This document shows positions 1 to 38,256 of a DNA stretch of 38,256 bases, in pieces. Both the position numbers and the translations under genes were made by a program. How positions within the stretch are numbered: position 1 is the stretch's first letter; each line of letters starts with the position of its first letter. The stretch is from a virus, in the IMG/VR virus record IMGVR_UViG_3300045282_000074, positions 1 through 38,256 of that record; one strand, given 5' to 3'. The notes beneath the pieces were generated by a model, which had not been told where the DNA came from, made no database searches, and saw nothing but the letters and a program-made list of their open reading frames with translations.

Positions 1-172
1 CAGCCTGATCGGCCTCAGACATTTCATCTGAAACAATTACTATCCTTGCCAGGATGGAGGGCGTGTTGTAACCACAAAGTGTGTCGTATGCATACCACTC
101 ACTGAACTGTGTGAATGGATCGTAAGGATTGTCAACAGTTGTTAGCATGTACTCAGTTGGTTGATCACTCAT
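1..172 (-). CDS. Small conserved phage protein, cut at 3' end by window edge
   Basis: The frame opens with ATG at 172 and stays open for 57 codons to the window edge, so the C-terminus is missing. The visible part is rich in aromatic and acidic residues and contains the string NPYDPFTQFSEW followed by GYNT and an LARI segment. From memory, short proteins with this pattern are common in siphophages of Gram-positive bacteria and have no assigned function. The first residues (SDQPxxYxL) repeat the N-terminal part of the gene just upstream, and the DNA around both starts is similar, so the pair probably arose by tandem duplication. The start lies seven bases past the upstream stop, with a GGGATGAG sequence ahead of it as a weak ribosome site. 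Function unknown. Confidence 0.75.
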   Translation of the reverse strand, partial: MSDQPTEYMLTTVDNPYDPFTQFSEWYAYDTLCGYNTPSILARIVIVSDEMSEADQA

Positions 173-179
173 CGTAGTC

Positions 180-326
180 TCATCCCTTGATACCATACAA
201 CGTAGTAGACAAAGGAACTACCATAGGATCTACCACATCCACATGTGCACACACATACACTGATGGGTAGGTAGCAACACTCAGTATGTAATCACTTGGC
301 TGATCACTGATAGTAATCTCATTCAT
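180..326 (-). CDS. 48-residue hypothetical protein, duplicate relative of the next gene
   Basis: This short frame begins with ATG at 326, overlapping the stop of the RNA-polymerase-like gene by eight bases (ATGAATGA), and ends at a TGA seven bases before the next start. No strong Shine-Dalgarno sequence is seen, so translation probably depends on coupling to the gene ahead. Residues 6-13 (SDQPSDYI) match the N-terminus of the downstream gene (SDQPTEYM). The remainder is hydrophobic with many valines but has no clear membrane helix. The similarity covers about 42 bases of DNA around each start, which supports local duplication with later divergence of the C-terminal half. I do not recognise a function. 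Confidence 0.65.
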   Translation of the reverse strand: MNEITISDQPSDYILSVATYPSVYVCAHVDVVDPMVVPLSTTLYGIKG

Positions 327-3030
327 TGATGCCAACCTTAAGTGTTGACAAAGGAATGCCCAACTGATCTGCTACTTCTATCTGAGTGTAACCAGACTTC
401 AACATCTGCTGTGCCCTGAGGCGCTGGGTACCTGTTAGGGTAGCCTTGGGCTTAGGCGTGGCCAGCTTCTTGACTGTATCAAGATCACTGTTAGTAAGGA
501 TCTGACTAAGCTTGTGATTGCTAATGGCACCCGCTTGAATAGCGTCCCATTCTTTCTGGGTGATCTCAATACGAGTCTTGCCTGCACCTGTTCTAACTCG
601 AGCTTCAGCAAGAGTTTGATTCTTTACCTTCTTCAGTGTTGACTCATCCATCTCAGGATTAGCCTGACGCTTCTGGCTTATCTGGGCGTCGGCAATTACC
701 TGGGCCTGTCTTTCAAGGGGGGCGTTCTTAAGCGCAATGTTGAGCTTCGCATCCAGGGAGGCTACTTCATTAGCATACACCTTTGTTGCACTAGGCGAAC
801 GAGGTGCGGGCTTAATCCCTACAGATTCCTTACGTGCCTGGTTAGCCAATGACTTGAGCTTATTGGAGTGCTCTGCATATTCTAGCTCGATAGGGGTACC
901 AGAAGAAAGGGTGAATGCATCATCGGTCTCAGCCAAACGCTTTGAGCTGACGGTCTTCTTGACAACCTCGCCTTTCCTATTCACAAACGTACGGCCTGTT
1001 GGCTCAAAGACTTTCTTGCCAGTAACCGGATCAACCGGTCCACCCATAGACGCACGCCTAGGCTTCCTCTGCTCAACGCGCTGTTCTGCACCGGCCCTTG
1101 TGATCAAGGTGGATGCACCAGATCGGGATGAGCCCTGATATTTGGTCTTCAGCTGAGCGATACCATTTGCTGCAGCCGAGCCCTTATAATCGAGCTCATG
1201 CTTGTCGGCATCGATCACAACCATGGAATGACGAATGGCACGAGCCTTTTCCTCATCCGTGGCACCCTTGATTGTCATATCGGCAATCAGGTTGGTGATC
1301 TTGCCCATCTCGATCTGATCCCGGCCTTTGACTGCATTGATCGGAATCATACCGGGGTATTTCGGAAACGATGCGTGAGGATCGAAACCCTTCAGCCCTT
1401 CCAACGGCGGAGAAGTTTTGATCGTTCCTCTTGCGTTGGGAATCGTAAGAACGTGATCTCCGTCGAAATCGGCCCCAGAAAGACGTTCGGCAACCTTATG
1501 ATGAATGCCGATAGCATCAGGCGCCTGGACACCGATCAGCTTCTTGGCTTCACGGTTACGATTGTTGACAGTCAACTCTGGGATCTCGAACGTACCACCA
1601 TGCGGGAACCGAACCAACGCCAACCTCGTACCGTCACGATAAGTCGGCGCATAGATCTCCGATGGCTTCAACGAAGAGATAGGGAGAATCACCTTCGTTG
1701 CCTGGCTGGGAAACGAGATGGCCTTAAGATCAACTGCGGCGGCATCCGTCTCGTCAGCGAAGGTTTCGAGCAACTTCTTCTTCACCGCCGGATTCGTAAG
1801 CGAGTTGATCGCTTCGAAATCGCTGACTCGACGCTCATACGTCATGTTGAGCTGAGTCTTTGCCAGGGCAGGCGTCTGCTTGGAAAGAACCTGTGACGAG
1901 ATGCTCTTTGACCAAGTCTCCCAGTCACCTTCTTCATTGATGATGTTCATCGCCGAAGAAACCTTTTCCTTGCCTGACGAATCCTTCGTCGTGATCTGGC
2001 GCTTGATCTGAGCACCGAAAGGATTATTCTCGTCAACGTTCCCGTGAATATCCTTCTCCATCTCCTTCATGGCATCCTTCTTGCGCCCTGTGCTCGCTTT
2101 GTTCGTATTGAACACAAGATCAGTGCCCTCAGGAAGATCATCCTTGTACATCGCCATACCCTTGAGGTAATGCGTACCGTCGACTGCGATTCGAACCTGT
2201 GCGTACTTGGCGGATCCGAGAGACAGATCCTTCACGCCAGGACGAACGTAGATAACGCCGTCGGCCTTACCACCACCATCTTCAGCATAGTTGACGCCTA
2301 CTCGGCGTGAGCTCACAGAGATCGGTGGCTTGGGGGCAAACCACGAATGCCCACTGTCCTCGGAGTACTCGTTGATCTGCTGGATCTCTCTACGATGCAG
2401 CCACGCATCTTTCTGCGTCGTACCAGGCATGGCCAGAACCTTGTACGTGGTCTGCTGATCTTTGGCCGTGACCTGCGGAGTCTTGAGCGTGTGGACTTTG
2501 TAGCCCTTCTCCTCGAGAATGCCGATCGCAGCCTGCATCTTGTCCTTACTGATACCGAACCTGCCGCCGTCAGAGATGGGCAGAGACGCTTCAACGCCTC
2601 GTCCGACGTCGACCCACTTCTTCTCCTGAACCTGACGCTCGAGCATGTCTGCTGTTGCCGTGAGCACAGCAGCACGATCCTTACGACCAGGAGCAAGCAG
2701 CGAGCGAACGGTGGATTCGTTGAGCCCACCCATACGCTCACCGATGGCGCTGTTCGACAAACCCTTGTCCTTCAGACGCTGAGCCTGATTGATCCGCTCC
2801 TGCGTCTGCTGGTTGAGGGCGATCGTGCGAGCAGCGGTGAGCTGATTCCTCGTAATGCCCAAGCCACGAGCAATCTCGGTATCCGACAGACCTTGCTTTC
2901 GAAGCATGTCGAGATGATCGAGATAGCTTCGATTACGTGTACTCTGTGAACCACCAGATCCCCACGGATAACGGCCTGACTTTCGAAGGATGCCGTAATG
3001 CGCGAGATACTGATCTTCAGCAATAATCAC
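319..3030 (-). CDS. Putative YonO-like single-subunit RNA polymerase with HTH domains (903 aa)
   Basis: The diagnostic feature is SGADFDGDHV near residue 520. DFDGD is the magnesium-binding loop of the double-psi barrel of cellular RNA polymerase beta-prime and of YonO-type one-chain phage polymerases. An upstream RFPHGGTFEIP segment near residue 475 fits the conserved R-x-P element that precedes this loop. Two helix-turn-helix-like repeats lie at about residues 38-75 and 80-115, and a third at the C-terminus (about 868-900), suggesting that promoter recognition is built in. The N-terminus carries HYGILRKSGRYPWGSG, a signature I associate with phage proteins of unknown role. Translation starts at GTG behind GAGGAGGA, overlapping the Cas4-like stop (GTGA). 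The likely role is transcription of phage promoters. An alternative is a DNA-binding protein with a catalytically inactive barrel. The polymerase call rests on the motif, not on a search. Confidence 0.7.
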   Translation of the reverse strand: MIIAEDQYLAHYGILRKSGRYPWGSGGSQSTRNRSYLDHLDMLRKQGLSDTEIARGLGITRNQLTAARTIALNQQTQERINQAQRLKDKGLSNSAIGERMGGLNESTVRSLLAPGRKDRAAVLTATADMLERQVQEKKWVDVGRGVEASLPISDGGRFGISKDKMQAAIGILEEKGYKVHTLKTPQVTAKDQQTTYKVLAMPGTTQKDAWLHRREIQQINEYSEDSGHSWFAPKPPISVSSRRVGVNYAEDGGGKADGVIYVRPGVKDLSLGSAKYAQVRIAVDGTHYLKGMAMYKDDLPEGTDLVFNTNKASTGRKKDAMKEMEKDIHGNVDENNPFGAQIKRQITTKDSSGKEKVSSAMNIINEEGDWETWSKSISSQVLSKQTPALAKTQLNMTYERRVSDFEAINSLTNPAVKKKLLETFADETDAAAVDLKAISFPSQATKVILPISSLKPSEIYAPTYRDGTRLALVRFPHGGTFEIPELTVNNRNREAKKLIGVQAPDAIGIHHKVAERLSGADFDGDHVLTIPNARGTIKTSPPLEGLKGFDPHASFPKYPGMIPINAVKGRDQIEMGKITNLIADMTIKGATDEEKARAIRHSMVVIDADKHELDYKGSAAANGIAQLKTKYQGSSRSGASTLITRAGAEQRVEQRKPRRASMGGPVDPVTGKKVFEPTGRTFVNRKGEVVKKTVSSKRLAETDDAFTLSSGTPIELEYAEHSNKLKSLANQARKESVGIKPAPRSPSATKVYANEVASLDAKLNIALKNAPLERQAQVIADAQISQKRQANPEMDESTLKKVKNQTLAEARVRTGAGKTRIEITQKEWDAIQAGAISNHKLSQILTNSDLDTVKKLATPKPKATLTGTQRLRAQQMLKSGYTQIEVADQLGIPLSTLKVGINE

Positions 3031-3584
3031 GACTCCTCCTCAAGTTTCAGTTGGTTGATCTGCTTGTCGAATTCCTGAATCTTTTCCATAATAAGCATAA
3101 TGTCCGTTGGGTCGGCGTCATAGACCATCACTTCATCTTCTTGATAAATGCGCAGTTCCATCTTGATCGAGAATGGATCTATGTCATACTCTAGACAGAA
3201 CAAAGCAGCATACACTTCGAGTTGATGAACGGAGCCCTTGACCACACCAGTTTTCAGATCAAATATACGAAGAGTTTTGTAGCGAAAGGATATAGCATCA
3301 GCGGTACCAAAACAGTTCTCTGAATAGAACAGAACTTGCTCCGGGATCATTCTATAGTGAATGGCATCGTTGATGAACATTCCAACTGTTCCGGCATAAT
3401 CTGACAGTTTTCCCAAACGGATCTGATCTTCGGCGTAACGGTGCTGCATACTGCCCCATAGAGCCGCCTGGGAGGTCATCCAGCGCTCTTCGAGCCTGTT
3501 TGGGCTATAATTCACCCAATGGTACGAACTAGGGCTTAAAAAGGCGTGCTCGCCGCGGAGGTTTAAATGTTTGTTGAAGCGCAA
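3027..3584 (-). CDS. Cas4/RecB-like PD-(D/E)XK nuclease
   Basis: The core of the PD-(D/E)XK fold is visible: FGTADAIS supplies the first acidic residue, then FDLKTG gives the D-x-K pair, and a glutamine (HQLEVYA) follows in the position typical of RecB and Cas4 nucleases. The N-terminal LSPSSYHWVNY resembles the opening of phage RecB-family nucleases. I see no four-cysteine iron-sulphur cluster, so it is not a full Cas4. I chose the TTG at 3584 because AGAGGAGG lies six bases upstream of it; an ATG at 3602 in the same frame has no ribosome site. The start lies inside the end of the VRR-NUC gene, so the two are probably coupled. A role in recombination or processing of DNA ends fits its place between another nuclease and the polymerase-like gene. 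Confidence 0.8.
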   Translation of the reverse strand: MRFNKHLNLRGEHAFLSPSSYHWVNYSPNRLEERWMTSQAALWGSMQHRYAEDQIRLGKLSDYAGTVGMFINDAIHYRMIPEQVLFYSENCFGTADAISFRYKTLRIFDLKTGVVKGSVHQLEVYAALFCLEYDIDPFSIKMELRIYQEDEVMVYDADPTDIMLIMEKIQEFDKQINQLKLEEES

Positions 3585-3846
3585 ATAGAACCTCCTCTTC
3601 ATTCTCAGGATATACGAACGCAGCGTATGACATTTCGTTCAAACGATGAACGAAGAAATCCTGATTAGGCTGAACGGCCGCGTTCTTATCTTTCTTGACC
3701 TCGAGTGAAGCCCACTTGTTCTCGTACAGAATCGTCAGATCAAGAATGCCCTGCTTGAGCATCGAGTCGTTCTTCAGCACGATGCAACCTGGGAACATAG
3801 CGTGAAGCTTCTTGATCAGTTTGGCTTGGAACTGGCTTTCGGTCAC
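3529..3846 (-). CDS. VRR-NUC domain nuclease
   Basis: A compact protein of about 105 residues showing the VRR-NUC pattern: an N-terminal glutamate in ESQFQAKLIKKL, then GILDLTI (the G-x-x-D element), then SLEVKK (E-x-K), and a glutamine (QPNQDFF) that completes the site. The family cuts branched or flapped DNA and is common in phages as a stand-alone domain. Two GTG starts are possible. The second, at 3846, has AAGGTG six bases upstream and is preferred; the first, at 3855, sits almost on the ribosome site. It follows a transcription terminator, so it depends on read-through or on a promoter I could not identify. It overlaps the Cas4-like gene by about 55 bases, implying coupled expression. 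Confidence 0.8.
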   Translation of the reverse strand: MTESQFQAKLIKKLHAMFPGCIVLKNDSMLKQGILDLTILYENKWASLEVKKDKNAAVQPNQDFFVHRLNEMSYAAFVYPENEEEVLFALQQTFKPPRRARLFKP

Positions 3847-3874
3847 ATATGTCACCTTCCGTAGCTATTAAAAG

Positions 3875-3898
3875 GAAAAAAGAAAGCAAGCGCTTTCT
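3875..3898 (-). terminator. Rho-independent terminator after the HNH gene
   Basis: On the minus strand a 7-bp stem (AGAAAGC/GCTTTCT) with a four-base loop is followed at once by six T residues. It lies about 40 bases after the stop of the HNH-type gene. Confidence 0.75.
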
Positions 3899-3940
3899 CC
3901 GTCCTCCGTATAGGTGTGCGTTTCGCGAGCGTTGTAATAT

Positions 3941-4438
3941 CTAAACACGGTAGAGAGCGAACTGCTGATACGTGGGCCATACATACGTGCGATTGAGAAT
4001 CGATAGAACGAGGTCACGCTCGAGCAATCCGTAACGCTTTGCGCACTCCCATGAGTTATCGCTAATCTCCTCCGTCTCGAGATCGTACACCGGAGCCATG
4101 ATCGGGTTCTCGTACGGCTCCCTGAACTGACGGTTGTACTGAACCGCGAACCATCGTGGCCGCCACACGAGATTGTCGACATGATTGTTGAAACGATTGC
4201 CATCGAGATTTATCGGCGTGTCGAACGGATCCGACGGCTGAGGGATGAATGCTCGAGCGACCAGAAGCGGGACAGACCTGTGCCTCTGTTCACCAGCTTT
4301 CATCATCCCGACACAGCAGAGATCGTACTGATTTTGAGACAAGCGCAAGATACGCCCAGATTTCTCAGCCCGTACACGCCCGTAGTCGCTGATGCTGTAA
4401 TCCTCAAAGAACTCTATTGGCTTCCACTGTTCCGCCAT
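3941..4438 (-). CDS. HNH/NUMOD4-type homing endonuclease relative, probable catalytic His lost
   Basis: The N-terminus (WKPIEFFEDYSISDYGRVRA) matches the NUMOD4 motif of phage HNH endonucleases, and the LLVARAFIP block and the GNRFNNHVDNLVW block match their HNH core. The residue expected to be the first catalytic histidine, in the usual N-H-I-D-G-N element, reads asparagine here (INLDGN, codon AAT), so nicking activity may be lost or altered. The C-terminal third (YDLETEEISDNSWECAKRYGL) looks like a NUMOD1-like DNA-binding repeat. The start is ATG at 4438 with AAGGAGG nine bases upstream, inside the preceding short gene. A terminator follows. It could be a free-standing homing endonuclease in decay or one reused as a DNA-binding protein. 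Confidence 0.8.
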   Translation of the reverse strand: MAEQWKPIEFFEDYSISDYGRVRAEKSGRILRLSQNQYDLCCVGMMKAGEQRHRSVPLLVARAFIPQPSDPFDTPINLDGNRFNNHVDNLVWRPRWFAVQYNRQFREPYENPIMAPVYDLETEEISDNSWECAKRYGLLERDLVLSILNRTYVWPTYQQFALYRV

Positions 4439-4568
4439 TTGACCCCTCCTTAATAAGCTTCTGAGCTTCTGCTTCCTCAAGTATCCTGAGGATCGCGCTA
4501 GCATGGCTTTTAGACTCGGAATGCCACAAATCGACCCCAGAGTCATCCTTGACCGTCTTATCGTCCAT
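4404..4568 (-). CDS. 54-residue acidic hypothetical protein
   Basis: Begins with ATG at 4568 behind AAAAGGGG and ends inside the start of the HNH-type gene, overlapping it by 35 bases. The product is small and charged, with a predicted helix (SAILRILEEAEAQKLIKEG) and no membrane segment. It is the first gene after the AT-rich, gene-free leader at 4569-4816, so it heads the transcription unit that also carries the HNH gene. No family recognised. Confidence 0.6.
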   Translation of the reverse strand: MDDKTVKDDSGVDLWHSESKSHASAILRILEEAEAQKLIKEGSNGGTVEANRVL

Positions 4569-4816
4569 TTCAACCCCTTTTAAGCCTTGGACAAGGCACT
4601 GGCCTTGGGCAGACCTCAGACCTTGGGGCGGGGGTCTAAAATTTGCCAAGATTTTTTTAAAAGAAAACTCTTATAGAAACGCAACGTAATAGCTATATGT
4701 CATATATGCTCTTATTATTACTTATACTTATTGAGGTCGCGCGTACAAAAAGTATTTTAGAGCAGTTGTGACCACAAAATCGGGTAATAGCTAAAATGCC
4801 GCTTTCCCTTGCTGTT
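4569..4816. other. Gene-free AT-rich spacer with hairpin leader
   Basis: This stretch separates the SF2 helicase gene from the next unit. Next to the 54-residue gene it holds overlapping inverted repeats built from CCTTGG/CAAGGC units (about 4583-4627), which can fold in at least two exclusive ways: CAAGGC with GCCTTG, or GCCTT with AAGGC. That is suggestive of a regulated leader. The middle is AT-rich with a possible promoter. TAGCTATTAC occurs twice, and a 16-base sequence at 4639-4654 is repeated exactly at 4878-4893 inside the helicase gene. Confidence 0.5.
4721..4748 (-). promoter_or_regulatory. Possible sigma70-type promoter
   Basis: On the minus strand TTGTAC is followed after 16 bases by TATAAG, in the AT-rich spacer upstream of the 54-residue gene. 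It is a fair but unproven vegetative promoter and does not match the TTCGCR-N14 family found elsewhere in the window. Confidence 0.4.
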
Positions 4817-5989
4817 TCATAGCTTTTGCAGGTGTTTCTCGTCGAAGTCTCGAACGTTGAAATTCTTTTTGGCCGTCAAATTTGCCAAGATTTGGCGATC
4901 GACCATATTATTCGTCCGAATTGTGTAGTAAAACAGGTCGATATACGGAGTGTTCATTCTGTCGATTCTACCGTGACTTTGCTCCCAATTTTTGTACGAA
5001 TACGTGAGAGAATAGAAAATGGCCACATTTGTGGTGGTACAATTCCACCCTTCAGACCCTGCTACATACTGTACTAAATAGACCCATTTGGGTCCTGTTG
5101 GGAGCTCTTCGTGCTTGTGTCCGTTCCATTCTGCGACCGTTGTAATTTCATGCAATTTGCGAAGAATTTCAAGCTCGTAGTTGAAGTTGTAGAAGATGAT
5201 GATCCGGTCGTGTTTTTTCATCAACCTCTTCACAATAGCTAATCTTGATGGGTCTGAGTTCACAACTCTGCGCATCACGCTGAACAGATCCACGATGCTA
5301 CTGCAAGGACGATTGTTGTAAATGTCCCACCGGTTCTTTATGACAGCCCTGAGAAGATCTCCATCGTAGTCCGCTATGACCGTCTTAGACCGTCTGACAG
5401 TCGTCTTGGCGTACGGCATATGAACCAGAACAGAATCCCTCAGTTTCAGCAACCTACCTTCACCCAGATACCGCTGTACCTTCGGGAACTTTACATACGG
5501 CGAGTAGACGACATGCTCCCTGATGAACTCCGTACGGTTCTTATAGAACCCGTTACCCACGAACACAGGAATGTAATCCATCCATGTGTCCCCAGGTGTA
5601 GCACTAAGAAGAATCCAGCGGTTGTGCTTGGAAATCTTTTGGAACGCACGTACCCACGCTCCAGAACCAACAACTCTCTGCTCGTCGAAGATGAAGAAGG
5701 CATTACGAATCTTTGAATACTTGTCGATGTTGTTCCAGCTGTCGACAGTAAGTAGACCAGCAATTGTCGAGTCCTCCTCCTTCCCCACCACGAAGCCCGC
5801 GGCTTCTTTCTCCCAGTCCACGCTGTCGCGCTTCTTGGCCGTCGTGATCACATACAGATCCTCGCCCGTCCACGTCTGCATGTAGTAGGCCATCGCGACC
5901 CTACTCTTGCCCGTACCTACGCCACCCCATAAGATCGCTCCATCCTTTAGCTCATTCAAGGCCTTCTGCTGATGTGGCTGTAACTCCAT
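4817..5989 (-). CDS. SF2 DNA helicase (DEAD/SNF2-like)
   Basis: The 390-residue protein has a helicase layout: a Q-like opening (LQPHQQKAL), Walker A GGVGTGKS near residue 22-29, a motif II of the form FDEQ near residue 101, motif III LSATP near residue 130, and a motif VI SHGRIDR near residue 345. The C-terminal RecA-like half contains IIIFYNF and YVAGSEGWN, typical of motifs IV and V. It probably unwinds or remodels DNA in replication or recombination, and phage gene clusters often pair such helicases with VRR-NUC and RecB-like nucleases, as here. The start has an almost perfect Shine-Dalgarno (AGGAGGTGAT) directly before ATG. The gene sits just after a terminator, so it may be expressed by read-through. 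Confidence 0.85.
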
Positions 5990-6004
5990 ATCACCTCCTG
6001 CAAA

Positions 6005-6030
6005 AAGAAAAAGCCCACGTTAGTGGGCTT
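6005..6030 (-). terminator. Rho-independent terminator overlapping a stop codon
   Basis: Minus-strand 8-bp stem AAGCCCAC/GTGGGCTT followed by TTTTTCTTTTT. The TAA stop of the preceding 76-residue gene lies in the four-base loop, so the gene and its terminator form one compact unit. Confidence 0.85.
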
Positions 6031-6250
6031 CCTCTCTTGGGACCAGCTTGACGGACGGTAGTGCGATGAAGTCGAATTCATCCAGCTCGATGTTCTCGCG
6101 GTTGAGGATGTGACACAGATACCTCATCTGCGCTTCCTGTTCATCCAGCTTCTTCTCCAGAAGCTTCGTGTAGGAGCGGTTGACGACGATCTGCTGACAT
6201 GCGACAAGCGCGAGTGCGACCGAGTACCAGATTTTGGCTTCGTTGGGCAT
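6020..6250 (-). CDS. 76-residue membrane-anchored coiled-coil protein
   Basis: I place the start at ATG 6250, with AAAGGA seven bases upstream; the longer frame begins in the ribosome site itself. Residues 6-22 (IWYSVALALVACQQIVV) form one hydrophobic segment, followed by a charged helix (YTKLLEKKLDEQEAQMRYL) likely to form a coiled coil in the cytoplasm. It stands alone between a TTCGCR-N14-TATAAT promoter and a terminator and so forms a single-gene unit, like the genes at 16345 and 19221. No family recognised. The monocistronic design suggests a product needed at its own time or level. Confidence 0.75.
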   Translation of the reverse strand: MPNEAKIWYSVALALVACQQIVVNRSYTKLLEKKLDEQEAQMRYLCHILNRENIELDEFDFIALPSVKLVPREEAH

Positions 6251-6270
6251 AACTAATCCTTTCAATTTGG

Positions 6271-6302
6271 GGTCTCATTATACCCAATGTATTTTCTGCG
6301 AA
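6271..6302 (-). promoter_or_regulatory. Phage promoter family copy 1 (TTCGCA-N14-TATAAT-GAGAC)
   Basis: On the minus strand TTCGCA precedes TATAAT by exactly 14 bases, and GAGACCCC follows directly. It lies about 20 bases upstream of the 76-residue gene. The same spacing and flanking bases occur in five other places in the window. Confidence 0.75.
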
Positions 6303-6416
6303 GAGCTCTGGGCTGCCCCACGAGTAAGACACTCCGATGAGCTTGTGGGTCTCACCGTCGCAGATCACTTTGCGCGGGGACTTCTATGACAGGCAAAGCA
6401 ATCCCACCCAGAACGG

Positions 6417-6635
6417 CTATTCGCTTTTCTTAGATTCACTCTCAGCACGGCCTCGGGCAAACCACCCCGCGAAGCCCCCTGTGAGACCGGCTCCGATTGT
6501 CGCAAGCCCGGTTATGGCATCCTGAGCCACTTCGTCCCGCTTGCCCAGGATTATGAGTCCGACGATTACACCAAGAAGACTGATCCCCAGAACGACCACA
6601 GCTGCTAAAGCTATGAGTCTCCAGTCGTCTTTCAT
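6417..6635 (-). CDS. 72-residue two-helix membrane protein, holin-like shape
   Basis: ATG at 6635 overlaps the stop of the HicB-like gene (ATGA), which decides the start. Residues 8-31 form a strongly hydrophobic helix and residues 40-62, with glycine-rich ATIGAGLTGGFAGW, form a second; the tail is charged and serine-rich. Size and topology recall class II holins, but a better holin candidate lies at 19564, so this may be an extra holin, an antiholin or an unrelated small membrane protein. It belongs to a tightly overlapped operon running from about 8264 to 6417 that also encodes an RlpA-like protein. Confidence 0.7.
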   Translation of the reverse strand: MKDDWRLIALAAVVVLGISLLGVIVGLIILGKRDEVAQDAITGLATIGAGLTGGFAGWFARGRAESESKKSE

Positions 6636-7009
6636 GGGCTTAGACTCGCTTTGAATACTTCCCATGTCTCCCGATCGATCAGGACATCTGCCGCCTTGTC
6701 CATACCGTCGAGAGCCTTCCACCGGAGACCTTTGGCCGCTTCCCGAAGAACTCGCAATCCCTCGAGCTCCTCACGTGTCTCGATACGGCCATGCGCCGGA
6801 CACCCGTCTCGTTTGCCCAGGAACCCCACGCACGTACATTTTGGGACCGGACGCTTCTCCTTGAGAATCAGAGCCACGGCTTCGACGATCAGAATCGAGG
6901 CTTCGCCCCGGCTTAGACCGCTCACACGACAGTTGGGCAGTCTCGGAACCGAGGCAATCCAGACTCCATTGAGCGGCTCGATTTCTACCTTATACCCTCG
7001 GATCCTCAT
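6632..7009 (-). CDS. HicB-like protein with a Cys-rich insert
   Basis: The first 45 residues follow the HicB antitoxin-type fold: a beta strand YKVEIEPLNGVW, then SVPRLPNC, then a glycine and an EA-containing helix. After this, KCTCVGFLGKRDGCPAHG gives three cysteines and a histidine that could hold a metal, and the C-terminal half is helical and charged. No HicA partner is visible next door, so this is not a toxin-antitoxin pair as far as can be seen; stand-alone HicB-like domains are frequent in phages. Start and stop overlap the neighbouring genes by four bases each. Function unknown. Confidence 0.65.
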   Translation of the reverse strand: MRIRGYKVEIEPLNGVWIASVPRLPNCRVSGLSRGEASILIVEAVALILKEKRPVPKCTCVGFLGKRDGCPAHGRIETREELEGLRVLREAAKGLRWKALDGMDKAADVLIDRETWEVFKASLSP

Positions 7010-7224
7010 TTCCGTCTCCTCTTGTCGCTGGCCCGCTGACTCTGGTCAGCAGCGGCGAACCACATCTCGGTAGAGACAGTCTCGGGCAGTCTCGAAAGGG
7101 CCCGGGCTTCCTGGAGGATTTCGGACGTCGTGTCCTTATTGCGGGTCGTCCGTAACATAGCGAGGAGCAGTCCGAGTACTATGACCGCCCCAAGCACCAG
7201 CGCTACGATTATCCACGCATTCAC
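7006..7224 (-). CDS. 72-residue single-pass membrane protein
   Basis: I use the GTG at 7224 because AAGGA lies five bases upstream and the preceding gene stops just before it; a longer frame to 7281 would run back into that gene. The product has an N-terminal hydrophobic segment (residues 4-23, AWIIVALVLGAVIVLGLLLA) followed by a basic and acidic cytoplasmic part, giving an N-out, C-in prediction. It lies between the RlpA-like gene and the HicB-like gene in a coupled operon. It could support lysis, as spanin-like or holin-accessory proteins do, but nothing in the sequence proves that. Confidence 0.65.
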   Translation of the reverse strand: MNAWIIVALVLGAVIVLGLLLAMLRTTRNKDTTSEILQEARALSRLPETVSTEMWFAAADQSQRASDKRRRK

Positions 7225-7232
7225 GGTGTTCC

Positions 7233-7664
7233 TTATTTCGACTTGGGATACTCCTTCAAGACCCTGTAATGCACCGTACATATGTCACCACATCCCAGCG
7301 CAGACTTGAGCAACGGGTTGAGATCGAATTCGCGGCCGGAGATAAACGGCCCTCGATCCTGCACAATAGCTGTTACGCAACGTGCTTTGCACATCCGGAT
7401 TGGCTGTCCGCAAGGTAATGTCTTGTGTGCCACTCCGTACCACGCATGGATACCACAGGCTGTAGCTCCGGCGTCGTAATACCAGGATGCGACCGCCTGA
7501 GGCATTGACGCGATCTCCTTGTGACGGAGATAGCGGTTGTGGCGTTTGGCCTTCGCTACGGCATGAGCTTTGCATTTGGCGTCGCATGTGGACGCTTTGG
7601 TATTGCCAGCGATGAATACGACGATCGCTGCACTGATCAGGAATAGCAGGGCCAGTCTAATCAC
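7233..7664 (-). CDS. Secreted RlpA-like double-psi barrel protein
   Basis: With the GTG at 7664 (AAGGAG eight bases upstream, overlapping the previous stop as GTGATTAG) the protein is 143 residues. It begins with a signal or anchor sequence (IRLALLFLISAAIVVFIAG) ending in an AxA-like site. The mature part contains ASWYYDAG, then C-G-I-H, TLPCGQPIRMC, and VQDRGPFISGREFDLNP. These are the blocks of the RlpA-like double-psi barrel, including the conserved aspartate and the D-L-N motif. Six or more cysteines suggest disulphide bonds. RlpA proteins act on peptidoglycan as lytic transglycosylases or bind it. As no standard endolysin is visible here, a role in lysis or in remodelling the cell wall is possible. 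The catalytic aspartate (VQDRGP) appears to be kept. Confidence 0.75.
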   Translation of the reverse strand: MIRLALLFLISAAIVVFIAGNTKASTCDAKCKAHAVAKAKRHNRYLRHKEIASMPQAVASWYYDAGATACGIHAWYGVAHKTLPCGQPIRMCKARCVTAIVQDRGPFISGREFDLNPLLKSALGCGDICTVHYRVLKEYPKSK

Positions 7665-8052
7665 CTTCGCAACTCCTTCGGAAGACATTGAGCTCGGGGT
7701 CGTAGACGTACCAGCAGATGTGCTCCTCCGCGAATGTATGCGCTGTGAAGTTGACTTCCACCGAGGTCATCTTGCCGCAATGCTCGCACACCCCTCCGTC
7801 CATGATCTGCTCGAGGAGCCGAACGCATGCGCCCAATGGACTGAGCGCAGCTGCAGCTTCGTAACGAGGCTCACCGCCCTCGGCAACAGGCCTCCCGTCC
7901 TTCCAGAGCCACTCACCGACGGCCAGCCATACGATCGGCTGCTCATCGTCTGAGAAACGGATCTGGAATGATCGAGCTCCGGTTCGCCTGACCATGTCCA
8001 TGGTGGCTATGAATCGTGGATCCTCGGCATTCATCGGATCAAATTCGGTCAT
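7657..8052 (-). CDS. 131-residue hypothetical protein with Cys pair
   Basis: Starts at ATG 8052, overlapping the preceding stop (ATGA), with GGGAG upstream. The N-terminal two thirds look like a small alpha/beta domain (FQIRFSDDEQPIVWLAVGEW). CEHCGK at about residue 89, with later histidines (TAHTFAEEHICWY), may form a zinc-binding site. No family is recognised with confidence. It sits in the coupled operon ahead of the RlpA-like gene. Confidence 0.6.
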   Translation of the reverse strand: MTEFDPMNAEDPRFIATMDMVRRTGARSFQIRFSDDEQPIVWLAVGEWLWKDGRPVAEGGEPRYEAAAALSPLGACVRLLEQIMDGGVCEHCGKMTSVEVNFTAHTFAEEHICWYVYDPELNVFRRSCEGD

Positions 8053-8264
8053 CCCTGTGGTCTCCCTCGTTTGTCCTCGTAATCCCCTCGGGGCAAAGCC
8101 GCCTCGGCGACGGCTAGAGCCTCTCTGAGAAGTTGTACAGTCTTCTCGGGGTCGCCTCGGAACACGATGTAAATGCCCAGATTGCTCAAAGACCCGAGTG
8201 AGATTCGCACATCCGCAAGCCTATCCTGAGGCTCACGTGTAATAGATACATATCGTTGGATCAA
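8049..8264 (-). CDS. 71-residue hypothetical protein, TTG start
   Basis: TTG at 8264 follows GAAGGAGA by five bases; no ATG is available in frame, so this rare start is well supported. The product is soluble, with beta strands (VRISLGSLSNLGIYIVFRG) and a helix (TVQLLREALAVAEAAL), giving a compact alpha/beta domain. It is the first gene of the overlapping operon that continues to 6417. Function not recognised. Confidence 0.65.
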   Translation of the reverse strand: MIQRYVSITREPQDRLADVRISLGSLSNLGIYIVFRGDPEKTVQLLREALAVAEAALPRGDYEDKRGRPQG

Positions 8265-8368
8265 TTAACTCTCCTTCGAGTACTTAGGGTAAGGAATGGC
8301 GCAGCAGCCCTGACAGATACTTGCCTATCCAGGCCATTCCCCCTTCTCGGCTGCTCGACCCCAAGTGG
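8265..8368 (-). other. Spacer with 8-bp inverted repeat and possible broken mini-ORF
   Basis: GGAATGGC and GCCATTCC form an 8-bp stem around a loop of about 32 bases. An ATG directly behind AAGGGGGA opens a 17-residue frame (MAWIGKY...). In the +1 frame, the following bases encode CQGCCAIPYPKYSKES before a TAA, which looks like real protein sequence. The two together resemble a small cysteine-rich phage protein with a frameshift. I do not call it a gene. Confidence 0.3.
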
Positions 8369-8719
8369 TTACACTACGGATTTGAACTCAGGCTGCGGCT
8401 TGATCTGGGGCACCACAAGGTCGAAATTTGCCTGAAACGCTTTCGTCGTGTAGACCTTGTAGCCGCGCTCTGTGTACAGAATCCAGTCCCCTACGAACGC
8501 CTTCGTCTGGCGGGGGTTCTTCGGGTTGTGAACTCGGACGTGGATGTACTGCTTGTTGGGAACGATGTCTGCCGACTTGTCGACAGGGGTCTCGTCAATG
8601 TTCCCGATCTCCCCGAAGCACCATCGTGCGATCTCGAGGAAGTTCTGCTCAGTTACCTGGACCGCGTCCACGTATAGCGGTTTGCGCACGTACTTGGCAG
8701 TAATGTTGGTACTGTCCAT
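8369..8719 (-). CDS. Conserved 116-residue phage protein (GDW motif)
   Basis: A basic and aromatic protein with the layout of the small phage proteins that carry a PGDYG/PGDW-type motif: an N-terminal YVRKPLYVDAVQVTEQN, a middle domain, then VGDWILYTERGYKVYTTKAF near residues 76-95. Their function is not known. It starts at ATG 8719; the ribosome site is weak (GATGGGC). It lies downstream of the 30-residue membrane protein, separated by about 25 bases, and upstream of a spacer. Confidence 0.65.
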   Translation of the reverse strand: MDSTNITAKYVRKPLYVDAVQVTEQNFLEIARWCFGEIGNIDETPVDKSADIVPNKQYIHVRVHNPKNPRQTKAFVGDWILYTERGYKVYTTKAFQANFDLVVPQIKPQPEFKSVV

Positions 8720-8743
8720 ATCAGCCCATCTTTATTTGGTTGT

Positions 8744-8836
8744 TTATTCGTCTCGATTACTATTTGACACACCCAAGACATAACCCAGAACAATGCTAAT
8801 CAGCACTATGACTGCGGTGGTGATTATCTGCGCCAT
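8744..8836 (-). CDS. 30-residue membrane peptide
   Basis: A very short frame with ATG at 8836, GGGAAGGGAG about ten bases upstream and TAA at 8744. Residues 4-25 (IITTAVIVLISIVLGYVLGV) form a single hydrophobic helix followed by a polar tail. It overlaps the end of the zinc-finger gene by 41 bases in another frame. A ribosome site and a clean transmembrane helix favour a real gene, but its length leaves doubt. Confidence 0.5.
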   Translation of the reverse strand: MAQIITTAVIVLISIVLGYVLGVSNSNRDE

Positions 8837-8951
8837 TCTTAATTTCTCCCTTCCCATCACAGTCCGGACATTTCTGAGTCAGCGGGAATAGTTTAATCGA
8901 TGGCAGCTTGTAGGTGATAGACCCCTTTCCATTACATCTTGGACAGATCAT
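8796..8951 (-). CDS. 51-residue DnaJ-type zinc finger protein
   Basis: Contains two CxxCxGxG motifs (CPRCNGKG at residues 3-10 and CPDCDGKG at residues 30-37), the zinc-binding repeat of the DnaJ cysteine-rich domain, with 19 residues between them. ATG at 8951 overlaps the stop of the SSB-like gene (ATGA). Stand-alone fingers of this type are frequent among small phage proteins and may bind unfolded protein or nucleic acid. The J domain is absent. Confidence 0.75.
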   Translation of the reverse strand: MICPRCNGKGSITYKLPSIKLFPLTQKCPDCDGKGEIKNGADNHHRSHSAD

Positions 8952-9424
8952 CTCGAGGCTTGCTCGTCCAGCTCGGCGTACTTCCGCTCCAGCGCGTCTT
9001 CCTCGATCGTGACGTAGATGCTCTGCAGGTACGCCTTGATCCCGGTCTTGCCGTTGACCGTCCACTCGTAAGGGCGCACGATCAGGTCGACATTCTGGAT
9101 GTCAGCCCAATCCAGCATCTCTACCTGATCCTCTTGGAGGTTCGTACGCCCTCTGGAGGTTATGAGCACAATGCGCGGCGGCCGTCCCTTGAAATTGACG
9201 GATACCTGTAGGTACGCCTGTGGCACTTCGTCTTCGTCTTCTTCGCGTGGCTTGAGCCACTTGACGTTCCAGTTGTCTTCTGCCATCGCATTAGCAACTG
9301 TATCGTCAAGAAGCACAGCGAAGTTCCTGTCGCCTTCACGATTGTACTGTCCCTCCTTTCCGGCAAAGTTGCGGAAGATGATCCGGACACCTTCCATCAG
9401 AACGGTATTGTCATTTGGTGGCAT
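8948..9424 (-). CDS. Probable phage single-stranded DNA-binding protein
   Basis: The 158-residue protein opens with GVRIIFRNFAGKEG and QYNREGDRNFAVLLDD, then has VKWLKPREEDEDE and an aromatic segment RPYEWTVNGKTGIKAYLQSIY. I associate this pattern with phage ssDNA-binding-like proteins with an OB-like fold. The C-terminus is acidic, as in many SSB proteins. The start (ATG 9424, GAGGAG upstream) overlaps the end of the helicase-primase-polymerase gene by 14 bases, so the two are translated together. This fits a role in coating the template strand. The assignment rests on resemblance and context, not on a catalytic motif. Confidence 0.6.
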   Translation of the reverse strand: MPPNDNTVLMEGVRIIFRNFAGKEGQYNREGDRNFAVLLDDTVANAMAEDNWNVKWLKPREEDEDEVPQAYLQVSVNFKGRPPRIVLITSRGRTNLQEDQVEMLDWADIQNVDLIVRPYEWTVNGKTGIKAYLQSIYVTIEEDALERKYAELDEQASR

Positions 9425-12400
9425 AGCTCACAAACTCCTCGAATGATCCAAATTGCTCAATAGCTTGTACTGCTTCGTCTTTCAGTTTCTCGAAATAGGA
9501 CATGTCCACTTCAAGGTCTTTGATGCCTTTCGCAATCTCTGCGTCCATCCATCGGTAGCCCTTGGTTCCCGCTACGGCGTAATATCGGTCCTCTTTGACG
9601 CGGTAGAGCGTGCCGCCGCCAGCAACCACAGGTACAAAGCGGCCAGTACGACCAAGATGACGCATATCGAGATGAGACAGAGCTTCAGAATCGTCGGCAT
9701 TCCGCTCCTTGCTATCGAGGTACATGGTTCCCTGAACCACACTACGACTCTCGCATAGGTCATCGAATTCGATGTCTTCCCCGGAGAAAAGTGTCTTGAA
9801 GACATAGGGATGTTGGAACTGGGATCCCACAGCCGTCCATTCATCACCTGTTCGGGCAATGTAGACGGCATCGTTGACCAGACAGAATTTGTCATACGTC
9901 GTTTCATGTTCTAACTCGTATCCATAGAATGAGCCAAACGTCTTCACGGCGCCGATCACATCCGCAGACGCACCCGGGATCTTTACCGAATCCGTCTTGA
10001 TGTGAACTACTCTCTCGCCCAGGTTCAGAATCTCCTCTTGCAAGTCGATCATGAACAAGGCGCCACGCTTGGCTACAATGTTGTCAATATTACGAATGTC
10101 TCTGAACGGATTGTCGAACTTCGCCGAGGTCAGGCCGTAGACGATGTTCAGCGCAATTCTGAGAGCGAACGCCAGCTGACTTCCGTGATTGCTCACTTGG
10201 TGCTCTTCCGCACCCTCGAGGAACGGCGCCAGCCTTCCGTCGAACAGTGCTCGAGCCTTGTCGTAGCTCTGTCGCTTGATCGCTATCCGGGCCTTCGTGA
10301 GCTCGGCGTACTTCTCCGTGAACTTCCCGAACAGGTTGAGCTTGATGATGCTGACCGGATGCATCGACGCCACGTCGAGAACCGCCACGTCCTCGTATAT
10401 ACCGGGCTCCGCGTAGACGTATCCGCCCTCTCCCGGATCGATACCCTTGTACGAGCTCTTACCCAGCTCGAACTTGTATCCGGGGAACTCCTCACTCAGG
10501 TCCGTGTACTGGAAGAACTTCTGTGGATGCTTCTCGTTCCCGAAGATGATCTGTGCTGTGTGACGCTGTGTGGTGTCGTTGACCGTCAACCCACTGAGCT
10601 CGGCCAGGATCTGACGCGCAACGAAATCCTCAGAGCGAGCCTCGAATACCGCCTCGGTCGCCTTGACGTCATTCACGCAGTACTCGACCACTCGAGCCCA
10701 GTCCTTCTCGTCGACCGGCTCATCCCACGGAATGTCTAATTCCATGTGGGTCAGTCCCAGATCGATCTCGAATTTCTTGAGACCTTGTCTGAGAGTGCTG
10801 AAGTCCCAGATATCCGCATACGAGAGATTGTAGGCAGCTGCGAAGGGCGCATTACGGTTTGTACCCTCTATGAGTTTCTCTGACAATCTGTAGAGCTTCT
10901 GATTGTCGTGACCTAGCGACGCAGCATAAAGAATGTGATTATCGTAGCGGCGATTGTAGAAACCGACGAGCTTCAGCTTGAATAGCTCGGCAACCTCGTG
11001 AGGCTCCGGATTGATCATCCGGACTACCGTGTCGTCACCTCTGAACTTCCAGCAGACGACGAACAGGTTCTTGTAGACCTCGACGTCGAATATCGCTATC
11101 CGATCGTCGGCGACCTCCACGCCCTGATCAGAATCCATCTCGGACTCCGACTGCCACTTCATCGTCTGCACCGTCTTCAGCGAGACTCCGGCCTGGTGCG
11201 TACTGTTGTTGGCGAACGCAATGATCCGCGGCCGCATGTCGATGACGTCGTATTTCAGCTCAGACTCGAACGCGTCCTCGAGGATCTTGGCTATGAAATC
11301 CACAGACGGCTTGGTCCCCGGGTGAATCTCTTTCCGGAGATTGCGCTCTATCAGATCTCGCAGGCCCTTCTCCGTGGTGATTGTCTTGGCCTTGAGCATC
11401 TTCTCCTTCTTCTGTTTCAGGGGAAGTCCGCTACTTATCGGCGCCACGGGCACAGCGTTGCATTTCCGTAGCCGCCTGCGTAGCGAGGCGTCACCTGTGT
11501 ATACCTTTACCTCAATGCCTTCGGAATATACGAGTGCCAGCTGGGTTATGTCACCCTCGTAATCGTAATGGAGGTGGACGCCTTTCCCAGACTGGCTGAG
11601 CTCTGCATACGTCGCAGGCCATCTACTGGCTGCATCAAGATTCCGCTCAAGGGCCTTGGTTCCGTTCAGGTCCTTCAGATCAAAATCAATAACTATATGG
11701 TGTGTAGGTACCTTTAGGAAATGGACTTTCGAGGTGTCAATATCTGCCAGATTCGTCTTGACATTCGCCCACTTCAGCTCGGGCGTTCCCTCTTTGTTAC
11801 CGTACTGTGCCGGTTGCTCAGCAAACAGATCATCGAGCAGAGAGACACTTTCTTCCATAACGAGAGAGAAGGACACAGGGTCGTCCTCTGACTTGGGGAC
11901 CTTGAACTTGTCTGCGCTGAACCCGGTGTACAGGCTCCGCACACGATCGCCATCTATCTCACCTCGATCCTTGAACTCATCGAAGTAGTTACGTAGCTCT
12001 TCTCGCATCTTGTATTGAGGCAATGGTCGCTCGATCCCACTCTCCGCACAGAACTCCTTGTACAGCCCATACGCCTGCTTCAAGGTCGTGTAATCCTGCA
12101 ACTTGAACAGGTCGAAATGAGCTTCGATGAAATTGAAGAAGACGTCGGTCTGCAACATCATCTCCATCGGGCGATAGCCATTATAGTAATTCTTACCCAT
12201 CTCCAGATACACCTCGAGGCAGTGCTGGGCGATAGCTCCCAGCTCGAACTCGATCTGGCTCATGAGTGTGTTATAATGTCTAACCGGAATATGGACACCT
12301 GTGGGGTGTACATCTATCAACCGGCGAATGATTCCGGATTTGGCGTCTGAGATCTTCACCGGCTGGTTGGAACCGATGAAAAGAAAAGCATCTGCCCTAG

Positions 12401-13193
12401 ATGTGTAGCTCGGCTTGTACTTCTCATTCATCATCATCTGCTCATGCGCGATGATCGAATTCAGCCGTGTGTTGTCCTCAAGCTTCGACAAGTCGCCGTC
12501 ATGCTGGATGGCGACCAGAGGGTTATGCTTGAACGCCTCGGTGGCAAAGGCGCTGTTGGCATTTCCCAGCGCTCGGCCATCGAATGAGGTCGTATACCCT
12601 TCGAACAGCTTCTCGATTATGTTCAGAATCGTTGACTTACCAGTTCCTGCTGGCCCATAGAAGACCAGAAACTTCTGAATCTTCGGGGAGTCACCTGCCA
12701 CGATCGAGCCAATGGCCCATTCGATCTTGGCCCGTTCCTCCACAGAATACAACGTACCGACAAGTTCATCCCAAGCTGGGGCTTCGCCGTTCTCCAGTGA
12801 ATAAGAGAGTTTACGACTTGCGTAATCCTTCTTCTGGACTTCGGCATTTGCAAATATGAGCTTGGAATCCAACGGGTGACTGCTGTCACTGATATTCGCC
12901 AGGAACTTCTTGAACATCGTCCACGTGTTCGTATTGAACGAGCTCAGGTATTTCACCGTATAGCGAATCCCGGTTTCTTCGTACAGTCTATCTGCTTCAC
13001 GCTGCAGATCATCGTCTACCAGTCGCTGGACATCGTATTCATCACGAGACCAAAGGCCGAGTTCTTCATCCCATATGGCATAGAAGCCCCGACCTTGTAC
13101 CATCAGATCCTGAGAGCGTCCGACAACAAAGTCTGGATATAGCTCCATCTCTTTGTTTTTCGTCTCCCGGGTGAGGATCTGATAGAAGTCCAT
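9411..13193 (-). CDS. Helicase-primase-polymerase fusion (SF3 helicase, AEP-like primase, family B DNA polymerase)
   Basis: One uninterrupted 1260-residue frame starting at ATG 13193 behind AAAGGGGG. Residues 150-340 form an SF3/D5-like AAA+ helicase: Walker A GPAGTGKST (180-188), Walker B VAIQHDGD (227-234), sensor LFIGSNQP (271-278) and paired arginines 290-291. Residues 490-595 resemble an archaeo-eukaryotic primase core: IDFDLKD (502-508), SGKGVHLHY (535-543) and VKVYTGD (562-568). Residues 695-860 are a 3'-5' exonuclease with FDVE (702-705), GFYNRRYD (744-751) and YCVND (838-842). Residues 930-1100 carry family B polymerase motifs A (DVASMHPVSII), B (ALRIALNIVYG) and C (KTDS, 1066-1069). 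It should unwind, prime and copy phage DNA alone. Tail residues 1140-1260 are unassigned. Confidence 0.88.
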   Translation of the reverse strand: MDFYQILTRETKNKEMELYPDFVVGRSQDLMVQGRGFYAIWDEELGLWSRDEYDVQRLVDDDLQREADRLYEETGIRYTVKYLSSFNTNTWTMFKKFLANISDSSHPLDSKLIFANAEVQKKDYASRKLSYSLENGEAPAWDELVGTLYSVEERAKIEWAIGSIVAGDSPKIQKFLVFYGPAGTGKSTILNIIEKLFEGYTTSFDGRALGNANSAFATEAFKHNPLVAIQHDGDLSKLEDNTRLNSIIAHEQMMMNEKYKPSYTSRADAFLFIGSNQPVKISDAKSGIIRRLIDVHPTGVHIPVRHYNTLMSQIEFELGAIAQHCLEVYLEMGKNYYNGYRPMEMMLQTDVFFNFIEAHFDLFKLQDYTTLKQAYGLYKEFCAESGIERPLPQYKMREELRNYFDEFKDRGEIDGDRVRSLYTGFSADKFKVPKSEDDPVSFSLVMEESVSLLDDLFAEQPAQYGNKEGTPELKWANVKTNLADIDTSKVHFLKVPTHHIVIDFDLKDLNGTKALERNLDAASRWPATYAELSQSGKGVHLHYDYEGDITQLALVYSEGIEVKVYTGDASLRRRLRKCNAVPVAPISSGLPLKQKKEKMLKAKTITTEKGLRDLIERNLRKEIHPGTKPSVDFIAKILEDAFESELKYDVIDMRPRIIAFANNSTHQAGVSLKTVQTMKWQSESEMDSDQGVEVADDRIAIFDVEVYKNLFVVCWKFRGDDTVVRMINPEPHEVAELFKLKLVGFYNRRYDNHILYAASLGHDNQKLYRLSEKLIEGTNRNAPFAAAYNLSYADIWDFSTLRQGLKKFEIDLGLTHMELDIPWDEPVDEKDWARVVEYCVNDVKATEAVFEARSEDFVARQILAELSGLTVNDTTQRHTAQIIFGNEKHPQKFFQYTDLSEEFPGYKFELGKSSYKGIDPGEGGYVYAEPGIYEDVAVLDVASMHPVSIIKLNLFGKFTEKYAELTKARIAIKRQSYDKARALFDGRLAPFLEGAEEHQVSNHGSQLAFALRIALNIVYGLTSAKFDNPFRDIRNIDNIVAKRGALFMIDLQEEILNLGERVVHIKTDSVKIPGASADVIGAVKTFGSFYGYELEHETTYDKFCLVNDAVYIARTGDEWTAVGSQFQHPYVFKTLFSGEDIEFDDLCESRSVVQGTMYLDSKERNADDSEALSHLDMRHLGRTGRFVPVVAGGGTLYRVKEDRYYAVAGTKGYRWMDAEIAKGIKDLEVDMSYFEKLKDEAVQAIEQFGSFEEFVSYATK

Positions 13194-13207
13194 GGAAACC
13201 CCCTTTG

Positions 13208-13729
13208 CTAATGCTCCGGAAGCTCATTTATGTACGCACTCATTTGATACCAAAGCTCGACTTTGGTCTGATCCTCCTCTGTCCACGCCAGTGGGAAGAA
13301 ACCCCCAACCCCGTCTCGATCGTATGTTCTCCAGACGAGGGTTTCCAGTAGCTCTTCGATAAGCCCAGCTTGTCGTTTTGTTATCGGATCGTGCATATGA
13401 TGCAGATCCAGATTCTTTATGAGCTGCCAAGCCCATACTTCTGCTTTTCCCTCGGCGGCAAACTCCATCCGCCGGGAGAGGCTCACAATCACCTCAAGGA
13501 TTGAGACCCCTTGTTGAAGTGAATTGCGAGCCCCTCCCAGGAATTCCAACCGGAGTGCATGACTGTCCCCGACACGATTGTCATCGTTCGGGATGATCCA
13601 GACAAACTCCTTTGCGTGAAGCATCTCGAGCAGGTCGGTGTATCGCTTGATACCTTGCCTGCTTTCCCCTTCTACGCGGACTTGCGATCTGAGCCACTCG
13701 AAATATTCCCTTTCGAGTGTCTTAGTCAT
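13208..13729 (-). CDS. 173-residue hypothetical protein upstream of the replication gene
   Basis: A soluble, helical protein starting at ATG 13729 and ending 15 bases before the replication polyprotein, so it is likely co-transcribed. Segments YFEWLRSQV, WIIPNDDNRVGDSHALRLEF and a long helical C-terminal half are visible. I recognise no family. NDDNRVGD may be a functional loop, as it is the most polar and conserved-looking part. Its position suggests a helper or regulator of replication, but that is only inferred. Confidence 0.65.
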   Translation of the reverse strand: MTKTLEREYFEWLRSQVRVEGESRQGIKRYTDLLEMLHAKEFVWIIPNDDNRVGDSHALRLEFLGGARNSLQQGVSILEVIVSLSRRMEFAAEGKAEVWAWQLIKNLDLHHMHDPITKRQAGLIEELLETLVWRTYDRDGVGGFFPLAWTEEDQTKVELWYQMSAYINELPEH

Positions 13730-14531
13730 CGTCGAAGCCGCGCTTCCGTCGGGACTTTCTCGACTCGGAGTGCTCGACGAAACCGTGCACCTCTTCGGCG
13801 TAACTCGCCTGGGTACGGTTGATCTCCATGTCGAGCTTCAGCTCGTCGTTGCGAACGTAGACGCAGTGAATATCGTTCGAGCCGTGCCCGAAACGCCGGA
13901 GGTTGTGTGCCCCGACGATCAGGTCCACTGGATCGACCACAGCATCACGAGAGTCCGTCAGGACATCGTCGGCCTCGTAGTACGTGTAGTTGGTCTGCTC
14001 ATACTCGAGCTCGTTGTCGTTGAACTCGTCGACGTGGATGACGTACGGCTTCTCCTTCGTACGCCCCTCGAGCTCCGTCTTGTAGTCCCACACGATCTCC
14101 GGATGCTGCTCCTCGAATATGTTCTGGTTGATCGCAGCGCGCTCCCGCTTGGCTCCCTCGATCAGCTCGTCTGCGGTCGGCTTGGCACCCATAGCCGGGT
14201 CGTAGCCGAGCTCCTCGACCACCTCGGCGATCGGAGGCTTCTCCTCGATGGCCGTATCCGTTGTCAGCCCGTCCAGCGTCTCCTTCGCCCGCCTCCGGTA
14301 GGCTTCCCGGATCTTGTCGATCTCCTCCTCGGCGTACTCGGCGATCTCCCTCGACACCTTCTTCTTCAGTGCGAAGAATCCGAGACCGATGCCAGCCGTG
14401 GCTCCGACGACGAATCCTGCGGCGAAGAAGTTGATCTCGCGGACACTCACCCGGCGAGTGACCTCAGCCACCTCCTCGAGGTTCTCAGCCACTTCCTCGA
14501 TGACCTGCTCGGTCAGCTCCCCTTTTGCCAT
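13722..14531 (-). CDS. 269-residue single-pass membrane protein
   Basis: Starts at ATG 14531 with GAGAGGAA upstream, 19 bases inside the previous gene. An N-terminal acidic helix (about 1-30) is followed by one membrane segment at about residues 31-54 (INFFAAGFVVGATAGIGLGFFAL) and then a long charged cytoplasmic region rich in glutamate and tyrosine, which ends in KSRRKRGFDDD. It overlaps the paralogous membrane protein gene upstream. No catalytic motif is visible. The arrangement suggests a membrane-tethered scaffold, possibly for replication on the inner membrane, but this is speculation. Confidence 0.7.
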   Translation of the reverse strand: MAKGELTEQVIEEVAENLEEVAEVTRRVSVREINFFAAGFVVGATAGIGLGFFALKKKVSREIAEYAEEEIDKIREAYRRRAKETLDGLTTDTAIEEKPPIAEVVEELGYDPAMGAKPTADELIEGAKRERAAINQNIFEEQHPEIVWDYKTELEGRTKEKPYVIHVDEFNDNELEYEQTNYTYYEADDVLTDSRDAVVDPVDLIVGAHNLRRFGHGSNDIHCVYVRNDELKLDMEINRTQASYAEEVHGFVEHSESRKSRRKRGFDDD

Positions 14532-15433
14532 GAAAGTTCCTCTCTATTCCGATCGATCTTATCGAAAATCACACCGTCGACATTGAAGTCGAGCAGGATT
14601 GAACCCTCTCGGCCATTCACGAAATCGATGGCGGCGTCATTATCGTCAAAAATCCCGAAGTTGACGTAGTTGTCCGTATCCCCATGCCTGCTGAGAATCC
14701 ATCCGATCACGGCTCCAGCCTGCGACCGCTCGATTCCGAGCATGTCGTAGACCTCATTCAGGAACACATGACCACGCGACCTGAGCAGATCATTCGCGTA
14801 GTTCTGCTGGCACTTCAGGAATATCAGGTTGTACTCAGGCTCCTTCGACCATGATGGCGAGAACTGGTCGAAGAACCTCGCATAGATCGAAGCCCCTTCG
14901 GGCCCGACCCGCTTGATCGTGGTCTTCTTCTTGGTCTCCGGATCCACGATCTCGACGATCTCGGTCCCGTAACGGAACTCGCGATCCTCTTCCTCGCCGT
15001 ACTTCTCGACCACTCGCTTGCGGTAATCGCTGAACCCCTTCTCAAGGGCTGCGTACGCAGCGGTCAGAGCAGCATTTCGCTGGCTCAGCATGTTGTGCGA
15101 TCGAGTCAGGGCTGCGATCGAAGCCGTACCCAGAATGACCGCCGGGGCATAAAGCCTGGCGACCTTGACGGCGTTCTGGACGTAGATCAGCGAAATATCC
15201 TTCTGCCGATCCTTCTCGCTGTAGTCATCGTCTTCGAGCCTCTTGGCGATGTTGAGATCGCGCTGAGCCTGCTCCAGCACATCCTCCAGCTTGAGCGTCG
15301 CACGACAAGCGAGCACGGTACTACCGACGACACCAACGACACCTGCCCCGAACAAAATGGTAGGGGCGTGAGCCTGGGTCGCCAAGCTTTGACGAGCGAT
15401 CATCCTTCCGATCGCTTCAGGAACGAGGTTCAT
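14513..15433 (-). CDS. 306-residue membrane protein, paralogue of 17210-17965
   Basis: Two hydrophobic segments, APTILFGAGVVGVVGSTVLA (about residues 22-41) and YAPAVILGTASIAALT (about 114-129), are each followed by charged helices. The second is followed by the string FSDYRKRVVEKYG. The C-terminal domain is soluble. The protein at 17210-17965 has the same plan and similar strings in both membrane regions, so the two are paralogues. From memory such proteins recur in actinobacterial phages without assigned function (a DUF6353-like family). ATG at 15433 has AAGGAGG upstream and overlaps the preceding stop. The membrane location is strongly supported; the role is not known. Confidence 0.75.
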   Translation of the reverse strand: MNLVPEAIGRMIARQSLATQAHAPTILFGAGVVGVVGSTVLACRATLKLEDVLEQAQRDLNIAKRLEDDDYSEKDRQKDISLIYVQNAVKVARLYAPAVILGTASIAALTRSHNMLSQRNAALTAAYAALEKGFSDYRKRVVEKYGEEEDREFRYGTEIVEIVDPETKKKTTIKRVGPEGASIYARFFDQFSPSWSKEPEYNLIFLKCQQNYANDLLRSRGHVFLNEVYDMLGIERSQAGAVIGWILSRHGDTDNYVNFGIFDDNDAAIDFVNGREGSILLDFNVDGVIFDKIDRNREELSWQKGS

Positions 15434-15657
15434 TCGGCCTCCTTAAATAATGGCTGTTGTTCAGCCATACGATATGCTTGTTCTACGGCAGCCTTCAGCT
15501 GCTGACAGAGCTCGTCTGCTGCTTGTGCCGTAAGAACGATGAATTCGTCGACGCTTTTGTAGTCGGGGCCTAGGATCAGGTCGACGTGACCTGGATACTT
15601 AACCTCGAAGGAAATAGCGGTCGGTAAGCCTTTCGACGTAACGATTGAGTTGTTCAC
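15430..15657 (-). CDS. 75-residue hypothetical protein, GTG start
   Basis: GTG at 15657 follows the stop of the preceding gene by two bases with only a weak ribosome site, so it probably relies on re-initiation. The product is a small alpha/beta domain with strands (AISFEVKYPGHVDLILG) and two helices (VLTAQAADELCQQLKAAVEQAYR), without membrane segments. It overlaps the next membrane protein gene by four bases. The fold outline resembles small phage proteins of unknown role. Confidence 0.6.
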   Translation of the reverse strand: MNNSIVTSKGLPTAISFEVKYPGHVDLILGPDYKSVDEFIVLTAQAADELCQQLKAAVEQAYRMAEQQPLFKEAE

Positions 15658-15659
15658 GC

Positions 15660-16283
15660 TTAATCCAGTGGCTGAGGTTCTGGCAGATCCAGTAGGTAAC
15701 CGTCCCGAATCCGCGATACTCCCGCGCCCCGGACGTCACGCCATCCCCACTTCTGATCTGTGTGGGCACTAGGAAGACCAACCAATTCGTAGAGGTCGGC
15801 GACTGTGGCTGATTCATATCGACTCACCAGGTCAAATAGACGATCGATGACTTCCTCTGCTTCGACACGCGACTGCAACACGATCTCATCGAAATCGTGT
15901 CGGCTGCGTGCGATTCTGCTCATGGTCCTCTGTGGCGACGACTGCCTCATGGAATATCGGTTGTACGTCACCAAACCAGTAGGGCCACTCTGTGGCGGTG
16001 TCGAACCTCCTCTGCGTCGAGTGTCTCCGTAGATCAGCTTCTCGAATCCCTGCTGAATGGTCTCGACGACCATGTCTCTTGCTGCTGGGACCAGTACCTC
16101 AAATATGGTGTACCTCATAGCTGTCTTTGCGTCGCCCCCGACGAAGGTCTCTGCGAACTGCTTCCGAAGAGGCTTCTTCCTCTTGACCGGATCGCTTGAT
16201 GTAACGCGAGTAACACCACGATCGTCTTCGATCTTCTTTTTCTTACTCGCATCGCTGTTGGGTGGATAGTCTGGGAATTCCAT
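15660..16283 (-). CDS. 207-residue conserved phage protein
   Basis: I start at ATG 16283, with AAGGAAC upstream, just after a terminator. The longer frame to 16487 runs through the terminator and the previous gene and is not used. The N-terminus is polar and lysine-rich (KKKKIEDD, KRKKPLRKQF). A middle helical part (TIFEVLVPAARDMVVETIQQ) is followed by RRRGGSTPP. A C-terminal domain carries SRHDFDEIVLQSRVEAEEVI and GWRDVRGAGVSRIRDGY. From memory this protein recurs in actinobacterial siphophages near membrane genes; no function is assigned. Basic stretches could bind nucleic acid or an acidic surface. Confidence 0.7.
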   Translation of the reverse strand: MEFPDYPPNSDASKKKKIEDDRGVTRVTSSDPVKRKKPLRKQFAETFVGGDAKTAMRYTIFEVLVPAARDMVVETIQQGFEKLIYGDTRRRGGSTPPQSGPTGLVTYNRYSMRQSSPQRTMSRIARSRHDFDEIVLQSRVEAEEVIDRLFDLVSRYESATVADLYELVGLPSAHTDQKWGWRDVRGAGVSRIRDGYLLDLPEPQPLD

Positions 16284-16299
16284 AGGTTCCTTAAGCTGG

Positions 16300-16341
16300 A
16301 AAAAAGCAAAAGCTAAGAATCCATGTAGGATTCCTAGCTTT
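16300..16341 (-). terminator. Strong rho-independent terminator
   Basis: Minus-strand stem of about 14 bp (AAAGCTA..GAATCC paired with GGATTC..TAGCTTT, one mismatch) around five loop bases, followed by TTGCTTTTTT. It closes the single-gene unit of the 84-residue membrane protein. Confidence 0.85.
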
Positions 16342-16344
16342 GTG

Positions 16345-16599
16345 TTACTCAGCGGTGTTCTTGCTGCTCTTCCGAGTGGCATTCCAAGTGGCGATCTGGT
16401 CCACCATGGCATTCGTGTACTTCGAAGTGTAGGAGCTGACGACGTATCCGGCAACAGCGCCTGCAACAACCACACCGATTTCTCCACCGGTGCTGGTGAT
16501 TGCGACGTTCTTGCGGATCGTGTTAGCTGCTAGATTCGAAACAACGGCGCCAACGGCGGTGTTGATTGCAAACTTGGCAATAGCGATCTTGGGGGGCAT
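16345..16599 (-). CDS. 84-residue glycine-rich membrane protein in its own transcription unit
   Basis: ATG at 16599 has AAGGAG seven bases upstream. A weakly hydrophobic helix (IAKFAINTAVGAVVSNLAA) is followed by a stronger one (IGVVVAGAVAGYVVSSY, about residues 41-57). The C-terminus is basic and polar. A family promoter copy lies about 30 bases upstream and a strong terminator directly follows, so it is expressed as a single gene. Small size and abundant alanine and glycine are compatible with a membrane insertion role, but no family is recognised. Confidence 0.75.
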   Translation of the reverse strand: MPPKIAIAKFAINTAVGAVVSNLAANTIRKNVAITSTGGEIGVVVAGAVAGYVVSSYTSKYTNAMVDQIATWNATRKSSKNTAE

Positions 16600-16621
16600 A
16601 ATAACTCCTTGTAAGTAGTGG

Positions 16622-16652
16622 GTCTCATTATACCCAATGTTTTTTACGCGAG
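16622..16652 (-). promoter_or_regulatory. Phage promoter family copy 2 (CTCGCG-N14-TATAAT-GAGAC)
   Basis: Minus strand: CTCGCG, 14 bases containing AAAAAACATTGGG, TATAAT, then GAGACCC. It is the closest match to copy 1 (the CATTGGGTATAATGAGACCC part is identical). It overlaps the last bases of the preceding gene's stop region and drives the 84-residue gene. Confidence 0.75.
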
Positions 16653-17198
16653 TTATTCGTCCTCAGGAAGCTCGATTTCGCCAGCGGCCATTCTCGCGGA
16701 GAGACCCTTTATTTCTTCTCTCGACATGGATCGAATTTCTTCCCACGTCAGAACCCGAGGCTTGAGCTGCTGGAACTCATATTCTTCGGGCTTAGACTCG
16801 CTTTGACGATCTCCGGAGATCTTGGCCGTCTCCTCCGCCAGGCCACTCGGGATGATCGCGTTGACGAACTCGGCCGCGTACTCGGCGTCCGTGACCAGTT
16901 CCATGAACAGCGTGGAATATGCCTCGGACGATTCGAACTCGTCCCGCATGTACTGGTTCTTGAAGAACTTGCGCCCATCCTCCGAGCGCTTTCCGTACGC
17001 CATCATCAGGATCTTCTTGAACTGCTGGACGATCCCACGCCCGTCCTCGGAGTCGATGATCCTCTGGAGAGCGGACGCAAGCCCGCCCTCCTCGCTCAGC
17101 TCGAGCTCAACCAGCTCCGCCTTCGTCAGGTTGAAGAAGAGATCCTCCTTGATCATCTCCCCGTTAAAGTCCTCGTACTCTACGGTTTTCTTTAGCAC
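16653..17198 (-). CDS. 181-residue protein resembling tail-assembly-type phage proteins
   Basis: GTG at 17198 is chosen because AAAGGA lies five bases upstream and the previous gene has just ended. The first 120 residues contain KKTVEYEDFNGEMIKEDLFF, then FNLTKAELVELEL, then a helical stretch with MMAYGKRSEDGRKF and ELVTDAEYAAEFVNAIIP. I associate this pattern with small phage proteins found near virion genes in Gram-positive phages, sometimes labelled tail assembly chaperones. The C-terminal 60 residues are charged. Its location outside the tail operon makes a chaperone role uncertain. Confidence 0.65.
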   Translation of the reverse strand: MLKKTVEYEDFNGEMIKEDLFFNLTKAELVELELSEEGGLASALQRIIDSEDGRGIVQQFKKILMMAYGKRSEDGRKFFKNQYMRDEFESSEAYSTLFMELVTDAEYAAEFVNAIIPSGLAEETAKISGDRQSESKPEEYEFQQLKPRVLTWEEIRSMSREEIKGLSARMAAGEIELPEDE

Positions 17199-17209
17199 TG
17201 CGGTCCTTT

Positions 17210-17965
17210 CTAATATAGACGTGCGTACTCGGCAATAGGCAGAAAGTGAAAGTCCACGGCGATGCACGGACGATCATCCGTCGACATCACTGTGGAGAAC
17301 TTCACCTCGCACCGATTGTTGATGTTCCATCCGACGGTGTCGGAATATGGCGTAGCAGGCAACCCGATCTCATCGTAGAACTGACTCAGGCTGGCGTACA
17401 TATGATTCACGATGTCGTAGTTGATCGTGTTCTCGGCCTTCTTGATCGTCTCGACCGTGCTCTGGAAATACCGTCCAGTCAGCATGTCGAAGCAGAGAAC
17501 CTCCCCTGTACCCGCGAGGATGATCTCTCTGCTCGGCGGATTCTTGTCGATCCGATCCTGAGCCACTGCATCTCGGATAGCCGTGTCCTTCGTGGATCCG
17601 AGCTTCTCTACGACTTTGGCCTTGTACTCCTGGAAAGCCCTCTCGGAGATACTCGATGCGAGCGCGAGAGCGGCGACTTCTTTCGAGGCCATGCGGTTTG
17701 CCATGATGATGCTGCCGATCGTGGTCGCACCCACGGTGACCGGCGAGATATAAAGTGGCCAGACAAGCTCGATCTTCTCTTTCCGGCTGAGACTCTCTTC
17801 GGCGATCTGTTCCTTCTGCGCAATGAGCTCAGCTGCCTTGAACGATGCACGACCCGTCAGATATGCGGTCGTGGCGGTGCCTACGACACCGATGCTAGTG
17901 AGGATCGTCGTTGAGTTGTCGTTCAACAACGCCTTCAACTTGTTGACTCCGTCCTGGATGCTCAT
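17210..17965 (-). CDS. 251-residue membrane protein, paralogue of 14513-15433
   Basis: Layout as in the gene at 14513: a first hydrophobic segment (TILTSIGVVGTATTAYLTG, about residues 19-37) followed by RASFKAAELI, a second (YISPVTVGATTIGSIIMA, about 71-88), then the string FQEYKAKVVEKLG. The C-terminal soluble domain (DTVGWNINNRCEVKF, DDRPCIAVDFHFLPI) differs more. ATG at 17965 overlaps the stop of the 40-residue gene, with GGGAGAT upstream. Two paralogues in one operon suggest a heteromeric membrane complex; that is inference. Function unknown. Confidence 0.75.
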   Translation of the reverse strand: MSIQDGVNKLKALLNDNSTTILTSIGVVGTATTAYLTGRASFKAAELIAQKEQIAEESLSRKEKIELVWPLYISPVTVGATTIGSIIMANRMASKEVAALALASSISERAFQEYKAKVVEKLGSTKDTAIRDAVAQDRIDKNPPSREIILAGTGEVLCFDMLTGRYFQSTVETIKKAENTINYDIVNHMYASLSQFYDEIGLPATPYSDTVGWNINNRCEVKFSTVMSTDDRPCIAVDFHFLPIAEYARLY

Positions 17966-18084
17966 CGGTAGCGCATCTCCCGAACAAACACCCAGATGAG
18001 CCAGAAGCCCGCGGTGAATATCGTCATGAGGACATCACCAACGAACTTCCAAAAACCATAACGCCTTGTCTGGACGTACATCAT
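17962..18084 (-). CDS. 40-residue membrane peptide with basic ends
   Basis: Two adjacent ATG codons (18084 and 18081) follow GAAAGG. The peptide has RRYGFWKFVGD, one hydrophobic helix (VLMTIFTAGFWLIWVFV, about residues 18-34) and a basic tail REMRYR. From memory, similar peptides are widespread in siphophages of Gram-positive bacteria. It directly follows the third RNA element and overlaps the next gene by four bases. Function unknown. Confidence 0.75.
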   Translation of the reverse strand: MMYVQTRRYGFWKFVGDVLMTIFTAGFWLIWVFVREMRYR

Positions 18085-18104
18085 ATAACCTTTCAGATTG
18101 GAAA

Positions 18105-18184
18105 AAATGAAATACAACACGCTTTCCAGTCACGGAAATTCCACGGCTGGCAGTCCCGGAAGTTCCAGGGCTGATGTGTTGTAC
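18105..18184 (-). ncRNA. Structured RNA element 3 (terminal stem with two 23-nt hairpins)
   Basis: Read on the minus strand, TACAACAC and GTGTTGTA form a terminal stem of 8 bp, followed by TTTCATTTTTT. Inside are two similar 23-base hairpins (plus-strand positions 18128-18150 and 18151-18173). Each has CAG/CTG ends, then a C-A mismatch, then a further helix ending in GGA/TCC around a three-base loop. The two copies differ at paired positions in a way that keeps pairing (for example C-G against G-U), which supports an RNA structure. It lies in tandem after element 2, with no gene between them. Whether it is a separate RNA or part of a longer leader of the 40-residue gene cannot be told from sequence. 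Confidence 0.6.
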
Positions 18185-18265
18185 AAAAGAGAGAGATCAT
18201 CTTCAGTGCCTTGTAGGTAAGGCTCTAGAAGTGGTACCTTGTAGGTAAGGTTCCGATCTCTCTCT
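18185..18265 (-). ncRNA. Structured RNA element 2 (terminal stem with two ACCUAC-loop hairpins)
   Basis: An 11-bp exact stem (AGAGAGAGATC with GATCTCTCTCT) encloses two hairpins with the same hexaloop ACCTAC closed by CCTT/AAGG. The first is lengthened by GGAA/TACC, the second by a G-C pair. A short T run follows (TTTTG). The 5' arm of the stem begins immediately after the -10 box of a family promoter copy (CTTAGT), so transcription would begin at or next to the stem. The plan is the same as in elements 1 and 3 though the sequence is unrelated. Confidence 0.65.
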
Positions 18266-18292
18266 ACTAAGGGGGATGTTTTAGCTGCGAAG
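18262..18292 (-). promoter_or_regulatory. Phage promoter family copy 3, variant -10 (TTCGCA-N14-CTTAGT)
   Basis: Minus strand TTCGCA is followed after exactly 14 bases by CTTAGT, with AAAACATCCCCC in the spacer. The spacer is shared with copy 4. It overlaps the C-terminal end of the 133-residue gene's stop region and points into RNA elements 2 and 3. Confidence 0.65.
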
Positions 18293-18293
18293 C

Positions 18294-18695
18294 TCAGCCA
18301 GTAGTGCTTAGACCAGCGATTGTGTAATGCTGGCCATACACATTTGGGAGATGTCCGTTCAAATGCCTGGACATCATGGAAAGCGGAACGCCTTCCTCAG
18401 CAGCTGCTTCCGTGACCGTCTCCCACATCTTGCCGTCTGAGAGACGCTTGACGATTTTCGTCATGTGACCGGCGTTATTCACTATGGAAGTGTTATTGAA
18501 CACAGGCGTGACGTTGTTCGTATTGAAGATCTGCGTAGGCGCAGAATGCCCCCGTAGGAGTAGAACTGCCAGTGCACCGAACGCGGCGCCAGTAGCACCA
18601 GCGATGTACACGTACTTGTACTTATCGACGTGAGCGGAGATCTCCTGATACTTCGCACCATCTTTGAACTTCTCGATTTTATCCTTCAACGGCAT
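18294..18695 (-). CDS. 133-residue membrane protein with NUMOD1-like C-terminal domain
   Basis: ATG at 18695 has AAAGGAG six bases upstream. A basic helix (PLKDKIEKFKDGAKY) is followed by one membrane segment at about residues 28-48 (YVYIAGATGAAFGALAVLLL), a polar asparagine-rich linker, and a C-terminal domain (about 76-130). That domain contains KIVKRLSDGKMWETVTEAAAE and SMMSRHLNGHLPNVYGQHY, which has the shape of the NUMOD1/IENR1 helix-turn-helix repeat seen in phage homing endonucleases. No nuclease domain is present. A membrane-tethered DNA- or RNA-binding domain is unusual. It is placed between structured RNA elements, so RNA binding is worth considering (inference). Confidence 0.75.
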   Translation of the reverse strand: MPLKDKIEKFKDGAKYQEISAHVDKYKYVYIAGATGAAFGALAVLLLRGHSAPTQIFNTNNVTPVFNNTSIVNNAGHMTKIVKRLSDGKMWETVTEAAAEEGVPLSMMSRHLNGHLPNVYGQHYTIAGLSTTG

Positions 18696-18720
18696 AATTG
18701 GCTCCTTTCGAGCATAGGGA

Positions 18721-18812
18721 AAAAATGAGAGACCAACAATCTCGCAAGTACTTCATAGAAGCGCGAGCGAGGGATACTTCATAGAAGCGTCCGAATTGTT
18801 AGTCTCTCATTA
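18721..18812 (-). ncRNA. Structured RNA element 1, probable discrete small RNA
   Basis: A 17-bp terminal stem (plus-strand 18725-18741 with 18796-18812, one G-U pair) encloses two exact copies of the 15-mer CGCTTCTATGAAGTA (minus strand), each a hairpin CTTC-TAT-GAAG. The first hairpin is extended by GGA/TCC with a C-A mismatch, as in element 3. The distal arm is followed by TTTTTT. A family promoter copy lies directly upstream, its -10 box touching the proximal arm. Promoter, stem start and U-tract together define an RNA of about 85 bases whose 5' and 3' ends pair. The gene at 18294-18695 follows the U-tract, so the element may also work as its leader. Confidence 0.7.
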
Positions 18813-18836
18813 AGGGGGATGTTTTCCCCGCGAACG
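18803..18836 (-). promoter_or_regulatory. Phage promoter family copy 4, variant -10 (TTCGCG-N14-CTTAAT-GAGAG)
   Basis: Minus strand TTCGCG, then 14 bases with AAAACATCCCCC, then CTTAATGAGAGAC. It overlaps the start of RNA element 1 and sits just after the terminator of the 57-residue gene. Confidence 0.7.
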
Positions 18837-18837
18837 A

Positions 18838-18868
18838 AAAAACCAAAGCCCCGTGTTAGGGGGCTGAG
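18838..18868 (-). terminator. Rho-independent terminator after the 57-residue gene
   Basis: Minus-strand stem AGCCCC/GGGGCT with outer AACC/GGTT pairing, followed by TTGGTTTTT. It ends almost at the TTCGCG box of the next promoter, so two transcription units abut. Confidence 0.75.
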
Positions 18869-18871
18869 GTT

Positions 18872-19045
18872 TTAGACGTAGTCGAAGATGATTCGATTAA
18901 GGCGGGCTTCAAGCTCCTGCTCGGCCTGAACCTTCTCCATCTCGTAGGCGATCGCGTTCTTCTCCAACTTGTACAGTTGGTGGTAAGTGTTGATCGTCTC
19001 TTTGACGTAGAGGCGGGGGCCGATGAGGATGTTCTTGGCGAGCAT
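18872..19045 (-). CDS. 57-residue helical protein in its own transcription unit
   Basis: ATG at 19045 is chosen because AAAGGA lies upstream and the promoter copy lies further upstream; longer frames would run through that promoter. The product is mostly one long charged helix (LYKLEKNAIAYEMEKVQAEQ) that could form a coiled coil, with a short hydrophobic N-terminus. It is a single-gene unit between a family promoter and a terminator. No family recognised. Confidence 0.7.
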   Translation of the reverse strand: MLAKNILIGPRLYVKETINTYHQLYKLEKNAIAYEMEKVQAEQELEARLNRIIFDYV

Positions 19046-19063
19046 TCTAAATCCTTTCGTGGG

Positions 19064-19096
19064 GGTCTCATTATAGTGAATGATTCCCACGCGAAA
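19064..19096 (-). promoter_or_regulatory. Phage promoter family copy 5 (TTCGCG-N14-TATAAT-GAGAC)
   Basis: Minus strand TTCGCG, 14 bases, TATAAT, GAGACCCCC. The spacer differs from copies 1 and 2 except for CATT, which shows that spacing and the end boxes are what is conserved. It drives the 57-residue gene. Confidence 0.75.
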
Positions 19097-19126
19097 AGAT
19101 TGCGAACCAATATCTTAACCCTACAC

Positions 19127-19152
19127 CAAAATTTCCCCCCGGGAATTTTTTG
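19127..19152. terminator. Possible bidirectional terminator hairpin
   Basis: AAAATTTCCC and GGGAATTTT form a nearly perfect hairpin with a C-rich loop and T runs on both strands. It lies between the terminator of the 96-residue gene and promoter copy 5 and may insulate the two units. Confidence 0.5.
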
Positions 19153-19176
19153 CCTTTCAAAAAAATAAGCACAAGC

Positions 19177-19210
19177 AAAAATGAAGGCCCATGTTTCAGG
19201 GCCCTCATTT
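19177..19210 (-). terminator. Rho-independent terminator after the 96-residue gene
   Basis: Minus-strand stem AAATGA-GGGCC paired with GGCC-TCATTT (one mismatch) around an eight-base loop, followed by TTTTGC. It probably also ends read-through from the late operon, since none is seen after the holin gene. Confidence 0.75.
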
Positions 19211-19220
19211 GAGTTTCTTC

Positions 19221-19511
19221 TCAGACTCTTGTTCCAAGTTTCGGAACCATGTTCATCGCTTTGGAAGTGATGACATTCACATTTTCGTGCTTGATGATGA
19301 GCAGAATTCCCAGAAGATTTGCTCCGACGATGACCAGAGTGTCGTTGCTCACGCGTGCAGGCTTTTCAGCCACCTGCATCTCGTGTAGCGTGGACAATCT
19401 GTTCAGAATCGTTGCGTATTCATCTGAGGTGATCTGCTTACCGACAAGCTCTTTGTGTGCTCTGTCAATCGCCTTCTCTAGGCGAGTTGGTTCTTTGTCT
19501 CGTGTAAACAT
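19221..19511 (-). CDS. 96-residue membrane protein in its own transcription unit
   Basis: The start is ATG at 19511 behind AAAGGA; a longer frame to 19577 runs through the promoter and is rejected. The N-terminal 55 residues are a charged helical part (TRLEKAIDRAHKELVGK), followed by DTLVIVGANLLGILLIIKHE, one membrane segment at about residues 58-76, and a short basic C-terminus. From memory, small phage proteins with this SNDTL-I-V-G-x-N-L-L-G-I pattern are common in actinobacterial phages, with unknown role. It lies directly after the holin gene, so an accessory lysis role is possible but unproven. Confidence 0.75.
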   Translation of the reverse strand: MFTRDKEPTRLEKAIDRAHKELVGKQITSDEYATILNRLSTLHEMQVAEKPARVSNDTLVIVGANLLGILLIIKHENVNVITSKAMNMVPKLGTRV

Positions 19512-19526
19512 AGATATCCTTTGTAG

Positions 19527-19560
19527 GGGTCTCATTATATGCCGTGTTTCGATCGCGAAT
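19527..19560 (-). promoter_or_regulatory. Phage promoter family copy 6 (TTCGCG-N14-TATAAT-GAGAC)
   Basis: Minus strand TTCGCG, 14 bases, TATAAT, GAGACCCCT. It begins just after the holin stop and drives the 96-residue gene. Confidence 0.75.
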
Positions 19561-19563
19561 CCC

Positions 19564-19938
19564 CTACTTATCGCCATTCATCTTTTTCACTCTGAAGACG
19601 ATCTCTTCCATGTCGTCGAGCATCTCTGGCCCCTCATCGAGCTCGAGCGAATATGTCGTCTTGTCCAGGCTCTCCGTTATCTCGATCGTGCCGCTGGGTT
19701 TGGTGCTGGTAACGGCAAACGAGTTGGCGTTGATCCCCAATACAACGTTCACGGCCGTCTGAATCACCACAATGCTGCCGAGAACCTCTTTTTCGGCAGG
19801 AAGCCCCCATACCAGGGCAAGAACGAAATATACCGTGCCTGCTGTCGGCAGAACGATCCAGATGAAGTACTTGATCAGATCGAAGGTTCTTTTGCTTATG
19901 AACGGCTTAGGCCCGTCTCCCCCGTTTATGTAAATCAC
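19564..19938 (-). CDS. r1t-type phage holin
   Basis: The protein has FISKRTFDLIKYFIWIVLPTA, then a second hydrophobic stretch (YFVLALVWGLP) and a third segment with VVLGINANSF. This matches the shape of the Lactococcus phage r1t holin family, with membrane helices at about residues 20-50 and 52-72. The C-terminal 50 residues are acidic and extend beyond a typical r1t holin. Holins form the membrane lesion that lets lytic enzymes reach the wall. The start is unclear: GTG 19938 lies inside a long Shine-Dalgarno match (AAAGGGAGGTGAT), while an ATA nine bases later has better spacing but is a rare start. It closes the virion operon. Confidence 0.8.
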   Translation of the reverse strand: MIYINGGDGPKPFISKRTFDLIKYFIWIVLPTAGTVYFVLALVWGLPAEKEVLGSIVVIQTAVNVVLGINANSFAVTSTKPSGTIEITESLDKTTYSLELDEGPEMLDDMEEIVFRVKKMNGDK

Positions 19939-19946
19939 CTCCCTTT

Positions 19947-21065
19947 CTAACCAAGCATAGCCACGGTCGGGTATGCACGTTCTCCCGCATCATCCTGAGC
20001 GCGAATATACTCTGTGACTCTTGAGGTTTGAACAACTCCGCTGTTCCCCTGTACCTCGATAATGTCACCGAGGGTGTAATCCCGTCCGTACTGGAACTGA
20101 TTCAACGGAACGATCTCTCCGTCCACTGCTTTCGCGAACGGGTGAGAGACGAGCGCCAGATTGGCTCTCTGGTTCAGAAGCGCAGTCAACGTCGCAGCGC
20201 TCCCCCCGATCATGTCGGTCGTGATGTCCTCTTCGAACGTCATCAACGCTCTCAGATCGAATCCCGCACTGGTCGGGATCTGAGCCGCCCCCGCAACCGT
20301 CGCCAGACCGCCTGGATTCGACGGAGCATACGAAAACACGACCGTCTTCTGATTCGCAATGCTCTGGACCTCTTTGATGTTCGTCAAAGTGTCCATCTCC
20401 GGCGAGAAACGCACCGGCGGATTGACCGTCTGCCCGGTCGTCCGATCAAGTCCCTTGTAGCTCCGGAACTGGAGCGAATAACCGGTGTCTGAGGCCGATT
20501 CCAGCGTTATCTGCATCCCGACCAGATATGTCGTCGCAATGGCCCTCAGAGCGTCGTAAACGGGCCCAAACGGGACGGCTATGTTGACTTGTGGACCAGA
20601 TCCGTCCGAGCTCTTGATACTGAGGCCTGGAATGGGGAAAAGGTTCTTGATCGGCTGCGGTACGCCGATGGCGACCGACCCATCCAAATATGGCCCACTG
20701 ATGCACATGTTCTGGACGATGTACGACATGGCCTGCCCGGCTGTCATCACCGGAAGCGGCCAGTACTTGTCCGCATGAGCTGCAGATGCCCGTATGAAGC
20801 GATTGTTCAGCCATTGGAGCAGAGATATGCCTGTGACCTTGAGCTTGCCCTTCTCGATGTTCATCGTCTCCAGGATCATCACTTCTCTGCTGCCCTTGAG
20901 CGCCAGGAACATCCCTACCGGGAGTTTCTGGATCATATCCGGGGTCGGCGGGACGACCAGCTCCACTTCGCTGTCTCCGTAATACCGCTCGGTCCAGATC
21001 ACCGACGAGAATATGTCGATGGCTGACTGCCTGATGAAATTCCGATTCAGGGTGTAGAGTTCCAC
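19947..21065 (-). CDS. Gp37-like tail protein (ReqiPepy6 type)
   Basis: The 372-residue protein opens with MELYTLNRNF and has ERYYGDSEVELVVPPT and LLQWLNNRFI, the features of the Siphovirus ReqiPepy6 Gp37-like family, which is placed directly after Dit. Its position suggests the tail-tip or baseplate hub role of Tal-like proteins. The middle (residues about 140-200) has glycine-serine loops and the C-terminal part (GRDYTLGDIIEVQGNSGVV) is a beta-rich domain of a type seen in tail hubs. GTG at 21065 abuts the Dit stop, giving coupled translation. No peptidase or hydrolase motif is visible. Confidence 0.8.
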   Translation of the reverse strand: MELYTLNRNFIRQSAIDIFSSVIWTERYYGDSEVELVVPPTPDMIQKLPVGMFLALKGSREVMILETMNIEKGKLKVTGISLLQWLNNRFIRASAAHADKYWPLPVMTAGQAMSYIVQNMCISGPYLDGSVAIGVPQPIKNLFPIPGLSIKSSDGSGPQVNIAVPFGPVYDALRAIATTYLVGMQITLESASDTGYSLQFRSYKGLDRTTGQTVNPPVRFSPEMDTLTNIKEVQSIANQKTVVFSYAPSNPGGLATVAGAAQIPTSAGFDLRALMTFEEDITTDMIGGSAATLTALLNQRANLALVSHPFAKAVDGEIVPLNQFQYGRDYTLGDIIEVQGNSGVVQTSRVTEYIRAQDDAGERAYPTVAMLG

Positions 21066-21911
21066 TCAGAGACCCCCGTATCTTGCAAAATATGTCAGCT
21101 GCCAGTCCTGAGCCCCGGCATCGGTGATGACCGAGAAATCGTTGACGCCCGGTTGCAGCGTCGGCCAGCTCGAGCCCCCGGCCACCTTGCCCAGGAGGTT
21201 CGTGATCAGGCCGCTGCCGATGCCGACGTTTTGGACGTACTTGGCCCCATCTACCGAGTTCATGAGGAAATACATCGACGCGCTGACCGTCGCGGTAACT
21301 CTGAACTGAGCCAGTCCAGGATCCCTGACCTGAATGGCGATCGATGTCGGAGCTGGGTCTGATATTCTCGAGACTTCTACGTTGATCCCCGTCTCGATGT
21401 TGCCTTCGTAGGTGATCTCTTCCGGAGTGGTGTTATCCCGGTCCGTCGTGCCCGTGACCACAGTCGCTGTGACTGCGGTGAAATATGGGTCAGGACAGAT
21501 GATCGAGACCAGCAGCTCAACGTCCTTGCTGAACGGATTGACTTCGCACGACTCGACATACCCCGAAATCTCCACCGGGGGAATATCGTCGCTGTGAAAG
21601 ACCAGTCGCGTCGGTTGCTTCGGCATGAAATACTCATACAGAAGCCTACGCAGGCTCTCAAATGCCCAGTCATCCCAATCAGGGTTGGGATGCAGGGTCA
21701 GGACGATATTCCTTCCGGTAGCCACGTTGGCGCCGTTGAACGCCACGCCGTCGACGGAACCATAGGGAGATGTGTTGATAGCGGCCTTGACTGGGTCCAG
21801 ACCGTCGATATTCCGGACCTGAATGAGATCCGTTTCGGGCCTGCCGAGGTCGTCCAACGGCAACGTTGGAGCTGACGCCCAGCCACTATACGCTCTGACT
21901 TTTGTCAACAC
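21066..21911 (-). CDS. dit: Distal tail protein (Dit)
   Basis: The N-terminal half (about residues 1-150) has the Sipho_tail pattern: LDDLGRPETDLIQVRNIDGLDPVKA, GAFNG-like GVAFNGANVATGRNIVLTL, and LRRLLYEYFMPKQPTRLVF. The strand VEISGYVESCEVNPFSKDVE leads to CPDPYF, the usual end of the Dit N-terminal domain. The C-terminal 130 residues form a galectin-like beta domain. Dit forms the ring that joins the tail tube to the tip and receptor-binding parts. It is placed after the tape measure gene, as normal. The start is GTG 21911 or TTG 21908, about twelve bases after GGGAGG. Confidence 0.88.
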   Translation of the reverse strand: MLTKVRAYSGWASAPTLPLDDLGRPETDLIQVRNIDGLDPVKAAINTSPYGSVDGVAFNGANVATGRNIVLTLHPNPDWDDWAFESLRRLLYEYFMPKQPTRLVFHSDDIPPVEISGYVESCEVNPFSKDVELLVSIICPDPYFTAVTATVVTGTTDRDNTTPEEITYEGNIETGINVEVSRISDPAPTSIAIQVRDPGLAQFRVTATVSASMYFLMNSVDGAKYVQNVGIGSGLITNLLGKVAGGSSWPTLQPGVNDFSVITDAGAQDWQLTYFARYGGL

Positions 21912-21928
21912 AGACTATTCACACCTCC

Positions 21929-24900
21929 CTACGCAAGAGCGGTTTGCAGTTGCGATATCTGGTTCTTTGTCTGCCGGTAGATCTCGACCTCGGACAATGC
22001 CTCGGGCGAGTAGTTGTTCTGCTCGAACTTGATCTGCGCACCCACCGGAGTGGAATCGCCGGTGGCAGGAACTTGAGCAGTCTGATCTGTGGATATGGCC
22101 GATGCCTGGCCTGTCGAGGTCGTGGCAACAGGGATAGGCGGAACAGTGTTGATCATTCCGTCTATCTGCTTAGCCCCGGCTTCGACAGCTGTGAGATCTA
22201 GGACCGGCGCTATGACCGGCTCCATGTCGACCAGACCGTCCAGCATGTCCGGAACCTTGTTCATGGAGTCGAGCACGTTACCCGCCATATCCTCGACCGA
22301 TCCGACAGCCTTATCGGAGTGGTCGTCGATGCCATAGGCCAGACCGAGCATCAGATTCTCACCGATGTCGTAGAACACTCGAGAAGGCGAGAATATACCG
22401 AACAGATGCGTCACGCTGTGAAGCACCTTCTTCGCCATCTTCTTGACGAAGTCGTAGACCTTCTTGGCATTGTTCGACAGACCGTTGTAGATACCCTGGA
22501 TCACAGCCCAGCCGACCTTGGCTCCAGCGGCAATGATCTGCCACTCGTTCTCCTTGATCCAAGCGGCGAGACCGTTCAGGAATCGGACGATCGCGTTACC
22601 ACCGGCGTCGATCAGACCGAGCAGACCCGTGACCACGGCATCCATGAACTTCTTGGCCGCATCCGTGCCTGCCTTGATCAGCTTGTCGGCAGAGTCGGTG
22701 ATACCCTTGATGAAATTGATGATCGCATCGGTACCAGCGGCGATGATCTTTACGTACTGATCGGTGATCGCCTTGATTATCGAAGTGATGATGCTTGTAC
22801 CCGCTGAGACTATCTTATAGAGGTTGTCGGCAATTGCGGTGACGAACTTCGCCACAATATCCACAACTGCGCCGACAATTCTACTCAGGTTGTCAGCAAT
22901 ACCCTTCAGGAACGCGACCAGCAGACCTGCACCTGCGCCGACGATTTGACTTATCCGATCTGCCAGAGCACCGGTGAAGTGAACTATGATGTTGACTAGA
23001 GTGTCGACGACCTTGCTGATGTTCTTGTTGATACCATCGAGCAAGGATATGAGCATGCTCAAGCCAGCTGCCACCAGGTCGGGGAACGCATCCTTCAGCG
23101 TCTTCAGCGCCGCCTCGATAATGGCTACAAATGCTTCGCCAATCTTCGGCGCGGCTCGAATGATTGCCTCGGCCAGATTCTCGATGATCGTTGTAATGGC
23201 CTTGACGAACTGCGGAGCCGTGTCTGCGAGTTTCTGTACGATCGTCAGCAGGCCTGTGACCAGACCGACAACGACAGTTGGGATCGCCTCGACGAGCTTG
23301 ATCAATGCTGCGATCAAGACGCCGATGGCAACTGGCCCAGCCACCGCAATGGCGCTGAGACCGACGCCGATCAGAGCTATACCGGCTCCTGCCAGAGCCA
23401 GGCCTCCGCCAATGAGAAGCATGGCAGCGCCTAGCGCAATCAGAGCAGGAGCAACAGGCTCCAGCAGAAGACCAGCGACGCCCAGAACAACCATGGCCGC
23501 GGCCAGACTGACCAGACCCTTGATTATCTGTCCCCAGGACTGCTTTCCCATCGCAACCAGCGCGGGCGCCAGAAGCGATAGTCCTGCGGCGGCGATGCCC
23601 AACGCTGCTGCACCAGCCAGCGTTCCGGACATTTCGTACAATGCTGCAGACAATATGAGCAAAGATCCCGCAAGAGTGCCTAGACCCTTGGCGATCTTCT
23701 CGATCGACATACCGCCGAACGTACCGACGGCCTTGGCGATCAGCTGCAGTGCGATCCCGACCAATATGAGCCCGGCTGCCGTAGCCACCATACTCAGTGG
23801 CATCAGCTGCATGGCAGCGCCGATTCCGGCGAGCGCCAGAGCAATTGCTCCGATACCCTTCGCCAGCGTGGCGAGGTTCATACCCCCGAGCTTCTCCACG
23901 GTGCCGGATATGAGCTTCAGCGCGATACCGACCGCGATAAGCCCAGCACCTATCAGAGGCATGGTCGGCGGGAACAGCTTTGCCGCCAGACCGATAGCGA
24001 CCAGGGCGATGGCAACAGAGCCGAGGCCCTTGCCCAGCGTAGTCAGATCCATGCCGCCGAATGCGGCGACGGCGAAGGCCAGAAGACGCATAGCCACTGC
24101 TATGGCCATCAGACCGACACCCGCCTGGATCATTCCCGCTGAATTCGCTGCCAGAGGCTTGGTCGCTGTGACCAATATGAGAAGCAGCGAGGCAACTCCA
24201 CCAATGCCCTTCTGCAACTGCTCCCAGCTGAGACCGGCAAGTGCACGAACAGCCAGTGTCAACAAGTCAATAGCTATGCCCATGGCAATCATCGACGCCG
24301 TTATGAACGGCATCTTGAGGAACCCGGCACTCGAGCTGATCTTGTCGAGAATCGCCATCGCACCGAGGAGCTCACCGAATACGAACGCCAGCGCTGCGAC
24401 GGACTTGTTCAGCGCCTTCTCGTCGATGAACGACATCGCGACAACCGCAGCCACGAGGATCCCGACCGCTATCGCGATCTTCATCAGAGTGTCGGCCTTG
24501 ATGTTCTGCTGCATGGCCTTCAAAGTGCCGGTCAGGCCCTCGAATGCCTTGCTGATGTTCCCGAGCAGGCCTCCACCGATCTGATCGGCAAAGCTGCCCT
24601 TACCCAGGAACTTCTTGAACATCAAATATAGACCGCCCAGAAGGCCGGTACGGATGACAGCGAGGATGGCGTCGAAGTTCATGTTCGACACCGCGTTGCC
24701 AATAGCTGGCCCCAGAGCCTCGAAGAACTTGACGATTTCCTCCATTGCCGGTCGGAATATCTTTCCGGCGTCCCCGAGACTGGCGATGAACTTGCTCCAT
24801 GCGGTGCTGATCGTCTCGAGGATCTTCTGCAGCGGGGTGAGAGCGGCTCCGAGTGCTCCCATTGATTTGGAAATTCCCTCGGAGGATTTTTCGTCCACTC

Positions 24901-27442
24901 CACCGAACAGTGCGATCAGCGCATTGCGAAGCGCAGTCAGAAGTGCGATCGGAGTACTGAGAATATGACCGATCAACTCGAAGAAGTTCTTGAGCTTGTC
25001 GCCCTTCTTGAGCGTTTCGTCCACTGAGACTAGGAAATCGCCGATATTGCCGGTGAGATCGAGGAAACCGCCGCCACCCTTGGAGACGACGCCGAAGAGC
25101 TGTCCGAAGACGCTGAATATACCGCCGACGATCTGCTTACCGATGTCGAGCAGGGCAAAGAGACCCCTGAACGTCCGCTTGAGATTGTCGACGGCCTCGG
25201 GGCTCGCCTTCAGTGAATCGGCGAAGTCCTTGAACCGCTGAGTCAGCTCGAACAGGTCTTTGCCTGTCTTCGCCGGGAAAATATCGCGGAACGCTTCCTT
25301 GATCGGCTTGAGAATCGTGATCAGGTCTTCGAAGGCGCTCTTGATGGCTGAGATCAGTACCGTCCGGCCGCCCAGGGCTTTCCAATCGCTCAGAACCTTG
25401 TTGCGAGCGTTGGCAGAAGTATTGATCCACCCATTCACAGCATTTGACAGCTCGGTGAAGGTCGTACGAGCCTCACCGAAATCGCCCAGGATGATCTGCC
25501 AGGTCTGGGTCCAGCCCGAACCGGCTGTCTCCTTAGCCGTATCCAGCAGCTGCGTAAGTGTCTTGACCTTGGTCGCAGCGTCCTGAGCCGTCTGGGCCTG
25601 TAGCTGGATCGCCTTGATCTGCTCTTTGGAGAAGCCCTTCGCCGCCAGCTGAGCATCCGTCATACCTCCGGTGAACTGCTGGAGGGTGGACGTGAGCACA
25701 TCGGATGTCAGCCATGACGTCGGTGGCTTCGTATTGATCGTGGCTCGAGCCGCGTTGATCCGCTCAGCAGCCTGCTCATGAGCATCGGCGACGCTCTGCT
25801 GGGCGTCCTTGATCGTCTTGGCCTGCGCCTTCTCAGCGTCGGCCAGCCGTTGCCCGGCTTCCTTCTGAGCCTGGGCTGACTTGATCTGGACGTCCTTGAC
25901 CTTGTTCTCAGCGTCGGAAATATCCTTCTTCGACTGGATCTGAGCGTTCTTGTAGTCCTCGAGCGCAGTGGTGAGAGCGTCTTGGGCATCTTTGACGTTC
26001 TGGTCCTTCTTCGTGCCCTTCTCTCGCGTGGTCTGGAGATCCTTCTCCGCCTGGTCCACACTGCGAGCTGCCGAATGTTGCTGGAGCAGAGCTCGAGTCT
26101 GGGCATCAGCAGCATCCGTCACCCGGCGCTGTTGATCCTCGACAGCCCTCTGTGCTGAGAGAATCTCCTCAGGTGAGGCTGTCCCAGATGCCTGGAGATC
26201 AGCGAGCTTCTTCTGTGCCGCAGCGAGATCTTGCGTGCTTCTCGTCTGCTCCTGCTGAGCCTGGGCGATTGCGTCAGACAGATCCGCCTGGTCCAGCTGA
26301 GCCGACTGCAGATTGTCCGCTGCTGCCTGGAGCTCGTCCTTGCTCGGGGGCTTCATTGCCTCCGCAAGTCGCTTGCGGGCGTCTCGGACGCCCTGGAGCG
26401 CAGCCTTCACATCCTCGGCTGACTTCTTGATCGTGTCGCTCTGTGCCTGCGTTGCCGCAGTGACATCAGCGGCCGCCTGCTTGGCCGAGTCGGCGACACC
26501 GGCTTGGGCCTCTTGCACTGTCTTGGCCGCACTGGCAACAGCATCTGCCTGAGATTGCTCAGCAGCGGCAACGGTCTTCGCCGCGTCCTTCTGTGCCTGA
26601 GCGATAGCGGATGTGTTACTGGTGGCCTGCTTCGCCACGCCACTGAGAGAAGCTCGGAAGCTGTTACCAGCCTTCTTCCATTCCTCGAATGTCTGACCGA
26701 CGGGAACCCCGGTGAGAGTGCCCATCGCCTTACCCGTGTCGAACAGAGCCTTCTGGAAGACCTCGCCACCCATACCGGCGTTGACGACCGAGTTCCAGTC
26801 CTGAAGCTTGACCGAACCCGCAGCGATCGCCTGGGACAGCTGGTACATCGCTGTCGAGGCTTGCTGAGAATTCGAGCCCGAGAGTGCCGCCAGGTTGGCG
26901 ATACCCTTGATCGACTGGGTGGCCTGGTTGAGACCGACACCGGCAGCCGTGAAGGTACCGATGTTCTGGGCCATCTGGGTGAAATTGTAAATCGTCTTGT
27001 CTGAATAATGGTTCAGATCTTGGAGAGCTTTGTTGACATCGGTCAGAGTGGTTCCGGCCGCCTGAGTGTTGGCTAGGACCGTCTGAATCGAGTTCAGATT
27101 GGTCTCATACTCTCTCAGACCGGCCAGAACCGGCTCGATCGTGAACGACTTGACCAACGAGGCGGCAGCGGATACAGCCTTGTTAGCGATGTTGGCAAAT
27201 ATGGAAAGGGCGGCGACCGAGAGAGCACTGAACTTGCCTTTGATGCTATCGACAGCGCTGGCAATGTGTGAAAGATCGACGTTCTTGGCCGACGCGTTGA
27301 TATCATCCAGACCCTTACCGGCATTCGGGAACTTCAGAGCTGCCTTCAGCTTGTCCAGCGAGCTGATCGTCTTGTCGACGCCCTGCTCGAACTTGCTGGA
27401 TTCGAAACTCATCGCGACAACTTTGTCGTCGATAGTAGCCAT
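21929..27442 (-). CDS. Tape measure protein (1837 aa)
   Basis: The start is ATG 27442, which overlaps the preceding stop (TAATG) behind GGAGGTGA; a longer in-frame start lies in the ribosome site. Domains in order: an N-terminal helical domain with GGEVFQKALFDTGKAMG and FEEWKKAGNSF (about 1-280); a long alanine- and glutamine-rich coiled coil (about 285-590) continuous with TGGMTDAQLAAKGFS; a helical domain (about 600-1000); hydrophobic repeats (about 1050-1450); 22-residue amphipathic repeats (about 1500-1630); and a C-terminal domain with SPSRVFYDIGENLMLGLAYGI, common to tape measure proteins. It sets tail length and may contact the host membrane during DNA entry. Confidence 0.93.
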   Translation of the reverse strand: MATIDDKVVAMSFESSKFEQGVDKTISSLDKLKAALKFPNAGKGLDDINASAKNVDLSHIASAVDSIKGKFSALSVAALSIFANIANKAVSAAASLVKSFTIEPVLAGLREYETNLNSIQTVLANTQAAGTTLTDVNKALQDLNHYSDKTIYNFTQMAQNIGTFTAAGVGLNQATQSIKGIANLAALSGSNSQQASTAMYQLSQAIAAGSVKLQDWNSVVNAGMGGEVFQKALFDTGKAMGTLTGVPVGQTFEEWKKAGNSFRASLSGVAKQATSNTSAIAQAQKDAAKTVAAAEQSQADAVASAAKTVQEAQAGVADSAKQAAADVTAATQAQSDTIKKSAEDVKAALQGVRDARKRLAEAMKPPSKDELQAAADNLQSAQLDQADLSDAIAQAQQEQTRSTQDLAAAQKKLADLQASGTASPEEILSAQRAVEDQQRRVTDAADAQTRALLQQHSAARSVDQAEKDLQTTREKGTKKDQNVKDAQDALTTALEDYKNAQIQSKKDISDAENKVKDVQIKSAQAQKEAGQRLADAEKAQAKTIKDAQQSVADAHEQAAERINAARATINTKPPTSWLTSDVLTSTLQQFTGGMTDAQLAAKGFSKEQIKAIQLQAQTAQDAATKVKTLTQLLDTAKETAGSGWTQTWQIILGDFGEARTTFTELSNAVNGWINTSANARNKVLSDWKALGGRTVLISAIKSAFEDLITILKPIKEAFRDIFPAKTGKDLFELTQRFKDFADSLKASPEAVDNLKRTFRGLFALLDIGKQIVGGIFSVFGQLFGVVSKGGGGFLDLTGNIGDFLVSVDETLKKGDKLKNFFELIGHILSTPIALLTALRNALIALFGGVDEKSSEGISKSMGALGAALTPLQKILETISTAWSKFIASLGDAGKIFRPAMEEIVKFFEALGPAIGNAVSNMNFDAILAVIRTGLLGGLYLMFKKFLGKGSFADQIGGGLLGNISKAFEGLTGTLKAMQQNIKADTLMKIAIAVGILVAAVVAMSFIDEKALNKSVAALAFVFGELLGAMAILDKISSSAGFLKMPFITASMIAMGIAIDLLTLAVRALAGLSWEQLQKGIGGVASLLLILVTATKPLAANSAGMIQAGVGLMAIAVAMRLLAFAVAAFGGMDLTTLGKGLGSVAIALVAIGLAAKLFPPTMPLIGAGLIAVGIALKLISGTVEKLGGMNLATLAKGIGAIALALAGIGAAMQLMPLSMVATAAGLILVGIALQLIAKAVGTFGGMSIEKIAKGLGTLAGSLLILSAALYEMSGTLAGAAALGIAAAGLSLLAPALVAMGKQSWGQIIKGLVSLAAAMVVLGVAGLLLEPVAPALIALGAAMLLIGGGLALAGAGIALIGVGLSAIAVAGPVAIGVLIAALIKLVEAIPTVVVGLVTGLLTIVQKLADTAPQFVKAITTIIENLAEAIIRAAPKIGEAFVAIIEAALKTLKDAFPDLVAAGLSMLISLLDGINKNISKVVDTLVNIIVHFTGALADRISQIVGAGAGLLVAFLKGIADNLSRIVGAVVDIVAKFVTAIADNLYKIVSAGTSIITSIIKAITDQYVKIIAAGTDAIINFIKGITDSADKLIKAGTDAAKKFMDAVVTGLLGLIDAGGNAIVRFLNGLAAWIKENEWQIIAAGAKVGWAVIQGIYNGLSNNAKKVYDFVKKMAKKVLHSVTHLFGIFSPSRVFYDIGENLMLGLAYGIDDHSDKAVGSVEDMAGNVLDSMNKVPDMLDGLVDMEPVIAPVLDLTAVEAGAKQIDGMINTVPPIPVATTSTGQASAISTDQTAQVPATGDSTPVGAQIKFEQNNYSPEALSEVEIYRQTKNQISQLQTALA
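22560..23020 (-). repeat. 22-residue tandem repeats in the tape measure protein
   Basis: At least five successive 22-residue units begin with AG-x-x-x-I and end in a stretch like I-A-D-N-L-x-x-I. The unit is 66 bases. Such amphipathic helical repeats are usual near the C-terminal part of tape measure proteins. Confidence 0.7.
23530..24250 (-). repeat. About 57-residue hydrophobic repeats in the tape measure protein
   Basis: Three to four units of about 57 residues share the plan GGM-x-L-x-x-L-x-KGLG, two hydrophobic helices and a GLILVGIAL-like end. They form the membrane-like region of the tape measure and probably arose by internal duplication. Confidence 0.65.
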
Positions 27443-27816
27443 TACTTGGTCACCTCCTTCCATGCCTCGTTTGCCATCTGGTCAAATATAGGCCTAATTG
27501 CAGGCATAATGTAGTCACGGCCCTGAACGTAGCCACCATTCCGGGTTCCGTGACCGTACTCGAGGAGAATTGCGATCACCTGTCCATCCTCGACGTGGTG
27601 ATTATGCCAGCGGATCGAGTAATATCCCTTCCGCTGAACAATATCGTAATACCAGGACTGTGCTGTCAACCCTGTTTCCGTCGGGGTGGCATTGGACAGT
27701 GCCGCCATACCTATCGTGCCGTATTTGGCGAGAATACGGTTCAGATCTGCCTGTTTGAGACTAGACAGGTATCTCTCTGTGCCCTTGAACGAGCCTTTCT
27801 GCGTAATGGTGATCAT
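27442..27816 (-). CDS. HK97 gp10-like tail completion protein
   Basis: From ATG 27816 (AGAGGTG upstream) the 124-residue protein shows the HK97 gp10-like pattern: a helical start, NATPTETGLTAQSWYYDI, a beta region, and LLEYGHGTRNGGYVQGRDYIMPA, which carries the conserved G-H-G-T and G-R elements. Such proteins lie between the head-tail connectors and the major tail protein in most siphophages and complete the tail's upper end. Here the gene lies directly before the tape measure gene, after the adhesin cassette, which is unusual and may reflect relocation. The stop overlaps the tape measure start by one base. Confidence 0.8.
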   Translation of the reverse strand: MITITQKGSFKGTERYLSSLKQADLNRILAKYGTIGMAALSNATPTETGLTAQSWYYDIVQRKGYYSIRWHNHHVEDGQVIAILLEYGHGTRNGGYVQGRDYIMPAIRPIFDQMANEAWKEVTK

Positions 27817-27825
27817 GGTCACCTC

Positions 27826-28704
27826 TCACTGGGCGGTCAGGCGAAGCGTCACGATACCCGCATCACCGACCACACGGCTTCCCTTGGAACGGCCAAAGAC
27901 CGTAGGCTGCCCGTTCACAGGTGCCGCTCTGGCGCCACTCGCACCTCCAGGTCTGACGGAGAGGGAACCGCTGCTGGGATCGGCCGACGGAGCTTCCCCT
28001 GGTCCATAGACCGAGGTATCCCCAGCGTTGTATGATCCCTGACCTCCCGACGTAGCCGCATTGCATGTGGTACCTCCGCTACCGTATTTGCCCACGCCGC
28101 CCGCGCCACCTCCTCCGCCCTGGCCGATGTTGCCGATCCAGGTACCGTCAGTACCATTGGTACCCGCGACACCTGGACCCGCTGCGGAAGGCGTACCTGC
28201 CACGCCACCTGCTGCGCCACCGCCAGCAGCCTGGCGATTTCCCACACCACCATCTCCGCCATTGGCAGAAGTGGTGACCGTCAGGGAATTGGCCTGGACT
28301 TTCTTGCCCCCCTTGCCGCCTGACGCCTGGCAAAGGGTACCGTTGAACGACGAGGTTCCGCCATCTCCGCCATCGGTCGTCAGACCGGGGTTGGATGGAT
28401 CCTCTGTTCCCAAACTTCCCCCGGAGCCAACTACCACCGGAACGGTGACAGGTAGAGCCGAGAGAAGCCCTTGCACGCGGTGGATGCCTCCACCTCCTCC
28501 AGCTCCGCCATAAGACCTGACCAGGGTTCCGGTATTGGCTGTATCGATACCGCCACCCATACCTCCACCTCCTCCGATGCAAATCACATCGAAATTGGTG
28601 TAGCCCAGATCAGTATACTTATTGCGGTCGAAATCCTGGCTCGCATAAAAGCTCAGGACCAGCGGATCAGGGTGAACTAGACTACCGGAGAGTTCGAATC
28701 TCAT
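27826..28704 (-). CDS. Glycine-rich adhesin-like minor tail protein
   Basis: After about 45 N-terminal residues the protein becomes extremely glycine-rich (ICIGGGGGMGGG, SYGGAGGGGGIHR, GQGGGGGAGGVGKYGSGG), ending in a short beta-like VVGDAGIVTLRLTAQ. This composition is that of phage receptor-binding tips made of packed polyglycine type II helices, such as T-even gp38, and of glycine-rich surface domains. It is placed after the LamG and C1q-like proteins. The likely role is receptor recognition. Low complexity makes the family assignment uncertain. ATG at 28704 overlaps the previous stop. Confidence 0.65.
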   Translation of the reverse strand: MRFELSGSLVHPDPLVLSFYASQDFDRNKYTDLGYTNFDVICIGGGGGMGGGIDTANTGTLVRSYGGAGGGGGIHRVQGLLSALPVTVPVVVGSGGSLGTEDPSNPGLTTDGGDGGTSSFNGTLCQASGGKGGKKVQANSLTVTTSANGGDGGVGNRQAAGGGAAGGVAGTPSAAGPGVAGTNGTDGTWIGNIGQGGGGGAGGVGKYGSGGTTCNAATSGGQGSYNAGDTSVYGPGEAPSADPSSGSLSVRPGGASGARAAPVNGQPTVFGRSKGSRVVGDAGIVTLRLTAQ

Positions 28705-29108
28705 GAAACGATCTCTTCGATAAAGAAATTCCCAACTACACTGCGAACAACGGCACTACCCTCGTTGTGAGCCGAGACAACCTGGACTCTGTCGCCAGCT
28801 TTGCACCAGACTATCCGAGATTCGCTTGAGACTGGAGCAGAAGCCACGACATTCTGGTTACCGGAGCCCAGCAACTGTGTCGCGCCGTTCACCTGAACCT
28901 GTGCGTAGTAATTGCTACCCGCAGCATTGATGTACGACGCATCGATCGACATTTTATAGAAACCATCGCGCGGGATGGTGACAATATTCGAAACGATGGG
29001 TAGCTGGTTACCAGCGAGCGCCGCAAGCGTTGCCTGAATCGCGGACGTGGTGGATGTCGACATGTTGTGCGAGAATGCACCACGAATTGGAGTACGTGTT
29101 GATTTCAT
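28701..29108 (-). CDS. C1q/TNF-like beta-sandwich minor tail protein
   Basis: ATG at 29108 overlaps the LamG protein stop (ATGA). The 135-residue product has IVSNIVTIPRDGFYKMSIDA, YYAQVQVNGATQLLG, SRIVWCKAGDRVQVVS and a final VVRSVVGNFFIEEI. That strand pattern (fiYkvsid, hydrophobic strands, D-x-V-x-V) is typical of C1q/TNF-like jelly-roll domains found in phage adhesins, which are usually trimeric. It overlaps the glycine-rich gene by four bases, so the three adhesin genes are translated as a coupled set. Confidence 0.65.
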   Translation of the reverse strand: MKSTRTPIRGAFSHNMSTSTTSAIQATLAALAGNQLPIVSNIVTIPRDGFYKMSIDASYINAAGSNYYAQVQVNGATQLLGSGNQNVVASAPVSSESRIVWCKAGDRVQVVSAHNEGSAVVRSVVGNFFIEEIVS

Positions 29109-30856
29109 GCTGGCACCGCCAAATCCACAGTGTGTTGTGAGTCGAGAGTATCGAAGACCGCGAGAATATTCGTGGCATCCATACGCTCGACGTGATCGCC
29201 GACAGTCTTCGGACTGGCGCCGAGATCCTGGGCACCCTTGGCGTACAGCTTGGCGATGGTCTCGAACGGAATAGCGAAATCGCACACGAAAGCGCTGTCG
29301 ATGATGCCCGAGAACGGAGCACTTGAGCCGGTGTTCATCGCTATACGGAACATGGTGGCCCCACCCAGCGTAATCGCGAACACAGTGGTCGCCGCAGCGA
29401 CCATTCGCCCATCCAGATACAACTTGCGCTTCACTCCGTCAGGAGCTGCATTGTCCTCAACGACGACAACAAAGTGCCAGGCTCCATCGGCGACAAACCG
29501 ATCACCTATGGCATCGTTCGCGTTGATGTCCTGCAGAATCCCTCCGTTGGTGACAACCAGACGAGTATCCGCGGTGTTGTACGAGCCATACGCCATCAGG
29601 GTCTGGTTCGAACCACCGATGATCGTGGCCATCTTGAACCAGCAACCATAACTACGCGTAGTCAGTGCGCCAGGTAGACCCGCATCCGTGCCATTCAGGA
29701 ACTGCGTTCCGTTGAATATAAACGCGTTATTGGGCGTACCGTCAGCACCCGCTACAGTCGGTGCACCACCGTTGTTGACAAGAGCAACATTCTGTGTGCC
29801 TGAATCCCCAAGCGATCCCGCTGAGAAATTGTACATCCGGATCGGAGCGGTGATGAAATCAGGACTTGTCAGCGTAGCGCCCTTACGCCGACGATGAACG
29901 TTGAGCGTGACACGATTCGGAGCAGCACTGAGACCGTGCGGAATTCGCACACAGTACAGATTGCGAATCTGGTCGTCCGTCAGAATATCGCCTGTGACAA
30001 ATGCTTCGTCGACACGACCGACAACCGGAAGAACCGCGTTGTTCGATGCATCTGCACCATGCGAGCCGATGTTCAACGGGCCGGAACCCGCAAACATGGG
30101 ACCGCCAAGAGCCACGGCTTCCATGACCCCGTCCACGTAGATCTTGTACGTGACGCCGTCGTACACACCGACGAGGAAATGCCAGCGATCGTCGAGAATA
30201 TCCGTCGACCCAATGACCTGAGTACCATTGGTACCGTCCGCCGTGTAAAACGCGTTCGCAAGACCACTGGTATTGACGTAGAGCATGTAGCATTGCTGCC
30301 CAGCGCCACCACTCAGCTTGCTGAGGATGGATTGCTGCACTCCACGCCTGGGTGACTTGAACCAGCAACCGATCGTCCCAGTTCTGATGCGAAATGGATC
30401 GGCTGCACCCGTATCGGCGATATACAACGCCTGTGCACCACTGCCGGTGATTCTGGCAGCGGTTGCTGCCACCCCGTTGATGCCCACATCGAACGGAATC
30501 GCGCCTTTGTTGACGAGATTGCGCCCATTACCACTGGCGTCGGTCAGATCGGAGAGATTCCACAGACCGATAGGCGCGGACAACCCCATGTTTGTGAAAT
30601 CCTGGGCCGTAAGCTGCCGCCCAGCTCGAATCTGATTCAACACACCCACATCCAGAACAGGAATCGCAGCAAGAAGAGGAACATCTTGGCCAACCGGTCC
30701 TTGCGGGCCCTGCGGGCCACGAACGTTGCCTGCATTGATCTGTGTTCCGTCGTGTTTGGTGAGAATAAGGTTGTTACCGATAACATCGCCGTCGACAACG
30801 GACGCTGCCTCGATCGCAAGCATTCGATCGGCGGTAAGACCTGTGACTGTAGCCAT
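29105..30856 (-). CDS. Double LamG/concanavalin-like tail adhesin with collagen-like segment
   Basis: Residues 1-50 contain the N-terminal attachment region. A short collagen-like stretch (GPQGPQGPVGQ) follows at about residues 46-56. A first LamG/laminin-G-like beta sandwich (about 95-300) contains TIGCWFKSP, DDRWHFLVGVYDGVTYKIYVDG and GRVDEAFV. A second (about 340-560) repeats the plan (SYGCWFKM, DGAWHFVVVVEDNA, KLYLDGRMVA, GIIDSAFV). Such domains bind carbohydrate, so the protein may attach to host surface sugars. ATG at 30856 has GGAGGTGA upstream and follows the second tail-tube gene. The position upstream of the tape measure gene is unusual for an adhesin. Confidence 0.78.
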   Translation of the reverse strand: MATVTGLTADRMLAIEAASVVDGDVIGNNLILTKHDGTQINAGNVRGPQGPQGPVGQDVPLLAAIPVLDVGVLNQIRAGRQLTAQDFTNMGLSAPIGLWNLSDLTDASGNGRNLVNKGAIPFDVGINGVAATAARITGSGAQALYIADTGAADPFRIRTGTIGCWFKSPRRGVQQSILSKLSGGAGQQCYMLYVNTSGLANAFYTADGTNGTQVIGSTDILDDRWHFLVGVYDGVTYKIYVDGVMEAVALGGPMFAGSGPLNIGSHGADASNNAVLPVVGRVDEAFVTGDILTDDQIRNLYCVRIPHGLSAAPNRVTLNVHRRRKGATLTSPDFITAPIRMYNFSAGSLGDSGTQNVALVNNGGAPTVAGADGTPNNAFIFNGTQFLNGTDAGLPGALTTRSYGCWFKMATIIGGSNQTLMAYGSYNTADTRLVVTNGGILQDINANDAIGDRFVADGAWHFVVVVEDNAAPDGVKRKLYLDGRMVAAATTVFAITLGGATMFRIAMNTGSSAPFSGIIDSAFVCDFAIPFETIAKLYAKGAQDLGASPKTVGDHVERMDATNILAVFDTLDSQHTVDLAVPA

Positions 30857-30867
30857 ATTTCACCTCC

Positions 30868-31665
30868 TCAATCTGCGTTGGTGGAAGAAATGGTGTACGT
30901 GGTGGCGTCCAGATATGTGGCATCTGCGCCATCGATCTGGAACGTGGTATCGTTGATCATGGTGATGTAGGTACTGGAATTATCGACTGCCGTCCACGTA
31001 CCATCGCCATTGTCGATGATGAGAAGCCCGCCTCGATACCCGAAGAGCTCCGAAAGTTCGTAGATGGAAGGGAGACGAGCGTCAGTATCCTCGGTCCCAT
31101 AGAGAATGTCCTCTATCAGATCGAGATCTGCCTGATCCATGTCGGTCGAATCGATCGAGAGATGAACAGTCGGCCTGTTTCCCTTGATCATCGGCGGTGT
31201 TCCGGTCAAATCCCAGCTGAACTCGACTGGCTCGACGGTTTGACCTATCGACGGGAACGTATACGTGTCGGGATTCGCCAGAACGTTGTACAAAAGATGG
31301 ATCTTGTACCCACGATCCGGTTCAATTGCATCGCCGATGTTCGTTCTGTACGTCAGATCGAAACTCTTGGGCGGCTGGTCGTAATAGGCCAGCCCAGGGA
31401 CGACTTTTACAATCCCGTTGACCAGATCGAACTCATCGGGGTAGGTGAACGCCTTGATCGTGCCCTGGAAATCGCCTGGGGTCAGGTTTTCCAGGAACTT
31501 CACCCCATCGAGGTAGAAAGACTTGCGTTCGGAGTTGGAGGTCTCCTCGATCGAGGTCAAACCGTTCCAGACGACTGCTTTCCCATCGTGAAGATAGAGA
31601 ACTCCGTGAGAAACGCCCGTCTGATAACGCCGTTCACCGAGCTCATCCCATTTCAGGACTGCCAT
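30868..31665 (-). CDS. Second major-tail-protein paralogue
   Basis: The first 210 residues match the major tail protein at 32231 step by step: WDELGERRYQTGVSHGVLYL against WDQVGERLYETGVDHGVLYI, the same NGL-T block, TIKAFTYPDEF, YRTNIGDAIEPDRGYKIHL and EDILYGTEDTDARLPS. The C-terminal domain differs: instead of the GQS-x(n)-DWTF module it has NGDGTWTAVDNSSTYITM and a short strand-rich end (TTFQIDGADATYLDAT). It lies after the tail assembly chaperone, next to the adhesins. It could form the lower part of the tail tube, a specialised ring, or an adhesin anchor. Translation starts at ATG 31665. Confidence 0.82.
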   Translation of the reverse strand: MAVLKWDELGERRYQTGVSHGVLYLHDGKAVVWNGLTSIEETSNSERKSFYLDGVKFLENLTPGDFQGTIKAFTYPDEFDLVNGIVKVVPGLAYYDQPPKSFDLTYRTNIGDAIEPDRGYKIHLLYNVLANPDTYTFPSIGQTVEPVEFSWDLTGTPPMIKGNRPTVHLSIDSTDMDQADLDLIEDILYGTEDTDARLPSIYELSELFGYRGGLLIIDNGDGTWTAVDNSSTYITMINDTTFQIDGADATYLDATTYTISSTNAD

Positions 31666-31666
31666 G

Positions 31667-32209
31667 TCACCCCCTTGTGCCCAATTGCGATTTACGCTGA
31701 GCGTTGAGTTCCCGATTCCGAGCAGCCATCTCAGAACGACTCATCTTCTTCGGCTTCGACTGCTTGATGTTGCAGACTCGGATCAGAGTGAAGAGACGAT
31801 TAAGATGCCAGCTCTCACACTCGAACGGAATCTGAAAAGTGATCATCCAGTAGTAAATGATCTCGGCCGTAATGATGTCTCGGCTTCTGGGAGCAGGCTG
31901 CGCGTCATGAAACCAAGTGGCGCTCATCTTGGCGTCAATGTACTCATTGATCGCCGTAAAGTTCTCTTCAGAGAGTTTGTGAAAAACTTCCTCTGGAACT
32001 TCAGGAGTCAAAGTCATCGCTTTTATGTAACCAAGAATCTCTTCCATAGTTTTTTCACTATCTCCGAGAAACGGTTTCTCATACTTTGACTCCCATTTTG
32101 AAAGTGAGGCCAGAGAATGCTCTAACTCCAGAACTACGTCGCCTCGAGTGATGAACTCTTGAGTCGAATCATCGAAATGTTCGACTCCTGGGACAGTAAT
32201 TCGTAGCAT
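31667..32209 (-). CDS. Tail assembly chaperone
   Basis: I start at ATG 32209, behind the perfect AAAGGAGGT. Length (180 residues), position between the tail tube gene and the adhesin/tape measure genes, and the helical N-terminal part (FDDSTQEFITRGDVVLELEH) suit the tail assembly chaperone. The end has WHLNRLFTLIRVCNI and a basic tail KPKKMSRSEMAARNREL. In most siphophages the chaperone is made in two forms by a programmed frameshift; here one frame covers the gene and I see no convincing slippery site. It may act without frameshift, or the paralogous tail gene complicates the usual layout. Confidence 0.7.
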   Translation of the reverse strand: MLRITVPGVEHFDDSTQEFITRGDVVLELEHSLASLSKWESKYEKPFLGDSEKTMEEILGYIKAMTLTPEVPEEVFHKLSEENFTAINEYIDAKMSATWFHDAQPAPRSRDIITAEIIYYWMITFQIPFECESWHLNRLFTLIRVCNIKQSKPKKMSRSEMAARNRELNAQRKSQLGTRG

Positions 32210-32230
32210 CCTCTGACCTCCTTTCATCGG

Positions 32231-33109
32231 TCAGTAGTCGAATGTCCAGTCGTCATCGCCTTCGATGACGTACCCCTTCGACGGGGTAGCCTGCACGTTC
32301 GAGGACTGACCAGCCGTCATGGCGGGCTGATCGCCAGAGGACGCCTCGGCGCCGTTGACTGTCCAGACGACGCCAGTCACCGACGGAAGCGTGACAACGT
32401 GAGTTGCCGCAGAGTACGTCGGAGCGTTGGCTCCGGTCAACCGGACCTTGGTGACCGAGCCACCGAACATGTCGACGACCTCGTCGGGGAGCGGCAGCCG
32501 GGCATCGACTGAAGCAGTCCCGTACAGGACGTCCTCGAGCTCCTTCAGCGTGGTCGCATCCACCACCGTCGAGTCGACCACCAGCAGCGCGGTCGGCTTG
32601 AGGTCGGTGACGGGAACCGGCGACGTCGTGACCTCCCAGCTGAACGCGATCGCTTCGGGCGAATCGTTGATCGTGGCGTAGGCCTTCTCCGAAGGAGCTG
32701 CCTGGCAGCCGTAGATCATGTGCAGCTTGTACCCATGATCCGTACCTTCGACATCGTTGCCCACGCGCGTGCGATAGCACAGCCCGAACTGCTTGCGACC
32801 CTGCTGCCCGATGGTGACGCCCGGCTCAGGAACCGCGGTGCCGTCGCACTGAGCGAACTCATCCGGGTACGTGAACGCTTCGATCGTCGCGCCGAACTCC
32901 TCGGCCGAGATCAGGTTCAGGTACTTGATGTTGTCCGCGAACTGCGGGTTGGACTCGGCACCGGAAGGAGACTCGGTGACGGTCGTGAGACCATTCCAGG
33001 CGAAGCCCTCGTCGTAACTGCCCGACGAATCCGGAATGTACAGAACGCCATGATCCACGCCGGTTTCGTACAGGCGCTCACCGACCTGGTCCCATGTTAG
33101 GGGAGGCAT
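32231..33109 (-). CDS. Major tail (tube) protein with C-terminal add-on domain
   Basis: 292 residues, starting at ATG 33109 with AAAGGA upstream. Residues 1-215 form the tube domain (WDQVGERLYETGVDHGVLYI, FTYPDEF, CYRTRVGND, YKLHMIYG, EDVLYGTASVDARLP). Residues 230-292 are an Ig-like or add-on domain ending in YVIEGDDDWTFDY. A related end is present on the capsid fusion protein (HYFANNVEDEWTF). It follows the head-tail connectors directly, as the main tail tube gene does. A second, shortened copy lies at 30868. Confidence 0.85.
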   Translation of the reverse strand: MPPLTWDQVGERLYETGVDHGVLYIPDSSGSYDEGFAWNGLTTVTESPSGAESNPQFADNIKYLNLISAEEFGATIEAFTYPDEFAQCDGTAVPEPGVTIGQQGRKQFGLCYRTRVGNDVEGTDHGYKLHMIYGCQAAPSEKAYATINDSPEAIAFSWEVTTSPVPVTDLKPTALLVVDSTVVDATTLKELEDVLYGTASVDARLPLPDEVVDMFGGSVTKVRLTGANAPTYSAATHVVTLPSVTGVVWTVNGAEASSGDQPAMTAGQSSNVQATPSKGYVIEGDDDWTFDY

Positions 33110-33123
33110 TTTCTTCCTTTCTC

Positions 33124-33423
33124 TTAAAAGAACACGTTGAAGACGTCGTGATTCAGGTTGTCGGCGGTATAAAACCGATTGAAAATACTCATCGGTAATG
33201 AAGCCACCTTAGCTGGTATCTCACTGTCAGGATCTCTGTCAATAACCGTGACCATATACCTCAACTGATGGTCATATGGCGTATTATCGGCAAATTTGGT
33301 ATCCGCAAAATCACGTTTATAGATAATGCACGGGTATACCAGCATCACATTCTCTGGAGGCTGGAAATATACATTATCCGTCAGTGATTCGAGCAAATCA
33401 TGGAGCTGAAGGCGTGGGGCCAT
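33124..33423 (-). CDS. Head-tail connector / tail terminator-like protein
   Basis: A 99-residue protein with LHDLLESLTDNVYFQPPENVMLVYP and a beta region (YMVTVIDRDPDSEIPAKVASLP). Small size and location immediately before the major tail gene are those of a tail terminator or connector. ATG at 33423 has GGGAGG upstream, and the gene overlaps the previous one by 26 bases. The exact position in the head-tail junction cannot be told from sequence. Confidence 0.65.
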   Translation of the reverse strand: MAPRLQLHDLLESLTDNVYFQPPENVMLVYPCIIYKRDFADTKFADNTPYDHQLRYMVTVIDRDPDSEIPAKVASLPMSIFNRFYTADNLNHDVFNVFF

Positions 33424-33730
33424 TATAAACCTCCCCTAGTCTCAGCAATAGACGAGGGCTTTGCACTTCGACACTCGAAACCGTCCACAAAACCCCCGCC
33501 CATTCCACGTAGCGAATGGCAAAGAAATGGTCATTGGCGTACGCATCAGCGACAATGCTGATGGAATTCTGTACGCTGAGATCCTTGTTGAGATTCTCTC
33601 CTTCACGGAGTTCTCTAGAGTTACGGATGACGTCACCGTAATATGATTGTTCCGTAATTTCATCGGCCCAGACACCAGGACCGTCGGCAACTGTTTCACC
33701 GTACCCTACGCGACCAAAAAACCTTGCCAT
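33398..33730 (-). CDS. Head-tail connector protein
   Basis: 110 residues starting at ATG 33730, immediately after the capsid fusion gene. MARFFGRVGYGETV and VWADEITEQSYYGDVIRN, then VQNSISIVADAYANDHFFAIRYVEWAG, match a small family of beta-rich phage connectors (DUF7253-like) that lie between capsid and tail genes. It probably forms part of the ring that links portal and tail. The overlap with the next gene suggests that the two form a complex. Confidence 0.7.
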   Translation of the reverse strand: MARFFGRVGYGETVADGPGVWADEITEQSYYGDVIRNSRELREGENLNKDLSVQNSISIVADAYANDHFFAIRYVEWAGVLWTVSSVEVQSPRLLLRLGEVYNGPTPSAP

Positions 33731-33748
33731 CGAGAACCTACCTTCTGA

Positions 33749-35776
33749 TTAGGCCTCGTTCTCGAAGGTCCACTCGTCTTCGACGTTGTTCGCGAAGTAG
33801 TGCCCCGGCGTCGAGACAGCATAGATCCTCATCGACTGGCCTGCGGCCAGGACGATCGGAGTACCGGTGACAGCCGTTGCGTCGGTGTCGCCCCGCTTGT
33901 AGACCACACCCGTGGTGGTCTTGACCGTGATCTGCGTGCCGTCGAAATCGGGCTCTTCCGGCGTGACGAGAACGTCAGTACCGGCGACCTTGTTGATGAC
34001 CATGGCAGAACGGATCTTGGTCAGAGCGCCCGAAACACGGGTCTCCAGCAGGTACTTGTACTGGTTGTAGTCGATGTCGAAGTCGTCGAAGAAATTGACG
34101 TCTCCGCCCTTGTCGGCGCCGATCGTGTAGTCCTTCAGATTCACGATGATGCCGACGAGATCTTCTTCGTCCTCCATGACCTCGACCGTGACGACAGCCG
34201 CGACGCCCATCTCGGACGCCATGTCCGACGCCGTCCTCCACAGGCGATGCCCCAGCGAGTCGCGCGCAAGGAGCAACTTGGTGAGCATCGGGAGCGTCGT
34301 GTAGAACGTCGGCGAACCCGAGCCCTTGTAGAACCGCATGCTGCTGATCACAGCGTCGACGATCTCGACCGGCGACGAGTTGGCGTCGTCGACGTTGACG
34401 TTGACAGTGGCGACGTACAGATCGTGGTCGTTCAGGATCGAACGAATGCCAGCGCCCTCGTTCGAGCCCGCCGGATCCTTGATCTTGTCCTCGTCAGCGA
34501 CGTCACGACCGTCACCGATGAGAATCGCGCGCGCGAGCTCCTCGTCGAGCATGAGGCGCATCTCCGACTTCAGCCACGCCACGACGTCGAAGTCCGTGAT
34601 GTCGATGATGTCGTCGCGATCCAGCTTCTGCTTCTTGTAGATCGTGCTGGGCGTCGTGACGCGCTTCGAAACGCCGAAGAACTCTTCCTTCTTCAGGTTT
34701 CCTTTGATGTAACCCTTCGCCCGGGCCTCGTCGAACGTGATGTCGGCGACGATGGACTTGATGCGGGAGAACGGGGAGTGCTTGGTTCCGTTGATGACTC
34801 CGGAGACCCACTCGACTCGACGACTGTCGAACTCGGGCGTATCGGTGACGTTGCGGGCGTCGGGAAAGAGGACATCGATGTTCTCGATGCCGTGCTTCAG
34901 CGCGTAAGCCTCGACGGCTTCTTTCAGCGACCCGGTCTTGTGGGCATCATCCACAATGCCCTTGATCGCGTCATGGCTGAGAACGTGCTTTTCCTCCTTC
35001 TTGCCGCCCTGCTGCTCGAAGACGTTTCGACTCATACGCCGTTCATCCTTTTCTTCGTCGTCGTTGTCATCGCCGGATTTGTCCGACGAGTCGGAGTGAA
35101 TGACCTTCTGGCCAGCGCCCTCGAGCGCGGCGCCAACCATATATTGGAGGACTTCCTGTTGCACAGGAGTCATCGACTCGTAGACTTCCTGGACTGTCGG
35201 ATCGTCAGCCGAGTGATCCAGCTTCCCATCCTTCTCATCCTTGTCGTCTTCGTCGTCCTTGTCGTCCTTGTCGTCCTTCTCTTCCTTCTCGTCTGCTCCA
35301 TCGCCGTGATGCAGAGACAGGCCCGTGTAGATGATCGCCTCATCATCCAACGTGACCATGTCGCCATCGGCGTGAGCCAACGTGACGTTGTCGATCAGTG
35401 CTCCCGGATTCGCACCCGACAGCACCAGGCTCACTTCACGGATGAACCCGTGAAGAACCTGCTTGGCCCTCTCGGTGAGCGAGTTGGCGTAGATGGACAG
35501 GGACTTGATGTCCTCGTGCTGGACCAGCGTCTTGGCGTTCTTCGCCTGATCGGTATCGTTGAAATACCCATAGGCGTAAACGCCGTCTTCCCGGTTCTCG
35601 AGGACCGCGTGACCGAGAACGTTCCCCGGTTCATTGTGGCCGTGCTGCCAGACAAGCGGAACCATCGTCGAATCTTGATGCGCGAACGCATCTTTCATGA
35701 TCGTCCGGCCATCTGAACATTTGAGACCAGCCTTCGTGGCGTAGCCGCTGAAGTCGGGCTTGGCCTTTTCTCCCAT
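33749..35776 (-). CDS. Prohead protease-major capsid protein fusion with acidic linker
   Basis: The 675-residue frame starts at ATG 35776. Residues 1-150 are an HK97-type prohead protease: VWQHGHNEPGNVLG with the catalytic histidine region (45-47), then SLSIYANS (serine about 94) and VSLVLSGANPGAL. Residues 160-245 are an acidic, lysine-rich linker likely to serve the scaffold (delta domain) role. Residues 265-600 are the HK97-fold capsid (KGNLKKEEFFGVSKRVTTPS, VAWLKSEMRLMLDEEL, YTTLPMLTKLLLARD, FFDDFDIDYNQYKYLLETR). Residues 610-675 are an Ig-like end. ATG 35035 (residue 248), with AAAAGGAT upstream, could give separate capsid protein. Self-cleavage is expected. Confidence 0.85.
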   Translation of the reverse strand: MGEKAKPDFSGYATKAGLKCSDGRTIMKDAFAHQDSTMVPLVWQHGHNEPGNVLGHAVLENREDGVYAYGYFNDTDQAKNAKTLVQHEDIKSLSIYANSLTERAKQVLHGFIREVSLVLSGANPGALIDNVTLAHADGDMVTLDDEAIIYTGLSLHHGDGADEKEEKDDKDDKDDEDDKDEKDGKLDHSADDPTVQEVYESMTPVQQEVLQYMVGAALEGAGQKVIHSDSSDKSGDDNDDEEKDERRMSRNVFEQQGGKKEEKHVLSHDAIKGIVDDAHKTGSLKEAVEAYALKHGIENIDVLFPDARNVTDTPEFDSRRVEWVSGVINGTKHSPFSRIKSIVADITFDEARAKGYIKGNLKKEEFFGVSKRVTTPSTIYKKQKLDRDDIIDITDFDVVAWLKSEMRLMLDEELARAILIGDGRDVADEDKIKDPAGSNEGAGIRSILNDHDLYVATVNVNVDDANSSPVEIVDAVISSMRFYKGSGSPTFYTTLPMLTKLLLARDSLGHRLWRTASDMASEMGVAAVVTVEVMEDEEDLVGIIVNLKDYTIGADKGGDVNFFDDFDIDYNQYKYLLETRVSGALTKIRSAMVINKVAGTDVLVTPEEPDFDGTQITVKTTTGVVYKRGDTDATAVTGTPIVLAAGQSMRIYAVSTPGHYFANNVEDEWTFENEA

Positions 35777-35812
35777 TTTGAATGCTCGCTTTCAGTGTGG
35801 ATCATCGGCCTG

Positions 35813-37114
35813 TTAGCCGCTTCTGACTACTGTCGCTCCGTTCCCATTTGTTGGGCTACCATTACCGATAGCGGATTTGACCTGATCAAGTGCATCTTGT
35901 TCAGGGGTGGTGACCGCACCTGTATCGGGCTTGGTCATCGTTGGCATGTTACTGTTGGTCAACTGATCAGCCTTCGCGTCCGGATGCGGCTTGAATCCGA
36001 TGATACCGCGAATCTCGTTGGCCGACAGGATCTCATTGCGGGTGAACTTGTCTGCGATCTCCGCAATGTTGTCAATTGGAATCAAACGGAACGGATCCCG
36101 GAAGAACATGACCGTCTGAAGCTGCGTTCGAGCTGTCTTGGTCAGGAAGGTACGACGCATTGCTTCACAGATAGCTGTCAACACAGGTTCGATGGTGCGA
36201 TTCCAATAATTCAGCATAGCCTTCTCGTCCGCTGTGCCGTTCATGACCTCCTCGGTCAAGCCGAGCTGACCGTAGAGCATCTTGGTCAGATAGTCGACCT
36301 GGTCCATGAGGTTGTTCTCGGCCGGACGATTCAGCTGCGTGATCTTCTCGGTTCCATCCGTGTAGGCAATCCCGTACTTGCTGCCCTTGAGCTGGAACTC
36401 GATGTCTGCTCGGCGCTGTTCCGCCTGTTGCCGCCGAGCCTCAGATTTGATCACGTAGGGAAGCTGAATGATGATGTCGAGTTTTCCAGAAGCCGACTGC
36501 TCGTCGACTGCATCAAGAAGATTCAGCTTGTAAAGAAGACGTTGAAGCGTGGAGTTCGGCTCGTTCATCACCGAGTAAAGCGGATTCTCCACAATGGCCA
36601 CAGCAGATTTCTGAAGAGTGATCTCCTCACGTACACCTGTGGCTTCGTTGTACAAACTCACTCGCACGTGTTTCGGATACCACGTGACGACATCGCCGAC
36701 TCGCATCGTCAGAATGTCGAATCCACCACTTTGCTCAGGACTGATCGACGTATCAACCGGGACAATCGCCGCAACGCCCCGATCGAAGAGAGTCATCACC
36801 ATGTCCTGCCGAAACGCACGAGCTGCCTGATCGATGTTGGCTTCGAGATTAAGGCAGTTATTGAGGCCGCTCTCAATATCTTCCTTGTACCGCTTCTCAT
36901 CGTCCAATCTGACATGCCGCATATCGACTGAGGCAACATCGATGCTCAGCCGTGTGTAGATCCCGGAAATGATCGAGCGTTCATTGGGAATTCGAAGCCT
37001 AGCCCGATCCGGACGTGAACTGTAACTGGCTCCGTAGCCAGAATACGGCTGTCTTGTTGGAGTTTGATTGGTAAAGACGTTCCAGGCGTGCCTCAATGTT
37101 GCGGCAAGTCCCAA
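35813..37114 (-). CDS. Portal protein
   Basis: The 433-residue protein starts at TTG 37114, about seven bases after AAAGGAGGTGA, so a non-ATG start is used for a key virion gene. The HK97-type portal features are visible: IYTRLSIDVASVDMRHV, VAAIVPVDTS, LPYVIKSEARRQQAE, and a stem region with LYGQLGLTEEVMNGTADEKAM. The C-terminal clip and wing part contains FRLIPIDNIAEIADKFTRNEILSANEIRGIIG, a typical portal end. Twelve copies would form the DNA entry ring. The gene lies directly after the terminase and 36 bases before the capsid fusion. Confidence 0.9.
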   Translation of the reverse strand: MGLAATLRHAWNVFTNQTPTRQPYSGYGASYSSRPDRARLRIPNERSIISGIYTRLSIDVASVDMRHVRLDDEKRYKEDIESGLNNCLNLEANIDQAARAFRQDMVMTLFDRGVAAIVPVDTSISPEQSGGFDILTMRVGDVVTWYPKHVRVSLYNEATGVREEITLQKSAVAIVENPLYSVMNEPNSTLQRLLYKLNLLDAVDEQSASGKLDIIIQLPYVIKSEARRQQAEQRRADIEFQLKGSKYGIAYTDGTEKITQLNRPAENNLMDQVDYLTKMLYGQLGLTEEVMNGTADEKAMLNYWNRTIEPVLTAICEAMRRTFLTKTARTQLQTVMFFRDPFRLIPIDNIAEIADKFTRNEILSANEIRGIIGFKPHPDAKADQLTNSNMPTMTKPDTGAVTTPEQDALDQVKSAIGNGSPTNGNGATVVRSG

Positions 37115-37136
37115 TGCATTTCACCTCCTTTCAGAT

Positions 37137-38256
37137 TCACTCAAATGCTTCCTTATTCGCTTTGTATGACACATAAGCGTCCATCAAAGCGGAGACATTG
37201 TCGATCTTCTCGTCTTGCCGTCTCTTCAGGAGCTTCCTATTCCCGTTGGTGTCTTCCAACGTGATCGCATTGCCCATGGCAAAAGACATTAGAGCCTGAT
37301 CGAAGATGAGAAGACGTTCTTCGCTCAGGATCTTGAGTTCACCCAAAGGAACCGATTCAGTTTTCGCGCCCTGGATCACTTTCTCTATACCGAACGCTCC
37401 GTTCTCCGCTTCCCAGCGGGTAACGAACTCTTTCGCGTTATAGGGATCGAAACCCAGGGTGCGAACATCGTACTCCGACGTTTGGATGAACGAATCTAGG
37501 TCGTCATAAACCTCCATCATGTCTAGAACTGTTCCTTCAAGAACGTGAAGACTTCCCTCATTGACGAACTCGTCGTACTTCATCCGCATTGCCGCCGGGA
37601 GTTTCATCAACGTCAGAGATGTGATGTAGCTTCGGGTCTTGACTCCGAACTTCTCTTGACCCAGAGGAAAGAGGAACGTGAACGCGCAGAAGTCGTCGCC
37701 TTGCGAAAGGTCTGCACCAAGGGCACAGGGCAACTGCCAGAACTCGCGCGCGCGATGCGGAAGGGTCTCTTCGTATGTGAAGAAGTACGTGTAGCCCTCC
37801 ATCGGAATCCCAAAGCGCTTGGCCAGGATGTCGTTCCGAGATGCCGGAGCTTTCTCAGCCCGTTCGACGTCCAGCTGATAAGTTTCATAAGAGATGGTCG
37901 CACCCAAATTTGGATTCGCCTTCAGCCAGGTCGATGGATCGGAAACTTCTTCCAATTCGTCAAGCTTGTAATGCCAGATCGAAACATGAGGCGCAAGGTA
38001 CTCCCCCTTGAGTATGTCAGCTAGTTCCATTTTGATTGTGTCGCCTGAACCGTTGCGGACGGTCCCTTCGGAACTAATTGCGACTATCAGATAGTCGTCA
38101 AGTTTGGAAGCACCTTGCTCAACTGCGCCCACAACATCCTCACGTAGGTCCCCCGACAACCATTCGTCGATTGTCGAGATCTTTGGGCGTAGGCCTTGGA
38201 GTTTATTGATTGCCATCGGACGAACTTCAAGCAGCGATCCTGTGAGAAAGTTCTCA
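37137..38256 (-). CDS. Terminase large subunit, 5' end outside the window
   Basis: The frame is open to the right edge, so the N-terminal ATPase part with Walker A is missing. The first visible residues include ISTIDEW, the Walker B region of the packaging ATPase, followed by LIVAISSEG (coupling motif). The C-terminal RNase H-like nuclease shows its acidic residues in ALGADLSQGDD, LGFDPYNAKEFV and KIDNVSALMDAYV. The protein packages phage DNA into the prohead and cuts it. The Met nearest the edge (38216) is not the true start, because coding continues upstream of it without a stop. Confidence 0.92.
   Translation of the reverse strand, partial: ENFLTGSLLEVRPMAINKLQGLRPKISTIDEWLSGDLREDVVGAVEQGASKLDDYLIVAISSEGTVRNGSGDTIKMELADILKGEYLAPHVSIWHYKLDELEEVSDPSTWLKANPNLGATISYETYQLDVERAEKAPASRNDILAKRFGIPMEGYTYFFTYEETLPHRAREFWQLPCALGADLSQGDDFCAFTFLFPLGQEKFGVKTRSYITSLTLMKLPAAMRMKYDEFVNEGSLHVLEGTVLDMMEVYDDLDSFIQTSEYDVRTLGFDPYNAKEFVTRWEAENGAFGIEKVIQGAKTESVPLGELKILSEERLLIFDQALMSFAMGNAITLEDTNGNRKLLKRRQDEKIDNVSALMDAYVSYKANKEAFE

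Follow-up and report, generated by a model that had tools for sequence, protein, structure and literature searches.

Three short elements in a phage genome, which we predict to be small RNAs, share one plan: a terminal stem around two copies of a hairpin. On balance, we favor the view that these RNAs display their hairpins to, and work as a cognate pair with, the membrane-anchored helix-turn-helix (HTH) protein that is encoded beside them (18294-18695). We computed a promoter motif, terminator-like folds, covariation, conservation of the scaffold with exchange of the hairpins, linkage to the neighboring gene, and one joint change of hairpin and protein. From these we infer that the RNAs are produced, that they bind the protein, that the binding is multivalent, and what its effect is.

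The window (the whole stretch of DNA that we analyzed) is an entire virus record of 38,256 bases. The matches to its large genes are in siphoviruses of actinobacteria that are related to phages of Gordonia (cluster DJ, Deejayvirinae), Streptomyces, and Rhodococcus. Because relatives measure 43-61 kb, the record may be a piece of a larger genome. The genes that flank the three elements are on the minus strand, so we read the elements on that strand as well:

18809-18833, minus strand: promoter of element A, TCGCG-N14-CTTAAT, then GAGAGA; the -10 box is degenerate
18724-18811, minus strand: element A, a 17-18 bp terminal stem around two hairpins, then UUUUUU
18775-18789, minus strand: element A, hairpin copy 1, C-GCUUC-UAU-GAAGU-A
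18749-18763, minus strand: element A, hairpin copy 2, core identical to copy 1, outer helix different
18294-18695, minus strand: neighbor gene, the proposed partner; 133 amino acids, membrane helix at residues 29-47, NUMOD-like HTH domain at 78-131
18266-18290, minus strand: promoter of element B, TCGCA-N14-CTTAGT; the -10 box is degenerate
18188-18265, minus strand: element B, an 11-12 bp terminal stem around two hairpins, then UUUU
18235-18251, minus strand: element B, hairpin copy 1, ACCUU-ACCUAC-AAGGU and a 3' mismatched A
18207-18223, minus strand: element B, hairpin copy 2, GCCUU-ACCUAC-AAGGC and a 3' mismatched A
18112-18184, minus strand: element C, a 9 bp terminal stem around two hairpins, with UUCAUUUUUU after it
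18154-18170, minus strand: element C, hairpin copy 1, CCUGGA-ACU-UCCGGG, C.A mismatch below
18130-18146, minus strand: element C, hairpin copy 2, CGUGGA-AUU-UCCGUG, C.A mismatch below

A sequence-only reading of this DNA had proposed three elements with an outer stem and two hairpin copies, and had suggested folding each of them. All three were found. The predicted folding energy of element A is -49.8 kcal/mol, as compared to -25.3 for dinucleotide shuffles (z = -6.7), and elements B and C fold at -35.3 (z = -5.3) and -29.7 kcal/mol (z = -3.4). For each element, none of the shuffles was as stable as the native fold. Element A also has a tandem score of 18.5, while the maximum among shuffles was 11.6. 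The outer arms, which had been given as 17, 11, and 8 bp, needed slight extension (to the lengths listed above), and of the T-rich tracts that were said to follow the distal arms, the one after A is six T, but the one after B is just four T. Within each element the two hairpins are nearly identical: between copies, B has a compensatory change from A-U to G-C, and C has a change from C-G to G-U. Between elements the hairpin cores are unrelated, so it is the plan that is shared and not the sequence, as had been claimed. Below every hairpin in A, B, and C is a closing mismatch, either A.A or C.A. The cores do not occur elsewhere in the window, and this record thus gives no support for phage mRNAs with the same hairpin as targets.

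The elements had also been described as unlike any known riboswitch, tRNA, or CRISPR, and this held up. With Rfam 15 at the gathering threshold, there was no match in the window or for tandem units in 14 related loci (most of which have tandem units), and the copies in such units are mostly 23-34 nt apart and lack spacers. The sole Rfam match, to tRNA (42.8 bits, in L007), was for a different, non-tandem unit. ARAGORN found no tRNA in the window or in the loci tested. In the literature on phage non-coding RNAs, we found no paper that describes these RNAs.

Upstream of both A and B is the same 15-mer, AAAACATCCCCCTTA, which is part of a phage promoter. The consensus from relatives is TCGCR, exactly 14 bases, TATAAT, and then GAGA. 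Four protein genes in the window have the same layout with the exact spacing (promoters at 19539, 19075, 16632, and 6282), as do hundreds of sites in relatives. In relatives, if the motif is followed by GAGACC and a ribosome-binding site, then it leads into a protein gene; otherwise, it often leads into a terminal-stem unit with a U tract. Since the -10 box and the terminal stem of element A overlap, the RNA might actually begin within the 5' arm. Element C has no promoter of its own and lies directly after B. The spacing of 14 bases is unlike that of a sigma-70 -35 box and is reminiscent of activator-dependent phage middle promoters. Separately, the window encodes a 903-amino-acid protein (319-3030, minus strand) that matches PHROG_4291 (annotated as RNA-dependent RNA polymerase) and contains the motif ADFDGDH, as in single-chain YonO-like two-barrel RNA polymerases. 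It is a candidate polymerase for the TCGCR-N14-TATAAT promoters. Neither a scan of IMG/VR with the 15-mer alone (60 scattered matches, which were uninformative) nor a search for the promoter pattern in 85,000 genomes (55 matches over many phyla, not above chance, and hence no host signal) was useful.

We used the promoter to survey related phages in IMG/VR. Of 676 promoter-like places, 405 lead into protein genes and 198 lead into terminal-stem units, which were picked without regard to repeats. With a tandem hairpin defined as a score of at least 12, 32 of the 198 units have one. Just 0.3 would be expected from shuffles (maximum 2), so in this unbiased survey, chance is excluded as an explanation for the tandem design. 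As another control, we considered random positions of the same loci, which have a stem of at least 6 bp 21.7% of the time and of at least 8 bp 3.9% of the time. Stems of at least 8 bp were present in 97 of 156 promoter units versus 117 of 3,000 random positions, and tandem hairpins in 29 of 156 promoter units versus 13 of 651 chance units. Weak stems are therefore a noisy signal, but the class of tandem units is genuine. This class belongs to the phage lineage of the window, as 26 of the 28 loci that have such units encode proteins related to those of the window. (L175 is tandem by score, but it folds poorly and its locus encodes no such protein, and it probably does not belong to the class.) Repeat starts are mostly 23-34 nt apart. 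Scanning for tandem copies of the core of element A gave a single match, in a repetitive coding-like stretch, and scanning for those of element B gave none.

Many units behind the same promoters are non-tandem and are quite different RNAs. They include a recurrent family (fam1), which is also in 17 Gordonia phages, and tRNA-like molecules. The tRNA-like units (L007 4066-4132; L320 ~5635-5710; L324 ~4549-4630; L333 ~6462-6540; L323 12702-12775), which occur in Gordonia phages and ReqiPoco6, have a short loop such as GCAA or GAAA in place of the anticodon loop; ARAGORN calls none of them in the loci tested, and Rfam's tRNA model calls one. A recurrent RNA, GACACGAAUGUGUAGGUGAAAGACCUACC...UUUUCGUUGGA, is found in environmental, Gordonia, and Rhodococcus phages (L180 5106-5225; L069, L076, L087, L152, L156, L187, L323 13118, L321 11532, L008 2595) and has no Rfam match. 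A second, ACGUUAUGAGGCACU...AACUGCAGAUACUUCGGUUACCAUGCGU, is found at L159 9728, L089 3204, L005 4518, and L088 8806; in L159, L089, and L088, it is nested in frame in the neighbor gene.

Do the paired bases covary? In 29 hairpin pairs that were read from the folds (the scan required a 3-bp stem in both copies, and the register was chosen by hand), the copies differ at 47 of 288 stem positions (16%) and at 9 of 171 loop and mismatch positions (5%). Pairing was kept in 19 two-sided and 6 one-sided changes and was broken in 2, while random placement of the changes would give 2.1 compensatory and 33 broken. So covariation in relatives, whose absence the sequence-only reading had named as a reason to abandon the idea, was found. 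The cores of the copies are 92% identical, and the flanks are 23% identical, which is the chance level. The outer arms pair within a copy better than across copies (P = 1.5e-4, Wilcoxon test). Because the outer helices are unrelated, duplication is ruled out as the sole origin of the copies. As in the window, the hairpins are often closed below by A.A or C.A, and the 3' A is mostly followed by C. In 16 of 34 units, including A, B, and C, both copies are closed this way (about 24.5% is expected per hairpin). We also considered the likeness of some hairpins to pRNA, to retrons, or to the operators of single-stranded RNA phages (L258 has a bulge 2 bp below an AUUGA loop), but we view these as resemblance only.

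Among related phages, the scaffold is conserved while the hairpins are exchanged. Homologues of element B at L216 2923 and L232 3072 keep the frame GGA[hairpin]ACCACU..GA[hairpin]AC(U/C)GAA and differ in their loops (ACCUAC, UAAUUGUU, or GACACU), which are swapped in both copies. This alignment has two-sided changes in 6 of 30 pairs, from three sequences only. Another frame, again with exchanged hairpins, is common to L198 and L090. In a third, four-way frame (L159, L201, L213, L232, L122), 16 of 26 pairs have two-sided changes, and hairpin modules shift between positions. Also, L232 and Rhodococcus phage ReqiPepy6 have a second tandem unit behind the first and without a promoter, like C after B.

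Although A, B, and C have no Blast match in cultured phages, the class is present there. Arthrobacter phage Qui has, at ~46585-46760 of MN183282.1, a unit with a terminal stem of ~20 bp and three hairpin copies (z = -9.4), and Gordonia phage Rickmore has, at ~36703-36815 of MK376953.1, three copies of C-GCC-GUUUG-GGU-A directly after gene 52 (z = -3.0). By Blast, the Rickmore frame is also in Avazak, Captrips, Pherobrine, Artorias, FortCran, Perkunas, and ReqiPepy6, with a hairpin particular to each phage filling all or most of the positions. For example, Avazak has C.CCGU-UAU-ACGG.A, Artorias and unit 2 of ReqiPepy6 have A.CCUU-UAU-GAGG.A, and Perkunas has C.CCUU-UAU-GAGG.A. Conley has two units, with pairs of GUC-AUUGC-GAC and GC-AUUGC-GC, and its hairpins recur in environmental contigs (L105, L233, L090, L122). 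None of the hairpin RNAs of cultured phages is annotated, and some are overlapped by predicted ORFs. Qui gene 76 (MN183282.1 46655-46789) overlaps one and is probably spurious, and so, probably, is the start of Avazak gene 57 (NC_048822.1 38572). Taken together, the promoter, the terminator, the compensatory changes, and the scaffold with exchangeable hairpins bear out the earlier suggestion of small RNAs with a common plan (as predicted RNAs), and they support well a putative role as protein-binding scaffolds, which was one of the roles that had been suggested.

The candidate partner is the protein encoded at 18294-18695, which matches PHROG_27818. It has one membrane helix and a C-terminal strand-helix-turn-helix-strand domain (residues 78-131, AlphaFold pLDDT mostly 83-90). 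The model of this domain matches 8b6e (Z = 7.8, rmsd 1.5 over 51 residues), I-HmuI (1u3e, Z = 7.4 over 62), and I-TevI (1i3j, Z = 5.6), but all of these scores are below 8 and can reflect a common arrangement. For the NUMOD-like family PF22083, the L258 homologue scores 26.4 bits, just below the cut-off of 27 (E = 5e-6), and the window's protein has no match. Among the seven family members that we scanned, none has a nuclease domain, and Pfam finds no ToxN/AbiQ/CptN/TenpN-type endoribonuclease domain. The family's annotations vary (HNH endonuclease, membrane protein, or helix-turn-helix protein in MK376953.1, PP978771.1, ON970572.1, and PP758912.1); the label of HNH endonuclease is probably due to the NUMOD-like domain. 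Searching cultured phages with the window's protein (tblastn) gave no match, and we reached the cultured members via Rickmore.

Tandem units are linked to this gene family. Of 34 tandem units, 27 are inside or within 150 bp of a family gene, versus 14 of 91 other well-formed units (P = 3.5e-11, Fisher exact test), but the family profile was seeded from proteins of loci with tandem units, which favors linkage. With the window's protein as a single query, which is fairer, 18 of 32 tandem units and 11 of 91 other units are linked (P = 2e-6). A family gene precedes the Rickmore RNA and also each of the five homologues from cultured phages that we read. In many cases, the family gene is followed by the tandem unit, then by a small membrane gene, and then by a DUF6353 gene. 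In about 10 family members, the promoter is in frame inside the gene, between the membrane helix and the C-terminal domain, and in L005, L004, L090, and L169, the tandem unit lies in frame at that position. In genes with a nested promoter or unit, TATAATGAGAGG is translated as -IMRG-. Nested RNA units with promoter and terminator in these membrane/HTH genes (L005 4152-4249, L004 3055, L090 528, L169 1598, L203 4457, L230 11153) use the same sequence as RNA gene and as protein linker.

The hairpin and the protein domain appear to change together. There are 11 differences between Avazak gp56 and Artorias gp55, and 10 of these are in the last 36 residues (P = 7e-6, hypergeometric test). The RNAs of these two phages have 13 differences, 12 of them in the hairpin cores (P = 2e-5, hypergeometric test), with the identical change in all three copies. 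Artorias and Perkunas, which have the same hairpin, have 8 N-terminal differences and just three in the domain (A/Q, V/I, V/I); they have nearly all of the recognition helix in common, while their N-terminal parts are more divergent. In this one clean contrast, domain similarity seems to track hairpin similarity and not overall similarity; our case for joint change consists of that pair (Avazak/Artorias) and consistent neighbors. The 3' end of the gene adjoins the RNA, so one recombination block could carry both the hairpins and the domain. Even so, the divergence falls in the two presumed specificity elements.

If the RNAs and the protein are a cognate pair, the system might work as follows. 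The elements would be small RNA genes, with B and C perhaps on one short transcript, and each RNA would present two copies of a short mismatch-bearing hairpin on a scaffold that is closed by a terminator. The NUMOD-like HTH domain at the C terminus of the neighboring membrane protein would recognize the hairpin. The hairpin would be the specificity element, exchanged among phages along with the recognition residues, and the scaffold would be the constant part. With two or three identical hairpins, one RNA could engage two or three protein molecules, and the most likely action is that multivalent binding clusters, holds, or silences the membrane protein. The three types of hairpin in the window might serve the phage's own protein and possibly the proteins of rival phages. 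Several observations count against a cognate pair. A and B have degenerate -10 boxes, C is promoterless, and many units with the same promoter are non-tandem. With three types of hairpin beside one protein gene, one-to-one pairing is incomplete in the window. And NUMOD-like domains of solved structure bind DNA.

More tentatively, these could be parts of an inter-phage typing system, in which each phage has a recognition protein anchored in the membrane and, on a scaffold common to all, an RNA with several hairpins of the matching type. The hairpin would be exchanged jointly with the recognition helix, foreign-type RNAs would neutralize rivals' proteins, and the RNA gene would sometimes be nested in frame. 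With the same reserve, we would then expect several types to be in circulation among phages of Gordonia, Rhodococcus, and Arthrobacter and among those from the environment.

It had also been suggested that the RNAs are decoys for a host RNA-binding or defense protein, and we consider this unlikely, and less likely than a phage-encoded partner. Multiple hairpins that look protein-binding and identical, fast turnover between phages, a promoter of their own, and a location among small accessory genes would all suit a sponge that titrates a host binding, processing, or defense protein, as RNA anti-CRISPRs or CsrB do, and there are phage RNAs that block Cas proteins by mimicry of CRISPR repeats (PMC10651486). 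However, the absence of spacers between such closely set copies argues against this, and a decoy would not be expected to be linked to one phage gene family, with hairpins that adjoin its HTH domain and change with it.

It is similarly improbable that the inverted repeats are double-stranded DNA operators, that is, half-sites for a dimeric HTH regulator next door, with the RNA hairpins being incidental. The neighbor's domain does resemble DNA-binding domains (8b6e, I-HmuI, and I-TevI), inverted repeats are common beside regulator genes, and joint change of the site and the recognition helix would fit as well. But DNA sites do not readily account for G-U pairs inside the hairpins (in element A, in L159, and in Artorias, which has U-G where Avazak has U-A), for recurrent A.A or C.A mismatches, for outer helices that differ in sequence and yet pair within each copy, or for units that are bounded by a promoter and a terminator. 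A membrane anchor would also be unusual in an operator-binding protein.

We doubt still more that this is a type III toxin-antitoxin pair in the strict sense, with a toxic membrane protein and an RNA antitoxin. The tandem repeats before a terminator, the fast-evolving small protein gene beside them, and the presumed cognate specificity that diversifies between close relatives are all as expected, but there is a membrane helix and a NUMOD-like domain instead of a ToxN/AbiQ-like domain, and in several phages the RNA lies inside a reading frame, which is unlike known systems. Finally, the units end in U tracts between genes, and chance often yields terminal stems of 6-7 bp, but it is very unlikely that they are just elaborate intrinsic terminators or 3' UTR structures that lack a trans function and whose copies arose by local duplication, given the dedicated promoters directly upstream, the identical cores on unrelated outer helices, the strong compensatory change, and the coordinated exchange of all copies.

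If the cognate-pair reading is true, then these phages encode a system for RNA-protein recognition whose specificity can be exchanged: the RNA frame is constant, the hairpin is swappable and present in two or three copies, and the binding domain of a membrane protein follows the hairpin. No Rfam family covers the RNAs. They occur in cultured phages and are directly testable there, in Rickmore (host Gordonia terrae), Avazak and Artorias (G. rubripertincta), and Qui (Arthrobacter globiformis). They might be a source of natural hairpin-protein pairs for RNA tethering, with a specificity code that is legible in the sequence. More broadly, the "empty" mid-genome stretches among the small membrane genes of these phages are predicted to contain many small RNA genes. 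The design recurs, there is a candidate partner for it, and cultured phages have it, all of which makes it more interesting than was first stated.

How does this compare to known systems? A 50-bp (or 43-bp) TATAAT motif was noted in the Gordonia phages Vardy, Conley, and Mossy (PMC9671010, PMC10868162, PMC11008172). The 50-bp motif of Gordonia cluster DJ and its mid-genome region are identical to the promoter motif and region described here, but those reports read the motif as regulating or starting protein genes, and none of them describes RNA genes behind it. The C-terminal domain of the neighbor protein is predicted to have the NUMOD-like DNA-binding fold of the homing endonucleases I-HmuI and I-TevI; unlike them, it comes with a membrane helix, and no nuclease domain was found.

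In type III toxin-antitoxin systems, the RNAs (ToxI, CptI, TenpI, and antiQ) are short tandem repeats with a terminator beside a protein gene, with cognate specificity. The units described here likewise have tandem RNA repeats and a terminator that adjoin a protein gene, but the mismatched hairpins lie inside a closing stem, and the protein is membrane-anchored and NUMOD-like, with no endoribonuclease toxin domain found. The CsrB and RsmZ sponges have several copies of a protein-binding hairpin in one RNA. Unlike those, the loops of A (UAU), B (ACCUAC), and C (ACU/AUU) contain no GGA, the loops vary between phages, and the partner is apparently phage-encoded. In a CRISPR array, unique spacers of about the length of a repeat lie between the repeats; here, there are no spacers, repeat starts are closely set in most units, and the hairpin differs for each element. 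Racr RNA anti-CRISPRs (solitary repeat units) are small phage RNAs that copy a host's CRISPR repeat (PMC10651486). Like Racr, the elements would be small phage RNAs with a putative protein-binding hairpin; A and B have the promoter motif, and their transcription is predicted. Unlike Racr, these RNAs carry two or three identical hairpins on a common scaffold and are linked to a phage membrane HTH gene.
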